Assembly: GCA_019638355.1 (NCBI GenBank)
Contig: JAHBTY010000001.1
Location: forward strand, 186,001 to 250,000
DNA length: 64,000 bases
Direction of reading: 5' to 3'
Origin: Cyclobacteriaceae bacterium
Lineage (GTDB): Bacteria; Bacteroidota; Bacteroidia; Cytophagales; Cyclobacteriaceae
Part shown: in pieces, positions 1 through 64,000 of the stretch
Numbering within the stretch: the stretch's first letter is position 1
How the letters are laid out: each line of letters begins with the position of its first letter
Made by a program: the position numbers and the translations under genes
The notes under the pieces: generated by a model
What the model was told of the DNA's origin: nothing
Database searches by the model: none
The model's input: only the letters and a program-made list of their open reading frames with translations

Positions 1-449
1 GCTATATAACCACCGTTAGTGGAAGCACCGCGTTAGATGGCGGCATTAATTATGCGTTAAAGATGAATGTGCCAGCCGGTAAGTTGGGTGCACAGTTTCA
101 GGGTTTGGTTAATCAATACACGGGTGGAACTAATTCTACCTCCGAAATTCCGTTGAGTATTGGTTTGGGCGGTTCGTTTACCGATCCGAAAGTAACGCTG
201 TTGGCACAAGAGCAAAAAGAACAAGTGAAGGAAGCGGTTACTGCTGCCGCACAGGAAAAAGGTAAACAAGCCGTGCAAGATTTACTGGCTGGCGAAAAAC
301 CGAAAGATGCCATCAACAACCTGCTGAATCCTAAAAAAGATACCACCGTTAAAACAAATGGTGATTCAACCAAAACAGATCTGAGACAAGACGCACAAAA
401 GGCGTTGGAGAATAAGCTTCAGAATCTGTTAAAGAAAAAGAAGAATTGA
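1..449 (+). CDS. AsmA-like protein, C-terminal end (partial)
   Basis: The reading frame is open from base 3 to the TGA at 447-449, so the gene starts before the window. The visible part (about 148 residues) begins with a short beta-rich stretch (LDGGINYALKMNVPAG), then a Gly-rich linker and a long Lys/Ala/Gln-rich, probably helical, tail ending LLKKKKN. This arrangement is typical of the C-terminus of large AsmA-family envelope proteins in Bacteroidota, which are anchored in the inner membrane and implicated in lipid transport or outer-membrane assembly. The family call rests on the tail alone, so another large periplasmic protein is possible. Confidence 0.6.
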   Translation, partial: YITTVSGSTALDGGINYALKMNVPAGKLGAQFQGLVNQYTGGTNSTSEIPLSIGLGGSFTDPKVTLLAQEQKEQVKEAVTAAAQEKGKQAVQDLLAGEKPKDAINNLLNPKKDTTVKTNGDSTKTDLRQDAQKALENKLQNLLKKKKN

Positions 450-499
450 TTTTACATACCGCGCTATAAAAAAGCTATGCGATTTTGAAATGTACCGAT

Positions 500-524
500 G
501 CATCGTCTCTGCGCGAGACGATGC
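500..524. repeat. perfect 10-bp inverted repeat between convergent genes
   Basis: GCATCGTCTC (500-509) and GAGACGATGC (515-524) form a perfect 10-bp stem with a 5-base loop. It lies in the 105-bp gap between two convergent genes. There is no clear T-run after it, so it may be a REP-like palindrome rather than a standard terminator. A half copy (GAGACGAT, 5465-5472) occurs in another intergenic gap. Confidence 0.6.
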
Positions 525-554
525 CGGAACAATGTGCTTTTAGTTTTTACTCTA

Positions 555-1724
555 TTATTTTCTTACTAACACCTCAAAAAATTTATCCAACGTAGGTTCT
601 GCTCTTTTAAAAATCGGGCTGTCTGTTACTGTTCCCAGGTTAATAGCAATAAAAACATAAATATTCTCCTCTGGAAAATAATACAAGTTGCAGCCTGAAC
701 CCAGTCCGCCTCCGCTATGGCCATACGCTATTTTATTATTGAATGTTGAATAGTCAAGCCCTAAGCCATAGGTTGGCTTTCCTTCTTTATCGTTTACCCA
801 GTTTTTCATTAGCTGCAGGGTTTCGTTTGAAAGCACATTACCTTCCATAAGTCCTTTCAAAAAAAGAACGGCATCGCCCGGAGTGGCCACAATGCCATCA
901 TCACCAATTAACGAAGCCACATTGTTTTGTTGCATACGCGAGACATTTTCTACAATTGAATTACTGTAACGATCCCAATAAGTATTTACCAAAAGCGGGT
1001 AGTTGATGTACCCTCGCTCGTTTCGATAAAACGTATCGGTTAAACCTAACGGATCAAAAACTTCTTTGGTAATATAGCGGGCATGATTGCCCGTTATAGC
1101 ATCGGCTATTAATGCAAGCAACAAATAATTTGTGTTGCGATACGCGTATTTACTACCCGGTTTAAAATCAAGCGGCTTTCCTTCTATAAACTGAAGATAC
1201 TCTTCGCTGGTAAAAGTATAATCCGGATGCGAAAGAAGTTTGGATACATAAGCCGGCTGAAAATTGTATTCGTGTAAGCCGGAGGTATGATTGAGTAACA
1301 TCTGAACCGTAATGTTTTTTACATCGGGCAAATATGGATAATACCGGTTGGGTAAATATTGTTCGATGGAGGCATGTAAATCAATTTTTCCCTGCTCGTA
1401 TAGTCTCAGAATAGCCACCGCCATATAGGTTTTGGAAATACTTTGCATGTATTGAAGCTGGCATACTTCCATGGGTGTACCCGATTCTATTTTGGAATAG
1501 CCGGCCGAAGCTGACCACCATTCTCCATCATCATATACAGCCATAGCAACTCCAGGTATTCCTTTCGTTACCATTTCGTTTAATACATCCTGTATCTCTT
1601 CTGCTTTGGAGTAATTGGATTGGATCGGACTAAAAAAACTGCACGATGCTAATTCAATATCTTGAGAATAATCGCTGCAACCAATTGTTAACAGCACCAT
1701 CAGCATTAGTTTTATTTGTTTCAT
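555..1724 (-). CDS. serine hydrolase, class C beta-lactamase / penicillin-binding-like lipoprotein
   Basis: A 389-residue protein with a short lipoprotein signal (LTIGC, Cys16), so it is probably anchored in the envelope. It has the three family motifs: SxxK (Ser95-Ile-Ser-Lys98, nucleophile and base), YxN (Tyr195-Arg-Asn197) and a late HSGGG in the place of the KTG triad. Family members include class C beta-lactamases, D-aminopeptidases and esterases, so the substrate cannot be read from sequence. The ATG at 1724 gives a good signal peptide. It ends convergent to the AsmA-like gene and lies just downstream of an unrelated small outer-membrane-type protein gene. Confidence 0.85.
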   Translation of the reverse strand: MKQIKLMLMVLLTIGCSDYSQDIELASCSFFSPIQSNYSKAEEIQDVLNEMVTKGIPGVAMAVYDDGEWWSASAGYSKIESGTPMEVCQLQYMQSISKTYMAVAILRLYEQGKIDLHASIEQYLPNRYYPYLPDVKNITVQMLLNHTSGLHEYNFQPAYVSKLLSHPDYTFTSEEYLQFIEGKPLDFKPGSKYAYRNTNYLLLALIADAITGNHARYITKEVFDPLGLTDTFYRNERGYINYPLLVNTYWDRYSNSIVENVSRMQQNNVASLIGDDGIVATPGDAVLFLKGLMEGNVLSNETLQLMKNWVNDKEGKPTYGLGLDYSTFNNKIAYGHSGGGLGSGCNLYYFPEENIYVFIAINLGTVTDSPIFKRAEPTLDKFFEVLVRK

Positions 1725-1735
1725 AATTGTTTTGC

Positions 1736-2338
1736 TTATTTTTTTAAATGTATTCTTGATCCCACTTGAATAAGAGTTTCGGGTACTAATGGTACACTGG
1801 TATTGTAACCACTTACCAATAAAAACTGGTAGCTTACAAAAGGTGAAATACCAGCCCGGGTTTTAAGCGATTGATACCCTAACGATACACCCAGAGGCAA
1901 CACCAACATACCCTTTCCTTTTCGACCAACTGCTTCCCACTTACCCTGGTTGTTCTGCTTATAAGACTCAACCGGACGAAATGCATACTTATAACCCCCA
2001 CCCGCTTTTATTTCAGTGTACAAACCTGAGCGAATGTTGGGTCTCCACACCACCTGCGAATAAAGCATGATGCCATTGCCCACTGTTTTGTTTGCATGCC
2101 ACGTGGCCGTAAGCTGTTGCACCCACGTGTTGCGTATGTTATAGCTTAACTCGGTGCCAATACCCAAGCCAACATTGTTGAAGTTATATTTCACATCCTT
2201 AAAGGGCATGGCGAGGTTGTGAAATTGTACTTTTACAATAATGGGCATGTTGCGGTAACCACCCGGACTATCGGGTTGTGCCTGAACTACTAAGGCGTGG
2301 AGTAACCCAAAAACGAAAACTACTGCTTTGATTTTCAT
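1736..2338 (-). CDS. secreted protein of unknown function, possible outer-membrane barrel
   Basis: About 200 residues. The start chosen, ATG at 2338, gives a clean Sec signal ending VVQAQ. The frame is open further upstream, but a longer form would run into the LytTR gene (2451-3263). An alternative ATG at 2365 would only lengthen the signal peptide. The mature part has alternating Tyr/aromatic-rich stretches (YSQVVW, GGGYKYAFRP, FVSYQFLLVSGY) and ends in a basic tail, which suggests a small beta-barrel or periplasmic protein. I do not recognise the family. Confidence 0.6.
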   Translation of the reverse strand: MKIKAVVFVFGLLHALVVQAQPDSPGGYRNMPIIVKVQFHNLAMPFKDVKYNFNNVGLGIGTELSYNIRNTWVQQLTATWHANKTVGNGIMLYSQVVWRPNIRSGLYTEIKAGGGYKYAFRPVESYKQNNQGKWEAVGRKGKGMLVLPLGVSLGYQSLKTRAGISPFVSYQFLLVSGYNTSVPLVPETLIQVGSRIHLKK

Positions 2339-2380
2339 AAGGAAGCTTATTGTTGTTGCGTTCATTTTACGCCAACAAAA

Positions 2381-2410
2381 AGCTATCGGCTGCAGGCTGG
2401 AGGCTGTTTT
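2381..2410. repeat. short GGCTGCAGGCTGGAGGCTG-type intergenic repeat
   Basis: The gap between the LytTR gene and the secreted protein contains a run of GGCT/GCAGGCTGGAGGCTG units. It resembles in style the GGCAGTAGGCAG blocks of the beta-oxidation operon. No function is visible. Confidence 0.4.
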
Positions 2411-2450
2411 CCCTCGAAGTGTAGCGAGTTTATCGGTGAAGTGTAGCTTC

Positions 2451-3263
2451 TTAATCCGGTTGAAACCAGCTTTTAAAAGCTGGTGCACGCAAGCGGCTAA
2501 CCACAATCTCGGAAGGGAAGTTGGAAGAAGTTTTTAGCTGTACCTGCACCTTCCCGTTTTCGGCTCGCTTAAATCCGGTTATGAATTGCCTGTGAATTAA
2601 GTATTGGCGACTTAACCTAAAGAAAAATTCTTCCGGCAGAAGTTTCTCAATCTTATCTAATGATTGTGCTAGGTAAAACTTCTTGCCATCGGGTTGGGAT
2701 GCTACAGCATAATCTCCATCTACAAAAAGTCCCTCCAGGTTTTTATAATCCAGTCTAATTTCTTGCTTGCCCTGTTTTACAAATAGCCCTTCCGTTTTTA
2801 TTCTTTTTTCGCGTTGCCGTTGTGTTTCTGATTCCTGATATCGACCATAAAAATAAAGGCCGAGATAAATACCATTTACCACAAAAAACCAAATCCAGAT
2901 AATGAATAAATCGAAAAGATAAAATTCAGACGGGGCCATTTTACCCTTTGCAACCAGGCTTACAACTTCGGTAAGGATGCTGATAATGAAAAGCCCAATG
3001 AGCGTGGTGCCCGTTAGTTGAAGCGCAATTCGTTTGCCCGGATTTGGATCGAACGGAAGTCTTTTATCGAGATAAAAAATAAACGTGCGAGCCCCCCACC
3101 AACCACAATAGCCTTGAAGTGTATCAATGGTAAATGTAAGAACCAAAAATCCATTCAGTTTAATATCAACATAAGTAAGGTAATAGTTTATGGCGCTGAT
3201 AAACGGAATGAGGATCAGGAAAACAGTTACATCGGGGTGATAAGGATTTTTCTGGATTTCCAT
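2451..3263 (-). CDS. membrane-anchored LytTR-type transcription regulator
   Basis: A 270-residue protein. The first ~140 residues contain about four hydrophobic segments (for example FLILIPFISAINYYL and LFDLFIIWIWFFVVNGIYL). After a charged linker the last ~100 residues are a LytTR DNA-binding domain: KNLEGLFVDGDY, then FFRLSRQYLIHRQFITGF, and the ending EIVVSRLRAPAFKSWF. Membrane LytTR regulators without a receiver domain are common in Bacteroidota, and the membrane part is presumed to sense the signal. The gene is divergent from the XRE/CPBP pair, with a 162-bp gap containing direct repeats. Confidence 0.85.
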   Translation of the reverse strand: MEIQKNPYHPDVTVFLILIPFISAINYYLTYVDIKLNGFLVLTFTIDTLQGYCGWWGARTFIFYLDKRLPFDPNPGKRIALQLTGTTLIGLFIISILTEVVSLVAKGKMAPSEFYLFDLFIIWIWFFVVNGIYLGLYFYGRYQESETQRQREKRIKTEGLFVKQGKQEIRLDYKNLEGLFVDGDYAVASQPDGKKFYLAQSLDKIEKLLPEEFFFRLSRQYLIHRQFITGFKRAENGKVQVQLKTSSNFPSEIVVSRLRAPAFKSWFQPD

Positions 3264-3357
3264 CCGAGCTTTTAATAAACTACATCTTTAATATGTGTGG
3301 CTATCCGATTCATTTCTAACCTAATCAAACATACTAAATGTATCTGAAATAGCGGTT

Positions 3358-3385
3358 GTCGTACAAATGACGCACAAATGACGAC
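3358..3385. promoter_or_regulatory. direct-repeat operator candidate in a divergent intergenic region
   Basis: ACAAATGACG occurs twice with an 11-bp period (3363-3372 and 3374-3383), about one DNA helical turn. The pair is framed by GTCGT (3358-3362) and ACGAC (3381-3385), which are inverted copies. Two TAnnTTTG-type Bacteroidota -7 boxes follow (TACTTTTG 3401-3408, TAGTTTTG 3417-3424) just before the XRE gene. LytTR and XRE proteins often bind such repeats, but the binding protein here is inferred. Confidence 0.5.
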
Positions 3386-3425
3386 CTGAAAATTTAGTGG
3401 TACTTTTGAACGGGGATAGTTTTGC

Positions 3426-3863
3426 ATGCAAAAAAAAACTAAGGAAATGACCGCTAACTGGCTTCGCGATGGCAGGCTATCCAAAGGGCTTACGCAAAAA
3501 GAACTGGCCGAGAAATCCAACATCAGCATGCGTTCTATACAGCGCATCGAAAACGGAGAGTTGATTCCACGCAGTCACACGTTGAAAACGCTTGCAGAAA
3601 TTCTCGGTCTTTCATTCGAGGATTTTATTAAATCCGCACACGAGCGTGAGTTAACTATTCTACAGCGTAAATCTTCTCTCAACAACCCTCAGCGCATAGT
3701 TCTTTCTCTTGGTCTTTGCCTTATCATCATATTGTTGGCCTGGGCTTATGTGGCGCAAGCTGTCAATTTTCCTGAAACAACTTTCGAGTTGCTCGTTTTT
3801 GTTAGCCTCACGCTTTCGTTGATAACAGCTGTGCTGTTTTTTCTGTGGCGTAAGAAGGCCTGA
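3426..3863 (+). CDS. XRE-family helix-turn-helix regulator with two membrane segments
   Basis: A 145-residue protein. Residues ~10-65 form a Cro/CI-type HTH (WLRDGRLSKGLTQKELAEKS, then MRSIQRIENGELIPRSHTLK). The C-terminal part has two hydrophobic helices (IVLSLGLCLIIILLAWAYV and ELLVFVSLTLSLITAVLFFLW), so it is predicted to sit in the inner membrane. An internal ATG at 3447 (MTANWL) fits better with the TAGTTTTG box at 3417-3424, which otherwise leaves almost no leader. The CPBP protease gene follows after 20 bp, so the two probably form one transcription unit. Confidence 0.85.
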   Translation: MQKKTKEMTANWLRDGRLSKGLTQKELAEKSNISMRSIQRIENGELIPRSHTLKTLAEILGLSFEDFIKSAHERELTILQRKSSLNNPQRIVLSLGLCLIIILLAWAYVAQAVNFPETTFELLVFVSLTLSLITAVLFFLWRKKA

Positions 3864-3883
3864 TATTTCAAACTCAATTTTTT

Positions 3884-4582
3884 ATGATTGGCATCTTGGT
3901 TCAATTAGCCCTGTCGTGGCTTTTGGTATGGTTATCCGAAAGAAACAATCTTTCAGTATTAGGTTGGAAGCCTACAAAATTCCGGCTGCAACACTTTGTA
4001 ATTTTTCTTTCGATTGCGGCAGCGTTTAGTGCCTCCGCGTTTGTGCTTAACATGTGGATTGCTGAACAGCGTTGGCAACTCAATCCCGTCTTGAGTGCAA
4101 ATCTCATAGCTGCTGGTATATGGTTCAACATCAAATCCGTTTTGTTTGAAGAGTTGATTTTTAGAGGTGTACTTCTTTACATCCTTATTAAAAAGATTGG
4201 CATTAAAGCAATCTGGCTTTCGGCTATTGCATTTGGGGCTTTTCATTGGTTCACGATTGGTTTCGATAATGTTGTACAACTAATTATTTTTTTTCTCCTT
4301 ACGGGATCGATGGGACTGGTGCTGGGGTACGCGTATTTCAAAACAAAATCGTTGTATGTTCCGGTAGCCATTCATTTGGGTTGGAATGTGATTCAACAGG
4401 TTGTGTTCTCGATTGGACCGCTGGGTAAGCAATTACTTGTTGAAGTATTGCCCCAACCTGAGGTAACGGTTTCGTACTTGAGTGCTTTCTTTATCTTCTT
4501 GTTTCCGATGGTAGGTGTGTTACTGGTCTGCGCTATACTTATTAGAAACATCAAGTGCTATAATAATCACTCGCCAGTGTAA
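3884..4582 (+). CDS. CPBP-family intramembrane glutamic endopeptidase
   Basis: A 232-residue polytopic membrane protein with the CPBP (Abi) signature: Glu89-Glu90-xxx-Arg94 (EELIFRG), FGAFH with His121, and a third helix with His164-xx-x-Asn (VAIHLGWN). These residues form the active site in Rce1/CPBP proteases. Bacterial members process small peptides or provide immunity to them, and the substrate here is unknown. Its coupling with a membrane XRE regulator suggests regulated proteolysis or signalling. The 3' end overlaps the convergent lipoprotein gene by 16 bp. Confidence 0.88.
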   Translation: MIGILVQLALSWLLVWLSERNNLSVLGWKPTKFRLQHFVIFLSIAAAFSASAFVLNMWIAEQRWQLNPVLSANLIAAGIWFNIKSVLFEELIFRGVLLYILIKKIGIKAIWLSAIAFGAFHWFTIGFDNVVQLIIFFLLTGSMGLVLGYAYFKTKSLYVPVAIHLGWNVIQQVVFSIGPLGKQLLVEVLPQPEVTVSYLSAFFIFLFPMVGVLLVCAILIRNIKCYNNHSPV

Positions 4583-5214
4583 GGGTCTTTAATTTTTTTC
4601 TTTTCGTATTTGATGTCTGAAAAAGTAACTTCGCATGCTTTACCGGTTGGTGATTGAGCAAGAAAGCCAACCTTGAAATGTGCTTTGGCATTAAACTGAA
4701 AGTGCCGCACCAGCAACCACGTTTTACCATCGGGCGAAAAATATAGCGTTATTACATTGCCAGCTTTTGCCATTTTAAAATAGGCTTTGTTGGTGTTCAC
4801 GTCAATCGAGTTCGCATCATCCGAAATATTTTTAGTAACCACGCTCACCACCCTGCGGGCACCTGTATAGTCCTTCTCAAAACAAAACTTTACCCAGTTT
4901 ACACTATCGCTTTTTAACACAATTGCTCCACCATCCCATTTGTTAGTAAAAGTGTGCTCAATTGCTACGCTCAATACAAAATCAGTATCAGCCTCGAATA
5001 AAAGTTTTGGGGCATTATCGGTGTTGTAGGTAACATTCGGATCGCGGAACATATCTGTTTTTTCACCGGCTGTTATCCGCAAAGTGTTTTGGTCAATACG
5101 AAAAGTGAGCGGTTGATTTTCCCAATGAAGCGTATGGGGTATACCAGCAAGTTTAGGTTGTTGTGCACACCCTGAAATAAAAATAAATAACAAAGGAACG
5201 AAGTGTAATCTCAT
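4567..5214 (-). CDS. DUF1349-like lipoprotein (concanavalin-like fold)
   Basis: About 215 residues. The ATG at 5214 gives a lipoprotein signal (LLFIFISGC); an upstream in-frame start would put a non-signal extension before it. The body contains WENQPLTFRIDQNTLRITAGEKTD, split here by positions, and later GAIVLKSDSVNWVKFCFE, followed by FSPDGKTWLLVRHF and GFLAQSPTGKACEVTFSDI. This is the pattern of the DUF1349 'regulation of enolase 1' family, which has a jelly-roll fold. The biochemical role is unknown. Its end overlaps the CPBP gene on the opposite strand. Confidence 0.7.
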   Translation of the reverse strand: MRLHFVPLLFIFISGCAQQPKLAGIPHTLHWENQPLTFRIDQNTLRITAGEKTDMFRDPNVTYNTDNAPKLLFEADTDFVLSVAIEHTFTNKWDGGAIVLKSDSVNWVKFCFEKDYTGARRVVSVVTKNISDDANSIDVNTNKAYFKMAKAGNVITLYFSPDGKTWLLVRHFQFNAKAHFKVGFLAQSPTGKACEVTFSDIKYEKKKIKDPYTGE

Positions 5215-5330
5215 GACCGAAGATAAGAAAGTTCTTTTAGTTGAGGGGTGGGTCGGGGATACCAAAAAATAAGCCTGGTGAGTGTATCCTTGTGCCTGGA
5301 GAATTAGGGGTTTGAGAGAGTGGGAATCGT

Positions 5331-5384
5331 ATTCGGCTCAAATATGAACGATTTGTGAGCCGATTAGAGAGGTTATTCGGCTCA
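5331..5384. repeat. three copies of TATTCGGCTCA-type repeat (two direct, one inverted)
   Basis: ATTCGGCTCA (5331-5340), inverted TGAGCCGA (5356-5363) and TATTCGGCTCA (5374-5384) lie in the 285-bp gap between the DUF1349-like gene and the end of the doc gene. The rest of the gap is AT-rich with no gene. The spacing suggests a protein-binding site, but no target promoter is obvious. Confidence 0.5.
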
Positions 5385-5499
5385 TTTCTGGTTCTCTTTT
5401 AAATTATCTTTTACTGTTTCGGGGGCGAAACGACTAAGTATTACATATTAATCATGCTCTACGGGAGACGATTTCTAGCAAGAAATTTTTTAATGCCTT

Positions 5500-5988
5500 C
5501 TAAAAAATATCCTTATAGAATTCTATGCCAAGGTTGATTGGAGTAGCTCCCTCTTTTATTTTTGATAACGCCTGTATTATTTTCAGCTTTAGCTCTTCGC
5601 TATAGTCTTCTTCATTGACAATGGAGAATATAATTTCACTTAAAAGAGCTTTGTCAACAATATTATCGGCAACAAGCACAGCTATATTCTCCATCTCAAT
5701 AATAAATTTGTTAACCAAAGCCTCTAAACCGTTCACATCTAAAAAGAAAGCACCTATCGCAATAGAAGTTCGCTTATTACCATCGTTGAAAGCATGGTTC
5801 TTATTAAACGTATAAACAAGATGGATTAGTTTCTCTTCGAAACTTGGATAATAGTCATCATTTTGAATATGGTTTATAGGGCTGTCTATATTCCCAAAAT
5901 CTTTTACACCACTTATACCCCCTGATATCTCTATTATCTTGTCATGGATTTTTATTGCATAGTCTGAAGTAAAGTATAAGCAGCCCAT
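5500..5988 (-). CDS. Doc-type Fic-domain toxin
   Basis: 162 residues from ATG 5988. The Fic motif is HAFNDGNKRT (His65 to Thr74). The Lys in GNKR is typical of Doc kinases, which phosphorylate EF-Tu, rather than of AMP-transferring Fic proteins (GNGR). It begins one base after the stop of the large DNA-binding protein gene, so the two are co-transcribed, as toxin follows antitoxin in doc loci. The ~162-residue length is somewhat longer than phage P1 Doc (126 residues). Toxicity and target are inferred from the family. Confidence 0.85.
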   Translation of the reverse strand: MGCLYFTSDYAIKIHDKIIEISGGISGVKDFGNIDSPINHIQNDDYYPSFEEKLIHLVYTFNKNHAFNDGNKRTSIAIGAFFLDVNGLEALVNKFIIEMENIAVLVADNIVDKALLSEIIFSIVNEEDYSEELKLKIIQALSKIKEGATPINLGIEFYKDIF

Positions 5989-5989
5989 T

Positions 5990-7066
5990 TTATCTGTCTT
6001 TGAGACGCTTGAACACCTCCTTATTATCCTCAAGCCGTTTTTCCAAGTCCATGCTTCGCTCGCCCAAGAATGCATCAAAATCATTTGCGCTTACTTCATT
6101 GATGTAATCTTTTAGTTTTTCATGAAGTGCTTCTCTGAAAGCCAAATCTCTACTTGCCATTAGGCTTCTTGCCTTCTCGCGTAATGGCGTAATAAATGCC
6201 TCCATAATTTTTTCAAATTCCGCAAATAGAGTGTGTGCCTCAGACACCGAGAGTTTTCTTCCTAATGCTTCAGATTTTCTCTTTAAATGATCAGCAAATC
6301 CATTTTCGTATCCTGAAATCAAATCCAATACTTCAGAATACATTGTGCTCCTCACACTTTCTTTGTTATTAAGGTTTAAGATTTGACGGTATTCTTTGGC
6401 ATTTTCTTTAAAAATGCTTTTATAAATTTTATCTGTAAGTTGACCATACTTAAACTTGCTACCTTCAATGTAAAAATCAAGCGCGTTAGTAAACTCCTGC
6501 CGATAATTGTATTCACGAATGGCACTGGGAAGAAATTCTTCCTCTCTTTGGTTAATATATTTCGTTTTGCCCCCTAACTTTTGATTGAGAACATCAATAA
6601 CGATATCTAATATGATCGATCTCAGCCTTTGTGCCCTTTCTGAACCAGTAAGAAGCATTCCCAAATTGAGAAAAGCTTTGAATGTGAAAATACCAATGCT
6701 TGGTGCACGTAAACTAAACGCTTCATTTTCAAGTGTATCTGGGATGTCTCCGACATCGATGTCGGAGACATCAGCATGACCAGATTTTAAACTTTCTTGA
6801 AATGCTTCTCGTAGTTTCTTAAGGCGTATTCCAGTAAATAATTCATAGCCACTATCCGCCAACTCCTTACCATGATTTTCTAATAAGCGCTCAATTGTAC
6901 GAACATCTATTTCATAGTATTGGGCAACACGTTGTTTGGTAAAACGATACTTGTTTTCAAACATCACTCCGCGAAAACCAATCTGTTCATAGGCTCCTGA
7001 AATAGCTAAACTGTTGTTTAACACATTTTTGCGGTCAACTTCAGAAGTTGTGAGGTCTTTTGTCAT
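5990..7066 (-). CDS. DNA-binding partner of Doc (putative antitoxin/regulator)
   Basis: A 358-residue soluble protein directly upstream of doc. An N-terminal segment (about residues 40-85: FTKQRVAQYYEIDVRTIERLLE) looks like a helix-turn-helix. A central part carries FTFKAFLNLGMLLTGSERAQRLRSI, split over residues ~125-155, and resembles Bro-N/RhuM-type proteins. The C-terminal third is helical and charged. Known Phd antitoxins are about 70-80 residues, so this would be an unusually large partner. A perfect 30-bp DNA palindrome lies inside the gene and encodes a DVSDIDVGDI stretch. Antitoxin activity is inferred only from gene order. Confidence 0.65.
   Translation of the reverse strand: MTKDLTTSEVDRKNVLNNSLAISGAYEQIGFRGVMFENKYRFTKQRVAQYYEIDVRTIERLLENHGKELADSGYELFTGIRLKKLREAFQESLKSGHADVSDIDVGDIPDTLENEAFSLRAPSIGIFTFKAFLNLGMLLTGSERAQRLRSIILDIVIDVLNQKLGGKTKYINQREEEFLPSAIREYNYRQEFTNALDFYIEGSKFKYGQLTDKIYKSIFKENAKEYRQILNLNNKESVRSTMYSEVLDLISGYENGFADHLKRKSEALGRKLSVSEAHTLFAEFEKIMEAFITPLREKARSLMASRDLAFREALHEKLKDYINEVSANDFDAFLGERSMDLEKRLEDNKEVFKRLKDR
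6743..6772. repeat. perfect 30-bp palindrome inside a coding region
   Basis: Left arm GATGTCTCCGACATC (6743-6757) is followed directly by its exact reverse complement (6758-6772), with no loop and the centre ATCGAT. It is in frame in the Doc-partner gene and encodes acidic residues. It could be an operator-like site, a cruciform, or an inserted palindromic element. Confidence 0.85.
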
Positions 7067-7178
7067 GCTCTTGCATAAGTTTTTTTTCTAAAACATCTTT
7101 TGAAGAAGCTATTTCTATTTGAAAAGTATTCTATTTTATGATAACCCGTGCAATAGTTTTACAAAAGAAATTACCATG

Positions 7179-8501
7179 CTACCTATACCTCTTCCCCTTC
7201 TTCACCACCAGCTTCACATCTTGTAACAACGCAATGTGTTTTAGTACATCGCCTTTTACGGCAATGATGTCGGCAAACTTGCCTTCGCTAATAGTGCCAA
7301 AATCTTTTTCAACACCCATCGCTACGGCAGGCCAGTAGGTAGCAGCGCGAATGGTGTACATCGGATCAAAACCAAACCGGTTCACCCACACATCCAATTC
7401 GTTCCATGTGCTTTGGCTATGGAACTTCATGGGGATGCCGCTATCGGTACCCACCAGCAACACCACGCCTGCATTTTTAAGTTGATTGATTTTTTTATCG
7501 AGCGTTGGTTTGCGAATGGGGTTCAGTCCGAAGTAGCTAAGCCGGGCCGGGTGTTTAATGCTTTGTTTGATGTCGGCAATAATCGAATCGGGCAAACCCA
7601 GGTGCCAACTGGTGTTGTCCAAATGCTCGGGATTATCGCGCACCGATTCGAAGTTGTACAAACCTTCAATGGTGGGTGTCCAGAACAACGGGCCCAGGCT
7701 CATCTTGGCGGTGCGTTCTTTTATGGATGCGATGATGTCTTCGGGATATTCGGGTGCGGCTGCCAAACCCGTGTGCTCAAAATTATCTACACCGGCTTTT
7801 AGTCCCCTGCGAATTTCATCGGGCCGGTGCGAGTGTGCTACTACTTTCAATTTGTTTTTGTGGGCTTCATCTACCACGGCCATGTATTCGGCTTCTGTCA
7901 TCTCATCCTGGTCAATCAGCTTAATACAGTTCACTCCGGCTTTGGCGAGCGTTCTTACTTTAGCACGAGCATCTTCTGCGCCCTTCACGCCCCAGCGAAA
8001 TTCGGCTGTGCCCGGATAAGGTTCGTGTTGAATGAAGGGTCCACTCATGTACATGGTTGGGCCCGGTATTTCGCCTTTGTTAATCCGGTCGCGTACAGAA
8101 ATGCTGGCTTCCAGCGGACCACCTAAATCGCGGGCACTGGTAACACCCGCCAACAACAGTTGATGTGCACTGGAAGGCATGATTACATCCTTTTGAATGC
8201 CCATGTATTTCTTATCCCAATGATTGTAGTCGCTGTGGCCGTTGATCATCAGGTGCACGTGCATATCCCACAAGCCGGGCATTACACTCATGCCTTCGGT
8301 AGAAATTATTTCTGCACCTTTCGGGATTTCGATATTGCCTACGGTACCAATCGCTTTGATGCGTTCGCCTTCAATGATTATAACGGAGTTGAGTATTGGC
8401 TTTCCGCCATAACCGTCAATCAACGTTCCGCCCACCAGGGCTTTGGTTTGTGAATAAGCTTGTGCTGAAATGAGCAGAGCGAAAAAAAGTATAGAGCGCA
8501 T
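7179..8501 (-). CDS. secreted amidohydrolase (imidazolonepropionase-like)
   Basis: 440 residues with a Sec signal ending AQAYSQ. The metal-dependent amidohydrolase fold is marked by MPGLWDMHVH (His81, His83), a central Lys in CIKLIDQDEM, VVAHSH, GVDNFEHTG and the late GTDSGIP with the catalytic Asp. C-terminal strands (GTISEGKFADIIAVKGD) close the small beta domain. Family members include prolidases, peptidases and imidazolonepropionase. The signal peptide argues against a role in cytosolic histidine breakdown. It is a single gene, followed upstream by an unrelated membrane protein. Confidence 0.88.
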   Translation of the reverse strand: MRSILFFALLISAQAYSQTKALVGGTLIDGYGGKPILNSVIIIEGERIKAIGTVGNIEIPKGAEIISTEGMSVMPGLWDMHVHLMINGHSDYNHWDKKYMGIQKDVIMPSSAHQLLLAGVTSARDLGGPLEASISVRDRINKGEIPGPTMYMSGPFIQHEPYPGTAEFRWGVKGAEDARAKVRTLAKAGVNCIKLIDQDEMTEAEYMAVVDEAHKNKLKVVAHSHRPDEIRRGLKAGVDNFEHTGLAAAPEYPEDIIASIKERTAKMSLGPLFWTPTIEGLYNFESVRDNPEHLDNTSWHLGLPDSIIADIKQSIKHPARLSYFGLNPIRKPTLDKKINQLKNAGVVLLVGTDSGIPMKFHSQSTWNELDVWVNRFGFDPMYTIRAATYWPAVAMGVEKDFGTISEGKFADIIAVKGDVLKHIALLQDVKLVVKKGKRYR

Positions 8502-8549
8502 AGGACTTTAGGTTTACTTGTGAAAGTATGAAAAATCTGAAACAGATTT

Positions 8550-9239
8550 TCACGCGTTGTGTCGAATGGTCTGCTGCCGCCATTCGTAAACGTATATAAG
8601 TAAACTGCCGAACGTAATGGCCACCAACACGAAATACCAAATACCGGAAAACACATTCAGGAAACTTAAAACGGTGTAGCCAGCCAACCTCGATACTTGT
8701 TGCACCACGCTTACAGCCATGGCTATCGTCATCCAGTTTGTTTTTGCTTTCGCGGAAGCGAGTAACATAAAAAGCGAACCCAGCAAAAGCGCTATGAGCA
8801 ATGGAAGATAAATTTTCTCGATCGCAGCGAAGAAGTTTTGAATTTGCGGCAACAGGTGCTGTTGTGCTTCGGGTGCTGCCAACGCATATTCGTTTGCTGT
8901 TACGTTCAGGTATTGAAAGAGGTAAACACTTCTATACCCAATTTCAATCAGGCAAAAAGTACAAAAGAAAATGATCGCCAATCGCGAGAAAATTTTTTGC
9001 ATCTGATAGCGCAATGCCAGCATAACAAATGCCGGGAGCATTAAAAACATAGAAAGATAAATCAACACGTGGCGGATTACATTAAGCGGATGGGTGCTGA
9101 CTAAAATCGCGGAGTGCAGTCCCTGTACACCCGCCAACGGACCGGCAAGCAGCACATACTGCTGATACGCCTGAGCGAAAAGGTAAAACGCAAGTGCAAA
9201 GATCAGATACCGGTAAGCAAATGCGCCAATTGGTTTCAT
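8550..9239 (-). CDS. polytopic membrane protein of unknown function
   Basis: 229 residues from ATG 9239; a TTG two codons earlier is less likely. There are about six hydrophobic helices, including VLIYLSMFLMLPAFVMLAL, LPLLIALLLGSLFMLLA and WYFVLVAITFGSLLIYVY, and no recognisable motif. It follows the glycerophosphodiesterase gene with no spacing to speak of (stop at 9246), so they are likely co-transcribed. Confidence 0.6.
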   Translation of the reverse strand: MKPIGAFAYRYLIFALAFYLFAQAYQQYVLLAGPLAGVQGLHSAILVSTHPLNVIRHVLIYLSMFLMLPAFVMLALRYQMQKIFSRLAIIFFCTFCLIEIGYRSVYLFQYLNVTANEYALAAPEAQQHLLPQIQNFFAAIEKIYLPLLIALLLGSLFMLLASAKAKTNWMTIAMAVSVVQQVSRLAGYTVLSFLNVFSGIWYFVLVAITFGSLLIYVYEWRQQTIRHNA

Positions 9240-9245
9240 AATCAA

Positions 9246-10046
9246 TTACTTCAAATCTGCCCGCGCCTCAAGAGGAAAATCCGAAATGAGAATATCTAAT
9301 TGTTGCTGTTGCACTTTGGTTTTGTACGCGTTGGCATGGAGGGGTTTTCCATTGTTGCGCACGTACTCACTAACATCGGCCATAATCAGAATCCTTTCTG
9401 TCCGAAGGCGGGTCAATAACTCAACCGGTGTTTTGGCATTTACATACGCAATTCGCTTGTTGAGTTGATGCGGGAGATTTCTTACGAAACTAAAGTCTTC
9501 TTCCGTTTCGATTAATGTCGATAGCAGAACCTGAGGATAATTTTCTGCAACCAACCGGGTGTAATCTTTTCGGAATGTTAGCACCAGCACGCGGTTTTCT
9601 AATTTATGTTTCTTCACCAACTCCAGAACTTGCTGATGAATCGGTTCTTTGATGTCCAACATCAGGTTGATGTTGCGCGCTCGGATAAAGTTTAATACGG
9701 CATCAAATGTTGGAATGGGCTGATCAGCCACAGCGTTATTTATTGTTTTGAGCCGAAGTTTGTTCAGCTCAGCATCGGTCTTATCACTAATTTTTCCGGA
9801 ACCGGTGGTTGTCCGATCAAGTGTTTCATCGTGCAATACATAAAGCGTTTTGTCTTTGCTGGTTCGTAAATCTATTTCGATAATGATCGTATCAGGTTTA
9901 AACTTTTCGGACAGAAATTGAAAAAGTGATACTGAACTTTCGGGATATTGCGAATAGTAACCACCGCGATGGCCTGTTATTTTTACCTGCGCGTTTGTAA
10001 TGAACTGTATCGAAAAGAAAACGCCAAGTAATAGGATGCGAAGCAC
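9246..10046 (-). CDS. glycerophosphodiester phosphodiesterase, exported
   Basis: 266 residues starting at a GTG (10046) with an N-terminal Sec signal. Catalytic motifs are visible: GHRGG (His26, Arg27), PESS in place of the common PENT, EIDLRTSKD (Glu57, Asp59) and LHDETLDRTT (His72). The family hydrolyses glycerophosphodiesters to glycerol-3-phosphate and an alcohol, usually in the periplasm for phospholipid salvage. The start lies three bases after the stop of the TPR gene, so it belongs to the 12101-8550 minus-strand unit. Confidence 0.88.
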   Translation of the reverse strand: MLRILLLGVFFSIQFITNAQVKITGHRGGYYSQYPESSVSLFQFLSEKFKPDTIIIEIDLRTSKDKTLYVLHDETLDRTTTGSGKISDKTDAELNKLRLKTINNAVADQPIPTFDAVLNFIRARNINLMLDIKEPIHQQVLELVKKHKLENRVLVLTFRKDYTRLVAENYPQVLLSTLIETEEDFSFVRNLPHQLNKRIAYVNAKTPVELLTRLRTERILIMADVSEYVRNNGKPLHANAYKTKVQQQQLDILISDFPLEARADLK

Positions 10047-10049
10047 AGC

Positions 10050-12101
10050 TTAAAACTTTGGTGTGGGTTCGGCTTCTGTAAAATCGCCACGCAACGTACG
10101 GTAGCGTTTTCGGGCTTCGGCAGCAAACACACTACCCGGAAACTTATTTAAAAATTCGCGGTAGATTTCCATGGCCTTGTCTTTGTTTTTGAGATGGCGC
10201 TCTTGCAATTCGCCTTGTAAAAAGTAGGCATCATCCGCCAGTATATCTTCACCAAATTCGGTAATAATTTTTTCCAGCAGTGCATAGGCCAATTCAAACT
10301 CTCCACGCTTCAGGCGAAGGTTTGCTTCTAACCAATATACATCGTCTTTTATTCCCAGTCGATCGGTGTTTACAATTTCATCTACCCAAACGGAATCCAT
10401 ACCAATTTCTTTAAACATATTATTGGCAATGTTCTCTTTGGTTTTCTCCAGGTCTTTCTTCAATTCCTCCAGCTGTTGTTGAGTAAGTTGTTTATCGGGC
10501 GACCAAAGGTTTTTTCGAATTGCTTCCTCACGACTCATTTTAACTTTACGAACTACTGTAAATTTTTTTAATCTTTGCAGCGCCTGTTCATTCTTGTTTT
10601 GCGCAATCAATAATTCTATCGAAGCAAATTCTTTCAGCGCATATCCTTCCGGGTCGTACAATGAATTTTCTTTTATCCGCATACTTAATTCAATGGCATC
10701 GTTGGCTATTTCGCGCGAGGTGGCTTGTTTCAAAATATCCAAATGTTCTTGTGCCAATAAGAATTCTCCTTTAAAATAAGAGAGCTTCGCATTTCGTAAT
10801 TTAGCTTCATAACCTAATGGAGTTTCGCGTTGCGATTTTTCTACCTGCGAATAAAGTAGTGTTGCTTCCCACGGTTCTTCTTTCAGTAGATAAATATCCC
10901 CTAGTTCAATTTTTGCTTTTGCCTTCAGGTTAGGCGAAACCCTGGGGTTTACAATCAATCTGTTTAAACTACTTATAGCCGAATCCTTTTGATCGAGGTA
11001 ATATGCATAAAGCAGGGACTGGCTTAGGTGAGCATCAAACGAATTGGGATGCTCAGGATATGCTGTACGGAAATTATGATATTGAGAAATCAGGTAGTTA
11101 ACAGAGTCGCGGTTAACCGGATAAGATTTTTTTACTTTTGCTTCATGGGCTTGAATTAATCCCAGCCGTGCAGGAAGTTCATTGGTTGTTCCGGCATATT
11201 CCTTTATAACAAAACTATAGGCTTTATCTGCATTGTTATAATCGTTGTTATTTAACGCAATCTGCGCTATTTCTAAAGTTTTAGATTGATCTTTCTTAAA
11301 CCGTTTGTCGTAAGCCCGTGCTTGTATAAAAGCCCAGTAAAAGTTTTTTTGCTGCAGGTTCACCCAAATCAACAAATCAGCGAATACCTCTGAATTCTGA
11401 TTTTGCTGAACCTTGTCATAGAGTAGTCTCTCCAAAGCTTCCAACTCCTCTGGTTTGGAAAGCAGGATCTGCATAAGATTTTTAACATAACTAATGTTGG
11501 CAGGAGTTTGCGTTACATAGTTGAGGTATTCCTGAACCATCAAATCGCGGTTGCCGGAAATACGGTAGAGGTTCGCTAACTCCAGCGTGTACAGATTATT
11601 TCCCGCAACTTGTCTTGCCTGTTGGAGCGCCAATATCGAATACTCAACATGATTGCGTGCTGCCAGGTAGTCGGAGATTGTTTTAAGTTTGTAAGCATCT
11701 TCTCCTTGAGCTTTGATAAAGGCACGAAAATATTTATCGGCTTTAGCGATTTCGCCCGATCGTGTATAGACAATGCCGAGGTCCAACCGGTAAGTAAGGC
11801 GTGCATCCCGTTTAATAATTCTCTCAATGTAATCTTCAGCTTGTGTAAAGCGACCGACATCAAGCAGCAGGTTAAAGTAATTATTGTGGATAATCGCAAT
11901 GTTTTCATTTTTTTTTGCCAGTTGTTCGTAGAGCGCAATTGCCTTTTCTTTTTCGCCCTTCAGTATGTATTCGTTCGCAATTTGTATTTCTTGAGTATCC
12001 TGAGCAAAAATTTGAGAATAAAGTAATGCACATAATAAGGTTGCTTGTATTCTTATTATATAATATTTATAATTTAAATAGTAATAGTTATTCCTGTGCA
12101 T
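10050..12101 (-). CDS. TPR-repeat secreted protein
   Basis: 683 residues. A basic, Tyr/Asn-rich leader precedes a hydrophobic signal core (ATLLCALLYSQIFAQ). The body is a run of tetratricopeptide-type helical hairpins (AIALYEQLAKKNENIAIIHNN, held within residues ~55-75, then AEDYIERIIKRD) and a late YaiO/BamD-like repeat (AMEIYREFLNKFPGSVFAAEA). TPR proteins act as scaffolds for partner proteins. The partner here is unknown. Its 5' end is very AT-rich and runs into the DnaA-box cluster described at 12100-12360. Confidence 0.75.
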   Translation of the reverse strand: MHRNNYYYLNYKYYIIRIQATLLCALLYSQIFAQDTQEIQIANEYILKGEKEKAIALYEQLAKKNENIAIIHNNYFNLLLDVGRFTQAEDYIERIIKRDARLTYRLDLGIVYTRSGEIAKADKYFRAFIKAQGEDAYKLKTISDYLAARNHVEYSILALQQARQVAGNNLYTLELANLYRISGNRDLMVQEYLNYVTQTPANISYVKNLMQILLSKPEELEALERLLYDKVQQNQNSEVFADLLIWVNLQQKNFYWAFIQARAYDKRFKKDQSKTLEIAQIALNNNDYNNADKAYSFVIKEYAGTTNELPARLGLIQAHEAKVKKSYPVNRDSVNYLISQYHNFRTAYPEHPNSFDAHLSQSLLYAYYLDQKDSAISSLNRLIVNPRVSPNLKAKAKIELGDIYLLKEEPWEATLLYSQVEKSQRETPLGYEAKLRNAKLSYFKGEFLLAQEHLDILKQATSREIANDAIELSMRIKENSLYDPEGYALKEFASIELLIAQNKNEQALQRLKKFTVVRKVKMSREEAIRKNLWSPDKQLTQQQLEELKKDLEKTKENIANNMFKEIGMDSVWVDEIVNTDRLGIKDDVYWLEANLRLKRGEFELAYALLEKIITEFGEDILADDAYFLQGELQERHLKNKDKAMEIYREFLNKFPGSVFAAEARKRYRTLRGDFTEAEPTPKF

Positions 12102-12360
12102 ATGTGGATAACGTATATTCTTTAAACGATAGGTGTCAATTTTGTGGATATATTATTGATGATTTTCTGCTTTGATATCCCAATTTCGAAGGTAATTAAA
12201 TTTTATGAACATAGTTTTGAATATGTGTATGGATGGTTTCATGCTTTCAACAATAGGTGGATAAAGGTTGTAAGCTTGATAATTTTAACATTCTGTCCTG
12301 TGTTTTAAATGGTTCTTGAAGACATTAGTGGATAAGCGCACGGGTTATCCACAGCTTTAA
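12100..12360. other. candidate replication origin (DnaA-box cluster)
   Basis: This 267-bp gap holds five DnaA-box matches. Two are perfect: TGTGGATAA (12103-12111) and, in the opposite orientation, TTATCCACA (12345-12353). Three match at 8 of 9 bases: TGTGGATAT (12143-12151), GGTGGATAA (12256-12264) and AGTGGATAA (12327-12335). A strongly AT-rich tract (about 12055-12092) next to the first box could serve as the unwinding element. mnmG, often found by bacterial origins, is 2.5 kb away and parS-like sites are 4.4 kb away. The origin function is inferred. dnaA itself is not in the window, and many flanking genes to the right run head-on. Confidence 0.65.
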
Positions 12361-12368
12361 CAAGTTGT

Positions 12369-13979
12369 TCAGAATTTTAATGTCAATGGTCCGTATTCCC
12401 AGTTAGCTCGTATTGGGAAGGTAAATTTGCCTTCTTCTGATTTATAATAAATTGATTTTTCTGGCTCATTTCTGGTTAAAAAGTTTCCGGCATCCCATTT
12501 TCCGTTTCCGTTTCGGTCAATTATTATTCTAATCTTATATTCATTTGGGCGCACGAGTTTAAAGGTGTGCTCTTTTTGGTTTAAGACCTGGTCATAAATT
12601 TTGTCATCAGCGGTTAGCAGTTGTATAATAAAGAACTTTTGAGTTGTGTTTATTTTTATACTAACTAACCCGGTGTCTTCTTCTTTCTCAAATTTTATTT
12701 CTTTGACGATTCTTTTCGATGAGTCTTGTTCGGTAGAAATTAATGCACCTTTGGCTATTACCAGCGATAAGGGAAATTTGTTATTGGACTTTGATGTGTC
12801 CGCAGCTATTGTACCTGTTTGAAATTGTAACGTGTGGCGAAGTGTGTCAATTGTGATGTTTTCAGGTAGGATAGGTTGCCTTGTTGAGGAGTCTTTTCTG
12901 ATGTATATGCTGTCAGGTATTATAGCCAACAGTGGTTTGTTGTAGGTTATTTTGTGCGTGTAACTTCTTTTGGAATTGTTATAAATAGCTGATACTTCTT
13001 TAATGGTAAAAAGTTCAGCAGGGTATTTTGTTTCACTACTTTTAATAAAGAAAGTTGAGTCTGCTTTTTGACCGATGCTGTCAATGGCGAATAGATTCAC
13101 CTTAATTGAATCGGCTTTGGAAAGGTTGTGCTGAAATATCAGCTCGCTTGGTGTATCGCCAAAAAAATAGCTAACAGCTTTAGTGGTAGTTATACGAAGC
13201 GAATCTACTCCTTTGTTAAAACGAATACGGCTTGTTTTTTCAGTATGTCGCAGAGCTGTTAATTGCAGCGGTCTGGCATCTATACTAATAAGATTTAGCG
13301 TAACAGAGTCCTCGTTTTGTGTTATCAGTATTGGTTCAGTCTTGAATGCAAATTTTTCAGTTTTGCTATCAACCTTCAGGTTTCTATTTTTATCGTCAAA
13401 GGCATATATATAGTACGATCCTGATTTTAAGTTGGGAATTAAGAAGCTGCCTTCTTTATTGCTTTTGGTAAAATAGGTTGGTGTATGTTTAAAGATATTG
13501 AAAGTATCTTGCTGGTATAAGGCAACCGTTATCTTTTCAGGAATTTTTTCTGAGAATGTTTCTGTTAGGTATCCGGAAATACTTAGTGAATCAATGACAG
13601 GGCCAGTACTGAAGGCCAATCGTAAATTTTCTGCCGGATTACCTTCATTTAAATCCTGAACTCCATCGCGAAAGCTGATGCTGTAGGTTGTGTTGCTTTC
13701 CCAATCATTTTGTGGTTCAATTATTAGTTTATTTTTTTTTACTGTAAACTTTGTGTCTTTTCCTGGCGAAGGTGTTATAAGTATCTCTTCTTTGGCATCT
13801 TTAAGTTTAATTAATTCGGTAAACGTTAGTTCTATACTTCTTCCTTGAAAATTTTTTTGATTATTTGCGGGGGTAGAATGAATGAGTTCAGGGGGTGTGT
13901 CATCTTTTGGGCCTCCGGTTGGGGAGGTAACACTGGCGCATGCGGCCAGCAACATAAATAGTGGCAAAATACTTCTCAC
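12369..13979 (-). CDS. Ig-like (Big_5/SbsA-type) lipoprotein
   Basis: 536 residues from a GTG start whose bases overlap the methyltransferase stop by 4 bp. The lipoprotein signal ends LLAAC (Cys14), followed by the characteristic TSPTGGPKDDTPPELIHSTP. Residues ~28-130 are an Ig-like Big_5 domain (IELTFTELIKL, NTTYSISFRDGVQDLNEGNP). Later parts look like beta-sandwich modules, including one with YYIYAFDDKNRNLKVD. The family is common at the Bacteroidota cell surface, and its role is unknown. The ribosome couples it to the methyltransferase gene, but the two have no obvious functional link. Confidence 0.8.
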   Translation of the reverse strand: MRSILPLFMLLAACASVTSPTGGPKDDTPPELIHSTPANNQKNFQGRSIELTFTELIKLKDAKEEILITPSPGKDTKFTVKKNKLIIEPQNDWESNTTYSISFRDGVQDLNEGNPAENLRLAFSTGPVIDSLSISGYLTETFSEKIPEKITVALYQQDTFNIFKHTPTYFTKSNKEGSFLIPNLKSGSYYIYAFDDKNRNLKVDSKTEKFAFKTEPILITQNEDSVTLNLISIDARPLQLTALRHTEKTSRIRFNKGVDSLRITTTKAVSYFFGDTPSELIFQHNLSKADSIKVNLFAIDSIGQKADSTFFIKSSETKYPAELFTIKEVSAIYNNSKRSYTHKITYNKPLLAIIPDSIYIRKDSSTRQPILPENITIDTLRHTLQFQTGTIAADTSKSNNKFPLSLVIAKGALISTEQDSSKRIVKEIKFEKEEDTGLVSIKINTTQKFFIIQLLTADDKIYDQVLNQKEHTFKLVRPNEYKIRIIIDRNGNGKWDAGNFLTRNEPEKSIYYKSEEGKFTFPIRANWEYGPLTLKF

Positions 13980-14860
13980 GCGTGTTCGGCTATATAAATA
14001 AGACTTGAAAACTCACCCGTCTTTTTTGCAGCCTTGTTCGATAACCATCCATTGTATATGGCACTAATATATTTCAACAGGCTGTTCCTGTTCGGGTTTT
14101 TGTATTTTTCACTTAACATTGATACGTAGTATGCATCCAGTTTCATGGGTACAATTTGTTTTAACGTAAAGCCGGTTTGCCGAAGTAATTCTACCATAAC
14201 TGTTTTGTCGAAGTGCCATAAATGACGCGGAACATCATATGCAGCCCAATGCTGTTGGTACATAAACGCATCTGCACTTTTATAATTCGGAACGGCAATA
14301 AAAATAGTGCCAGACGGCTGCAATTTTTTTTTCAGTTCAATGAGCGTCTCTGATAGCGCATGAACGTGTTCCAGCACATGCCATAGCGTAATAATGGAAA
14401 ACGTTTGGTCTATTGTTTCTAGGCTTGCATGAACTGTAGCTTGCTTCATGGCTATTGTCCGGGCTTCCGATGCGGGTTCTACTCCAGTCGTATTCCAACC
14501 TTTTTGTTTCATGTGTGCTAGAAAGCTTCCGGTTCCGCAGCCATAATCAAGTATTAGCTTTTGTTGCGAATACCGATTTACAAGTTGATGTTTCCATGTA
14601 AGTGTGTAGGTTCGTGCCAGCCTGTAAAGTCTGTCGATTAATGACTTTGAACCTCCTGTGTGCGATATGTAATTTTCGGATTGATAGTAGGTGTGGATGT
14701 TGGTACTTGTCGGGCGTGGGTTTGTAAAAACAAATCCACAAGTAGTGCAGCTAACAAGTTTAAACTCTTGTTTACTAACGGTATAGTCTGTTACCGATAG
14801 GAATGGGGTGATGGAAGTACCTTGGCAAATCGGACAAGCCGATAAAGTTTCGAGCATCAT
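13976..14860 (-). CDS. class I SAM-dependent methyltransferase with N-terminal zinc ribbon
   Basis: 294 residues. A CPICQ...CTTCGFVFTNPRP zinc-ribbon-like pair begins the protein. The SAM-binding core follows with LDYGCGTGSFLAHM, GVEPASEA and SIITLWHVLEHV, which is typical of the Methyltransf_23 group. Members modify sugars, quinones or unknown small molecules, so the substrate is not known. It begins one base before the mnmG stop and overlaps the Big_5 gene start by 4 bp, which suggests a mnmG-methyltransferase-lipoprotein transcript. Confidence 0.85.
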   Translation of the reverse strand: MMLETLSACPICQGTSITPFLSVTDYTVSKQEFKLVSCTTCGFVFTNPRPTSTNIHTYYQSENYISHTGGSKSLIDRLYRLARTYTLTWKHQLVNRYSQQKLILDYGCGTGSFLAHMKQKGWNTTGVEPASEARTIAMKQATVHASLETIDQTFSIITLWHVLEHVHALSETLIELKKKLQPSGTIFIAVPNYKSADAFMYQQHWAAYDVPRHLWHFDKTVMVELLRQTGFTLKQIVPMKLDAYYVSMLSEKYKNPNRNSLLKYISAIYNGWLSNKAAKKTGEFSSLIYIAEHA

Positions 14861-16723
14861 TTACTTTCCAAGATACACCGTTAAGATTGAAACATCGGCA
14901 GGAGAAACTCCACTTATGCGCGACATCTGCCCGATCGTTTCGGGACGAATGCGTTTTAGTTTTTCTCTGGCTTCCGATGATAGTGCTTTCACCCGGTCGT
15001 AATCAAAGTCGGGAAGAATTTTATAATTCTCTAAGCTTTCAATTTTTTCGGCAAGCTTCTGCTCTCGTTGTATATATGACTCATACTTCAGGTTTATCTC
15101 AACTTGTTGTTGAACATCTTCACTGAATTGATCCAAGGTCTTCTTTATTCGGCTATCCAGAGAGGAAAGCTCTTTCATTCCAACTTGTGGTCTTCGCAGC
15201 AACGACACCACCGATACTTTTTCTGGAATGGGGGATGTACCCAATTGTTCAAGTTTGTTGTTAACAACTTCTGGCTCTGCTCTCATTTCTGTAAGCTCTT
15301 TTAACAGTCGCTCCATGTCGTTTTTCTTGGTCAGGATTTTTTCAAAGCGCGATTCATCGGCAAGACCAAGTTTGTAGCCAAGTTGTGTAAGTCGCAAGTC
15401 TGCATTATCCTGACGCAATAAAATTCGGTATTCGGCCCTTGATGTAAACATGCGGTACGGCTCCTGAGTACCCTTGTTGACAAGATCATCAATCAACACA
15501 CCTATGTAGGCTTCAGACCGCTTTAGTGTGAAAGGCTCTTTGTCATGAACTTTGTTATGTGCGTTTATCCCAGCTATCAATCCTTGACAGGCCGCCTCTT
15601 CATAGCCTGTTGTACCGTTGATTTGACCTGCAAAGTACAGATTATCAATAAGTTGCGTCTCTAATGTGGTCTTTAGCTGTGTGGGAGGAAAGAAATCATA
15701 CTCGATTGCATAACCCGGGCGAAACATTTTAGCATTCTCAAAACCGGGAATCATTCGCAACGCTTTGTATTGAATATCTTCTGGAAGAGATGTGGAGAAT
15801 CCATTCACATAGATTTCCACAGTGTTCCAACCTTCGGGTTCAACAAAAATCTGATGCCGTTCGCGCTCTGCAAACCGGTTAATTTTGTCTTCAATAGAGG
15901 GGCAATAGCGCGGTCCTAATCCCTTTATTCTACCCTGAAACATAGGCGACCGATCAAAGCCTTGTTCCAATTGTTTATGTACGTTTTGGTTGGTGTAAGT
16001 GATCCAACAACTAAGTTGTTTTTCGGGTACTTTTGTATTGGTGTATGAAAATTTACCCGGCACTGAATCTCCGGGTTGTTCTTCCATTAGTTTATAATTC
16101 AAACTACGACCGTCTATTCTTGGTGGAGTTCCGGTTTTCATGCGGCCAGCCTCAAAGCCTAATTCTATTAGCTGTTCAGTAATTCCGGTAGCAGCCCTTT
16201 CTGCTGCTCTCCCACCACCAAAATTCTTCTCACCAATGTGAATCTTGCCATTTAAAAATGTTCCATTGGTTAGCACGACTGATTTGCCGCTTATTTCCAA
16301 CCCTAGCGAAGTTCTGATACCAACAACCTTATTTTGCTTAACTATCAGTCCGGCAACCATTTCTTGCCAGAAATCAATATTTGGTATGCGTTCAAGCATT
16401 AGCCGCCAATGTTCAGAGAATAACATTCTATCGTTTTGAGTTCTTGGGCTCCACATAGCTGGCCCCTTTGATAGGTTTAGCATGCGGAACTGAATCATAG
16501 ATTTGTCGGACACTATTCCAGAGTAACCACCCAGTGCATCTATTTCGCGTACAATCTGGCCTTTAGCCACTCCACCCATTGCCGGGTTGCACGACATTTG
16601 GGCAATGGTGTTCATGTTCATGGTTACAAGCAAAACCTTCGAACCCATATTGGCGGCAGCAGCAGCTGCTTCACAGCCGGCATGGCCAGCCCCCACCACA
16701 ATTACATCGTACTCTGGAAACAT
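14861..16723 (-). CDS. mnmG: tRNA uridine-5-carboxymethylaminomethyl modification enzyme MnmG (GidA)
   Basis: 620 residues, the usual length. The FAD-binding start [20 protein letters not shown] is followed by [13 protein letters not shown] and [12 protein letters not shown], and by the conserved C-terminal helical region. With MnmE (not in the window) it modifies the wobble U34 of certain tRNAs in the cytosol. The 68 bp before its start codon hold two parS-like palindromes, and the start is close to the ybeY stop. mnmG lies next to the origin in many bacteria, which fits the DnaA boxes 2.5 kb away. Confidence 0.97.
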
Positions 16724-16735
16724 CGTTTAAGATTT

Positions 16736-16789
16736 TGTTCCACGTGAAACAAAGTTTAAGAACCTCCCATTTGAGTTCCACGTGAAACG
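16736..16789. other. two parS-like centromere sites
   Basis: TGTTCCACGTGAAACA (16736-16751) differs from the parS consensus TGTTTCACGTGAAACA at one base. A second copy, AGTTCCACGTGAAACG (16774-16789), shares the core GTTCCACGTGAAAC. They lie 38 bp apart between mnmG and ybeY. parS sites are bound by ParB near the origin and direct chromosome segregation. parAB genes are not in the window, so the call rests on the palindromes and their place next to mnmG. Confidence 0.75.
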
Positions 16790-16791
16790 TT

Positions 16792-17211
16792 TTATTTACG
16801 CAAAGATAGGCAAGCTTCTTCTGTTTTGCGCATCAGCCTCTTTTCAGAGGCTTTCTTGTCCTTAAAGCCAATCAGGTGCAAAACCCCATGAATAATCACA
16901 CGATGCAATTCCTGGTCTTTACTTACCTGAAATCGTTCGGCATTATCGGCAACACGCTCTATACTTATATAAATTTCGGCCTCAATTGGTTCTACCCTCT
17001 TAGAAAGCCTGAAGGTTATTATATCGGTAAGTGTGTTATGCTTTAGAAATTCCTTATTGATGGATAAGAGATAAGAATCAGAGCAGAAAACATAAGTTAG
17101 CTCTGAAAAGGGAGCATTGTAGCCTTTTACAACGGACTTAATCCAATCGGTAGTTTTTTTCTTGTTGAAACGAGGCAGGTGAACATCTGCAGCGTAAAAC
17201 GAAACTTGCAT
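16792..17211 (-). CDS. ybeY: rRNA maturation endoribonuclease YbeY
   Basis: 139 residues. YbeY proteins are zinc RNases that act in 16S rRNA processing and ribosome quality control. The core IIHGVLHLIGFKDK supplies His108 and His112. The third zinc ligand, usually His in GYDH, is Asp118 here; as I recall, YbeY of this phylum often has this change. The start overlaps the previous gene's stop by one base (TAATG), so translation is coupled to the RsbW-like ATPase. Confidence 0.88.
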   Translation of the reverse strand: MQVSFYAADVHLPRFNKKKTTDWIKSVVKGYNAPFSELTYVFCSDSYLLSINKEFLKHNTLTDIITFRLSKRVEPIEAEIYISIERVADNAERFQVSKDQELHRVIIHGVLHLIGFKDKKASEKRLMRKTEEACLSLRK

Positions 17212-17612
17212 TAATTGATGTAGAAGCTTAATTCAACAACTTTTCCTTGATCTGAAAAGTCAACTTCATCGGCCAGGTGCTTCATTAAAAAAATACCGCG
17301 ACCTCCCGGCTTCTCTAGGTTTTCGGGGGCGGTGGGGTCTGGCAGGTTGTGGTAATCGAAGCCTGTGCCCTCATCTTCCACTCTAAATTTGATGCGGCCT
17401 TCATCCAAACTTAATGCAAGCGATACATTTTTGCCGGAGTCGCTTCTATTCCCGTGCTTAATGGCATTGTTAACAGCTTCGGTTACGGCAATCATGATAT
17501 TACCGTAGATATCATCATTCAATTGATATTTCTCTTTTGCATTATCAATAAAACTTTCGATCATCCTGATGTTCTCAGAAAGGGAGGGAATTTCAATACG
17601 GATGTTCTTCAT
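17211..17612 (-). CDS. RsbW-like anti-sigma/ATP-binding protein
   Basis: 133 residues from ATG 17612; a more upstream in-frame start would overlap the DUF4175 gene. The single-domain GHKL ATPase is marked by EAVNNAIKHGNR (N-box), VEDEGTGFD (G1) and GGRGIFLMKHL (G2). Stand-alone domains of this kind act as anti-sigma or switch kinases. No partner anti-anti-sigma gene is next to it. It begins 10 bp after the DUF4175 stop and is coupled to ybeY. Confidence 0.85.
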   Translation of the reverse strand: MKNIRIEIPSLSENIRMIESFIDNAKEKYQLNDDIYGNIMIAVTEAVNNAIKHGNRSDSGKNVSLALSLDEGRIKFRVEDEGTGFDYHNLPDPTAPENLEKPGGRGIFLMKHLADEVDFSDQGKVVELSFYIN

Positions 17613-17622
17613 GCCAGCCAAC

Positions 17623-20600
17623 TCAGTCTCGTGTTTTAATGCGTTTAAAATAGTCATCTACCTCCTGCTTGTAATATGGGTACAGTTTGGGAGGTACGGT
17701 TTTTAGCAATTCTACTTCTTTTTCTTTTAATCTTAAATATTCCTCGAATGCACGTGGAATTTGATTGTCATAATCTTTGGCAGTTTCTCCTTTGCGTTCT
17801 TCATCCAGGTCTTGTTCGCGCATCGACTTTTCCGACTCAAGCAAACGACTTAAAATTTCCTTTTGACGTTGAATGGTTTGTTCTGTAATCTGTTTATTAA
17901 CTAAATCCATTTCGGTTTGTTCCATTTTCATAGGAATATCATCGCCCAAATTTTGGCCACCCTGTTGTTTTAGTTTCTCCTGCATCTCTTGTAGTGCCCT
18001 GCGAATTCGTTCCTGCTCTGCAGCCATTCGGGCAAACTCTTCTGAGAGCTCGCGTCCCTGTTTGCCGCCACCGTTCTTCAACTCCTGCATTTGCTGGTTT
18101 AGCATCTCTTGCATCTTGCTGAGTGAGTTAGGCTCACCTGATTTCTTTTTTCCCTTGCCAGGCTTGGCATTTGCCATCATGTTCATCATCATTTCAAAAT
18201 GATCATTTAACATGAGTGCAAGGTTGTTAATACTGGTCATGGATAATTGCATTTCGGTACTGGCATTGGGCTTTCTGCGCTCCTTTATATTAAATACCGC
18301 TTTGTCAATATGGTCATTTAACTCTCCCACTTCTTTGGTTACAATTGAACCCATAAAGGCGTCCTTTTTTGATAACTCTAACAGACTGTCTTCCAGCACT
18401 TTAGCGTCATCTTTAAGCTTTAACTGATTTTGTGATAGTGTAACGTACCGCGGATCGGTTTGCTGAATTGGACCAAAATCTTTGATTAATGTTTCCTGAT
18501 CAAAGGAAAGTTTAACTAAGCCGTGGATGATCTGACGCAAGCTTTCAAGGTTTTGTTGATCCATCTCCATTTGCATGGAGCTTTGCATGCCTTCCATTTT
18601 CTTGGCCATTTGTTTCATCTTCGAAATAGCCTGCTTTTGTTTTTGTCCCGATTTTTTGTTGTCGCCTTTCTCTAACGATTCCTCACTCTCCTCCTGCGAC
18701 TCACTGATTTCTTTCTGACTTTCCGTGTCTGAACTTTCTTCTTTATTAAGTTCTTCTCCAAGCTTGTCTAACTCATCCAATTGTTCTTCAAGCTTATTAA
18801 AAGCTTCTTTTAAATCTCTTTGTTCCTTGGCGAGTTCTTCCTGCGATTGCTTATCCGATTGATCATTCTTTTTCGAATCTTGTTTTTCCGTTTTCTGTAA
18901 AAGCTGTTCTTGCTTTTCGGTTTGATTTTTGAGCTCTTGAATAGCCTGATCTAATTTGTAATCGTATTGAAGTTCTTTAAAAAGCGAGAGCGTTCGTTCT
19001 AATTCTTTTTCAAGATTAATCTCTTTGCGATCGAGTTTCTCCAGCATTTTCTGAATTTGATTAACATCGGTGTTTTCTTGCAATAATCTTTGTAATTCTT
19101 CAAACATCTTTTTGGTTTCCTCATCCAGTAATTCATTCATCAACTTCTGAATCTGCTCGGATTTTTCGCGGATACGCTCATTCTCTTCCGTAAAGGCATT
19201 TTTCTTTTGCTCCAGTAGTTTATTCTCTTGTTGCAAATTTTTTAGGGCTTCATCTAGTTTTGCTTTCTGATTTAGTAAATCTTCCAACATCTTTTTGTCT
19301 TGCCAATCAAGCGCTTGTTTGCCTCGAAGTTTGTCTTGTGCATCGTCTATCGACTTTTGCAGTTCGCGTGCACGCTGAATTCCCTCGTCAATTTTTCGCT
19401 CTGCCGATTTTTGATTTTGTGCAATCCCGGCTTTAAGATCATCTTCACCGGGTAACGCAAAAGTATAGTCTGCACTACGGGCGGACTTGCGGCCATTTAC
19501 ACCGTCATTATCCCAAACCTGCAAGTGGTAAACCAGTTTATCGCCAGGCTTTAGGTTAATGGAATCGATAGCCCATTGAAAGAAGAAGTTTTGTTGCTTG
19601 TTGTTGCGGGCGATAGGAATGATGCGGTTTTTTCGAGGCTGCTCCTTGCTGCCGGTAACTACTGTATAGTTTAGTTGAAGTGCGGTTAATCCATAATCAT
19701 CGGTTATTGAACCACCTAATAAAATGGTTTTATAGAGTATGGAGTCTTGCAGATTTTCCGCAGCAATTTGCGGATACTGATCTTTTACAACATCGATGCG
19801 ATAAGCAAGGCGGTCTTTGTTTTTACTCTTTTCGTTTTCTAGTTCTATCCAATAGTCTTCCGGGTTATTAAAAACCCGGCCGAAAGCAAACAAATTATTA
19901 TCAATAAGCTGCATGTTGTTAGGGTTGCCCTCCGCAAAGAATAGTGTTGCCTTTTGTGCAAAGGCGGTGGCTATTGACCAGGTAATTTTTGTGCCTTCGG
20001 CTACCTGTAGATTACCGGCATTGTTTAATTGCTGAGATTTTAAGCCCAGGTATGCAGGGTAATCCAATGCAACATTCAGGGCATTAATCTCGGGCCTGTT
20101 TATGATGGTTAAAGTATGTTGTGCTGAGTAAAAACCGGAGGCCTCAAACACAAAATCAACCGACTGTTGAATGTTATCGAATGTGTATTGAAATTCACCA
20201 GGGTTTAAACGCTGCATTTTCCAACGCAGGTTACCGGCTACTAAATAAACTGCTTCCGGAATAGCATCACCATCCAACTTTAGCGAAAGTGTAAAATCTT
20301 CATTAAAGAATGCATTAAGATTTTCGTTTTGGATTGTAAACCGGAAGGGCGCCTGTGGCGAAAACTCCTGATTGAATTGGACAATTCGTTTTGTACTTTC
20401 TGTAAAAATTCCAGAATTGAAAATCATTAAAATAAGTATTGCACCAAATGGAATTAGCAGGAACCTGAGGTATTTGCGATTCGACTTTAAATTAATAGCA
20501 CTTTCAAACGCAATGTCTTGCATCGACATGGCTTTTTGAACGATGCCCGCTTCGGCCAGTGCGCTGTTGTTTTGTGATGTAAGTTGAAGGAGGTTTAAAA

Positions 20601-20922
20601 GTTTGTCAGATACATTCGGAAAGTAAATACCAATGAGGCGCGCACTTTCTTCTTTACCCAAACCCTTCTTATAGATAATCCACTGTAGCGGTTCGCGCAG
20701 AAATCGCACTACAGCAAAAGCGGCAACCAGAAAGAAAGCACTAAAAATAAACAGCCGACCTGTTTTGCCCAGCCAAAGATTGTATTCAATTAATGAGGCC
20801 AGCAGAAAGTAAGCCAGCAATAAGGTGAGTGAGAGGATTAATCCACGAACCAACAAATTGAGATAGTACCTTCGTGTAAAGGCATTAATCTTTTCCTCAA
20901 TCTTGCTCGAGCCCGTACTCAT
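17623..20922 (-). CDS. DUF4175 family membrane protein
   Basis: 1099 residues. Two hydrophobic segments occupy the first ~75 residues, with a third at ~155-175. A beta-rich central region follows, and then a very long coiled coil rich in Glu, Lys and Gln (roughly residues 505-760). A Met-rich stretch (KMKQMAKKMEGMQSSMQMEM) and another coiled coil close the protein. This is the layout of the DUF4175 family of Bacteroidota and Alphaproteobacteria, whose function is unknown. It is the first gene of the set running toward mnmG. Confidence 0.85.
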   Translation of the reverse strand: MSTGSSKIEEKINAFTRRYYLNLLVRGLILSLTLLLAYFLLASLIEYNLWLGKTGRLFIFSAFFLVAAFAVVRFLREPLQWIIYKKGLGKEESARLIGIYFPNVSDKLLNLLQLTSQNNSALAEAGIVQKAMSMQDIAFESAINLKSNRKYLRFLLIPFGAILILMIFNSGIFTESTKRIVQFNQEFSPQAPFRFTIQNENLNAFFNEDFTLSLKLDGDAIPEAVYLVAGNLRWKMQRLNPGEFQYTFDNIQQSVDFVFEASGFYSAQHTLTIINRPEINALNVALDYPAYLGLKSQQLNNAGNLQVAEGTKITWSIATAFAQKATLFFAEGNPNNMQLIDNNLFAFGRVFNNPEDYWIELENEKSKNKDRLAYRIDVVKDQYPQIAAENLQDSILYKTILLGGSITDDYGLTALQLNYTVVTGSKEQPRKNRIIPIARNNKQQNFFFQWAIDSINLKPGDKLVYHLQVWDNDGVNGRKSARSADYTFALPGEDDLKAGIAQNQKSAERKIDEGIQRARELQKSIDDAQDKLRGKQALDWQDKKMLEDLLNQKAKLDEALKNLQQENKLLEQKKNAFTEENERIREKSEQIQKLMNELLDEETKKMFEELQRLLQENTDVNQIQKMLEKLDRKEINLEKELERTLSLFKELQYDYKLDQAIQELKNQTEKQEQLLQKTEKQDSKKNDQSDKQSQEELAKEQRDLKEAFNKLEEQLDELDKLGEELNKEESSDTESQKEISESQEESEESLEKGDNKKSGQKQKQAISKMKQMAKKMEGMQSSMQMEMDQQNLESLRQIIHGLVKLSFDQETLIKDFGPIQQTDPRYVTLSQNQLKLKDDAKVLEDSLLELSKKDAFMGSIVTKEVGELNDHIDKAVFNIKERRKPNASTEMQLSMTSINNLALMLNDHFEMMMNMMANAKPGKGKKKSGEPNSLSKMQEMLNQQMQELKNGGGKQGRELSEEFARMAAEQERIRRALQEMQEKLKQQGGQNLGDDIPMKMEQTEMDLVNKQITEQTIQRQKEILSRLLESEKSMREQDLDEERKGETAKDYDNQIPRAFEEYLRLKEKEVELLKTVPPKLYPYYKQEVDDYFKRIKTRD

Positions 20923-21004
20923 GTTTTTAATAAAACGATGTTATCCTAAAGATAGTTATAACCACGCCTAAGATAAGGTTACCACATTCAGAAATCAAGC
21001 CTGC

Positions 21005-21385
21005 TTATGCGGAGTTTGATTCATCACTTAGCTGCCAACCATACTCTGCTTCAAAATACTCGATCACATGCATCTTTAATAACTTCTCTTGTTCCAACAG
21101 ATCGAAGTGCGGTAGTTTTTTAACGAGTTTCCAGTGTGGCCAGCCGTGTTCATCCTGCCCTTCCAGGCTATAATACCCAGCCAGGCTTAATACTTTACAA
21201 ATGGCAATGTGCATAAGGTCTTGTTTCTCTTCTTTGGTAAACCGGCCCGGCCCGCGGCCCAACTCCTGCATGCCAATCAGAAACAAAACCCCATTCAGAT
21301 CTTTTGGTTTTTTAGTTACGGTTTTTTCAAGCTCGGCTAAAAGTGCTTGCCATCTGCGTTGTAAGTCTAAATCGCGTTGAAACAT
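21005..21385 (-). CDS. conserved small soluble protein of unknown function
   Basis: 126 residues with no signal peptide. Recognisable features are VLFLIGMQELGRGPGRFTKE, HIAICKVLSLAGYY and an acidic C-terminus. It is translationally coupled to the carboxymuconolactone decarboxylase-like gene by a 1-base overlap. The pairing suggests a shared role, but I do not know the family. Confidence 0.6.
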   Translation of the reverse strand: MFQRDLDLQRRWQALLAELEKTVTKKPKDLNGVLFLIGMQELGRGPGRFTKEEKQDLMHIAICKVLSLAGYYSLEGQDEHGWPHWKLVKKLPHFDLLEQEKLLKMHVIEYFEAEYGWQLSDESNSA

Positions 21386-21726
21386 CAGGCTTTGGCTAAT
21401 TCATCCCAATATTCAAAAGCTCTGCGCAAATGAGGAATAACGATTGTACCCCCCACCAATGTAGCTACCCCCATAGCCTCGTGCACTTCGGCTGTCGAAA
21501 AACCAACCTCCTTGCATTTTCCCAAATGATATTTTACACAGTCATCGCACCTGAGAACGAGCGAACAAGTTAATCCAATCAGTTCTTTGGATTTTACATC
21601 CAACGCACCTGCTTGATAGGCGTTGGTGTCAAGGTTAAAGATTCGTTTTATAATCAGGTTATCAGCAGCAAGAATTTTGTCATTCATTTTGCTGCGGTAT
21701 TCATTAAATTGCTCTACCAATCCCAT
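21385..21726 (-). CDS. carboxymuconolactone decarboxylase-like (AhpD-type) protein
   Basis: 113 residues from ATG 21726, chosen because an upstream in-frame start would overlap the divergent ComF-like gene. The AhpD-type active site C-D-D-C with a following His (LRCDDCVKYHLGKC) is present, together with EVHEAMGVATLVGG. Such proteins act as thiol peroxidase/alkylhydroperoxidase partners or decarboxylases. The CxxC favours a redox role. It is divergent from comF-like with only 26 bp between start codons. Confidence 0.85.
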   Translation of the reverse strand: MGLVEQFNEYRSKMNDKILAADNLIIKRIFNLDTNAYQAGALDVKSKELIGLTCSLVLRCDDCVKYHLGKCKEVGFSTAEVHEAMGVATLVGGTIVIPHLRRAFEYWDELAKA

Positions 21727-21752
21727 AAGAAATGAAGTATTTTTTTTCAAAG

Positions 21753-22478
21753 ATGGGCTCAATTCAGATTAAATCAAATGTGGCCACCCAATCACTTAAT
21801 CTGCTGCGCGACTTTGTGTCGCTGGTTTATCCTAATTATTGCCTCGGTTGTTCAAATGCTCTTTATAAAGGAGAAGAAATCTTGTGCACTCATTGCATCA
21901 GTAATCTTCCCAAGACCAACTATATCTACAATTATAACAACCGTGTTATGCTTCGGCTTCAAGGCCGGTTGAAATTGAAATATGGTCTCGCCTTTTTAAA
22001 ATTTAGAAAGCACGGATTGGTTCAAAGGCTATTGCATCAATTAAAATATCACAACCACCCGGAAGTAGGCGAAGTGTTGGGCCGGGTGTTTGGTCGCGAA
22101 ATGTTTAATAACGGATATGCTCATGAATTTGATGTGGTTATTCCCGTGCCGCTTCACGCCAGTCGCAAACGGGCACGCGGTTATAACCAAAGTGCGCATA
22201 TTGCAAAAGGCTTAGGTTTGGCACTGGAAATCCCGTGGGACGAATCCATCAGCACCCGAAAAGTTAGTACCAAAACACAAACCCGAAAAACAAAAACCGA
22301 ACGTTGGCACAACGTGGAAAGTGTATTTGATATTTTGGATGAAACTAAAATTCGCGATAGGCGAATTCTGTTGGTTGATGATGTGATGACTACCGGGGCC
22401 ACGCTGGAAGCGTGTGGTACGCGGTTATTGGAGTCTGGTTGTAAGGAACTAAGTGTTGCTTGCCTGGCAGAGGCATAA
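21753..22478 (+). CDS. ComF family phosphoribosyltransferase-like protein
   Basis: 241 residues from ATG 21753; an ATG at 21732 is possible but nearly abuts the opposite gene. The N-terminus carries a Cys pair set (CLGCSNAL, CTHC) typical of the ComF zinc finger. The C-terminus has the PRPP-binding loop ILLVDDVMTTGATLEACG. ComF proteins are linked to DNA uptake and recycling. The rest of a competence system is not in the window. A terminator hairpin follows the stop. Confidence 0.85.
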   Translation: MGSIQIKSNVATQSLNLLRDFVSLVYPNYCLGCSNALYKGEEILCTHCISNLPKTNYIYNYNNRVMLRLQGRLKLKYGLAFLKFRKHGLVQRLLHQLKYHNHPEVGEVLGRVFGREMFNNGYAHEFDVVIPVPLHASRKRARGYNQSAHIAKGLGLALEIPWDESISTRKVSTKTQTRKTKTERWHNVESVFDILDETKIRDRRILLVDDVMTTGATLEACGTRLLESGCKELSVACLAEA

Positions 22479-22480
22479 AA

Positions 22481-22506
22481 AAACCCTCCGGGTTATGGGA
22501 GGGTTT
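22481..22506. terminator. bidirectional hairpin terminator
   Basis: AAACCCTCC (22481-22489) and GGAGGGTTT (22498-22506) form a 9-bp perfect stem. It is between the convergent ComF-like and gldJ genes. On the minus strand it is followed by TTTTTTAT, and on the plus strand, a few bases later, by TTTTTT. Confidence 0.85.
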
Positions 22507-22526
22507 GTAATTTTTTCAGATCAGGA

Positions 22527-23825
22527 TTAATAATTAGAACCTGCGCGGATCATCGCACAACGGAAACCAATTGTTGCCGTTGCAGAATCTTCATCTAAGA
22601 ACCTGCGGGTACCGGGCGACATCCAGTATGCAACATCTTTCCAAGAACCGCCTTTATAAACCCGCACCTTATCCGAGATCAACGAGATAAAGCCCTGTGG
22701 GTTTTTGGTGTACTCGTATGTACGGATGTTTTTGGTTGTACCATCAGGTAAGGTTACAGTTGAATCTTTTGCATTTTTAGAATAACGATTTCTGTATTCG
22801 GAGTGGCTGTCAATAAAGTCATCTCTGCGAATAGGGTTAAGGTCGTCAAAATCCTGGTGCGATAATGGTCTGTACACATCCATTACCCATTCGCTTACGT
22901 TACCGGCCATGTTATACAAACCGTAATCGTTAGGAGGATATTCATAGATATAAGATGTAATCAGAGCGCCATCGTTCAGGCGGCCGGCAATACCGGCATA
23001 ATCACCACGGCCTCTTTTAAAGTTGGCAAGGAATGCACCCATTTGTTTTCCATAAGGATTACGAAGTGCATGACCATCCCAAGGGTAAATTCTTTGATGG
23101 GTTTGCATTTCATCCAACCATTGCGTTCCAATAAGTGCTTGTGCAGCATACTCCCATTCAGCTTCGGTAGGTAAACGATAAGCAGGAATTACAACACCAG
23201 ACTCAAGGGGAATACGACCAGCACCGGTTTCAGGAGCGGCAATACCAGCTTTCTCAGCCAGGTCAGCATTTACTTTGGCAGTACGCCATTTTGCATATTC
23301 ATTAGCCTGCTTCCATTTTACACCTACAACCGGAAAATAGCGGAAACCGGGGTACCGCAGGTAGTGATCTACGTAGGGATCGTTAAAGGCAAGGTTAGAT
23401 CTCCACACGGTAGTATCAGGAAGCGCCATTGCATAAGCTTTTCCACCATCAACTTTAGTTGAATCGACCGATAAGTAATAGAGATACTCTAACCAGTGAA
23501 TATTAGCAATTTCTGTTTCGTCCATATAGAACGTAGCAACAGAAACCGTTCTTTCGATATTATCGCGAAAAGACATCACATCCTCTTCTAAAGAACCCAA
23601 AACGGTGCGTCCGCCTTCAATAAGCACCATATTAGGAGCATCGGGCTGAGAATTATAAGGCATTACCGCAAAACCCTCGGCATTGTCGCGGGTGTAGCGC
23701 AGGCCGGTAGCAGTACTAATCTGGCCAGGATTTTGGGCCGTTGGCTTGCCACCCTGACGGAGGAAACAAGACGAAACGGTTAACGAAAGCCCTACTAAAA
23801 ACAGGAGTGACTTGAAATACTTCAT
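22527..23825 (-). CDS. gldJ: GldJ-type gliding motility/T9SS lipoprotein
   Basis: 432 residues from ATG 23825; earlier in-frame starts have no signal peptide behind them. The lipobox is TVSSC (Cys20). The body is an SUMF1/FGE-sulfatase fold (FYMDETEIANIHWLEYLYYL, YRLPTEAEWEYAA, YNMAGNVSEWVMD, GFRCAM), lacking the Cys needed for sulfatase activation. GldJ and GldK share this fold. The region with PDTTVWRSNLAFNDPYVDHY and VVGVKWKQANEYAKWRT favours GldJ. GldJ supports gliding and the type IX secretion machinery at the outer membrane. The gene is followed by a terminator and has a 153-bp gap before mfd. Confidence 0.82.
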   Translation of the reverse strand: MKYFKSLLFLVGLSLTVSSCFLRQGGKPTAQNPGQISTATGLRYTRDNAEGFAVMPYNSQPDAPNMVLIEGGRTVLGSLEEDVMSFRDNIERTVSVATFYMDETEIANIHWLEYLYYLSVDSTKVDGGKAYAMALPDTTVWRSNLAFNDPYVDHYLRYPGFRYFPVVGVKWKQANEYAKWRTAKVNADLAEKAGIAAPETGAGRIPLESGVVIPAYRLPTEAEWEYAAQALIGTQWLDEMQTHQRIYPWDGHALRNPYGKQMGAFLANFKRGRGDYAGIAGRLNDGALITSYIYEYPPNDYGLYNMAGNVSEWVMDVYRPLSHQDFDDLNPIRRDDFIDSHSEYRNRYSKNAKDSTVTLPDGTTKNIRTYEYTKNPQGFISLISDKVRVYKGGSWKDVAYWMSPGTRRFLDEDSATATIGFRCAMIRAGSNY

Positions 23826-23979
23826 TTGAGTTAGGTTATACATAAAAGTAACCGCTAATATAAATAGATAAATACATGTTTTCCAAAGAGTAGTGTTTTT
23901 TTGATAAATCCTTAATGGAAGCACTCAACAACTCTAACCGGTTGCTCTAACGCGAAAACATGCAGGGTAGTATTTACAC

Positions 23980-26900
23980 TTAACCGGGTATAAGTTCAGT
24001 TACCGGATTCGCTAAGGGGGCTAAAAATTCAAGGGCCGAATTTACGGAATCAATTGAGTCGATAATGACCATTGGTTTTCCGGCTGAATCTTTCATTCGG
24101 CATCTTTTGCTGTGGCTTTGAACAAAAGCCAAAATCTTACCGAACATGGATGATTTAAAGTATTCATCATTTCCTGTAACGAAGTAACCCCTAAGTTTTT
24201 GGTTCTTTAAACTGATCTTCTCAAAACCAAGCTTTTCACCCACCCAACGCAGGCGCACCGAATTAATTAACTGCTCTACTGATTCGGGCAAAGCCCCGAA
24301 GCGATCTTTTAGTGAATCGCGAAATGCAATAAGTGCCTGCTCGTCTTTAATGTTATCAAGCGTGGCATAAAGTTGAAGGCGCTCGCTGGTGTTGTTGATA
24401 TAAGTGTCCGGAATCAAAATCTCAAGATCAGTTTCGATGGCACAATCCATCACCAGGGTTTTGGCTTTGGCCGATAGCTCTTCGGCAAACAATTCTTTAA
24501 ACTCCGTTTCTTTTAATTCCTGAATAGCATCGTCCAGAATTTTATGATAGGTATCAAATCCAAGATCCGTGATAAAACCGGTTTGTTCGGCACCCAATAA
24601 ATTTCCGGCACCCCGAATGTCCAAATCGCGCATAGCTACTTTAAAACCATCGCCCAATTCAGAAAACTCTTCCAAGGCAGCTAAACGCTTGCGCGAATCG
24701 GATGACAAAACAGAGCTGGGCGGTGTTAACAAATAACAAAACGCTTTTTTGTTTGAACGCCCCACACGGCCACGCATCTGGTGCAAATCACTTAGCCCAA
24801 ACATGTGCGCCTGATTAATAATAATTGTATTGGCATTGGGAATATCCAACCCGGATTCGATAATGTTGGTTGACACCAACACATCATACTCAGCTTCGAT
24901 AAACTTGAGCATTACTTTCTCCAATTTATCGCCATCCATCTGGCCGTGTGCGATTCCGATGCGTGCATCCGGAACGAGTTTAAAAATGGTATTGGCAATC
25001 TGTTCAATATCGCTTACGCGATTGTGTACAAAAAATACCTGGCCACCCCTGCGCAACTCGTTGCTTACGGCATCGCGGATGGTTGCTTCGTCATAGGTAT
25101 GTAATTCGGTTGTTACCGGCTGGCGGTTGGGTGGTGGTGTCGAAATAATACTTAAATCGCGCGCACCCATTAAAGAGAAATGCAAGGTGCGTGGTATAGG
25201 CGTGGCGGTAAGCGTAAGTACATCTACGTTTACTTTCAGTTCTTTTAATCGGTCTTTAACTTTTACACCAAACTTCTGCTCCTCATCAATAATTAATAAA
25301 CCCAGGTTTTTAAACTCCACATCTTTACTTACTACCCGGTGCGTTCCAATGATAATATTAACACTTCCTGCTTTTACTTCTTTAATAATCTGTTTAATCT
25401 CTTTATCGGTTTTAAAGCGCGACACGTAATCAATCTTTACCGGCATGTTGGAAAGCCGTTCGGAAAACGTGCGGTAATGTTGCATAGCCAGAATAGTGGT
25501 AGGCACCAGCACCGCTACCTGCTTGACTTCGCTTGCGGCTTTGAATGCTGCACGAATAGCCACTTCTGTTTTGCCGAAACCAACATCACCACACACCAAG
25601 CGGTCCATCGGGTGGGGCTTTTGCATATCGCGTTTTACATCCTCGGTAGCTTTGGCCTGATCGGGGGTATCTTCGTAGAGAAAAGAGGACTCCAGTTCGG
25701 CTTGTAAAAAACCATCTTCGCTATAGGCATATCCGGGCGCACTTTTACGTTTTGCATAAAGGTCAATCAACTCTTTGGCAATGTCTTTAACCTTCTTCTT
25801 AACCTTGGCCTTTTTACTATCCCACTCGCCACTGCCCAGTTTGCTGATGGCAGGCGGAGTTCCATCTTTACCCGAGTACTTCGAAATCTTATGAAGCGCA
25901 TGAATGCTAACGGTAAGAATATCATCATCGCGAAAAACCAGGCGGATAGCTTCCTGTTCTTTGCCTTCTACAACTTTTTTTTCAAGTCCGGCAAACTTGC
26001 CAATACCGTAATCGATGTGTGTTACAAAATCGCCCGGCTGTAATGTTTGTAGTTCCCGAAAAGTGAGTGCCTTTGTTTTACTGAATTTCTCTTTTTGTTT
26101 GTAGCGATAGAAACGTTCAAAAATCTGGTGGTCGGTATAACAAACAACCTTGGTAATGTGATCGACAAAACCTTCGCGCAAGGAAAACTCCAGCGATTGA
26201 AATTTTAATTCGGGGTGTAATTCTTCAAAGATGCCGTGGAGGCGTTCAACCTGACGCGGTTGTTCCGTTGCAATAAAGTTACCGTATTGTTGTTGCTGAT
26301 GCTCTAATAGGTTCGCGGCAAGCAATTCAAAATTTTTATTGAATGAAGGTTGTGCCGAAGATGATAATGAAATGGTTGTTGCCGATTTGAAAAAGCTACG
26401 GGCGCCAAATTCCACACAGGTAAAATTCTCCAGGCTTTTTAAAGTTAGCTCTCCTGAATTAAACAGGTGATGCGGCTCCAATACAACTTTTGTGTTGCCG
26501 CTTTCGCGAAGAATTTTATCGAACGAACCACTGGCTTTTTGAAAACAGGCCTCTATTACATCGCGGCATAGCTCTACATCTTTTATCCAGATGCGGGTAG
26601 AGGCGGAGATAAAATCGAAAAAAGATTGTCGCTCTTCCTGCACCAACCGGGTTTGTACGTTTGGCATCAGGCTAACCTTATCCAAGACATCAACTGAAAG
26701 TTGGGAGCCCGGATCGAAGGTGCGAATGCTGTCCACTTCATCGCCAAAAAGTTCGATGCGATAGGGCAACTCATGGGCATAGGAAAACACATCGATAATA
26801 CCACCGCGCACCGCAAACTGACCGGCTTCGTAAACAAAATCTGTTTTTTCAAAATCGTAACTGTGCAGAAATTCTTCCAGAAAATGCAGGTCCAGGCTTT

Positions 26901-27348
26901 CGCCTTTGGTTATTACAAACGTGTTGCTGGCTAATGATTTTTTGTTGATCACTTTTTCAGCAAGTGCATCCGGATAAGTTACAATAATATTTCCATCGGG
27001 ATGTTGGCCTACTACATTCAATACCTCGGCACGCATTAAAATGTTGGCATTCTCCACCTCATCGTACTCATACGGCCGTTTGTACGACATCGGAAACAGC
27101 AACACCTCTTTTGCGCCAAGCAGTTGTTGCAAGTCGTTAATCAGGTATGCAGCTTCTTCTTTATTTTGAGTGATAAGCAAGTGCGAGGCTCGCACACTTT
27201 TATGGAGGGCAGCGAAGAGCACTGCATCCAGGCTGCCGTGAATACCCTTTACCCGAATTTTTACGGCACTGGACGTACGAATTCCCTCGGCTAATGTTTG
27301 AACCACACTATCCGCACGGAAGATGGTAAGAAAATCGTGCGCCTTCAC
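23980..27348 (-). CDS. mfd: transcription-repair coupling factor Mfd
   Basis: 1122 residues. The GTG at 27348 was chosen because it gives the usual start MKAHDFLTIFRADSVVQTL; the frame is open further upstream but with no ATG. The CarD-like RNA polymerase-interacting region (LQPGDFVTHIDYGIGKFAG) precedes the helicase motor, with Walker A GDVGFGKTE near residue 585, a DEEQ box, and RMRGRVGRS. Mfd removes stalled RNA polymerase and recruits UvrA for nucleotide excision repair. Confidence 0.96.
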   Translation of the reverse strand: MKAHDFLTIFRADSVVQTLAEGIRTSSAVKIRVKGIHGSLDAVLFAALHKSVRASHLLITQNKEEAAYLINDLQQLLGAKEVLLFPMSYKRPYEYDEVENANILMRAEVLNVVGQHPDGNIIVTYPDALAEKVINKKSLASNTFVITKGESLDLHFLEEFLHSYDFEKTDFVYEAGQFAVRGGIIDVFSYAHELPYRIELFGDEVDSIRTFDPGSQLSVDVLDKVSLMPNVQTRLVQEERQSFFDFISASTRIWIKDVELCRDVIEACFQKASGSFDKILRESGNTKVVLEPHHLFNSGELTLKSLENFTCVEFGARSFFKSATTISLSSSAQPSFNKNFELLAANLLEHQQQQYGNFIATEQPRQVERLHGIFEELHPELKFQSLEFSLREGFVDHITKVVCYTDHQIFERFYRYKQKEKFSKTKALTFRELQTLQPGDFVTHIDYGIGKFAGLEKKVVEGKEQEAIRLVFRDDDILTVSIHALHKISKYSGKDGTPPAISKLGSGEWDSKKAKVKKKVKDIAKELIDLYAKRKSAPGYAYSEDGFLQAELESSFLYEDTPDQAKATEDVKRDMQKPHPMDRLVCGDVGFGKTEVAIRAAFKAASEVKQVAVLVPTTILAMQHYRTFSERLSNMPVKIDYVSRFKTDKEIKQIIKEVKAGSVNIIIGTHRVVSKDVEFKNLGLLIIDEEQKFGVKVKDRLKELKVNVDVLTLTATPIPRTLHFSLMGARDLSIISTPPPNRQPVTTELHTYDEATIRDAVSNELRRGGQVFFVHNRVSDIEQIANTIFKLVPDARIGIAHGQMDGDKLEKVMLKFIEAEYDVLVSTNIIESGLDIPNANTIIINQAHMFGLSDLHQMRGRVGRSNKKAFCYLLTPPSSVLSSDSRKRLAALEEFSELGDGFKVAMRDLDIRGAGNLLGAEQTGFITDLGFDTYHKILDDAIQELKETEFKELFAEELSAKAKTLVMDCAIETDLEILIPDTYINNTSERLQLYATLDNIKDEQALIAFRDSLKDRFGALPESVEQLINSVRLRWVGEKLGFEKISLKNQKLRGYFVTGNDEYFKSSMFGKILAFVQSHSKRCRMKDSAGKPMVIIDSIDSVNSALEFLAPLANPVTELIPG

Positions 27349-27433
27349 TTCCAAAAAACAGGGTGCAAATATAACCAAGGTTTATAACCTATTTAGCTCC
27401 CGGCAAAGGGCAAAACCGTATTACCTTTGTTGC

Positions 27434-27619
27434 ATGTATCATTTCCGGTTATTAGTCCTGCTGATTTCGTTAACCGCTTTACTTTTTTTGGTTATAGGTT
27501 TATTTAAACCATGGTTGATGCTTTGGTGGGAAGATGTTCAGAATAGAAAGAAGGTGATTAAACTGTATGGAGGAGTTGCCTTATTTTTTTATTCCCTATA
27601 CCTGTTGTTAGGTATATAA
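27434..27619 (+). CDS. small membrane protein of unknown function
   Basis: 61 residues in two hydrophobic helices, with the sequence FKPWLMLWWEDVQNRKKVIK between them. It lies divergently to mfd (85 bp between starts). TACCTTTG (27422-27429), a match to the TAnnTTTG -7 box of this phylum, ends five bases before the ATG. A hairpin terminator follows the stop. Short two-helix proteins with this WWEDVQNR loop are, to my memory, common in Bacteroidota. Function unknown. Confidence 0.65.
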   Translation: MYHFRLLVLLISLTALLFLVIGLFKPWLMLWWEDVQNRKKVIKLYGGVALFFYSLYLLLGI

Positions 27620-27621
27620 TA

Positions 27622-27646
27622 AAACAGCCACGCAAGGTGGCTGTTT
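27622..27646. terminator. bidirectional hairpin terminator
   Basis: AAACAGCCAC (27622-27631) and GTGGCTGTTT (27637-27646) pair perfectly around a 5-base loop between convergent genes. On the minus strand it is followed by TTATTATA. Confidence 0.75.
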
Positions 27647-27666
27647 AAAATCAACAAAATAGGAAT

Positions 27667-27954
27667 TTACTTTTTGCCAACCCGGTTTACACCTTTACCA
27701 ACAGCCCACATTGGATAAGCAGATACCACATTGCCCGGTGTTGTTTCAGTTGCAGGTTTTTGCATCTTACTTTTAGCAATGGCAGGAGTGCCTACTGACT
27801 TGATGTTGGCTGCCGTGAATGATGCAAGGCTTTTGTTGCTGTAACGGTTTACATCTTTCGAAACGGGCCAGCCATTTTCGGTTGACTGAGCCATAGATGT
27901 TGAAACAATAAATACGAAAGCCACAACCGCAGAGATTTTAAGGTAGTTTTTCAT
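27667..27954 (-). CDS. small secreted protein with a duplicated W-x-V-x-K-x-V-N-R motif
   Basis: 95 residues with a Sec signal ending TSMAQ. The mature protein has WPVSKDVNRYSNK near its start and WAVGKGVNRVGKK at its end, an apparent internal duplication. The middle is Ala/Lys/Ser-rich. I do not recognise the family. It may be co-regulated with the next small secreted gene (28015-28341), 60 bp upstream. Confidence 0.55.
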   Translation of the reverse strand: MKNYLKISAVVAFVFIVSTSMAQSTENGWPVSKDVNRYSNKSLASFTAANIKSVGTPAIAKSKMQKPATETTPGNVVSAYPMWAVGKGVNRVGKK

Positions 27955-28014
27955 AGTAGGTAAATTTTGAAGTGAAAAGGATGTATAGAGGTAGATAGTA
28001 GGTAGAATCCACTC

Positions 28015-28341
28015 TTAAATCAAAAAAACCTGATTGATAATATGTGTGGGTTTGTTTTTGTTTTTTAACTGATACCGGTTTAGTGCAAGGTGTACCAAAC
28101 AATCATCCACCTGAATGGAGTTGAAGTTGGAAGAGAAGATCAAGCGGGTAACAGGCGTTACTAACGGCTTACGTACTTTTGAAAAATAGGACGCGGTAAA
28201 CGATGAAATTTGACCCTCAGCGCGTTCTTCTGTTGATTCAACTTCTTCAGCACGCAGATTGTCTGTAAAAGACGAAGACCACACCTTGGTGCTTGAGATA
28301 AGCAGGATCAACGAAAGTACAAATGAAAAAAATCGGATCAT
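28015..28341 (-). CDS. small secreted protein of unknown function
   Basis: 108 residues with a signal peptide (SFVLSLILLISSTKVWS). The mature part contains an acidic stretch (EEVESTEERAEG) and ends NQVFLI. No family was recognised. It is divergent from the thioredoxin-like lipoprotein gene, with a 136-bp AT-rich gap between them. Confidence 0.5.
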   Translation of the reverse strand: MIRFFSFVLSLILLISSTKVWSSSFTDNLRAEEVESTEERAEGQISSFTASYFSKVRKPLVTPVTRLIFSSNFNSIQVDDCLVHLALNRYQLKNKNKPTHIINQVFLI

Positions 28342-28477
28342 TAATTTTTTAAACGCAGTTGTGAGAAACTTGTTTCAAAATTACAAACAGAGAATTGTAT
28401 TAATGAAAAAGGAATAAATAATTTTGGATACATCAATTAACAATAAAAAACTTTAATTTTTTAACACATACCTTAGA

Positions 28478-28981
28478 ATGAAACCCACCTTGAAAAAAAC
28501 AGTACTGATTTTAATACTAAGCGCTTTTATTTTAAGCTGTTCGAAAGAAGAAAAGCAGCAAACGGTACCTCAACAGATTATAAACGAACTGCCTCATCTT
28601 AAATTTATTTCGGTTGACGGCACCGCTACCAGTACCCGAAACCTTGAAACACCATTGGTGCTGATCTTGTTTTTTTCAGATTGCGATCATTGTCAACGCG
28701 AAGCACAAGAGATTCAAAAGAACCTGGAGTTGTTTAAAGGCAAAAACATACAATTTATATCAGCCGAAGAAATTCCAGTTATACAAAAGTTCTCGGTTGA
28801 TTACGGCTTAAACAATGAACCCAACGTTAAGTTTGGCAGGGCTGAATCGGTTGATGTATATATGAACTTTGGTTCGATACCAACACCGGCTATTTATGTG
28901 TACGCTGCCGATAAGCGCTTGATAAAATCATTTAAGGGAGAAACTCCGGTGGCAGAAATAGCAGGGGCGTTCCGCAACTAA
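28478..28981 (+). CDS. thioredoxin-like lipoprotein
   Basis: 167 residues with a lipoprotein signal (SAFILSC). The thioredoxin fold is marked by LILFFSDCDHCQREAQEI, a C-D-H-C redox pair, and a cis-proline segment (GSIPTPAIYVY). It is probably an envelope-facing thiol-disulfide protein such as a ResA/TlpA relative. It ends 3 bp before the convergent lipoprotein gene. Confidence 0.85.
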   Translation: MKPTLKKTVLILILSAFILSCSKEEKQQTVPQQIINELPHLKFISVDGTATSTRNLETPLVLILFFSDCDHCQREAQEIQKNLELFKGKNIQFISAEEIPVIQKFSVDYGLNNEPNVKFGRAESVDVYMNFGSIPTPAIYVYAADKRLIKSFKGETPVAEIAGAFRN

Positions 28982-28984
28982 GTT

Positions 28985-30022
28985 CTAACGCTTCCTCAAC
29001 AACCACGCCCCACCAATAATTGCTGCACATGTTAAACCAATAGCCCAATAATTGGTTTTGCGTGCTTTTGCAACCAACATATAATCATTCAACAAAAACT
29101 TAACTGCCGATGGCGACCAATAGGCACTATTACCCGCAACAGAATCGGCATTGGTACTAACTATTTGCCACGGCATGTGTATGGCATGCACGTATTTGCC
29201 ATCATAAGCGGATGTAACGAAATTGATTTTTTGTTCGAGCGCGCGTTTGGATTTTATATAGCCCGGAAGCGAATCCAGGTGTACAGGAATTTGCAACGAA
29301 TCGGCAAAGCCTTGAAGAAAATTATCTTTAAGGTCTTTATCTTCTACCACCAGTTTATAGAAAGCAGCTTTACTGGTTTTTAACTTTTCAATCCAATCCG
29401 TTCCGGGCAACTCACGTTCAACAGCTTCTGTAAGCAGTGTAAAGTAGGCTTCGAAAAATGCACGGTTCCCATAATGATCTGTAATTTTTTCGTTAAGCAA
29501 TTTCAGGTATAAGCTATCGGCTGCTGTAATGGGCTTGCCTTCTGCCGGAAGGCGATTGATAAAGTGAAAATCTTCTTCGGTAAAAAAATCTGTATGCGAA
29601 AAACCGAGCCGGTTAATGGCATGGTAGGTATCGGAGTAGATGATGTAGGTAAAAAACCACCTGAATTTCTTATTGAAGGTACTGGTTACCCGAAACAATG
29701 TATCATTGGGGGCAGCAAGATGTTCGTTGGCTTCGGCTGCTGAATGGAAATGTTTTTTATAGGTAATGAATTTTTTCCCTTCGGCCGGCTTTTGTTGAAT
29801 TAGTTGCAGGCTGTCCACACGGCTCCAACTTGCAAATTGCGTACTGTCGATGTAGCGGTTAAAGCCGTGTTCAGGATTTTTATCCTTTTCATCAACCTGT
29901 AGTGTAATTTGTTTATCCAACTGCCCGTCCGGATGTACTGTAGTTTCCATCGCTACCCGGTGCTCGCACGCAGTTAGCACACAGACTGATAAGCACAAGA
30001 CCTCAATTGCTTTTACTTTCAT
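28985..30022 (-). CDS. lipoprotein with C-terminal membrane helix, unknown function
   Basis: 345 residues. The N-terminal lipobox (VLTAC) and a C-terminal hydrophobic helix (WAIGLTCAAIIGGAWLL) followed by RKR suggest anchoring at both ends. The body is rich in Phe, Tyr and Asp with no clear domain. It overlaps the anti-sigma gene by 4 bp (ATGA), so it belongs to the ECF operon and may be its output or input. Confidence 0.55.
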   Translation of the reverse strand: MKVKAIEVLCLSVCVLTACEHRVAMETTVHPDGQLDKQITLQVDEKDKNPEHGFNRYIDSTQFASWSRVDSLQLIQQKPAEGKKFITYKKHFHSAAEANEHLAAPNDTLFRVTSTFNKKFRWFFTYIIYSDTYHAINRLGFSHTDFFTEEDFHFINRLPAEGKPITAADSLYLKLLNEKITDHYGNRAFFEAYFTLLTEAVERELPGTDWIEKLKTSKAAFYKLVVEDKDLKDNFLQGFADSLQIPVHLDSLPGYIKSKRALEQKINFVTSAYDGKYVHAIHMPWQIVSTNADSVAGNSAYWSPSAVKFLLNDYMLVAKARKTNYWAIGLTCAAIIGGAWLLRKR

Positions 30023-30468
30023 AAGCCGTTGTTTTTAATCCGTTCAGTTAAACTTATAATTTTTGGTTTTCGCTCTCGCGGATGTATGATATACTCTGAA
30101 GAGTTCAGTAGGCGCTCTCCGGCATACGGTGGCTTGTGAAAAGTTTTTTCAATCAGCAACTCACTCCCCAACCAAAAGAAAAGCACAAGCGAGCCAGCAG
30201 CAAAACCAAGCCTGGCTACATTCAAAAAGCCAAATGATAAGCCCACTTTTTGCACTGGTAACGACTGCATTATTTTATGAGTTAACGCACCTGCATGCAA
30301 CGGTTTTGCGGGTACAATTTTTTTCACAACATGTTGCTCCAATTCAATCAAGTCGAGCGCTTGCGCGCAAGCCTCACAGGAAGCAGCATGTGTACGCAAA
30401 TGATTTTTTTCAGAGTCGGTTAATTGCCCGAACTGCATCAATAATTTTTCAAATTCAGCGCAACTCAT
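30019..30468 (-). CDS. anti-sigma factor (zinc-finger type)
   Basis: 149 residues. HAASCEACAQAL is the HxxxCxxC zinc-binding anti-sigma motif near residue 30. A hydrophobic segment (FAAGSLVLFFWLGSELL) at ~90-105 spans the membrane, with a short periplasmic tail. It overlaps both neighbours by 4 bp, and the ECF sigma gene lies upstream. The usual model is that it holds the sigma factor until an envelope signal is sensed. Confidence 0.85.
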   Translation of the reverse strand: MSCAEFEKLLMQFGQLTDSEKNHLRTHAASCEACAQALDLIELEQHVVKKIVPAKPLHAGALTHKIMQSLPVQKVGLSFGFLNVARLGFAAGSLVLFFWLGSELLIEKTFHKPPYAGERLLNSSEYIIHPRERKPKIISLTERIKNNGL

Positions 30469-31037
30469 AATTCAGTTATGTTTTGAACCTGATAGTGTTG
30501 TTTCAGGTATTTACCAATGGCCATGCGGGCGTGGTATAGATTGCTTTTTATTTTTTCTTCAGAAGTTTCCAGAATAGCCGAAACTTCTTCCGGTGAAAGG
30601 CCTTGCAAATCGCGCAACACAAAAATTATTTTTTGAATGTGTGGAAGTTGTGCCGCAGCCTCTTCCACGGCTTTGGTCAGCTCGAGCAACTGCATTACCC
30701 CGTCCGCACTGCCTGCGTGTATTTTACCTGTCTGTTTGGCGATATCGAGAGTCATCCTGTTTCTTTTATGATGAGCCGACTTTAGCAGATCCAAACAAAT
30801 ATTGGTTACTATGTGGTAAAGCCAGGTACTTAGTTTTATCCCGGCTTTGTAACGCGTAAGATTTTTCCATAGCCTGATAAATGTTTCCTGTGTGGCATCT
30901 TCTGCATCGTGCGGGTTGTTTAGTACCCGAAACGCAACGGCATATACAAATTGCTGGTGCGTTTCAACCAACATCCGAAAAGCTGAGCGATCGCCCGCAG
31001 CAGCTTTTTTGATAATCTCCGGTTCGGTTAATACCAT
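30465..31037 (-). CDS. ECF-type RNA polymerase sigma factor
   Basis: 190 residues from ATG 31037, chosen over an upstream start because it gives the common MxLTEPEIIKKAAAGDRSAF opening. Region 2 contains VLNNPHDAEDATQETFIRLW and TWLYHIVTNICLD. Region 4 has LRDLQGLSPEEVSAILETS and VKSNLYHAR-like IKSNLYHAR. It directs transcription of a small regulon and is paired with the anti-sigma factor downstream. Confidence 0.92.
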   Translation of the reverse strand: MVLTEPEIIKKAAAGDRSAFRMLVETHQQFVYAVAFRVLNNPHDAEDATQETFIRLWKNLTRYKAGIKLSTWLYHIVTNICLDLLKSAHHKRNRMTLDIAKQTGKIHAGSADGVMQLLELTKAVEEAAAQLPHIQKIIFVLRDLQGLSPEEVSAILETSEEKIKSNLYHARMAIGKYLKQHYQVQNITEL

Positions 31038-31163
31038 GCTAAAGTTAGGAATGATACGAGGCTGCGCAGTACTGGTAAAATGGAATTCAAAATAATTTAT
31101 CAAAGGTACTATCCCAAAATCTCAAATATTTCTTCTGAAAAACAGAAACAAATAAGACCTTGC

Positions 31164-31188
31164 TGCCGTTATTGCATCATTAACGGCA
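31164..31188. promoter_or_regulatory. hairpin right before the padR start codon
   Basis: TGCCGTTA (31164-31171) and TAACGGCA (31181-31188) are a perfect 8-bp inverted repeat. It is followed by TTTTTA and then the padR ATG at 31194. It may be an operator or an RNA structure that hides the start. Confidence 0.5.
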
Positions 31189-31193
31189 TTTTT

Positions 31194-31520
31194 ATGAAAA
31201 CCTATTTGGGTGAATTAGAAGAATTGGTGTTGCTAACCATTGCGGCTTTGGGGGAAGAAGCCTATGGGGTTTCCATCCAGCAGGATTTGGAAGAAAGATG
31301 TAATCGCAGTATCAGCATTGGGGCGTTGCATTCCACCATTACCCGACTGGAAGAAAAAGGTTTTTTGAAATCGTGGCTGGGTGGGGCCACCCAAGAGCGT
31401 GGTGGGCGCAGTAAACGTTTTTACGAAATAACACAAGCCGGAAAGAAAGCAGTTGTTGAAGCAAAGAGTGTGCGCGATGAGTTGTGGAGTCTTTCAAAGA
31501 TTAAACTTTCGGTAAAATGA
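31194..31520 (+). CDS. PadR-family transcription regulator
   Basis: 108 residues from ATG 31194. The PadR winged helix (LGELEELVLLTIAALGEEAYG, held to residues 4-24, and ALHSTITRLEEKGFLKSW) is present with the usual RRFYEIT-like RSKRFYEITQAGK wing. It overlaps the permease gene by 4 bp (ATGA), which couples the two. PadR proteins usually repress their own operon. Confidence 0.9.
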   Translation: MKTYLGELEELVLLTIAALGEEAYGVSIQQDLEERCNRSISIGALHSTITRLEEKGFLKSWLGGATQERGGRSKRFYEITQAGKKAVVEAKSVRDELWSLSKIKLSVK

Positions 31521-34111
31521 CACAGCCACCCAAACTTGCCCGTAAGATTTTTGAATGGTTTGCCGGTGCGGCTTTTGTAGAAGACCTGCTGGGTGATCTG
31601 GATGAATTGTATTTCATCCATGTTAAAACCAAATCGGCCTTTGTGGCAAAATGGCTTTATTGGAAAGCCGTACTCTCACTGATATTTTCTTATGCCCTTA
31701 AAAAACGAAAAGCAAAACGTGCCGTGAGTATGTACGCCAGTTCGCTATCAGCAGGATTGCTGCGAAATTATTTCAAAGTGGCGGTGCGCAGTTTATATCA
31801 ACACAAGTATTTTACCATGCTGAATGCATTCGGGCTGGCCGTTGGTATGTCGGTGAGTTTGTTGTTGCTGTCGCTGATCAGTTACGTGCAGACGTATGAT
31901 AATTTTCATGCCAACCGCCATAACATCTATACCATCACCAGCGAAAGAACGGAAGGCGTTGAACAATTATCGTGGGCACTGGCTCCCCATGTTTTAACTG
32001 ATAAACTAAAGGAAAACCCAAACGTGAAAGATGTGGTTCGAATTAACTCATACTTTCGCGAAACTGTAAAATTACCGCAAGGATTAATACCACTGAACGG
32101 CTACTATGTGGAGCCTAACTTCCTGGATGTATTTACCTACGAGGTAACGCAGGGAAATGCCAAGTACACCTTATCACAACCCAATCAGATTATCATAACT
32201 GAAACAGCAGCCCAAAAGATTTTTAATGCTACTGATGTAGTGGGCAAAACATTGAACCTTACCAATGGACATTTGGTAGAGATAGGTGCTGTAATGAAAG
32301 ATCGCCCAATTAATTCGCATTTTAAGTTTGAGCTGCTTGCTTCACTTTCTTCATTGCCGCAGCCACAAGCTTCCGTATCCGATCAATGGATGTATTTTGA
32401 TTTTCAATATTTATACGTGCTGCTCGAGCAAACAGCCAGCGCATCTGATTTTCAGTCTTACCTTGATAAAATTTCTGTTGAAACCTATGCAAAGCTTCCG
32501 GTTAAGGTTGCGTTTGAGTTGCAACACCTAAACGATATTGCACTGGGTCCTGATTTGCGCATGGCTATTGGCCCCAAGTGGGAAGCTTCAGGCATGATTG
32601 TGTTTGCAATTATATGCACGATGATTTTATTGCCGGCCTGCTTTAACTACACCAACATTTCAATTGCCCGCGCACTTAAACGGGCTAAAGAAATTGGATT
32701 GCGCAAAACGCTGGGCGGTGTAAAGTACCAGATATTCTTCCAGTTTATTACGGAAACGGTGGTAATAACATTCATTGCATTTATTGGGGCGCTGGTGATG
32801 TTTTATTTTATGCGTACGGAGTTTCAGAAAATGCTGGTGGCATCCAACTCACTCGATCTGAGTCTTACTGTGCGGATGGCTTTTTACTTTTTACTGTTTG
32901 CATTGGGTACTGGCCTGGTGGCTGGTGTTTTTCCTGCACTTTATTTTGGAGGATTAAACCCGATTCAAGCGTTAAAGAACAAGGCACACAAGGGTTCATC
33001 GGCTATGCGAGTACGCAAAGTGTTAACAGTGTTTCAGTTTGTACTGTCGTTTGGATTTATTCTTTCGTTGGTGGTTTTCAGCAAACAATATAAATACTCG
33101 CTCAACTTTAATTTTGGATTTACCAAAGAGAACATTGTAAATGTAGAACTACAAGGTACCCAACCACAGTTGGTAAAAAATGAATTTTCAAAACTGGCCT
33201 CAGTGCAGTCGATGGCGATGTCATCGCAGGTGATGGGCCTGGGTTATTACAATACCTGGATCAAAGATTCAGAAGAGGATTCCACGGAAGTGGCCCACAT
33301 GTATGTGGATGAGAATTACATTCCTATGTTTGGGTTAACACTCTTGGCGGGCACCAACTTTCAGGAAGAAGCAGGGTTAACCGAAAAATTTATCATCGTA
33401 AATGAAGAGTTTGTAAAGGAGTATAAGATTCCGGCACCGATTGATGCAATTGGAAAAACCTACAAGGTGGAGGGCACCGAATTGCAAGTGATAGGCGTGG
33501 TAAAAAACTTTCACTATGCACCATTACGTTACCCGATTAAAAAGTTCTTCTTTCGAAACAATCCTAAAAAATTTACCTACGCACACCTAAAGGTAAATAC
33601 AACCGATGCCTTTGCCATGTTTACCGATTTTGAAAATCAGTGGAAGAAATTGAGTCCGGAACAAAAACTCGATGCAAGTTTTTTTGAAGATGATTTGAAC
33701 GAAGGGTATTCCAACTATGTAGTTCTCTTAAAGATGGTCGGCTTTCTTGGGTTATTGGCTATTACAATTTCTATATTAGGATTGTTGGGCATGGTAGTTT
33801 ATACAGCCGAAACAAAAGCGAGGGAGGTCAGCATCCGGAAAGTGTTTGGGGCCTCGGTGCTCAATCTTAATTACCTGCTCTCGAAAGAATACCTGAAGCT
33901 GATGGTATGGGCCGTTGGTATAGGCGCCCCTGTTACGGCTTACCTGATTTACCTGGTGTTGCCGCGCATGCAATATTACAGCACCACTGTTTCGGTGTGG
34001 GATGTGCTAATCAGTATAGTCATTTTGTTGGCTTTGGGAATTGTTACAGTTTGGTCGCAAACCAATAAAGCTGCATTGGCTAATCCGGCTGATACGCTGC
34101 GCTCGGAATAA
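31517..34111 (+). CDS. FtsX/MacB-type ABC transporter permease with N-terminal prefix domain
   Basis: 864 residues. Residues 1-75 form a cytoplasmic prefix domain (RKIFEWFAGAAFVEDLLGDL) that ends in two helices before the first transporter helix at ~100. Two FtsX repeats follow, each with a MacB-like periplasmic part and paired helices, with the conserved GLRKTLGG and VSIRKVFGASV segments. About eight transporter helices are expected. No ATPase gene is near, so the partner is elsewhere. The prefix domain with PadR is a recurrent set-up in this group of bacteria. Confidence 0.85.
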   Translation: MTQPPKLARKIFEWFAGAAFVEDLLGDLDELYFIHVKTKSAFVAKWLYWKAVLSLIFSYALKKRKAKRAVSMYASSLSAGLLRNYFKVAVRSLYQHKYFTMLNAFGLAVGMSVSLLLLSLISYVQTYDNFHANRHNIYTITSERTEGVEQLSWALAPHVLTDKLKENPNVKDVVRINSYFRETVKLPQGLIPLNGYYVEPNFLDVFTYEVTQGNAKYTLSQPNQIIITETAAQKIFNATDVVGKTLNLTNGHLVEIGAVMKDRPINSHFKFELLASLSSLPQPQASVSDQWMYFDFQYLYVLLEQTASASDFQSYLDKISVETYAKLPVKVAFELQHLNDIALGPDLRMAIGPKWEASGMIVFAIICTMILLPACFNYTNISIARALKRAKEIGLRKTLGGVKYQIFFQFITETVVITFIAFIGALVMFYFMRTEFQKMLVASNSLDLSLTVRMAFYFLLFALGTGLVAGVFPALYFGGLNPIQALKNKAHKGSSAMRVRKVLTVFQFVLSFGFILSLVVFSKQYKYSLNFNFGFTKENIVNVELQGTQPQLVKNEFSKLASVQSMAMSSQVMGLGYYNTWIKDSEEDSTEVAHMYVDENYIPMFGLTLLAGTNFQEEAGLTEKFIIVNEEFVKEYKIPAPIDAIGKTYKVEGTELQVIGVVKNFHYAPLRYPIKKFFFRNNPKKFTYAHLKVNTTDAFAMFTDFENQWKKLSPEQKLDASFFEDDLNEGYSNYVVLLKMVGFLGLLAITISILGLLGMVVYTAETKAREVSIRKVFGASVLNLNYLLSKEYLKLMVWAVGIGAPVTAYLIYLVLPRMQYYSTTVSVWDVLISIVILLALGIVTVWSQTNKAALANPADTLRSE

Positions 34112-34281
34112 GTCAACCCCTGAAACGTTTCGATTATAGTAGCACTTCCTGTACGGATAATAATTCATAATCTGTTATGTTTTGAAAATAGTTTAGGGTA
34201 GCTCCGGGCGAACAGAAAACCGCGCTTCCAAAAATTGAATTTGTGGCTTACCTTCAAGCACGAAACAAACCATAAAAAATT

Positions 34282-34692
34282 ATGAAGCGATCAGCCACAG
34301 CCAATTGGAAAGGAACCGGTAAAGAAGGAAAAGGTTTAGTATCAACCGCCAGCACGGTGTTGAGCAACACCCAATACTCGTTTAACTCGCGCTTTGCGGA
34401 AGGTGTAGGCACCAACCCCGAAGAACTGATTGCGGCCGCACACAGCGGTTGCTTTGCCATGAAGTTAAGCTTTGTATTGAACGAAGCCGGTTTTACAGCC
34501 GATGACTTAACGGTGAAGTGTACGATTACATTTGAGAATGGCGCGATCACCAACTCGCACCTGGATTTAACCGCCAAAGTGCCCGGCATTACGGCCGACA
34601 AGTTTCAGGCGTGCGCAGCCGATGCCAAAGTCAATTGCCCGATTTCAAAATTGTTGAATACCGATATTACGATGGAGGCGAAGTTGGGGTAG
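34282..34692 (+). CDS. OsmC-type peroxiredoxin
   Basis: 136 residues, the family length. The two redox cysteines are seen in AAHSGCFAMKLSFVL and AKVNCPISKLL, with GVGTNPEELIAAAHS before the first. OsmC/Ohr proteins reduce organic hydroperoxides. It stands alone: 170 bp of AT-rich spacer to the permease and 145 bp to the helicase pseudogene. Confidence 0.92.
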   Translation: MKRSATANWKGTGKEGKGLVSTASTVLSNTQYSFNSRFAEGVGTNPEELIAAAHSGCFAMKLSFVLNEAGFTADDLTVKCTITFENGAITNSHLDLTAKVPGITADKFQACAADAKVNCPISKLLNTDITMEAKLG

Positions 34693-34837
34693 GGAAAGCT
34701 TAATTAGCAGACTTCACCATTGTGAATGGCGAACTGGATTGAATAGGTTATAATAAACTGATATAGGAAACCCTCTTTCTTATATTTGGTTGTTGGTCCA
34801 ATTTTTCAAAAGAACTAGTAACCAATCTTGATACAAA

Positions 34838-36554
34838 ATGAGTAATAGTCTTTTCTACAATCATATTGATAAAACCGCCAGTAATGCTGAACTGATTGAG
34901 TTGATAGAGGTGTTTGCACTCGAGAATCCAAAACAGCAAATATACCTATTAAACGCTCCATTAGGTGAGAAATACTCATACGACTATCAGCAAAACGCAA
35001 TTGTTCTTCTTTCCCCTAAACATAAGCTCATTTTTATCGACATTAAAGGTGACGCTGAGGCTTTTGAAATATACATCGAGGATTTTGTTGAAGACTTAAG
35101 TTCTCTTTCGGATAAATATAAGTACAAAGAACATATTGGCCGTCCACGTGATTGGAAAAGAGAAGTTACAACTAGTGTAGTTTATACGAACAAATTTAAT
35201 CTCTCAAATGTGTTTGAGGATTGTGCTTTACCAAAAGTACTCCAAAGAAAAAGTGAGCTATTAATTTCCCTGTTAATTGGAAGCATAAACGATATAGACA
35301 AGATTGGCGTAGAAATGCCAGAAACGATTTTAGAAAAAGTAAAAAAGAATATTATCCTATTTGACGGAGACCAAACCAGGTTTATTTACAAGGACTTTAG
35401 AAATAAATCCGTGTCGATTCAAGGACTTTCTGGAACAGGAAAAACAGAATTGCTTCTGCATAAACTTAAAGAACTTTATGTATCTAATGAGAATGACAAA
35501 ATATTTCTAACATGTCATAACATAGCCTTAGCTAACACATTGAAGAATAGAATTCCAAGTTTCTTCAATTTTATGAAAGTTGAAAAGCAGATTGAGTGGA
35601 ACTCCAAACTTTGGGTCGGCTGGGCATGGGGCTCTCAAAAGGATAGCAATTCAGGTTTATATAGCTACCTATGCAATTTCTACAAAATACCATTCTTGCG
35701 ATTTAGTTCAATGACAAACTACAAGACAATATTCACTCAAGTTTTGGAGCATGTTAATAAAATAGATGAACGTGATTTTGAATATGCATTTGACTATATT
35801 CTAATAGACGAAAGGCAAGATTTTCCTAGGGAATTCTTTGAACTATGTAAGAAAATAGCAAAAAAAAAGATCTACATAGCTGGAGATATTTTTCAGGATA
35901 TTTTTGAAAATACAAGAGAAACAGAACTTGAAGTAGATGTTATCCTTAATCGATGCTATCGGACAGACCCAAGAACATTGATGTTCGCACATGCTATAGG
36001 CATGAAACTATTTGAAAGCAAAAAACTAAACTGGTTTGATGACTCATACTGGGAGGCTATTGGTTACAAACTTAAAAGAAAACAGGACTCTAGAGAAGTT
36101 TTGTTATCAAGAGAGCCAATTAGAAGATTTGAAGATTTAGAATTGGAAAACTTCAAACAGTGTTGTTATCCAACAGACTACATACATTGAGAATGTAATC
36201 AGTATTCTAAAAAATATTCAAGAAAAGCATCCTACCCTAACACCGAATGACATTGCCATAATTGTCCTTGATAACAACAAGGCTATTTATGAATATATAG
36301 ACTCACTTTGTGTATCTATCAGGGATCAGTTAGGGTGGGGCGTGAATAGAGCTTACGAAAGTAAATCAAAAGTAGAAGACACAATTTATATTACGAATCC
36401 TAACAATGTAAAAGGTTTAGAGTTTCCTTTTGTTATTTGTTTGACTGGGACAATTAATGATTCCTATCGATACAGAAATATCTTGTATACTATGCTAACA
36501 AGGTCATTTTTGCAATCCTATCTATTAGTTCAAAATCCGAAGGGATGGTACTAG
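34838..36554 (+). pseudogene. UvrD-like helicase, 5' part (frameshifted and cut by an IS)
   Basis: The first 441 codons read as a superfamily 1 ATPase: an N-terminal region without a known domain, then Walker A GLSGTGKT (196-203), IDERQDFP (324-330) in place of the DExQD motif, and AGDIFQ. An extra T near 36161 shifts the frame. Removing it continues the protein through VKGLEFPFVI (motif V) and LYTMLTRSF (motif VI), up to the IS end at 36554. The rest lies at 37888-38187. Reconstructed length is about 670 residues. The frame break could be a sequencing error, but the IS insertion is separate evidence of decay. Confidence 0.85.
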
Positions 36555-36616
36555 GCTGATTTTTTTGAACAGGTTAAAAGTAGAGTTTTTTAATTTTAAC
36601 CTAACCAAACAGTCAA

Positions 36617-36886
36617 ATGAAAAAGATGCGTTTTACCGAGGCCCAGATTATTGGGATACTCAACGAACAGTCACAACAGGATCAAAAGGTTTCAGAAGTA
36701 TGCCGCAAACATGGCATAAGCGAAGCTACGTTTTACAATTGGCGTAGTAAATATGCAGGCATGAAAGTAGATGAGCTTAAGCGGCTTAAGGAACTGGAAT
36801 ACGAGAACGCAAGGCTAAAGAAAATTGTAGCAAACCAGAGTCTGGAGATCGATGCCATTAAGGATTTACTTACAAAAAAGTTTTAA
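36617..36886 (+). CDS. IS3-family transposase OrfA
   Basis: 89 residues: an HTH (MRFTEAQIIGILNEQ, KVSEVCRKHGISEATFYNWR) and a leucine-zipper-like tail (LKRLKELEYENARLKKIVAN). It ends in TTT TAA directly after the slippery AAAAAAG, where ribosomes can shift by -1 into orfB to make the OrfAB transposase. Confidence 0.93.
   Translation: MKKMRFTEAQIIGILNEQSQQDQKVSEVCRKHGISEATFYNWRSKYAGMKVDELKRLKELEYENARLKKIVANQSLEIDAIKDLLTKKF
36874..36880 (+). promoter_or_regulatory. -1 ribosomal frameshift site (A AAA AAG)
   Basis: The heptamer AAAAAAG sits in the orfA frame as acA AAA AAG, four codons before the end. The -1 frame is open from here into orfB (reading on as VLTPDQKEHG). This is the classic IS3-family signal. 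Confidence 0.9.
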
Positions 36887-36909
36887 CGCCTGATCAGAAA
36901 GAACACGGC

Positions 36910-37692
36910 TTGGAGTATCTGGGAGAACACTACCAGATGAGCCATGCTCAGGCGTGTAAGCTGGTGGGGTGTTCGCGAACGAAGAAGTATTATCAAAAGC
37001 GAATGCCAGCCAAAGATGCCGTAGTAAAAAAAGCGATTGAAGAAGTTATTGGCAGTAGCCGTAAAGGAAGAATGAAAGTGATTAAGCTCGTACAGAAAAA
37101 ACATCCAGAACTGGGTGATAGTAAAATCAGAAGAGTGTATGAGAACGAAGGATTCTCGTTGAGTAAAAGATTATGTAGGCGTATCAAGGACAACCCTGCC
37201 AATCCTATCTCTATTCCGTTAAGAGCCAACCAGGAATGGGCGATGGACTTCATGAGTGATGCCTTGGATAATGGCCGAAGAATCCGAGTACTTAACATTG
37301 TCGATCATTTCAATCGGCAGTGCAAAGGCATTGAAGTGGATTTCAACCTACCAGCTCGAAGGGTAATAGAAATATTGGAGCGAGCAATTGAACGCTATGG
37401 TAAACCGCTTAAAATCCGTACCGACAACGGTCCTGAGTTCCGCTCCAAACGATTTCAATTGTGGATGAAGGATAACCACATAGAATGGAGCCGCATACAG
37501 AAAGGTAAGCCGCAACAGAATGCCATCATCGAACGCTTCAACAAAACGTATCGCGAAGATGTGCTGGATGCCAATTTGTTTCACACCATTGAACAAGCAA
37601 ATGACGTGACGGAAAGGTGGGTAGATGACTACAATCACAAAAGGCCACATCAATCGCTCAACTATCAGACCCCGATGGCTTATGCAGCGTAA
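36910..37692 (+). CDS. IS3-family transposase OrfB (DDE integrase)
   Basis: 260 residues from a TTG, but it is probably made mainly as the OrfAB fusion, since its frame is open to the slippery site. A helical HTH_21 part is followed by an rve integrase domain with WAMDFMSD (first Asp), RTDNGPEF (second Asp) and NAIIERFNKTYRED (catalytic Glu), ending HKRPHQSLNYQTPMAY. It catalyses transposition. Confidence 0.93.
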   Translation: MEYLGEHYQMSHAQACKLVGCSRTKKYYQKRMPAKDAVVKKAIEEVIGSSRKGRMKVIKLVQKKHPELGDSKIRRVYENEGFSLSKRLCRRIKDNPANPISIPLRANQEWAMDFMSDALDNGRRIRVLNIVDHFNRQCKGIEVDFNLPARRVIEILERAIERYGKPLKIRTDNGPEFRSKRFQLWMKDNHIEWSRIQKGKPQQNAIIERFNKTYREDVLDANLFHTIEQANDVTERWVDDYNHKRPHQSLNYQTPMAYAA

Positions 37693-37887
37693 GGTTTTTT
37701 TAAGGCATAAGACTCTTGGAATGATCCAAAAGAAAAGCCCCGCACAAAAGGCAGGGCTTGACCATTCCAGTCGGTTGAACCTAACCCTGACAGGTTGCTC
37801 CTCAGCAGAGCCTGTTTCCGTTTCAGTTCAACAATGCAAAATTCAAATCAGTAATCTATATTTACAACCTGTCAAAATTCTCAGCCA

Positions 37888-38187
37888 TTTACCGGATTAG
37901 ATATCTTTAAAAAGGGACTTGAAACAATTAATAGAGAGAGAGCAATATCCGCAGTTGAGCCTACTGAAAAAGAAAAGGAAGAAATCAAAAACACTTTAGT
38001 AAAACTTCAGAAAGAGAGTAGTATCTCCTACAAAGACTTCCTTGAGCAAATATTTAATGAATTAAAGATAGAAAATAGGCATAAAGAAAAATTTGAAAAG
38101 GCATTGCTCCAAACGGATATTGAGAAATTTGACAAGGAAAAAACGATAAAATTTATTAAGGCTAATAAAGAATTCTTCATCGAATGA
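37888..38187 (+). pseudogene. UvrD-like helicase, 3' remnant
   Basis: Reads FTGLDIFKKGLETINRE, then VEPTEKEKEEIKNTLVKLQK and ends NKEFFIE with TGA at 38185-38187. It has no start of its own and lies directly after the IS, on the same strand. It resembles the charged C-terminal tail of such helicases. The stop overlaps the start of the next gene by 4 bp (ATGA), so the intact ancestor was coupled to it. Confidence 0.8.
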
Positions 38188-38837
38188 AACGATTTGAATT
38201 CAATATTATACCATCTGTTTTGAATACATTCTTTCCAACCTATCGTATCAAAACAAAACAACAAATAATCACAATCCTCTTGGAAGCGGTGAGATATTCA
38301 CTTTCCTATGAAATTATAAAAAACAAAAAGTCTGATGGGAAAATCGTATTAGTAGTTGATAAAATGAGTCGGTTATTTTTTCAAAGTGAAACCAAATGCT
38401 ATTCAATATCTTTTCCATTTTTGGTTACTGATGTACAAGGGAAAGTTGTGTATTCTTATGACAACACCACTATTGATTCATACTTAATTTCTAATTTACT
38501 TAGTGCTGTTTCTAATGACAGCTTTATGGACGGCTGTAGCATAGACTTCTCGGAATCATTAATCGATTTTGAAAGTGAATCTGAAGTTTTTTGGAAAATT
38601 CTACGAGAACTACTACTATTTGAAGAGGGCTATGTTAGATACGATTATGATGTAACGGGATACGAAGAGGCTAAACAAAAGGGTAGTGAACATAGGCATC
38701 CTCTAAATCACTGCGACTTCAATTATTCAAATAAAGCGAACTTTAAAGTGGGACTTGTTGGTAAGATTGACTTAGACGAATTTATAGACATTTTAAACAT
38801 TCGCACAGAATGTAAATATTTAAAAAACTGGCGATAA
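38184..38837 (+). CDS. helicase-partner protein of unknown function (DUF2290-like)
   Basis: 217 residues, no signal peptide. Notable motifs are EEGYVRYDYD (147-156) and RHPLNHCDFNYS (171-182), a His/Asp-rich core, then FKVGL and DLDEFIDIL. Length and motif pattern recall DUF2290 proteins, but this comes from memory. It overlaps the broken helicase gene by 4 bp. Pairing of a UvrD-like helicase with such a protein is typical of phage-defence-type modules, and that role is inferred. With the first gene interrupted, expression now may depend on the IS. Confidence 0.55.
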   Translation: MKRFEFNIIPSVLNTFFPTYRIKTKQQIITILLEAVRYSLSYEIIKNKKSDGKIVLVVDKMSRLFFQSETKCYSISFPFLVTDVQGKVVYSYDNTTIDSYLISNLLSAVSNDSFMDGCSIDFSESLIDFESESEVFWKILRELLLFEEGYVRYDYDVTGYEEAKQKGSEHRHPLNHCDFNYSNKANFKVGLVGKIDLDEFIDILNIRTECKYLKNWR

Positions 38838-38900
38838 CGAAAAAGTCCGGTTCCGGGCTAATACAGTTTTCGTGTTACTTTAGATTATCAAGGAGTTCAT

Positions 38901-40535
38901 CTATTTAGGCACAGCGCTCTTATCCCCTGTCATTTCCCAATGCCCGAGTGAAATAGGAATACAACCAACTGCATTTAATTGATCGAAGAATTCTTTTACT
39001 GCAAAAGGTTTGTTTTGCAGTTCTTTTCTGCGTGCAAATTCGGCCATAGCATTTTCCAATAAATATTTGCCGGTAATGTAGCTGGTGCCATAGCCGGGCT
39101 GTCGCAGGTATAAGTGTTGTTCAAAAATCAATAGTTCCTTTTCGGTTTTCATCCAGCCGCGTGGGGTGTATTCCGAATGAATCTTACCAGCTTCTTCCAT
39201 GGTTAAGTCATTGGCATGTGCATACAACGAACCCAACCCGCGTGCAGCCCGTTGTGCAATCATGATATATACAATTTCTTTTACGCGTGGGTCATCGTTA
39301 TACAAACCAGCTTGCATAAACATTTCTTCTACCGCAGTGGCCGTGCCTTCATTGCGTGAATCAAAGATGTTGTAAAGCAACGGATTTCTTCGGATGGTGC
39401 TGCTGTGCGGTTCGTTATCCAGTTGCGCCAACTCAAACCAATGATAGAAATGGGAATAAAGCGGGCGCGGATCGTAGTGCAATCCGATCACAAAAAAATT
39501 TCGCTTTTCGGCAGGCACAAAATTACCGAGGTGCGCGCGCAAGGCGGGTTCAAAATATTCCTTCATCGAAACAATCTCATCTTGATCCAAAAAGTTGAGC
39601 AAGCTTTTGGCGGCTCGTTCGGTTAATGTGGCAAACTCTTCCGGTGTGTTGGCGGCCTTTAGTTCGGGCAGGTTTCGGTTGCGATGTTCTTCTAACTTGA
39701 GTGCAGACCACGCGCGTGCCAGTTCACGCTTTAACAATAGCACTTCATCTTCCCACGTAAGTGATACCAAGTGTACATTTTGTAAATACCAGGTGTAGTT
39801 TTCTTTGCCAATACCGGAAGGTCCGGTTTTGGAAGCGGCTTGTTTTTCTAACCAGCTTGCCAATTGGTTGGTGGAGGCAATGGCTTCGTTAAGGATGGCA
39901 ACTACATCGGGGTGTTCGTTCACGCCCGGCAAAGCAAGCATCGTTTCCAATTCCTCGCTTTGTGTTTTGATATCGCGAATGCCGGCAATCCATAAATCTT
40001 TGGCGTTGCCAATCAGGTTTATTTTTGCTTGTTCATTTAAGGGAGCAATTGCACGAAGTTGATTTACCAGTTTGTCTTTGCTTTCGCTTGTAAGCGGAAA
40101 AGAATATTTCCAGAGATCAATAATGCCAGCATGTGTGGGGCCTTCGTGGGCGGGAACATCGCTGCGGTCCATCCACAATGTTTTATAAAACGCAGGGTCG
40201 CGTTCCCACGGGCGCATTATGCGATGATCGAAATTCAAACCATTCATTTCGGCTTTTAGAATGTACCAATCTACCTGTTGATTGATTGGCCAACCGACTG
40301 TATCAAACTGCTGCAACCGTTGCTGCCAGGTGCGCAATTCGTCCTGTTGTTTTTTCATGGCCGCCAGCGAATAATCAGGCACGCCATCGTTAAACAACGG
40401 CCGCTGAAAGTCGCGCCACTCTTTAAATAAGGTCTCCAACTCGGCATAGGTCTTATAAACCGGAGCCTGGGTTTCTGTTGGCTTGGTACAACTGAGTATG
40501 AGGATGGGAAGGAGTAAAGCAAAGACGTTCTTCAT
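38901..40535 (-). CDS. DUF885-like lipoprotein
   Basis: 544 residues with a lipoprotein signal (LPILILSC). The long helical body contains DWYILKAEMNGLNFDHRIMR, split over residues ~88-107, and the C-terminal part GLHYDPRPLYSHFYHWFEL, EGTATAVEEMFMQAGLY and YLRQPGYGTSYITGKYLLE. The last is typical of DUF885 proteins, which resemble metallopeptidases. I see no clear HExxH, so peptidase activity is unsure. It stands alone, convergent to the helicase partner gene. Confidence 0.7.
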   Translation of the reverse strand: MKNVFALLLPILILSCTKPTETQAPVYKTYAELETLFKEWRDFQRPLFNDGVPDYSLAAMKKQQDELRTWQQRLQQFDTVGWPINQQVDWYILKAEMNGLNFDHRIMRPWERDPAFYKTLWMDRSDVPAHEGPTHAGIIDLWKYSFPLTSESKDKLVNQLRAIAPLNEQAKINLIGNAKDLWIAGIRDIKTQSEELETMLALPGVNEHPDVVAILNEAIASTNQLASWLEKQAASKTGPSGIGKENYTWYLQNVHLVSLTWEDEVLLLKRELARAWSALKLEEHRNRNLPELKAANTPEEFATLTERAAKSLLNFLDQDEIVSMKEYFEPALRAHLGNFVPAEKRNFFVIGLHYDPRPLYSHFYHWFELAQLDNEPHSSTIRRNPLLYNIFDSRNEGTATAVEEMFMQAGLYNDDPRVKEIVYIMIAQRAARGLGSLYAHANDLTMEEAGKIHSEYTPRGWMKTEKELLIFEQHLYLRQPGYGTSYITGKYLLENAMAEFARRKELQNKPFAVKEFFDQLNAVGCIPISLGHWEMTGDKSAVPK

Positions 40536-40838
40536 GGGTAAGGGATAGGTGCAACCAAAATTACTTTAATTGTTGGAAGTTGAGAGTAAGGGTTTAAAAC
40601 AGAAACCAACTAGATTCTTTTTTAAAAGATAAACAACATAGGCACATAGCAAACATAGGGTTATTACTCTTTTGTATTAGCTATGTTTCTATGTTGTTTA
40701 TATTCATGATTAATCTGAGCCGTTGTTGTTATCAAAACAAAAAACCCGGAATTCACTCCGGGTTTTTTCTAACGTCTTGCTTATGCTTACTTCTAAGCCA
40801 CAACTTTTCGCCACACACAAGGGGATTCTTCGCTTCGC
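40536..40838. other. 303-bp intergenic region, no gene seen
   Basis: It separates two minus-strand genes. It contains the hairpin listed at 40741-40766, the mirrored runs AGATAAACAACATAGGCACA and TAGCTATGTTTCTATGTTG (40626-40698), and CTTCGCTTCGCTCAGAATGA (about 40830), a phrase I recall as common in intergenic DNA of this phylum. No open frame looks real. Confidence 0.5.
40741..40766. terminator. hairpin terminator downstream of the beta-oxidation operon
   Basis: AAAACCCGGA (40741-40750) and TCCGGGTTTT (40757-40766) form a 10-bp stem. The minus strand reads on into TTTTTTGTTTTG past the acyl-CoA dehydrogenase stop. A T-run is also present on the plus strand. Confidence 0.75.
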
Positions 40839-42641
40839 TCAGAATGAATACTCCCCCTTCTCAATCAACACTTTCGCTACTTTGCGTCTGGCGTTTTTCA
40901 AATTGTAAGGTTCTACTTTCGTGAATCGTTTTAAGCCCATCAGCATCAAGCGTTGTTCATCGCCCTCGGCAAAAGAAGTAATGGCACTCTTACCGGCAGC
41001 GGCAGCTTTTTCAATGGCATGATGTAAATAAATCAAGGCCATTTCTTTTTCTGCTTCACAGGCTTGTTCGCCCCGCAGACTGATTAATTTTTCTACGCGC
41101 AACAACACCGATTCGGCCACATAACCTTCAATCAGCATATCGGCCAGGTTCATCAAAATCTCCTGCTCTTCCGAAAGTTTCATCATAAACTTCTGCACGG
41201 CTGCACCACTCACCATCAGTCCGGCTTTTTTCAGATTGCGCAACGCTTTCTTCTCTTTCGCGAACAGGGCTGTATCATCATCGCTACCAAAATCCGGTAT
41301 CGACATTAATTCTTTTTGTACGGCCATAGCGGGGTTCATCAAATCGAGATGACCTTTCATGGCGCGCTTCAACAACATATCGATGGTAAGCAGGCGATTG
41401 ATTTCATTCGTGCCTTCAAAGATGCGGTTGATGCGGGCATCGCGATACGCACGATCCATCGGCCCTTCGGCCGAGAAACCCATACCACCATAAATCTGTA
41501 CACCTTCATCTACACTGTAATCCAACACTTCGGAACCATGTACTTTCAGAATGGCACACTCAATGGCAAATTCTTCCAATGCTTTCAATCGCGCTTGTGC
41601 GGAATCCATACCGGTCGCCATGAATGCGTTGTAAGCATCGTCAATATTCTGGCTGGCGCGATAATGTGCCGACTCAGAAGCAAAGATGTGTGTAGCTACA
41701 TCGGCCATCTTATGTTGAATGGCACCGAATGTTGCCAGCGAAACACCAAACTGTTTGCGCTCTTTTGAGTAGTTGATCGCTTTACTTAAAGTTGCTTTCG
41801 ATCCGCCCACAGCAGCAACACCCAACTTTATGCGACCGATGTTCAGAATGTTTACGGCAATCTTGAAACCGTTTTCGCGCTCACTTAATAAATTTTCAAC
41901 CGGTACTTTACAATCGTTGAAGAAAATCTGGCGGGTAGAAGAACCTTTAATACCCATCTTCTTTTCTTCTTCATTCATGGTAATGCCACCAAATGCTTTC
42001 TCTACGATGAATGCACTCAGGTTTTTATCGTTATCGATTTTGGCAAACACCACATACACATCGGCAAAGCCACCGTTGGTGATCCACATCTTCTGGCCGT
42101 TGATAACATAGTGTTTCTTATCTGCTGAAAGCACGGCTTTGGTTTTGCCAGAGTTGGCATCGCTACCCGAATCGGGTTCAGTCAAGCAATAAGCTGCTTT
42201 CCACTCGCCCGAAGCCAGTTTGGGAATGTATTTTTTCTTCTGCGCGTCATTGCCATAATATAGAATCGGTAGTGTGCCAATACCGGTGTGTGCCGAAATC
42301 GCGACAGCAAAGGAATGACCCGCACCCAATACTTCGGCCACCAGCATGGTTGTGTTGAAGTCCATACCAAAGCCACCGAGTTCTTGTGGTACCGATGTGC
42401 CAAGTAAACCCAACTCACCGGCTTTGTCTAATAACTGCGGCATCAGTTCCTGATTTTTCATCGAATCAATTTCATCCAATCGCGGATGAATCTCCTGCTT
42501 CAAAAAATCCTTACACGTTTGTGCAATCATCTTTTGCTCTTCATTAAAATCTTCAGGTATAAAAACCTCGTGTGCCTGTGTCTCCCGGATCAGGAATTCT
42601 CCACCCTTGATCGCTTGCCTTTGTTCAACTGCTGTTGCCAT
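40839..42641 (-). CDS. acyl-CoA dehydrogenase family protein
   Basis: 600 residues, longer than the ~380 of single-domain enzymes because of a C-terminal extension (from ~430). Motifs: AYCLTEPDSGSDANSGKT, MWITNGGFADVYVVFAKID (about 155-170), and RIFEGTNEINRLL with the catalytic region. The first step of beta-oxidation, acyl-CoA to trans-2-enoyl-CoA with FAD, is expected. It is the last gene of the fad operon, 96 bp after the thiolase stop with a repeat in the gap. Confidence 0.92.
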   Translation of the reverse strand: MATAVEQRQAIKGGEFLIRETQAHEVFIPEDFNEEQKMIAQTCKDFLKQEIHPRLDEIDSMKNQELMPQLLDKAGELGLLGTSVPQELGGFGMDFNTTMLVAEVLGAGHSFAVAISAHTGIGTLPILYYGNDAQKKKYIPKLASGEWKAAYCLTEPDSGSDANSGKTKAVLSADKKHYVINGQKMWITNGGFADVYVVFAKIDNDKNLSAFIVEKAFGGITMNEEEKKMGIKGSSTRQIFFNDCKVPVENLLSERENGFKIAVNILNIGRIKLGVAAVGGSKATLSKAINYSKERKQFGVSLATFGAIQHKMADVATHIFASESAHYRASQNIDDAYNAFMATGMDSAQARLKALEEFAIECAILKVHGSEVLDYSVDEGVQIYGGMGFSAEGPMDRAYRDARINRIFEGTNEINRLLTIDMLLKRAMKGHLDLMNPAMAVQKELMSIPDFGSDDDTALFAKEKKALRNLKKAGLMVSGAAVQKFMMKLSEEQEILMNLADMLIEGYVAESVLLRVEKLISLRGEQACEAEKEMALIYLHHAIEKAAAAGKSAITSFAEGDEQRLMLMGLKRFTKVEPYNLKNARRKVAKVLIEKGEYSF

Positions 42642-42676
42642 TTGCTCATTTTTTATTTGTTCTTACTATTTCAAAA

Positions 42677-42736
42677 GTTGGCAGTAAGCAGTAGGCAGTA
42701 AATTCCTGCCAACTGGCGACTGCCAACTGCTTACTG
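42677..42736. repeat. GGCAGTAGGCAG repeat block 1 (acyl-CoA dehydrogenase/thiolase gap)
   Basis: GTTGGCAGTAAGCAGTAGGC (42677-42696) and a downstream CTGCC/ACTGCCAACTGCTTACT set (42706-42735) are imperfect inverted copies. The block ends two bases before the thiolase stop. Confidence 0.7.
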
Positions 42737-42737
42737 A

Positions 42738-43913
42738 TTAATTCAGCATCTCATAAATCCCCGCTACCCCTTGTCCGCCACCAACACATGCGGTAACCAT
42801 TCCATACTTCTTGTTGCGCCTGCGTAGTTCGTTAAAAAGTTGTACCGATAACCGTGCACCGGATGAACCGAGCGGATGGCCTACGGCAATGGCCCCACCA
42901 TTCACATTCAACTTGGTGCGATCAATGCCCAACTCTTTTACAACCGCCAATGATTGTGCGGCAAACGCTTCGTTCAGTTCAAACAAGTCGATATCATCTT
43001 GTTTCAGTCCGGCAATTTTTAATGCTTTTGGAATAGCTGCTACCGGACCAATACCCATGATGCGCGGATCAACACCGGCTGTTGCATAACTTACCATGCG
43101 CGCAATGGGTTTTAGATTTAATTGTTTCACCATGCGTTCGCTCATCACAGCAACAAACGCAGCGCCATCCGATGTTTGTGAAGAGTTACCGGCTGTAACG
43201 CTTCCACCCATCGCGAATACGGGTTTCAATTTTGCCAATCCCTCTACGGTTGTGTCGGCACGAATACCTTCATCGGTGGCCACCACAAACTCACGTGTTT
43301 TCTTTTTCATATTTTCATCCACGTAAGTTTCCTTAACCGTGATGGGCACTACTTCATCTTTGAACTTGCCTTCTTTCCACGCAGCAGCGGCTTTCATGTG
43401 CGATTCGTAAGAGAACTGATCTTGTTCTTCGCGTGTAATTTTAAATTGCTTCGAAACTTCTTCAGCCGTAAGGCCCATACTGGTATAGTATGTTGGATTG
43501 TTCTTAGCGATGGTATAATTAAGTGCCGTTTTAAAACCCATTACCGGCACCAGCGACATTGACTCGGTACCACCGGCAATAATCACATCGGCCTGGCCCG
43601 CTTGTATACGTTGACTAGCGATGGCAATAGTTTCCACTCCTGAACCACAGTAGCGGTTCACCACCATGCCGGGCGTATCAATGCCCAACGCAAGCAATGA
43701 AATCATCCGGCCCATTTGCATGCCTTGATCGGCTTCGGGTACGGCATTGCCCACAATCAGGTCATCGACCATTTTGTTTTCCAATCCGGGTATTGACTTC
43801 ACCAGGTGTTTGATTACGTCAGCAGCCAAATCATCGGGTCGTGTAAAACGAAACCCACCTTTTTTAGCTTTGCCCACTCCGGTTCTGAATCCTGCTACGA
43901 TGTATGCGTCCAT
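42738..43913 (-). CDS. thiolase (acetyl-CoA acyltransferase)
   Basis: 391 residues, standard length. The active cysteine is in VVNRYCGSGVETIA, the base His in IAVGHPLGSSGAR, and the second Cys in ACVGGGQG. It cleaves 3-ketoacyl-CoA in the last step of beta-oxidation. The gene lies between the IVS gene and the acyl-CoA dehydrogenase gene, all on the minus strand. Confidence 0.95.
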   Translation of the reverse strand: MDAYIVAGFRTGVGKAKKGGFRFTRPDDLAADVIKHLVKSIPGLENKMVDDLIVGNAVPEADQGMQMGRMISLLALGIDTPGMVVNRYCGSGVETIAIASQRIQAGQADVIIAGGTESMSLVPVMGFKTALNYTIAKNNPTYYTSMGLTAEEVSKQFKITREEQDQFSYESHMKAAAAWKEGKFKDEVVPITVKETYVDENMKKKTREFVVATDEGIRADTTVEGLAKLKPVFAMGGSVTAGNSSQTSDGAAFVAVMSERMVKQLNLKPIARMVSYATAGVDPRIMGIGPVAAIPKALKIAGLKQDDIDLFELNEAFAAQSLAVVKELGIDRTKLNVNGGAIAVGHPLGSSGARLSVQLFNELRRRNKKYGMVTACVGGGQGVAGIYEMLN

Positions 43914-43918
43914 TGTGT

Positions 43919-43990
43919 TTAGTATTTAGTCTTGAGTATTTAGTCTTTAGTCCTTTAAGTGGCAGTAGGCAGACAGCAGTAAGCAGTCTG
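43919..43990. repeat. GGCAGTAGGCAG/TAGTATTTAGTC repeat block 2
   Basis: Three units of TAGTATTTAGTC/TAGTCTTTAGTC (43919-43951) are followed by GTGGCAGTAGGCAGACAGCA (43959-43978) and GTAAGCAG (43979-43986). The unit TAGT...AGTC repeats at short period. Confidence 0.65.
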
Positions 43991-44001
43991 GATTTGCCAT
44001 T

Positions 44002-44409
44002 TCATAATTGTTTTGCTTGTTTACGTTCTTTCGGTAAAAATTTTTCCGGATTTTCAATCATTGAGTTTAACATTCTTCCCACCTCTTCTGAATCCTGTTC
44101 AAGTTGATTAAAGTCTTTCTCGGTGATATAATTACAGGCTAAGGAAAACTCCAACCAAACCATTGTCTCACTATTCTCACCGTCAGCATCAGAACATTTG
44201 TTTACAAAATAGGCTTGGTATTTTCTTTTTCGATAAGCTTCGGCAATGCAGGAACAAACCGACCGAGATGATCGTTTGATTTGATCCACCAATGAATACC
44301 TTTCTTCTTTCGGAAATTTTTTAGTTAACTCAAAAATCTTCATCGCTAGTGCAAAAGCTTTTTGATACACAATCAAGTCTCGATATCCTTTACTTTTTGC
44401 CATTGCCAT
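44002..44409 (-). CDS. four-helix-bundle (23S rRNA intervening-sequence-type) protein
   Basis: 135 residues. GYRDLIVYQKAFALAMKIFE (8-27), LVDQIKRSSRSVCSCIAEAY (about 41-60) and a late helical pair are the IVS/four-helix-bundle fold. Such proteins occur inside 23S rRNA introns and as free-standing genes, function unknown. Here it sits between fadB-like and thiolase genes, flanked on both sides by repeats, as though inserted in the operon. Either ATG 44409 or 44403 may be the start. Confidence 0.85.
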   Translation of the reverse strand: MAMAKSKGYRDLIVYQKAFALAMKIFELTKKFPKEERYSLVDQIKRSSRSVCSCIAEAYRKRKYQAYFVNKCSDADGENSETMVWLEFSLACNYITEKDFNQLEQDSEEVGRMLNSMIENPEKFLPKERKQAKQL

Positions 44410-44424
44410 ATGTTCTGGTCTTTA

Positions 44425-44456
44425 CCTGCCTACTGTAGCCTGCCAACTGCCTACTA
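44425..44456. repeat. GGCAGTAGGCAG repeat block 3, overlapping the fadB-like stop
   Basis: CCTGCCTACTGTAGCCTGCC and CAACTGCCTACTA lie in the 44-bp gap and provide the stop codon of the upstream gene (TAG, 44454-44456 on the minus strand). Confidence 0.65.
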
Positions 44457-46853
44457 ATTCCGTAAAGGTTTCCCCCCCGTCAATATCGATTGAATCCGCT
44501 CTAATGTTTTCTTCTCACCGGTTAATGATAAGAATGCTTCACGTTCGAGGTCTAATAAATACTGTTCGGATACTTCTTGTGCATAGCTGAGGTCGCCACC
44601 GCACATTACGTTGGCAATCCACTTCGCAATTTTGGCATCGTGCTCAGAAATGTACCGGCCCATTAACATTCCTTGCAATCCCGCAAGGAATAATGCCTGC
44701 CCCGTGCGACCTTGTACTTTAATATTCTTTGCTTGTTGTGGCATGGTGTAACCGGCATCAGCCAAATCCAGTACGGCTTGCTTTGCATCAGCAATCTGGC
44801 GGTCTTTATTCATCGAAACACGATCCACGGCTTTTAGAATTCCCAACTCGCGTGCTTCTTCTGCTGAGGTGGCAACTTTTGCCGTGGCGATTGTCATGAA
44901 AGCATTTTGCAATGCGTTCAATTCTACATCGCCTTCCTGCAAGGCATCGCTTACGCGTTTAGTAAACTCTTTTGTTCCACCACCACCTGGAATTAATCCC
45001 ACGCCAACTTCAACAAGTCCAATGTAGGTTTCGGCAGCCGCTTGCGCGATGTCGGCATGCATGGTCATTTCGCAACCACCACCCAACGTGCGACCTTGCG
45101 GAGCAACCACAACTGGAATAGAGGAGTAACGCAAACGCATTACCGAATTCTGGAACGCACGAATCATAAAATCGATCTCGTCATAATCCTGTTCGATGGC
45201 ATACATAAATACCAATCCCAAATTCGCACCCAGCGAGAAGTCGGGGCCTTGATGACCGACAACTAAGCCTTTGTAATCTTTCTCAGCCAGATCGATGGCT
45301 TTGTTCATGCCTTCAATTACGCTGCTTCCCAATGTATAACTCTTCGAACTCCACGAGAAGTTGAGTACGCCATCGCCAATGTCGGTAACTTTCGATTCGG
45401 CATTTTTCCACACCACATTGTCGCTTTTGCTTTCCAAAATGATAAAGCTTTCGCGACCCGGAATGGACTTATAAGATTTAGAGGGGATGTCGTAATATTT
45501 TTTAGTGCCGCCTTCGGTTTTGTAAAACGATTTGTTGCCCGCAGCCAGCATATCATAAACCCATTGATTCGGTTTATAACCTGCGGCTTCCATTAAGGCA
45601 ATGCTTTTCTCTACCCCTACGGCATCCCATGTTTCGAAAGGTCCCATATCCCAACCGAAGCCACCGCTTACAGCATCATCAATGCGGAACAATTCATCGC
45701 TGATTTCGGGAATACGATTGCTTACATACTTAAACAAATCGAAAAACATATCGCGATAAAAATCTCCGGCTTTGTCTTTACCCGCCAGCAATACTTTAAA
45801 GCGATCTTTTAAATTATCAATTGTCTTGGTTGTTTCGAGCGTAGCGAATTTAGCTTTTGCCTTTGGCTGATACTCGAATGTTTTCAGATCGAGCGTAAGA
45901 ATTTCCGTTTCGCCTTTTGCGTTTTTAGATTTTTTATAAAAACCCTGGCCGGTTTTATCGCCCAACCATTTATTCTGCTCCAGTTTATTTACCGCATCGG
46001 GCAACTTAAACATCTCGCGACCTTCATCGTTCGGTAAGCCAGCATAGAGGTTGTTGGCAACTTTCACAAGTGTATCTAATCCCACTACATCCGATGTTCT
46101 GAATGTGGCTGATTTTGGTCTGCCGATAACGGGGCCGGTAAGTTTATCAATCTCATCTACGTTGAGATCGTACTTGCGCATGGAGTCAATTACTTTCAGC
46201 AAGCCCCAAACACCTACACGGTTACCGATAAAAGCCGGAGTGTCTTTACACAACACGGTGGTTTTACCGAGGAAGAGATCACCATAGTGCAGTAAGAATT
46301 TTGTTACTTCCGGATCGGTTTTAGTAGTTGGAATAATTTCCAATAATTTCAGATAGCGTGGCGGGTTAAAGAAGTGTGTTCCGGCAAAATGTTTTTGAAA
46401 ATCGTCACTTCTTCCTTCGGCCATTAAGTGAATAGGAATACCTGAAGTGTTGGAAGTGATAAGCGTGCCGGGTGTACGAAACTTTTCAACTTCGGTATAT
46501 ACTTTCTTTTTGATGTCCAGGTTTTCAATCACTACTTCTATTGTCCAGTCGCAGTGCTTGATCTTGGGCATGTCATCGGTAAAGTTTCCAAGCTTTACGC
46601 GCGAAGCAAACTTTTTGCTGAACAGCGCGGCTGGGTTCGACTTAAGAGTTGACTCAAACGCAGCATTCACAATTCGGTTTTTTACAGCCGGATGATCGAG
46701 CGTTAAGCCTTTTTTCTTTTCGTCATCAGAAAGCTCTTGGGGGGCAATGTCGAGCAGCAAAACGTCTACACCAATGTTGGCGAAATGGCAGGCAATGCGC
46801 GAGCCCATAATGCCCGATCCTAAAACAGCTACTTTACGGATAGTTCTATTCAT
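44454..46853 (-). CDS. 3-hydroxyacyl-CoA dehydrogenase/enoyl-CoA hydratase fusion
   Basis: 799 residues. The N-terminal half is the NAD-binding hydroxyacyl-CoA dehydrogenase (VAVLGSGIMGSRIACHF, SNTSGIPIHLMAEG, GTHFFNPPRYLKLLEIIP). The C-terminal third is a crotonase-fold hydratase (GPDFSLGANLG, GRTLGGGCEMTMHAD, VGVGLIPGGGGTKEF). The order is reversed compared with E. coli FadB (hydratase first). It catalyses two middle steps of beta-oxidation and lies 98 bp after the MarR gene. Confidence 0.93.
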   Translation of the reverse strand: MNRTIRKVAVLGSGIMGSRIACHFANIGVDVLLLDIAPQELSDDEKKKGLTLDHPAVKNRIVNAAFESTLKSNPAALFSKKFASRVKLGNFTDDMPKIKHCDWTIEVVIENLDIKKKVYTEVEKFRTPGTLITSNTSGIPIHLMAEGRSDDFQKHFAGTHFFNPPRYLKLLEIIPTTKTDPEVTKFLLHYGDLFLGKTTVLCKDTPAFIGNRVGVWGLLKVIDSMRKYDLNVDEIDKLTGPVIGRPKSATFRTSDVVGLDTLVKVANNLYAGLPNDEGREMFKLPDAVNKLEQNKWLGDKTGQGFYKKSKNAKGETEILTLDLKTFEYQPKAKAKFATLETTKTIDNLKDRFKVLLAGKDKAGDFYRDMFFDLFKYVSNRIPEISDELFRIDDAVSGGFGWDMGPFETWDAVGVEKSIALMEAAGYKPNQWVYDMLAAGNKSFYKTEGGTKKYYDIPSKSYKSIPGRESFIILESKSDNVVWKNAESKVTDIGDGVLNFSWSSKSYTLGSSVIEGMNKAIDLAEKDYKGLVVGHQGPDFSLGANLGLVFMYAIEQDYDEIDFMIRAFQNSVMRLRYSSIPVVVAPQGRTLGGGCEMTMHADIAQAAAETYIGLVEVGVGLIPGGGGTKEFTKRVSDALQEGDVELNALQNAFMTIATAKVATSAEEARELGILKAVDRVSMNKDRQIADAKQAVLDLADAGYTMPQQAKNIKVQGRTGQALFLAGLQGMLMGRYISEHDAKIAKWIANVMCGGDLSYAQEVSEQYLLDLEREAFLSLTGEKKTLERIQSILTGGKPLRN

Positions 46854-46883
46854 ATTACCGGTTTTTTTGTCTATTATAATTTA

Positions 46884-46963
46884 AAGTTGGCAATAGGCAG
46901 TTTGCAGTAGGCAGGGTTTGATCTGAACAGTTACTGCCAACTGCTGTCTGCTTACTGCCGACT
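46884..46963. repeat. GGCAGTAGGCAG repeat block 4, overlapping the marR stop
   Basis: AAGTTGGCAATAGGCAG and TTTGCAGTAGGCAG (46884-46915) are followed by inverted-type CTGCCAACTGCTGTC and CTTACTGCCGA (46934-46962). The last part encodes the end of MarR (…NSRQ stop at 46952), so the repeat has merged into the gene end. Confidence 0.65.
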
Positions 46964-47413
46964 ATTCACAACCAAATCTTCATAAATACCATTTCTCTCA
47001 ATAATCTGATTGATACTCTGCACTACTTCAAAAAACACATTCAGCTTGCTGGCCGGAATTTCTTCGCGCACTACTTCGTTAAAGCGTAACACCGTTTCCT
47101 TTGATTTATCGCGATGGCGCTTTCCTTCTTTGGTAAGAAAAATGCGAACCGAACGCTTATCGTTCTTATCAGCTTTTCTTACAATCAAACCTTTTTCTTC
47201 CATTGATTTTAGAAGTCGCGTAACACTGCGCGGTTCCAAACCCATCAGTGGCCCGATCTTGGTGGCCGGGGTTCCCTCTTCGGAGTGTATGTTCAATAAA
47301 GCAAAGCCGATAGACATGGTGCCCTGGTATTTTGCTGCCTGCTGATTGTACATGCGGGCAATGCTGTGCCAGGCGGCCTTTATATTATAGTCTATGGTTT
47401 CTTCTCTTTTCAT
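46952..47413 (-). CDS. MarR-family transcription regulator
   Basis: 153 residues from ATG 47413. The winged helix is in GPLMGLEPRSVTRLLKSMEE and the wing in RKADKNDKRSVRIFLTKEGK. It heads the beta-oxidation operon, so it most likely controls it, perhaps sensing acyl-CoA; the ligand is unknown. The divergent YceI gene is 195 bp away, and palindromes fill the gap. Confidence 0.88.
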   Translation of the reverse strand: MKREETIDYNIKAAWHSIARMYNQQAAKYQGTMSIGFALLNIHSEEGTPATKIGPLMGLEPRSVTRLLKSMEEKGLIVRKADKNDKRSVRIFLTKEGKRHRDKSKETVLRFNEVVREEIPASKLNVFFEVVQSINQIIERNGIYEDLVVNSRQ

Positions 47414-47424
47414 CAGTTTCAAAC

Positions 47425-47541
47425 CATGCCGAAGGTATAAAAATATATTCGGCATGCATACTATTTGTAAGATTTTTTAACCTTTTAAAATAAGGATGCA
47501 TTGGAAATGCATGACGAAGATCATGTTAATGCATGGTTAAC
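47425..47541. promoter_or_regulatory. cluster of palindromes in the marR/yceI divergent gap
   Basis: CATGCCGAA/TTCGGCATG (47425-47433, 47448-47456), ATGCATT-GGA-AATGCAT (47496-47512), and GTTAA-N7-TTAAC (47525-47541). The short-spaced ATGCATT palindrome resembles a MarR-type operator. Confidence 0.45.
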
Positions 47542-47608
47542 AATCATATGGCGGCTATTTGGGTGTGCCTAACCTTGTACTGTGAAACAAGACAGAAACC
47601 CGGAAGCC

Positions 47609-48184
47609 ATGAAAACGATCATAAAAAATCCCCGAGTATTAGCCTTGCTGGTCATGGTGTTTTTCCATGCTGCAGGCTGGGCACAAAAACCGTATAAAGT
47701 AAGCGGTACTCCGGCCATTACCATTGCTGGTACTTCCACCATGCACGACTGGACGATGACCTCGAAGCAGGTAACTGCCCAGGCACAGTTTGAAGTTGAT
47801 GCAAACGGTCAGCTGAGTAAAGTAAATTCTATTCTGGTAATCATTCCTGCTGAAAGTTTGAAAAGTGGTAAGGGTGCGATGGATAAGAATGCATACAACG
47901 CACTGAAAACCGACAAGAATAAAGACCTTAAATTTCAACTTACTGCAGCAGCCGTTGCTGGTAGCAACATTGAAGCGCAAGGAACTCTAACCATTGCTGG
48001 AACCCCAAAACCAATCGATTTACTGGTTACCGCCCAATCCGAGGCAAACGGCATTCGCTTCCAGGGATCTAAAAAAATTAAAATGACGGAGTTTAACGTA
48101 GAGCCGCCTTCGTTCATGTTTGGCTCAGTTAAAACGGGCGATGAGATTACCATAACCTTCGACATCACCCTATCAAATAAGTAA
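47609..48184 (+). CDS. YceI-family secreted protein
   Basis: 191 residues from ATG 47609 with a Sec signal ending GWAQ. The lipocalin-like YceI fold is shown by ITIAGTSTMHDWTMTSKQV and TGTLTIAG-like QGTLTIAGTPKPID, with KIKMTEFNVEPPSFMFG at the end. YceI proteins bind isoprenoid or other lipids. It starts a set with a barrel protein and a second YceI-like protein. Confidence 0.88.
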   Translation: MKTIIKNPRVLALLVMVFFHAAGWAQKPYKVSGTPAITIAGTSTMHDWTMTSKQVTAQAQFEVDANGQLSKVNSILVIIPAESLKSGKGAMDKNAYNALKTDKNKDLKFQLTAAAVAGSNIEAQGTLTIAGTPKPIDLLVTAQSEANGIRFQGSKKIKMTEFNVEPPSFMFGSVKTGDEITITFDITLSNK

Positions 48185-48225
48185 ACATAATCTATCTGTA
48201 AAATCACCTTTAAAGTTAAAATGTT

Positions 48226-49578
48226 ATGAAAACAAAATTCGCAACCCTAAGAAGTCTGCTGCTGGTGTTCGGCCTCATGTTAAGCTGGACAGCCTGGGCA
48301 CAGCAACCTACCATACAATACTGGAGGCCATATGATAAGCGAGGGGTAAATGTATTCGAAACCTCAAAAGAAGATACTGTTATTTATGATGGCTTGAAGA
48401 TGCGCCTCGGTGCAGGCTTTACACAAGGCTATCAGAAGCTAAATCACAGTAATGAGTTGGCAACGCCTGCACTTTATGAAATGGGTGGTGGTTTTCCATT
48501 GGCCCAGGCAAACTTCAACATTGATGTTCAATTGTATGATGGTGTAAGCCTGAACCTGGTTTCCTACATGTCATCTCACCACCACAACGAGTTTTGGGTT
48601 AAAGGAGGCTACCTGCAAATTGATAAAGTTGGTTTTCTGAAAAGTGAATTCTTTGATAACCTGTGGAAAAACCTTACGCTGAAAGTCGGCCACATGGAAG
48701 TAAACTATGGTGATGCACACTTCCGCAGAAGTGATGGCGGCCATACCTTATGGAACCCCTGGATTGAAAACAACATTATGGATGCCTTTACTACTGAAAT
48801 TGGAGCAGAGTTGTACTGGAAAAAAGATGGTGTGCTTGTAATGGCTGGTTTTACCGATGGCGAAATTCAAGGCAACATTGCAAGTCCATCACAGCCCGAT
48901 GGTGCAAAACGTAAACCATCACTATATGCCAAAGTCGGTTTCGATAAACAAGTGAAAAATAACCTGCGCGTACGAATTACTGGTTCTGGCATGACAACCA
49001 AATCCTCTGCCAGCAACACGTTGTTTGGTGGCGATCGTACAGGATCTAACTATCAATACGTAATGGAAAACGCGCCCGTGACATTAACCGGAAATGCTTT
49101 CTCTGGCCGGTTTAATCCTGGCTTCCGCGATAACATCACAGCTTTTGTTATCAATCCCTTTGTAAAATTCAGTGGACTTGAAGTGTTTGGAACATTTGAA
49201 TGGGCAAAAGGTAATAGTGCATTTGAAAATGGTGAAGGCACAACCTATGCTGCCGAAGCCGATCGCAATGCACAACAGGTAGCAGCCGAGGCTTTGTACC
49301 GCTTTGGAAAAGAAGAACAGTTTTATGTGGGCGCACGCTACATAAAAGTAGATGCCACCATTGCCGAAGGTTACACCGCAGCTGTTGCCGGAAGCCGGTA
49401 TGATGTTACGATAGACCGCACTTCTTTTGGAGCCGGTTGGTTTATTACCCGTAACATCTTGTTGAAAGGAGAGTACGTAACGCAAAACTACGATGGCTAT
49501 CGCGATACTGGTGCAAACAACCGCTTTTACAATGGTAAGTTTGACGGCTTCGTGATTCAGGGTGCAATCTCTTTCTGA
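48226..49578 (+). CDS. outer-membrane beta-barrel (porin-like) protein
   Basis: 450 residues with a Sec signal ending AWAQ. Alternating strands rich in aromatic residues run from ~50 to the end (for example LKVGHMEVNYGDAHFRRSD, YVGARYIKVD, NILLKGEYVTQNYDGY), ending in a terminal Phe (GAISF). It lies 42 bp after the YceI gene. The substrate is unknown. Confidence 0.82.
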   Translation: MKTKFATLRSLLLVFGLMLSWTAWAQQPTIQYWRPYDKRGVNVFETSKEDTVIYDGLKMRLGAGFTQGYQKLNHSNELATPALYEMGGGFPLAQANFNIDVQLYDGVSLNLVSYMSSHHHNEFWVKGGYLQIDKVGFLKSEFFDNLWKNLTLKVGHMEVNYGDAHFRRSDGGHTLWNPWIENNIMDAFTTEIGAELYWKKDGVLVMAGFTDGEIQGNIASPSQPDGAKRKPSLYAKVGFDKQVKNNLRVRITGSGMTTKSSASNTLFGGDRTGSNYQYVMENAPVTLTGNAFSGRFNPGFRDNITAFVINPFVKFSGLEVFGTFEWAKGNSAFENGEGTTYAAEADRNAQQVAAEALYRFGKEEQFYVGARYIKVDATIAEGYTAAVAGSRYDVTIDRTSFGAGWFITRNILLKGEYVTQNYDGYRDTGANNRFYNGKFDGFVIQGAISF

Positions 49579-49600
49579 TTTGGAGGGATGGTTAATGGGT

Positions 49601-49633
49601 GAGTTCCGGTCAGGGGTGGCCGGAGCTCTTTTT
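49601..49633 (+). terminator. rho-independent terminator
   Basis: GAGTTCCGGTC (49601-49611) pairs with GGCCGGAGCTC (49618-49628), including two G-U pairs, followed by TTTTTA. It separates the barrel gene from the second YceI-like gene. Confidence 0.8.
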
Positions 49634-49668
49634 ACATTTGGTAAACTTGATAAGCAAGAACTGTCACA

Positions 49669-50265
49669 ATGAAACGCATCTTGATTTTAATAGTAGCTGT
49701 CATGCTTTGGAGTTCGTTTAACTCACCGGTACTGTTGCACCGGTTTATTGTGCAGCCCGAAAGCATGCTGGTGGTTGCAGGCAAAACCAATGTAAATTCC
49801 TTTCAATGTACCACGTTGTATTGCGGTCGCGATACGTTGGTGCTTCGCGAAAGCGTTGGTACGCCCCCTGTTTTTATAAAAGGTAATGTACAACTTGATG
49901 CTTCCGCATTTAGTTGTGGCATGCAGTTAATGACCAATGATTTTAACCGGACCATCAAGGCAACCCAGCATCCGACAATTGCGATTGATTTTATTTCATT
50001 CGAAAAAACACCGGTATTCGGCTGTGCCGAAGAACGATTTAAGGGCCGCATGAAAATAATGCTGGCCGGTGTGGTAAAAACGTTTGATGTGGATTGTGCA
50101 ATCGAAGTAAAGAGTAATGGCATTATTTACCTGCGGGGCATTCGTGAATTTGAGTTTGCCGATTTTAATCTTACTGCACCCTCGCGCATGATGGGTATGG
50201 TTAAAGTGGAAGACAACCTTGAGGTAAAATTTAGCCTGGCACTTAAACTTGACCCGAACCCGTGA
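49669..50265 (+). CDS. YceI-like secreted protein (second copy)
   Basis: 198 residues with an N-terminal signal. The middle holds GNVQLDASAFSCGMQLMTND and KVEDNLEVKFSLALKL; a short version of the fold is seen, with four Cys residues that could form disulfides. It is more diverged than the copy at 47609. It may share the first copy's pathway, but the terminator suggests its own transcription. Confidence 0.65.
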   Translation: MKRILILIVAVMLWSSFNSPVLLHRFIVQPESMLVVAGKTNVNSFQCTTLYCGRDTLVLRESVGTPPVFIKGNVQLDASAFSCGMQLMTNDFNRTIKATQHPTIAIDFISFEKTPVFGCAEERFKGRMKIMLAGVVKTFDVDCAIEVKSNGIIYLRGIREFEFADFNLTAPSRMMGMVKVEDNLEVKFSLALKLDPNP

Positions 50266-50296
50266 TGTTGTCTATGACTTAATTCTTATTCAACCT

Positions 50297-51124
50297 TTAC
50301 TTTCTTAATTTATCCAGATAGAGCTTCGAGGCTTGCTCTACCCACCTATCACGCGCGATGCGACCGGGAAAAAATTCAATAACAGATGCAACCCGCTGAA
50401 TACTTTCTTCGGTAAGCTCGCTTAGCTGGCGGAAACTGTAAATACCGGCCTTATTAAGTTTGGCTTCAATGCCAGGGCCAATGCCATTAATCATTTTTAA
50501 ATCGTCCGTTTCCGGTTGCGTTGCTGATTCCACGTTAGCGGGTACTGTACCTTTTTTGCTTCGTTGCACATGTAACAATTCACTAAGCTCAATTTCTAAT
50601 TTTTGTTTTTCCTGCCGGCATTTCAACACTTCCTGCTTGGCATCGTTAAAACCCTTTTGTAAATCATTAATAGTACTTTGAAGCTCAGAAGTTTGGTGCT
50701 GCCATAATTCTTGTTCGCTTTTATAAGCTTCTTCCACAGTTTTTAAACGCTCGTTCTCGCGCGAAATAGTAAGAAAATCGGAACGAAACGTTTCGCGGGC
50801 ACGCGTTAAAGTAGTTTCAGTCTTATGGGCCCTGTCGGTTGCTTGTTGAATAAGTTCTTCCTTTTCAGTTAGAAGTATTTTTAAAATTGTGGTCTCATTT
50901 TTAGAAGCAGACACTTTGAGTTGATTCAGGTACCAGCCTATTCCAAAACCAATAAGCAGCGAAACAAGCACGATCAATAATATTTCGGCAATAGCTAATG
51001 CAGATTGATGGGGGTTAATGTTTTCTGGTTTAGGATCAAGCCCTTTTACCCAGAACAAAAACCAAAATGAAGCGGAAACACACCAAACAGCAAATATCCC
51101 AACCAGAAAATAAACAGGGCGCAT
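50297..51124 (-). CDS. membrane coiled-coil protein with C-terminal helix-hairpin-helix
   Basis: 275 residues. Two hydrophobic segments (near 5-25 and 45-68) are followed by a coiled coil to ~195. The end (LKMINGIGPGIEAKLNKAGI, then RQLSELTEESIQRVA) is a helix-hairpin-helix of the type found in flap-endonuclease-like and Rad51-like proteins, which usually binds DNA or protein. It is convergent with the YceI-like gene. Confidence 0.75.
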   Translation of the reverse strand: MRPVYFLVGIFAVWCVSASFWFLFWVKGLDPKPENINPHQSALAIAEILLIVLVSLLIGFGIGWYLNQLKVSASKNETTILKILLTEKEELIQQATDRAHKTETTLTRARETFRSDFLTISRENERLKTVEEAYKSEQELWQHQTSELQSTINDLQKGFNDAKQEVLKCRQEKQKLEIELSELLHVQRSKKGTVPANVESATQPETDDLKMINGIGPGIEAKLNKAGIYSFRQLSELTEESIQRVASVIEFFPGRIARDRWVEQASKLYLDKLRK

Positions 51125-51206
51125 CAGTTAAAAATTAGGGGATGATTTGATACAAAAATAAAAAAACGCCCGACATGCAACCTGATTTACCGATAAAGCG
51201 TCTTAG

Positions 51207-51227
51207 ATACATAATTCACTTATGTAT
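51207..51227. promoter_or_regulatory. palindrome before padR (PadR operator candidate)
   Basis: ATACATAA (51207-51214) and TTATGTAT (51220-51227) are exact inverted copies around TTCAC, ending 9 bp before the padR ATG at 51237. PadR proteins often bind ATGT/ACAT palindromes, so autoregulation is likely. Confidence 0.65.
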
Positions 51228-51236
51228 TAATGATTT

Positions 51237-51569
51237 ATGCATTCGCCAGAGCTGTTAAAGGGAACACTTCAAACAATTGTACTAAAAGTATTGAAAGATA
51301 ACGGCCGCATGTATGGCTATGAGATTACGCAGCGGGTAAAAGAATTATCGGATGAAAGAATCGTATTAACCGAAGGTGCATTGTACCCCGCCCTGCACAA
51401 ACTGGAAGCAGAAGGCATGTTGCGTACCGAAACAGAAGCCATTGGTAAACGCGTGCGAAAATACTATTCGCTTACACCACAAGGCCGCAGCCTGGTGAAA
51501 GAGCGCGTGAATGAATTTGTTGAGTTTATTAAAACAATGGGAAATGTGTTGCAAGTGAACATAGGATGA
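51237..51569 (+). CDS. PadR-family transcription regulator
   Basis: 110 residues. The winged helix is marked by LLKGTLQTIVLKVLKDNGRM, YGYEITQRV, LTEGALYPALHKLEAEGML and the wing KRVRKYYSLTPQGRS. The permease gene follows after 72 bp filled by a repeat block. It is the second PadR in the window. Confidence 0.92.
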   Translation: MHSPELLKGTLQTIVLKVLKDNGRMYGYEITQRVKELSDERIVLTEGALYPALHKLEAEGMLRTETEAIGKRVRKYYSLTPQGRSLVKERVNEFVEFIKTMGNVLQVNIG

Positions 51570-51576
51570 AATTCGC

Positions 51577-51637
51577 TTCTGGTTTCTTGTCGCTGGTAAC
51601 AAGTTGCCAGCAACCAGAGACAAGTAACCAGCAACTT
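51577..51637. repeat. GTCGCTGGTAACAAG-type repeat, inverted copies
   Basis: TTTCTTGTCGCTGGTAAC (51583-51600) is followed by GCCAGCAACCAGAGACAAG and GTAACCAGCAACTT, inverted and degenerate. It fills the gap between padR and the permease gene. Confidence 0.6.
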
Positions 51638-51641
51638 AACT

Positions 51642-54344
51642 ATGAAGCTAACAGAAGAACATATCGCTTACATCATCAAAGACCTGAACTACCGCGGTAT
51701 TGTAGCGGATGGTATTCAAGATGAGTTGATTGATCATGTTTGCTCGGCTGTGGAAGAAGAATTAAAAAAAGAAAAGCGATTTATTGATGCGTACCACACG
51801 GTGCTAAAAAGATTCGGACACACCGCTGGCTTACGCGATACTCAAAAACAGGTAATCCAAACGGAAAATAAAAAACCAAAAGATATGCTGAAGAATTACT
51901 TCACTGTAGCCCTGCGCAATCTGCGCAAGCAAAGTTTTTATTCATTCATTAATGTGGCGGGTCTTTCTATTGGGTTGGCCATTTGTTTTATAATCGTATT
52001 GTTTGTTCGAAATGAACTCAGTTACGATACACACTTTGCAAATGGTGAAAGAATTTATCGCATTAAGAGTGACTTGAAGTTTGGCGGCAACCATTACAAT
52101 ATGCTGTATGCACCACCTGTACTGGCCGGCACCGCAGCGGAAGAGTTTCCTGAAGTAGAGGCTGCCATTCGCTTTCGCACAAGGGGTTCTTACCTCGTAA
52201 AACGCGATATAGAAAACATAAAAGAAGATCATGTAGTCTGGGCCGATAAGGATTTCTTTCAGGTTTTTTCTGTTCCGGTTATTGCCGGTAACCCCACTAC
52301 GGCTTTGGTTGAACCCAATTCGATAGCTATAAGCAAACGCACAGCCGATAAGTTTTTTCCTGGAGAAGAAGCATTAGGGCAAACGCTTATACTGGACAAT
52401 AATATGAACATGAAAATAACAGCCGTTTATGAAACCCTGCCGGCTAATACCCATTTTCATTTTGATATATTGATAGCAATGGCTGGTTTGGACGAAGCAA
52501 AAAGGCTGGTTTGGTACAGCAATAACTTTCAAACCTATATGCTGCTGCATAAAGATGCAGACCCCCGGCAGGTAGAACAAAAATTAACACGATTGGTCAT
52601 AGAGCGGGCCATGCCACAGATAGGCGAAATATTAGGAGGCGAAGATTTTTCTATTGAGAAGTTTGAAGCAGCTGGTAACAAGATGGAGTACACGCTTCAG
52701 CCCTTACTGGATATTCATACCAAAAGTTCATTGCAGGGAGAGTTTGAACCTAACTTTGATATTGCGTATGTGTATTTGTTTTCGGCAATCGCACTTTTCA
52801 TTCTCATCATTGCTTGCATAAACTTCATGAATCTATCTACTGCCCGCTCGGCCAATCGTGCCAAAGAAGTTGGTATTAGAAAAGTAATGGGTTCCTTTCG
52901 CTCGCACCTGGTGCGTCAGTTTTTAATGGAATCCATCTTGTTGAGTTTGGTTTCAATGATGTTGGCCATTGGTATTGCTTATCTGTTGTTGCCCTTATTT
53001 AATAATCTATCATCGCGGCAATTGTTTATTCCTTTTAGTGAGCCAAATTTTTACTTGATTATTCTTGGTGCAACACTTGTAGTAGGCGTGTTGGCTGGTG
53101 TGTATCCTTCCTTTTTCCTTTCGGCATTTAAACCGGCTAGTGTACTAAAGGGCAATGTGGCATTGGGAATGAAAAGCGGATTTATCAGAAGTTCGCTGGT
53201 AGTATTTCAGTTTGCGGTTTCAATTCTATTGGTAATCGGTACGTTAGCAGTCTATCGCCAGCTCAATTACATACAAAATAAAAAATTAGGGTTTAACAAG
53301 GATCAAGTGTTGGTTATTGAAGATGCGTATGCTTTGGGTAATAACCGAATGGCTTTTCGCGATGAAGTAATGCGGAGCGGGAAGATGGAGTTGTCCACCA
53401 TGACAGGCTACTTGCCCGTAAGCGGAACCTGGCGCAACGATAACCCGTGGTGGGTTGAAGGTCGTGATCCTGGGGTGCAGGAAAATATGGTGAGTGTGCA
53501 AAACTGGCAGGTTGATTACGACTACATCAAAACACTGGGTATGAAAGTGATTGAGGGTCGCGATTTTTCGCTTGACTTTCCATCTGATTCAACCGCTGTT
53601 ATTTTAAATGAAGCCGCGGTAAGAGCCTTTGGTTTTACAAACGAAGTTTTAGGTAGCCGCATAGCCACCTTTGGTAATTTTGGCGATGGTGAAATTGATC
53701 GCGAGCACTTCGAGGTACTGCAAGTAATTGGTGTTGTGGAAAATTTTCATTTCGAATCATTAAAACAAAACGTAACACCGGTAATAATTTATTTAAGTGA
53801 TCAGCCTCGTGGCCCTATCTCATTCCGGTTTCAATCAAAAAACACTAGGGAGGTTATTGAAACCGTAGAAGCAAAATGGAAAGAACTCGCTCCGGGCCAA
53901 CCGTTTAATTACTATTTTCTGGATGAGCGATTCAGCAGCATGTATGCCAACGAAACCCGCCTGGGTAAAATTATTGGAATTTTTTCCGGACTGGCCATTG
54001 TAGTAGCTTGTTTAGGATTGTTTGCACTAACCGCATTTACGGCAGAGCAACGTACAAAGGAGATTGGAATCCGTAAAGTATTGGGCGCCAGTGTAAGCAG
54101 TATTGTGCTACTGCTCTCTAAAGAATTTGGTAAGCTGATAGCGATTGCGTTTATACTCGCATCGCCTGTTGCTTGGTATGGTATTAACTGGTGGCTGAAA
54201 GATTATACGTACAAGACCGAAATTGGAATTGGGCTGTTCTTGTTTGCCGGTGTAGCCGCGTTTGTGGTAGCATGGCTTACCATGAGCTTTCAATCGTTTC
54301 GTGCTGCAAGCAGCGATCCGGTGAAGAGTTTAAGGAGTGAATAG
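51642..54344 (+). CDS. FtsX/MacB-type ABC transporter permease with N-terminal HAAS-like domain
   Basis: 900 residues. A helical prefix (ELIDHVCSAVEEELKKEKRF, then DAYHTVLKRFG) resembles the HAAS/prefix domain linked to PadR. Two FtsX repeats follow, with ANRAKEVGIRKVMG and TKEIGIRKVLGASVSSIVLL. No ATPase gene is near. It ends one base before the stop of the convergent small gene. Confidence 0.85.
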   Translation: MKLTEEHIAYIIKDLNYRGIVADGIQDELIDHVCSAVEEELKKEKRFIDAYHTVLKRFGHTAGLRDTQKQVIQTENKKPKDMLKNYFTVALRNLRKQSFYSFINVAGLSIGLAICFIIVLFVRNELSYDTHFANGERIYRIKSDLKFGGNHYNMLYAPPVLAGTAAEEFPEVEAAIRFRTRGSYLVKRDIENIKEDHVVWADKDFFQVFSVPVIAGNPTTALVEPNSIAISKRTADKFFPGEEALGQTLILDNNMNMKITAVYETLPANTHFHFDILIAMAGLDEAKRLVWYSNNFQTYMLLHKDADPRQVEQKLTRLVIERAMPQIGEILGGEDFSIEKFEAAGNKMEYTLQPLLDIHTKSSLQGEFEPNFDIAYVYLFSAIALFILIIACINFMNLSTARSANRAKEVGIRKVMGSFRSHLVRQFLMESILLSLVSMMLAIGIAYLLLPLFNNLSSRQLFIPFSEPNFYLIILGATLVVGVLAGVYPSFFLSAFKPASVLKGNVALGMKSGFIRSSLVVFQFAVSILLVIGTLAVYRQLNYIQNKKLGFNKDQVLVIEDAYALGNNRMAFRDEVMRSGKMELSTMTGYLPVSGTWRNDNPWWVEGRDPGVQENMVSVQNWQVDYDYIKTLGMKVIEGRDFSLDFPSDSTAVILNEAAVRAFGFTNEVLGSRIATFGNFGDGEIDREHFEVLQVIGVVENFHFESLKQNVTPVIIYLSDQPRGPISFRFQSKNTREVIETVEAKWKELAPGQPFNYYFLDERFSSMYANETRLGKIIGIFSGLAIVVACLGLFALTAFTAEQRTKEIGIRKVLGASVSSIVLLLSKEFGKLIAIAFILASPVAWYGINWWLKDYTYKTEIGIGLFLFAGVAAFVVAWLTMSFQSFRAASSDPVKSLRSE

Positions 54345-54345
54345 G

Positions 54346-54726
54346 TTATCTCCGTTTCTTTTTTTGATTACCCGAAGCCCGGCCCAGATACTTAAAAGAA
54401 TCAACCAACAGGAATGTACCTGTAATACCCGTTGCGCCACCGGCAACCAAAAGACCCTGGCCCAGTTTATCATTACTACGGCCCAACATTAAACCACCGG
54501 CAATAGTAACGGAGTAGCCAATGGTTGCGAGTGCAATTCCTCTTTGGAATTTGGTTTGAGCCAGCCCAAGATTTAACTCAATGCGATCTACGTCCTGCTG
54601 TAGTTGTAATACCCGCTGGCGTAGCGAGTCTTCTTGAATTACCGTTTGGCCCCGCGATACTGTGCTGCCTAAAATCAAAACACAAATACCAATAATCCGA
54701 AACATGATTAACATAAACTTTGTCAT
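54346..54726 (-). CDS. small membrane protein of unknown function
   Basis: 126 residues from ATG 54726; a TTG three codons earlier is less likely. Two or three hydrophobic segments surround a coiled coil (SLRQRVLQLQQDVDRIELNL). The segment LATIGYSVTIAGGLMLGRSN is glycine-rich. It is convergent with the permease gene and 25 bp after the LytTR gene. Confidence 0.6.
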   Translation of the reverse strand: MTKFMLIMFRIIGICVLILGSTVSRGQTVIQEDSLRQRVLQLQQDVDRIELNLGLAQTKFQRGIALATIGYSVTIAGGLMLGRSNDKLGQGLLVAGGATGITGTFLLVDSFKYLGRASGNQKKKRR

Positions 54727-54751
54727 AAAAACCAACTGAATAGAAAAGTGT

Positions 54752-55507
54752 TTAATGATTCAACCAATCTTTAAAAGCCTTTAACCGATCGCGACTAACA
54801 ACAAGCGGAAAATCAGCGGTCTTGGAAAGATTGAGCTCTAATCGATTATCGTTTGTGCGCACCTCCTGAATGGCATCAATACGAACAATAGCCTTGCGGC
54901 TGATTCTAAAAAAGAAAGAGGGATCCAGAAGCTCGGACTCCAACTCTTCCAGCGTGTGATCAACTATAAACTGCTTTCGCTCGTTCGATACCAGGTAAGT
55001 GATTTTTCCATCAGCAAACAAATACGTAATAGCTTCTACCGGAATGTATTGAATGCGGCTTCCTTGCTTTACTAAAAAACGTTTCTTGTAAGTGTTTGCC
55101 TGTAATAATTCCCGAACAATCTCTTTTGTTAAACCACCGCTTCTATCGGCAGGGTTAAGTCGCTTGAATTTGTTGAGTGCAAAGGTTAACTCTTCAAACC
55201 GAACCGGCTTCAACAGGTAATCGATACTATTATATTTAAAAGCTTTAATCGAGTAGTGATCGTAAGCGGTGGTAAAAATTACAGGTTTAAAATAGGGCGT
55301 TTGATCAAACAACTCAAAGCTTTTGCCATCGGCTAATTGAATATCCAAAAAGAGTACATCGATATCATTATGCTGAGCAAGATACTGGGATGTTTCCTGC
55401 ACGGTATCAAAGGGGCCAGCAATGGAAATATTGGTATCGTACTGTTTAATCATTTCCTGCAGACGTTCGGCTGCCAACTTCTCATCTTCAACTATTAAAA
55501 CCTTCAT
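54752..55507 (-). CDS. LytTR-type response regulator
   Basis: 251 residues. A receiver domain (KVLIVEDEKLAAERLQEM, DVLFLDIQLADG with the phospho-Asp, FTTAYDHYSIKAFK) and a C-terminal LytTR domain (FFRISRKAIVRIDAIQEVR, FPLVVSRDRLKAFKDW). It overlaps the sensor gene by 4 bp, and signals from it go to DNA. Confidence 0.95.
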   Translation of the reverse strand: MKVLIVEDEKLAAERLQEMIKQYDTNISIAGPFDTVQETSQYLAQHNDIDVLFLDIQLADGKSFELFDQTPYFKPVIFTTAYDHYSIKAFKYNSIDYLLKPVRFEELTFALNKFKRLNPADRSGGLTKEIVRELLQANTYKKRFLVKQGSRIQYIPVEAITYLFADGKITYLVSNERKQFIVDHTLEELESELLDPSFFFRISRKAIVRIDAIQEVRTNDNRLELNLSKTADFPLVVSRDRLKAFKDWLNH

Positions 55508-56559
55508 CCGTTCTCGTTTTCGTACGACAGTTTTATTAAGGGCACTTTTACAATAAAGTTTGGTGCGGTAATTATTTCAACAGCTTCGCGTCCAGCCAGA
55601 AAAGTATAGCGCGACTTGATGTTTTTAAGACCCAGTTTTGATGAAACCTCCTGAACAGGTTTTGGCTGCAGATTATTTTCAACCACAATCTTATTAATGT
55701 CTGGCTTTCCGTTTTCGATGTAAATTTTTATGTCCAACGGATTTTTCTTTGAAACCACATTATGTTTAATCGCATTTTCGATCAGCAGTTGAAGTGTAGC
55801 CGGTGCGATGTAATAGTCTTTTTTGGTCTCGGGAATTTCGTGCGCAATGTTCAGGTTTTCCTGAAACCGCATTTTTAAGAGGTAATAGTATGAGTTGATA
55901 AACTCGAGTTCTTCCCGTAAGGGAATTAATTTTTGATCCTGGTTATTAAGTAAATACCGATAAACGTTTGAAAGTTGTTCAATGAATCTTGCCGCGGTAT
56001 CCGGATCGCGGTAAACCAAAGAGTATAAAACATTTAAAGAATTAAAGAGAAAATGTGGGTTGATTTGACTGCGCAACGCATCGAAACGGGCCTCGATACT
56101 TTGCTGCTTCAACTGCTCGGCTTCTATCTGCACAACCTTGTATTTGTTCATGTAAAACACAATGGCATTAATGCAATGCAAAAAGAGGTTTATTCTGAAA
56201 CTGAACCCTAACGAAAGCGTAAGTGCCAACCAGAAAGCTTCTTTTTCAAGTTGATATAGTGAAGTAAGAATAATTGAAATCGTGCTGGCAATGATGGCAA
56301 CAACAAAAAGACTAAATACAAAGTGAATAATGAGCGGATGAATTTTGCTTCGTAAGAATACCCGGATGCGTCCAAGATTTCGCTGCAATAAACGATTGGC
56401 CTCCCAAACCAACAACACCAACACGGTTACAGAAACAATGAACAGTGGTTCTGGTAAATTAATACCCAGAAATGAGTGGCCAGTAGTTAACAGGATGTTT
56501 ACATAGGAGTAAACACTTAGTAGGGCAATGAATAAATATCGTTGACGAACGCTAAACAT
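55504..56559 (-). CDS. LytS-type sensor histidine kinase
   Basis: 351 residues. Four hydrophobic segments in the first 150 residues are followed by LRSQINPHFLFNSLNVLYSL, where the His is the phosphoacceptor, and by an ATP-binding end with LLIENAIKHN and LGLKNIKSRY. It pairs with the LytTR regulator, and the signal is unknown. Confidence 0.93.
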   Translation of the reverse strand: MFSVRQRYLFIALLSVYSYVNILLTTGHSFLGINLPEPLFIVSVTVLVLLVWEANRLLQRNLGRIRVFLRSKIHPLIIHFVFSLFVVAIIASTISIILTSLYQLEKEAFWLALTLSLGFSFRINLFLHCINAIVFYMNKYKVVQIEAEQLKQQSIEARFDALRSQINPHFLFNSLNVLYSLVYRDPDTAARFIEQLSNVYRYLLNNQDQKLIPLREELEFINSYYYLLKMRFQENLNIAHEIPETKKDYYIAPATLQLLIENAIKHNVVSKKNPLDIKIYIENGKPDINKIVVENNLQPKPVQEVSSKLGLKNIKSRYTFLAGREAVEIITAPNFIVKVPLIKLSYENENG

Positions 56560-56603
56560 GGCTTTAGATATAACAACAAAATCAACCTAGGGTTTAAAAC
56601 AAG

Positions 56604-56627
56604 AGGCCCGGGCAATTACCCAGGCCT
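56604..56627 (-). terminator. hairpin after the fasciclin gene
   Basis: AGGCCCGGG (56604-56612) and CCCAGGCCT (56619-56627) pair with one mismatch, with CTTGTTTTAAA following on the minus strand. It is downstream of the fasciclin gene. Confidence 0.55.
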
Positions 56628-56647
56628 TTTGTTTAGCCTTTTGTAGA

Positions 56648-58063
56648 TTAGTTAGCAGGTACCAACACAGCGTTTATGGTATGGATTACTCCATTTGTAC
56701 CCAATACGTTTAGTAATGAAGCCGTACTACTTAACTGAGCTACTGTTCCTCCACTGGAAGTTACAGTTCCATTACTAGCACTAATAGTAACATTTCCATT
56801 TAAAGTAGGTACTGCACCATTCACCAAATCAGTTGAAAACACCTTGCCAGTTGCTGTAGTAGGTGCCGAAACAATGTGATGTTGCAGTACGGCTGTCAAT
56901 AACTCCAGATTAATTTCATTCACACCATTTACACCCAACGCAGTATATAAAGCCTGGAAGGCGGCATCGGTTGGTGCAAAAACAGTAAGCTTAGAATCTG
57001 CATTTGACGCTGCCTGCAGTAAAGCCGGCACACGACCTAATGCTGCCACTAACTGTGTGAACTGCGGTTGAGATGCAGTTGAAAGCGAAGTAGCTATGCC
57101 CGCAACAGTTTGTGATGGCGGCAACAACGTGCGATTAATTACATGCACTACTCCATTATTGGCAACAATATCCGTTGCAGTTACCTGCGTTGTTCCGTTT
57201 ATAAACACGCCATTGCTGCCACGATTGCTCAAGTAAAATTTACCACCCAGCGTAGTAATTTCAGAATTTGCCGGAGCCGTATTGGTGGGAAGTTGTGCCG
57301 CAAGTATTTCGCCTTCTACAACGTGATAAGCCAAAACAGCATTGAGCGTTGCTTGGTTAGGCAGTGTGGTTATGCCGGCCGCTTGAAACGCGGCATTAGT
57401 TGGAGCAAAAAGCGTTTTTTTATTGCTGCTCAATAAAGTTTCAAGTATGGATGGACTGGCTGCTTTAACGGCTGCAATTAAGGTGGTAAAATTCTTATTG
57501 AAATAAGCGGGCTCAACAATTGTATTAACAAATTGCCCGATTGATGCCGGAACCAATACCTGATCTACAATATGAACCACTCCGTTTGTTGCACGAACAT
57601 CGGCAGTTACAACTTGTGTGCTGCCGTTCAACCGGATTCCACCGGATGTAGTTACAGCAATGTTCTCACCATTGGCAGTAGCTATATTTCCTGCTGCCAA
57701 TTGAGTAGATAACACTGCACCAGACGTTACTACATGATACTGTAACAATGATTTCAACACATCTTCAGGAACATCGTCAATGCTGGTTTGTCCTACTGTT
57801 GTAAGTAATGCTGCAAAAGCATCGTTGGTGGGAGCAAACACTGTAAAATTTCCGGAACCATTTAACGTTGCTACTAAATCGGGGTATTTGGTTAAAGCAG
57901 TTACCAGCGATGATAAGTTGCTTTGACCCTGCGCCAATGCTACAATACTTTGAGTTGGTTGTGGTGTATCCTCATCATCGCTACAGCTGCTGATTGACAC
58001 CAGAAGCACCAGAACCATTCCCAGGCTCAAAAAGCCGTACAATCCTTTTTTCCAGTTTTTCAT
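56648..58063 (-). CDS. lipoprotein with three fasciclin (FAS1) domains
   Basis: 471 residues from ATG 58063. The lipobox is SISSC. Three FAS1 units follow, each with a NFTVFAPTNDAF-type start (NFTVFAPTNDAFAAL, KTLFAPTNAAFQAAG, KLTVFAPTDAAFQALY) and a HxVxxG/NGVVHVI end. FAS1 domains mediate surface adhesion. Confidence 0.92.
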   Translation of the reverse strand: MKNWKKGLYGFLSLGMVLVLLVSISSCSDDEDTPQPTQSIVALAQGQSNLSSLVTALTKYPDLVATLNGSGNFTVFAPTNDAFAALLTTVGQTSIDDVPEDVLKSLLQYHVVTSGAVLSTQLAAGNIATANGENIAVTTSGGIRLNGSTQVVTADVRATNGVVHIVDQVLVPASIGQFVNTIVEPAYFNKNFTTLIAAVKAASPSILETLLSSNKKTLFAPTNAAFQAAGITTLPNQATLNAVLAYHVVEGEILAAQLPTNTAPANSEITTLGGKFYLSNRGSNGVFINGTTQVTATDIVANNGVVHVINRTLLPPSQTVAGIATSLSTASQPQFTQLVAALGRVPALLQAASNADSKLTVFAPTDAAFQALYTALGVNGVNEINLELLTAVLQHHIVSAPTTATGKVFSTDLVNGAVPTLNGNVTISASNGTVTSSGGTVAQLSSTASLLNVLGTNGVIHTINAVLVPAN

Positions 58064-58234
58064 AAGTTTTGAGATTAAATGAATTTGTTTGCTGGAACAA
58101 CGCCATTGAAATAGCATTTAAAGGTTTAGCCGGTGTGTGCCGATGATTATCGGGAGTAAGCGGTTAAAAATTCAGGATGAATCGGATAACAGAAAACTAC
58201 TTTCTCCTGTGCGAGAAATTAGTAAGCCGGGCAA

Positions 58235-59821
58235 TCAGGTTGATGCTGGTTTATCTGTGAATATTCCCCGGTCTAATGTTCGCTTAAAGCCAAGGGCCGC
58301 ATTAATCTTACCAACTACATCATCCAACTCGCGGCCGGCAACCTGAATTTGTTGGATAATCTGCTCACGTTCAGGGCCCACAATTTCAGCGTAGCCAACC
58401 AGGTTTACCAAACCCAGCAATCGGCTAAGGGGTGCCCGTAACAGGTGTGAATTTATATAGGCATACTCTGCCAGGCGGTTGTTTTGTTTTTCAAGTTCTT
58501 CGGTGCGTTGCTTTACGCGCGCCTCCAGGCTTTGATTAATTGCAATGATTTCGTTCTGCTTTTCAAGCAAGGCAACTTCGTATGCTCTACGATCTTGATT
58601 CATGATTGAAAGCGTAACGATATCAGACAAGGCTTGGACAAACAGAATGTCTTCATTAGCCCACTTGCGCATTTGCCGGTGTTCACAACAAATAACGCCT
58701 CCTAATTTACCCGCAATAAAAAACGGGCTATCCAGCATTGAAATAATATTGCGCGGAGCAAGATATTTTTCTTTTAGCTCGCGTGTTTGCCAATGCACTT
58801 GTGATTCCACTGCTGCAATAACCTGCTCCGACATCAACGCTTTATAATATTCAGGGAATTCTTCAAGTGCTAACTCTTTCGGTTTGAGGTTTTGATTTTG
58901 AGTATCGGTAATCTGCAAACAAACAATCCGATGCGTATCGGCATGGTAGCGCCACACGCTAACGCGATCAATTGCCAGGCTTTTGCTTACGGTTTGAGTA
59001 ATGTAAGCAAGTGCATCTTCCAATTGCCCGAAATTGATAATATAGCTTTTGGTTATGGCCAACAGGGTTTGCCAGTGCTGTCCTAGAATTTCGTTGCGAC
59101 TCATAATCTCGTGTACTCGTTCTTGCAACAGTTGATTAATCTTTTCAATATTTCTGTTCTGTGTATTTAGTAATTGATTTTGTTTTTCAATAAAGGATTT
59201 TTGAGCCTGTATTTCCCGATGCTGCGCTATCAATCTGTTCTTGCGCACTTCCAGCTTTTTGTTTTTGGTAACAACTTTGGCCACCAGGTTAGAGTGTGCC
59301 AGATGAAAAAGCCATGTGAAAACAAATGTGATGATTACAAGCCCGCTATTGGCTGCCAGACTTCGCCAATGGCTGTTTTCAATTGCATTGGGGGTTGTTC
59401 CGCCAAGAAAAAAAAACAGAATGGAGATTAATGAAATACCGCCCCACGCAGTAGCGGCCCGCTGATGAATTAACAGATTAGCCATTACCGGCATAACCGA
59501 TAACCAAGGTAACACAAGCGATAGAATTCCTCCGGAAGTTGTAATGCCGATGCAGAAACTGATCCATAAAGTAGTAATAAGCCCATGTGCAATAACCGTG
59601 AGCGATAAGGGCATACGCAACATTAAAATCTGAACCAGCACGGTCATGCTTAGTCCGGAAAAAACCATGCGGGGCACACGAAATCCGAAGTACGGATGAG
59701 CGAAGTAATAACAAGTGCTGATCAACACTTCAACCACAGCAAAACACAACACCAGCCGGGCCTTATAATAGGCTTCGCGGTTAGTGGAGTGGCGGGTAAG
59801 AAGCTGCCGGATAAGGTTCAT
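58235..59821 (-). CDS. GAF sensor with phosphoacceptor region but no ATPase domain
   Basis: 528 residues. About six membrane helices fill residues 20-180, a coiled coil follows, then a GAF domain (~270-405, DRVSVWRYHADTHRIVCL and GGVICCEHRQ), another coiled coil, and an H-box YAYINSHLLRAPLSRLLGL with His459. The protein ends 69 residues later, with no N, G1 or G2 ATP-binding boxes. It may take phosphate from another kinase or act as a dimer partner. The gene stands alone. Confidence 0.8.
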   Translation of the reverse strand: MNLIRQLLTRHSTNREAYYKARLVLCFAVVEVLISTCYYFAHPYFGFRVPRMVFSGLSMTVLVQILMLRMPLSLTVIAHGLITTLWISFCIGITTSGGILSLVLPWLSVMPVMANLLIHQRAATAWGGISLISILFFFLGGTTPNAIENSHWRSLAANSGLVIITFVFTWLFHLAHSNLVAKVVTKNKKLEVRKNRLIAQHREIQAQKSFIEKQNQLLNTQNRNIEKINQLLQERVHEIMSRNEILGQHWQTLLAITKSYIINFGQLEDALAYITQTVSKSLAIDRVSVWRYHADTHRIVCLQITDTQNQNLKPKELALEEFPEYYKALMSEQVIAAVESQVHWQTRELKEKYLAPRNIISMLDSPFFIAGKLGGVICCEHRQMRKWANEDILFVQALSDIVTLSIMNQDRRAYEVALLEKQNEIIAINQSLEARVKQRTEELEKQNNRLAEYAYINSHLLRAPLSRLLGLVNLVGYAEIVGPEREQIIQQIQVAGRELDDVVGKINAALGFKRTLDRGIFTDKPAST

Positions 59822-59968
59822 GCGGTTTAGAATCAGATAGGAATATAGCCAAACGATTTTAAATTAATGGCATCCTATCCGGCTTGCACGGATTTAAATA
59901 TCCGTACTGCTGGGTATTCCGGTAGGTTGTTTAATCATTCAACTTTGAAAGACCTAAAAAGCACCCAT

Positions 59969-60697
59969 ATGAAGAAACAATTTTTACTGTGCTTATTTCT
60001 GCTGGCTGCTGCCGGTAGTTTTGCACAAACACAACCACCAGCCGAGGCTGAAAAGCTATTTAACGAAGGCCTTACCTTAAAATCTAAACAACAGTATGCT
60101 GAAGCGGTAGATAAGTTTACTGCAGCCATCGCCATTTTTCCCTGGAGTTTTGATTACTGGCACCAACGTGGTTATGTAAGAATCGACATGGGCCAATACC
60201 ACGAAGCAATTGCCGATTTCAGTTACATGTTATGTTTTAGTCCCAAGCATTTACGGGCACGGTTAGAGCGTGCATTTGCGCTTAAACAAATAGGCAATAC
60301 GCGCGAAGCATTGGAAGAGTATCGCATTGCAGCACAAGATCATCCGCGCGATTTTCAGGCGCAGTACGAGTATGGCTATACCCTAATTGATTTTGAAGAT
60401 TATACTAAAGCAATGGAATACATGCAAAAGGCAGCCGGCCTTAATCCTGAAAGTGGTGACCCGCTGTATGAACTTGCGTACTGCTATCTCAAAACACAAC
60501 AATATCAAAAAGCGCTGGATACTTTTAAAAATGCACAATCAAAACTGGGTGATCGAACGCCACCAGCGTATTACCTGCACATAGCCGATTGCCAGGTAAA
60601 ACTTAATAACAAGAAAGAGGCTTGTGTTAATTATGCCAAAGCTGAAGAGTTGAGGGTAGAAGGTGCAGCAGCTGCGCGGACCGCTAACTGTAAATAA
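59969..60697 (+). CDS. TPR-repeat secreted protein
   Basis: 242 residues from ATG 59969, with a Sec signal ending GSFAQ. It has five or six TPR units (EAEKLFNEGLTLKSKQQYAEA, split at about residues 25-45; YHEAIADFSYMLCFSPKHLRA; YELAYCYLKTQQYQKAL). It ends 2 bp before the convergent barrel gene. The partner is unknown. Confidence 0.85.
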   Translation: MKKQFLLCLFLLAAAGSFAQTQPPAEAEKLFNEGLTLKSKQQYAEAVDKFTAAIAIFPWSFDYWHQRGYVRIDMGQYHEAIADFSYMLCFSPKHLRARLERAFALKQIGNTREALEEYRIAAQDHPRDFQAQYEYGYTLIDFEDYTKAMEYMQKAAGLNPESGDPLYELAYCYLKTQQYQKALDTFKNAQSKLGDRTPPAYYLHIADCQVKLNNKKEACVNYAKAEELRVEGAAAARTANCK

Positions 60698-60699
60698 TA

Positions 60700-62025
60700 T
60701 TAAAACCGGATTGAAAGGATAAGCACTACCGGAATGGTTAACTCAAACTCCGATGTTTTTTGCTTGCTATCCGGAGCACCGGTAAGTTTTGTTTTATCCG
60801 TGATGTATCGCAAGTAATAAGTGGCTTCGGTACCAAGGCTAACGCGGTCGCTAATCAGAAATAAAATTCCTGCGCGAGGCCCCACACCCCAAAAGTTGGT
60901 GGAGGTTTCGGTTATAACATTGCCAATAACCTGATCGCTGGTTTCGGTGCGTGCCTTGGCGCCACCAACAACCAGATCATAGCCATGCAGCACAATCCAG
61001 CGTTTTCCCAATTGATGTTTGCGTTCATAGCCAAACCTGAAAGCGATATTGCGGTTGATGTTTTCGCGTTGTACCCCATTGTTGTCGTCATTGAATTTGG
61101 TGCGCGAATAGGTAAGCCCCATGTTAAACCCGCGGCCGGTTTTTGTTGAGTTGGATGCGAACTGCATACCAAACGGATTGTTTGTGGGTGTACTGTTGGG
61201 ATTCAGATTTATAACTTGTCGCAAAAGTGGATTTACTTCAAGCCCGAAGTAATTGATCTTTTCTTTTTCGGTAGTGATAGAAGGTGCAGTAGGCTCCGCT
61301 GGGGGCGATAATTTTTTTCGGGTCTGAACCGTTTCTTTTTCTTTAACCGGTGCTGTATCCGGAATGGTAACAGGAACAGCGGTTTGTTCTTTCGGATAAA
61401 CCTGAACGGGACTTCCGGCACAAGTATTTTCTGCAACAAAATGTTTCGTCAAAGCTTGCTCGGTGTAGGCTAACGATTCGAAGTACAGAAATAAGCTATC
61501 ACCACAATTTACTTTTTCGAACAAGGTTTGTTTAAACGATTGATTCAGGTTAATGCCTGCAGTGGTGCGGTATTTTTTATAAACCAATTGTTCGATGGGG
61601 CCGTTGCCCTTTCTGAAGAAGAATCGTTTTAATCCGCCACCTTCATACAGAAAGAGTGAAGTGCTGCCTTCTACTAAAGTCCATAGAAAAATTTCTTCCT
61701 GGTGCCACTCAGGTTCTTGCGTGTAACTGATTAACGGACTTTCATCGCCCGAAATATCAATCTGCACATTCACACGCTTCAGACTAAAAGCTCCTTCAAC
61801 AGCAACTTCCGAAATTTCGGCCAACGGTTTAGTTTTAGGCTGATCTTTGTAACTAAACAGGTATGTTAAACTTCCGCGGGCCGACCAGGCCTCGGGCTTT
61901 ATATAACACGCTGTTTTTTGATTGTTGAGGTCAATGAAATAACCTTTTTCATAGGTAGATTGGCTCCAACCGGCAACCGGAATAGCAAGACCACACCCTA
62001 TCAGGTAACAGAAAAATCGAACCAT
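60700..62025 (-). CDS. secreted protein with C-terminal beta-barrel-like domain
   Basis: 441 residues with a Sec signal ending AGWSQ. After a globular N-terminal part and a Pro/Thr/Lys linker (~215-250), the last 190 residues look like strands of an outer-membrane barrel (FNMGLTYSRTKFNDD, GVGPRAGILFLISDRVSLG), ending VVLILSIRF. I do not recognise the family. It lies 12 bp after the peroxidase gene and may be co-transcribed. Confidence 0.6.
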   Translation of the reverse strand: MVRFFCYLIGCGLAIPVAGWSQSTYEKGYFIDLNNQKTACYIKPEAWSARGSLTYLFSYKDQPKTKPLAEISEVAVEGAFSLKRVNVQIDISGDESPLISYTQEPEWHQEEIFLWTLVEGSTSLFLYEGGGLKRFFFRKGNGPIEQLVYKKYRTTAGINLNQSFKQTLFEKVNCGDSLFLYFESLAYTEQALTKHFVAENTCAGSPVQVYPKEQTAVPVTIPDTAPVKEKETVQTRKKLSPPAEPTAPSITTEKEKINYFGLEVNPLLRQVINLNPNSTPTNNPFGMQFASNSTKTGRGFNMGLTYSRTKFNDDNNGVQRENINRNIAFRFGYERKHQLGKRWIVLHGYDLVVGGAKARTETSDQVIGNVITETSTNFWGVGPRAGILFLISDRVSLGTEATYYLRYITDKTKLTGAPDSKQKTSEFELTIPVVLILSIRF

Positions 62026-62037
62026 TTCAAGAACAGC

Positions 62038-63243
62038 TTATTTTACGCGGAATGGATTTGAAAACCGCGGATCGGAAATCATCTGGTAATCGGTTAGCGT
62101 AGTAAGAAATGCTGTAATGGCTTTTATTTCACTGGCAGTCATTTTCATTTGCAAAGGCTTACCGTCAGTTCCCTTTAAACGATGATCTAAATTAGGGCTG
62201 TTCTTAATGCCTGTACTGTAATGTTGCAGTACCTCTTCCAATGTTTTAAAACGACCATCGTGCATATAAGGCCCGGTAAGTTCTACGTTGCGAAGCGAAG
62301 GAATTTTAAACTGGCCTTTGTGCTGTGCAAACCCTGTTGTTTCCATTAAACCCTTATCCTTTGGTACGGCATCCAGGCCAATGTCGGCAAAACCGTTAGC
62401 ATCGTGGCAACTGTTGCAATTAAATTTATTGAAGAAAAGCTGCCGGCCCAATTCTTCCTGGGCAGTTAGATTAACCAAAGGAGTATTAATGGTTAATGAG
62501 TTTGCAGGCTTCAGATCAAACGTGGTAGCGTTTGTGCGAAACAACATGGCCTTGTCAAACTTGGATTGGTTACTGCGGATGCTCAGAAGAAAAGCGCTTA
62601 GCCCTTGCGAAATTTTTTCTGATGTAACTCCCGGTTCTCCAAAGGCATTTTGAAATAAGGGTTCGTATTCGGGTATCCGACTTAATTTTAGTGCCAGGGC
62701 TTCCATATCATGAATTCCCATTTCAATATGGTTCATGATGGGTCGTGTTACCATTTGCTTCAGGTTGCTTTCGCGGCCATCCCAAAAGAGCGAGGTAGGT
62801 GTTGCCACAAACTCAGGCGAAACCGGAACCCCCGGCATGTAGCCAACAACATCCGTATTTATTACTTCTACTGTATCAGCCTTTTCCGTAGAATCGCCTG
62901 GAAACAAAAACTCCTGAAAGGCATCGGATACAATATTTTGAATAGACATGGAGTTGCGGGGTGTTACCCGGTTTTCAAAACCACGACTTAAGGTTGCATT
63001 ATCCGAAAAGGCCAGCGCTTGTTTGTGGCAACTGGCACACGAAATACTGTTATTAAGCGATAGACGTGTATCATAAAAAAGCACACGGCCTAATGTTGGC
63101 ACATCGTCAGTAACCCCTGCCACCGAATAGGCAAATGGTTGTTCCGGCAAATCTAAAACAACTTCCCGGCCTCGGTTTTCAAAAGGATTGCAAGCCAGGG
63201 ATATGAGCAACACAAAAATTGAAAAAGCAGCACCGGTTTTCAT
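62038..63243 (-). CDS. di-haem cytochrome c peroxidase (MauG-like)
   Basis: 401 residues with a lipoprotein signal (LISLAC). Two haem sites: CASCH (Cys69-Cys72-His73) and CNSCHD. Other conserved parts are LGRVLFYDTRLSLNNSISC and PSLRNVELTGPYMHDGRF. It detoxifies hydrogen peroxide in the periplasm with electrons from cytochrome c, or acts as a MauG-type oxidase. It is divergent from mqo. Confidence 0.9.
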   Translation of the reverse strand: MKTGAAFSIFVLLISLACNPFENRGREVVLDLPEQPFAYSVAGVTDDVPTLGRVLFYDTRLSLNNSISCASCHKQALAFSDNATLSRGFENRVTPRNSMSIQNIVSDAFQEFLFPGDSTEKADTVEVINTDVVGYMPGVPVSPEFVATPTSLFWDGRESNLKQMVTRPIMNHIEMGIHDMEALALKLSRIPEYEPLFQNAFGEPGVTSEKISQGLSAFLLSIRSNQSKFDKAMLFRTNATTFDLKPANSLTINTPLVNLTAQEELGRQLFFNKFNCNSCHDANGFADIGLDAVPKDKGLMETTGFAQHKGQFKIPSLRNVELTGPYMHDGRFKTLEEVLQHYSTGIKNSPNLDHRLKGTDGKPLQMKMTASEIKAITAFLTTLTDYQMISDPRFSNPFRVK

Positions 63244-63401
63244 GGCTATGGGGTTGTTATAGTTTGAAACGACTAGTTGAAGATACCAAAAAACTTGAAC
63301 AATTCGACACCCAACACCACCAAAGGGTTGGAACTATTATTTGCAGATTTGCTTGGGCACCTTGCTTCCTATAAATTCGAAGTTTTACGCGGATAAACCC
63401 C

Positions 63402-64000
63402 ATGACCAAAACCTCCCGCACTCCAAAAACCGATGTAGTACTGATGGGTGCTGGCATCATGAGTGCCACTCTCGGTATGTTGCTGAAAGAACTCGACCCT
63501 CAGCTTTCCATTCACATTTTTGAACGGCTGGATAAAGCCGGTATGGAAAGTTCGGATGCCTGGAACAATGCCGGCACCGGCCACTCAGCTTTTTGCGAGC
63601 TGAACTACACTCCGCAAAAGCCCGATGGTTCGGTTGAGTGTAATAAAGCCTTTAAGATTGGCGAGTCGTTTGAAATATCGCGCGAGTTTTGGGCTTACCT
63701 CGTTGAGAAAAACTACGTGCAAAATCCGCAAGACTTCATCAATAAAGTACCACACATGAGTTTAGTGTGGGGTACGGATAATGTTGACTTTTTACGCAAG
63801 CGATATGCCATCCTGCAAGCCAACCCGTTGTTTAATGAAATGGCTTATTCAGAAGTACATGACGATATAGCTGCCTGGGCTCCTATTGTTATGCGCGGCC
63901 GAACCAAGAAACAACCCGTTGCTGCTACACGTATGGAAATGGGAACCGATGTAAACTTTGGTTCGCTTACGCGTAGCATGATTGAGCAGCTCGCTAAAAT
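63402..64000 (+). CDS. mqo: malate:quinone oxidoreductase (partial, 5' part)
   Basis: The first 199 codons from ATG 63402. FAD-binding VVLMGAGIMSATLGMLL, then SSDAWNNAGTGHSAFCELNY and SREFWAYLVEKN are typical of Mqo, which oxidises malate to oxaloacetate and passes electrons to quinones at the membrane. The gene runs off the window end. Confidence 0.95.
   Translation, partial: MTKTSRTPKTDVVLMGAGIMSATLGMLLKELDPQLSIHIFERLDKAGMESSDAWNNAGTGHSAFCELNYTPQKPDGSVECNKAFKIGESFEISREFWAYLVEKNYVQNPQDFINKVPHMSLVWGTDNVDFLRKRYAILQANPLFNEMAYSEVHDDIAAWAPIVMRGRTKKQPVAATRMEMGTDVNFGSLTRSMIEQLAK

Follow-up and report, generated by a model that had tools for sequence, protein, structure and literature searches.

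A predicted chromosomal replication origin between the Big_5 and TPR genes of a Cyclobacteriaceae genome, with an unwinding region that carries a predicted gene start

Does a cluster of DnaA boxes lying away from dnaA mark the place where chromosome replication starts in a member of the Cyclobacteriaceae? The cluster lies in the window analyzed here, i.e., the whole stretch of 64 kb at G000:C1:186001-250000, from a genome of 4.49 Mb in 7 contigs. A sequence-only reading of the window had proposed the cluster as an origin (oriC), and the description on which it relied holds in our scan. The gap is 267 bp long, bounded by ORF ends at 12101 and 12369, and has two perfect TTATCCACA boxes in opposite orientations (12103-12111 on the minus strand, 12345-12353 on the plus strand). 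Between them are three 8-of-9 boxes, at 12143, 12256, and 12327, all on the minus strand, and one edge of the gap has an AT-rich tract (12041-12097) whose lowest 50-mer has 12% GC. The mnmG gene is nearby (14861..16723, minus strand) and dnaA is, as the reading stated, absent from the window: it lies at C3:315070. Given the evidence presented below, we predict with very high confidence that the element in the gap between the Big_5 and TPR genes is the chromosomal replication origin. The features are the following, in window coordinates.

10050..12101, minus: TPR-repeat protein gene, N-terminus resembling a signal peptide on reading the sequence, predicted start codon in the origin (ORF, domain search)
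11885..11893, minus: perfect DnaA box within the TPR gene, outlying (box scan)
12041..12353, unstranded: predicted oriC, DnaA-box array and unwinding region (box cluster, conservation, parS, dif-like site opposite in relatives)
12041..12097, unstranded: putative DNA unwinding element, AT-rich (among the lowest-GC 50-mers of the window)
12076..12087, minus: putative DnaA-trio, CTATTACTATTT, reading 3'-GAT-AAT-GAT-AAA-5' on the complementary strand (four triplets in phase, CTA first)
12095..12103, minus: degenerate second tandem box ATATGCACA, holding the predicted TPR ATG (tandem motif in 54/56 loci)
12103..12111, minus: perfect DnaA box, first of the tandem pair, adjoining the unwinding region (box scan, tandem motif)
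12143..12151, minus: DnaA box with one mismatch, ATATCCACA (box scan)
12256..12264, minus: DnaA box with one mismatch, TTATCCACC (box scan)
12327..12335, minus: DnaA box with one mismatch, TTATCCACT (box scan)
12345..12353, plus: perfect DnaA box, inverted, at the right edge just past the Big_5 stop codon (box scan)
12369..13979, minus: Big_5/DUF2141 protein gene, flanking the origin (ORF, domain search)
13976..14860, minus: methyltransferase-domain protein gene (ORF, domain search)
14861..16723, minus: mnmG (gidA) (PF01134, 552 bits)
16737..16750, unstranded: parS-type site GTTCCACGTGAAAC (pattern match)
16775..16788, unstranded: parS-type site GTTCCACGTGAAAC (pattern match)
16792..17211, minus: ybeY (domain search)

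The density of boxes is exceptional in this genome. The five boxes in 300 bp compare with at most three anywhere else in the 1,539,721 bases sampled (34% of the 4.49 Mb, in 78 stretches), in line with the earlier argument that the group is beyond chance. Over the whole window the excess is mild (24 boxes with at most one mismatch for a shuffle mean of 16.85, with 3 of 100 shuffles reaching 24), and exact boxes show no clear enrichment genome-wide (56 vs 52 for the reversed word). Two further boxes were absent from the sequence-only reading. The degenerate ATATGCACA overlaps the left perfect box by one base, and we infer that it is a DnaA site. The outlying perfect box lies 218 bp from the left origin box, with an identical spacing in another genome (G151, locus L112). 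Elsewhere in the genome, at C6:220787-220818 (L078:787-818), three DnaA-type boxes occur within 32 bp, two of them perfect and inverted and one with a mismatch. We rejected this group as an origin, as it has no parS and falls within an open frame whose length is 408 codons or more. The frame adjoins an ORF whose translation reads as penicillin-binding-protein-like, and the group is perhaps a DnaA titration site.

Conservation of the boxes in relatives, a check named by the sequence-only reading, gave a positive answer in 54 of 56 family and genus loci and in 69 of 79 named loci. The Big_5 protein is present in 111 of the 118 genomes of the family and in 57 of the 62 of the genus. Among the matches listed we examined 58 distinct loci (30 of the family, own included, and 28 more of the genus), excluding two that are too short past Big_5 (L104 and L149). 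The motif has TTATCCACA and a second box that shares one base with it; after about 4 bases come a TAAT-like run with triplet periodicity and then an AT-rich tract. It is found 154-317 nt past the Big_5 stop in 54 of the 56 loci, a partly circular count since the profile was fitted to these same loci. The two loci that it misses (L093 and L097) have box clusters too, scattered over the first 1.4 kb or so past Big_5. The 69 named loci carry the motif between the same two genes, and the 79 come partly from the same genomes as the family and genus set. Those that lack it are a MAG of Cyclobacteriaceae in which boxes are still present (L245), Botryobacter (L263), and eight more distant Bacteroidota. 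The negatives of L271-L274 are weak, as the stop codon that places the search is 243-960 nt past the match. By Big_5 protein, the closest named relatives are MAGs labelled Cyclobacteriaceae, Cytophagales, and Flammeovirgaceae, followed further down by Chryseolinea, Ohtaekwangia, and Fulvivirga.

Boxes are also enriched in the rest of the gap. Between Big_5 and the motif there are 3.70 boxes per locus vs 0.125 in dinucleotide shuffles; for 48 of 54 loci no more than 5 of 100 shuffles attain the count, and for the other 6 it is not clearly above the shuffles. Within the first 60 nt past Big_5, TGTGGATAA with at most one mismatch occurs in 40 of 54 loci vs 1.7% in shuffles. A fixed tandem-box pattern, derived from such loci and free to match anywhere, has 126 matches in 76 of the 118 genomes, for 27 with the reversed control (counted from the table). 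At least 33 of the 126, selected by eye from tables and with their Big_5 ends checked by script, share the strand of Big_5 and lie downstream of it by at most 700 bp, where about 0.008 are expected. Using a profile made from 24 loci of other genera, the site studied here ranks first in the 1.54 Mb sampled from its own genome (23.8, the next being 19.3). In the relative G170, the origin locus scores 12.4 with the out-of-genus profile, below the best background site (20.6), and the motif alone is therefore no safe detector.

The AT-rich tract adjoins the tandem boxes. GC as low as that of its poorest part occurs in 10 of the 63,951 50-bp windows of the 64 kb, in two places, the 12041-12097 tract and 28413-28464. 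On the minus strand the perfect box is followed by the second box, GGAATAA, CTA-TTA-CTA-TTT, and the AT-rich tract. There are thus four triplets, the first being 3'-GAT-5', starting 15 nt past box 1, which agrees with the published trio rule. This rule asks for three or more 3'-NAN-5' triplets no further than 16 bp from a DnaA box, as given in excerpts of the description of the basal unwinding system (BUS; PMC8287927). It is loose: 26 of 54 loci comply vs an average of 21.9 in shuffles. Since the length of the triplet run was non-discriminating, we added a test of periodicity. The period-3 T signal of the 54 loci, a property of the set and not of the own locus singly, is 0.396 vs 0.241 (sd 0.032) in shuffles, none of 1000 being as high. 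It also holds over the 20 loci for which no start-codon overlap is called (0 of 1000 shuffles). Runs of at least three triplets led by CTA occur in 9 of the 54 loci, and shuffles have 1.3 on average and 6 at most.

There are parS sites close to the locus. The "parS-like sites" mentioned in the sequence-only reading turned out to be two exact GTTCCACGTGAAAC words (16737-16750 and 16775-16788), placed between mnmG and ybeY at 4.4 kb from the predicted origin. A search of 14 genomes with GTTYCACGTGRAAC, a relaxed form of the parS consensus, gave 30 exact matches. In all 14 genomes the distance to the Big_5 3' end is 3,994-4,630 bp for every one of them, and the reversed control pattern has no match there. 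The sequence reaches at least 3.6 kb upstream of Big_5 in 60 of the 69 named loci that carry the motif, and all 60 have parS and the order mnmG-methyltransferase-Big_5-TPR. Two loci, L245 and L263, keep parS and the upstream gene block and lack the motif. In the latter (Botryobacter ruber), parS is between mnmG and ybeY, there is no box cluster past Big_5, and no TPR match was found in the locus; the origin may have moved in this species.

A dif-like site lies on the opposite side of the chromosome in relatives. The dif-like word TAATTTAYATTATGTTAAR, chosen for its recurrence among the matches of a loose-pattern search, occurs once each in 11 of 12 genomes. A mismatch search for this word covered nine genomes and, with G114 in both sets, the searches comprise 20 distinct genomes. 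Fifteen relatives were testable, i.e., had the locus and the site on one chromosome-sized contig (ten from the loose-pattern set and five from the mismatch set), and in all of them the site is at 0.2-4.5% of genome length from the point exactly opposite. The own genome (7 contigs, site at C5:920) and G127, G142, and G035 (locus and site on different contigs) are outside this test, and the mismatch search revealed no clear dif-like site in G010. We took the candidate with the fewest mismatches in G114 and G091. G012 had five equal candidates, with three mismatches each, and one was chosen by eye, a choice later supported by the shared flank. This left flank, GTTATA, is outside the search patterns and is common to 15 of the 16 dif-like sites fetched, own included. 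The other loose-pattern matches are within 5% of the opposite point in 6 of 26 cases vs about 2.6 expected. In other phyla, according to excerpts of PMC3025954, where a predicted dif site lies correlates with where, near the terminus, the skew has its shift-point. The site found here is a putative dif. Together, the conservation in synteny, the parS sites 4.0-4.6 kb off, and the dif-like site opposite in relatives support the reading of the cluster as an oriC. The analysis establishes the anatomy of the element, its conservation, its proximity to parS, and, in relatives, its opposition to the dif-like site.

GC skew has less to say. The sequence-only reading had named a minimum near the locus as a support; the skew agrees with it in direction and is weak and not significant, with 83 of 1000 block shuffles as good. 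We sampled 78 stretches of the own genome (1.54 of 4.49 Mb) and, in one relative, G170, 40 stretches (0.8 of 4.72 Mb). In a contiguous 400 kb of C1, the candidate is at 198 kb, the minimum of cumulative skew at 232 kb, and the best step at 168 kb. Mean skew on this contig is -0.019 left of 200 kb, +0.001 at 200-400 kb, and +0.008 beyond. In G170, which is a single contig, skew best fits an origin at 3.10-3.16 Mb, or at 3.45-3.63 Mb after correction for gene strand; the locus, at 3.365 Mb, is 0.09-0.26 Mb from these positions (one-sided permutations, 370/5000 and 352/5000). Skew agrees in direction, would not convince alone, and is no main support of the prediction. The putative leading strand carries 61% of the coding bases sampled left of 200 kb and 45% of those sampled at 200-400 kb. 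The minus-strand genes that would be head-on to a rightward fork, which had been counted against the origin, have limited weight as an objection because strand bias is weak overall. The 20-kb stretch G000:C2:320001-340000 (L047) has 31% GC, vs mostly about 42% in the other stretches sampled. Almost all of its long ORFs are minus-strand, and it is possibly a mobile island. In G117, the word TTTTCCACATTTCAACA is found at most 70 bp from the starts of contigs C14, C29, C87, and C138, as well as in C161 and C164, and is probably a repeated element of that genome.

Could the boxes serve something other than initiation? They are directly upstream of the TPR gene and extend into it, as expected if they made a DnaA-regulated promoter or a datA-like titration site acting on this gene while replication started elsewhere. 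Such a role leaves unexplained why parS is exclusively close to this locus in 14 genomes, why the dif-like site is opposite in 15 relatives, and why an AT-rich tract accompanies the tandem boxes. Moreover, the sampled third of the genome has no comparable cluster elsewhere. We thus consider it very improbable as a replacement for an origin, and the two roles could exist together.

An origin next to dnaA is a common bacterial arrangement, and here dnaA is on another contig. That region has four scattered one-mismatch boxes in 4,380 bases (mean of 1.31, with 9 of 200 shuffles reaching four). We rejected it for want of a comparable box cluster and of any exact parS match there, and hold it to be even less probable than a promoter or titration site. 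The last alternative is a chance cluster in an AT-rich gap. The box counts of the window, mildly above chance at most, would suit it; the near absence of boxes in shuffles of the same gaps (0.125 vs 3.70) and the conservation across the family make its probability almost negligible. An oriC in the gap between Big_5 and TPR remains by far the best explanation.

This predicted oriC overlaps a gene. In the own locus the predicted start codon of the TPR gene is inside the second DnaA box (12095-12103), and an unwinding part that carries the predicted start of a neighbour gene is unusual. We could trace the TPR frame in 45 of the 54 loci (9 were left out; start codons are predicted). In 34 of the 45, the ATG of this frame is in or just past the second box, 10-23 nt from the start of box 1. 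Thirteen of these 34 overlap loci, own included, have no later in-frame ATG, GTG, or TTG before a conserved ANEY-type motif. Residues 2-13 are on average 39% Asn+Tyr in the overlap loci vs 6% in seven loci where the first ATG is further down. From these sequences, it is likely that the start of the TPR gene has grown into the origin and that the origin sequence dictates the peptide. A more speculative proposal, which we would sooner bet against than for, is that the unwinding element also provides an exported TPR protein with its translation start and N-terminal codons. The DnaA filament would then block the 5' end of the gene at each initiation and so tie production of an envelope protein to the replication cycle. 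On this proposal, the DnaA-trio is what would make the N-terminus so oddly rich in Asn and Tyr, as a by-product. With unwinding element and gene start overlapping, two constraints would act on a single sequence, and this can be tested.

The order of the parts suggests how the origin may work. DnaA would bind and load onto the box array (12103-12353), and a DnaA filament starting at the tandem boxes (12095-12111) would run leftwards, in window coordinates, onto the DnaA-trio. The filament would open the AT-rich tract (12041-12097), where the replicative helicase would then be loaded and the origin would fire, presumably as the chromosome's single one. ParB, bound to the two parS-type sites 4.4 kb off, would help segregate the new origins. 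If so, the start of replication, and with the dif-like site the ori-ter axis, is marked in a family of Bacteroidota whose skew is weak in the two genomes sampled. Sequence motifs, namely the tandem boxes past Big_5, parS between mnmG and ybeY, and a defined dif-like site, could serve to orient chromosome maps as well as growth-rate estimates from read depth. The literature listings surveyed, a thin basis, contain no account of such an origin in the family, and DoriC may list some of the loci.

DnaA-dependent bacterial origins are of the kind predicted in DoriC and by Ori-Finder. The present element resembles them in having boxes clustered in both orientations, an AT-rich region alongside, mnmG (gidA) and parS nearby, and, in relatives, a dif-like site opposite. 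It differs from them in that it is away from dnaA, between the Big_5/DUF2141 and TPR genes, and it is compact (about 260 bp of boxes), with weak GC skew. The oriC of E. coli adjoins gidA/mnmG and mioC (cf. excerpts of PMC4446571). Here too mnmG is within a few kb; in contrast to E. coli, it is 2.5 kb off with two genes between. The closest parallel in the fine structure is with the BUS, as far as excerpts of Pelliciari et al. 2021 (PMC8287927) describe it: tandem boxes of which the upstream one is nearer the consensus, and triplets led by 3'-GAT-5' within 16 bp. The element differs from those excerpts in its spacer, 15 nt from box 1 (about 11 in the family consensus) for a published peak of 10-13, and in overlapping the predicted start of a protein-coding gene. 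The layout is family-wide, the predicted oriC is of a known kind, and its overlap with a gene start is unusual.
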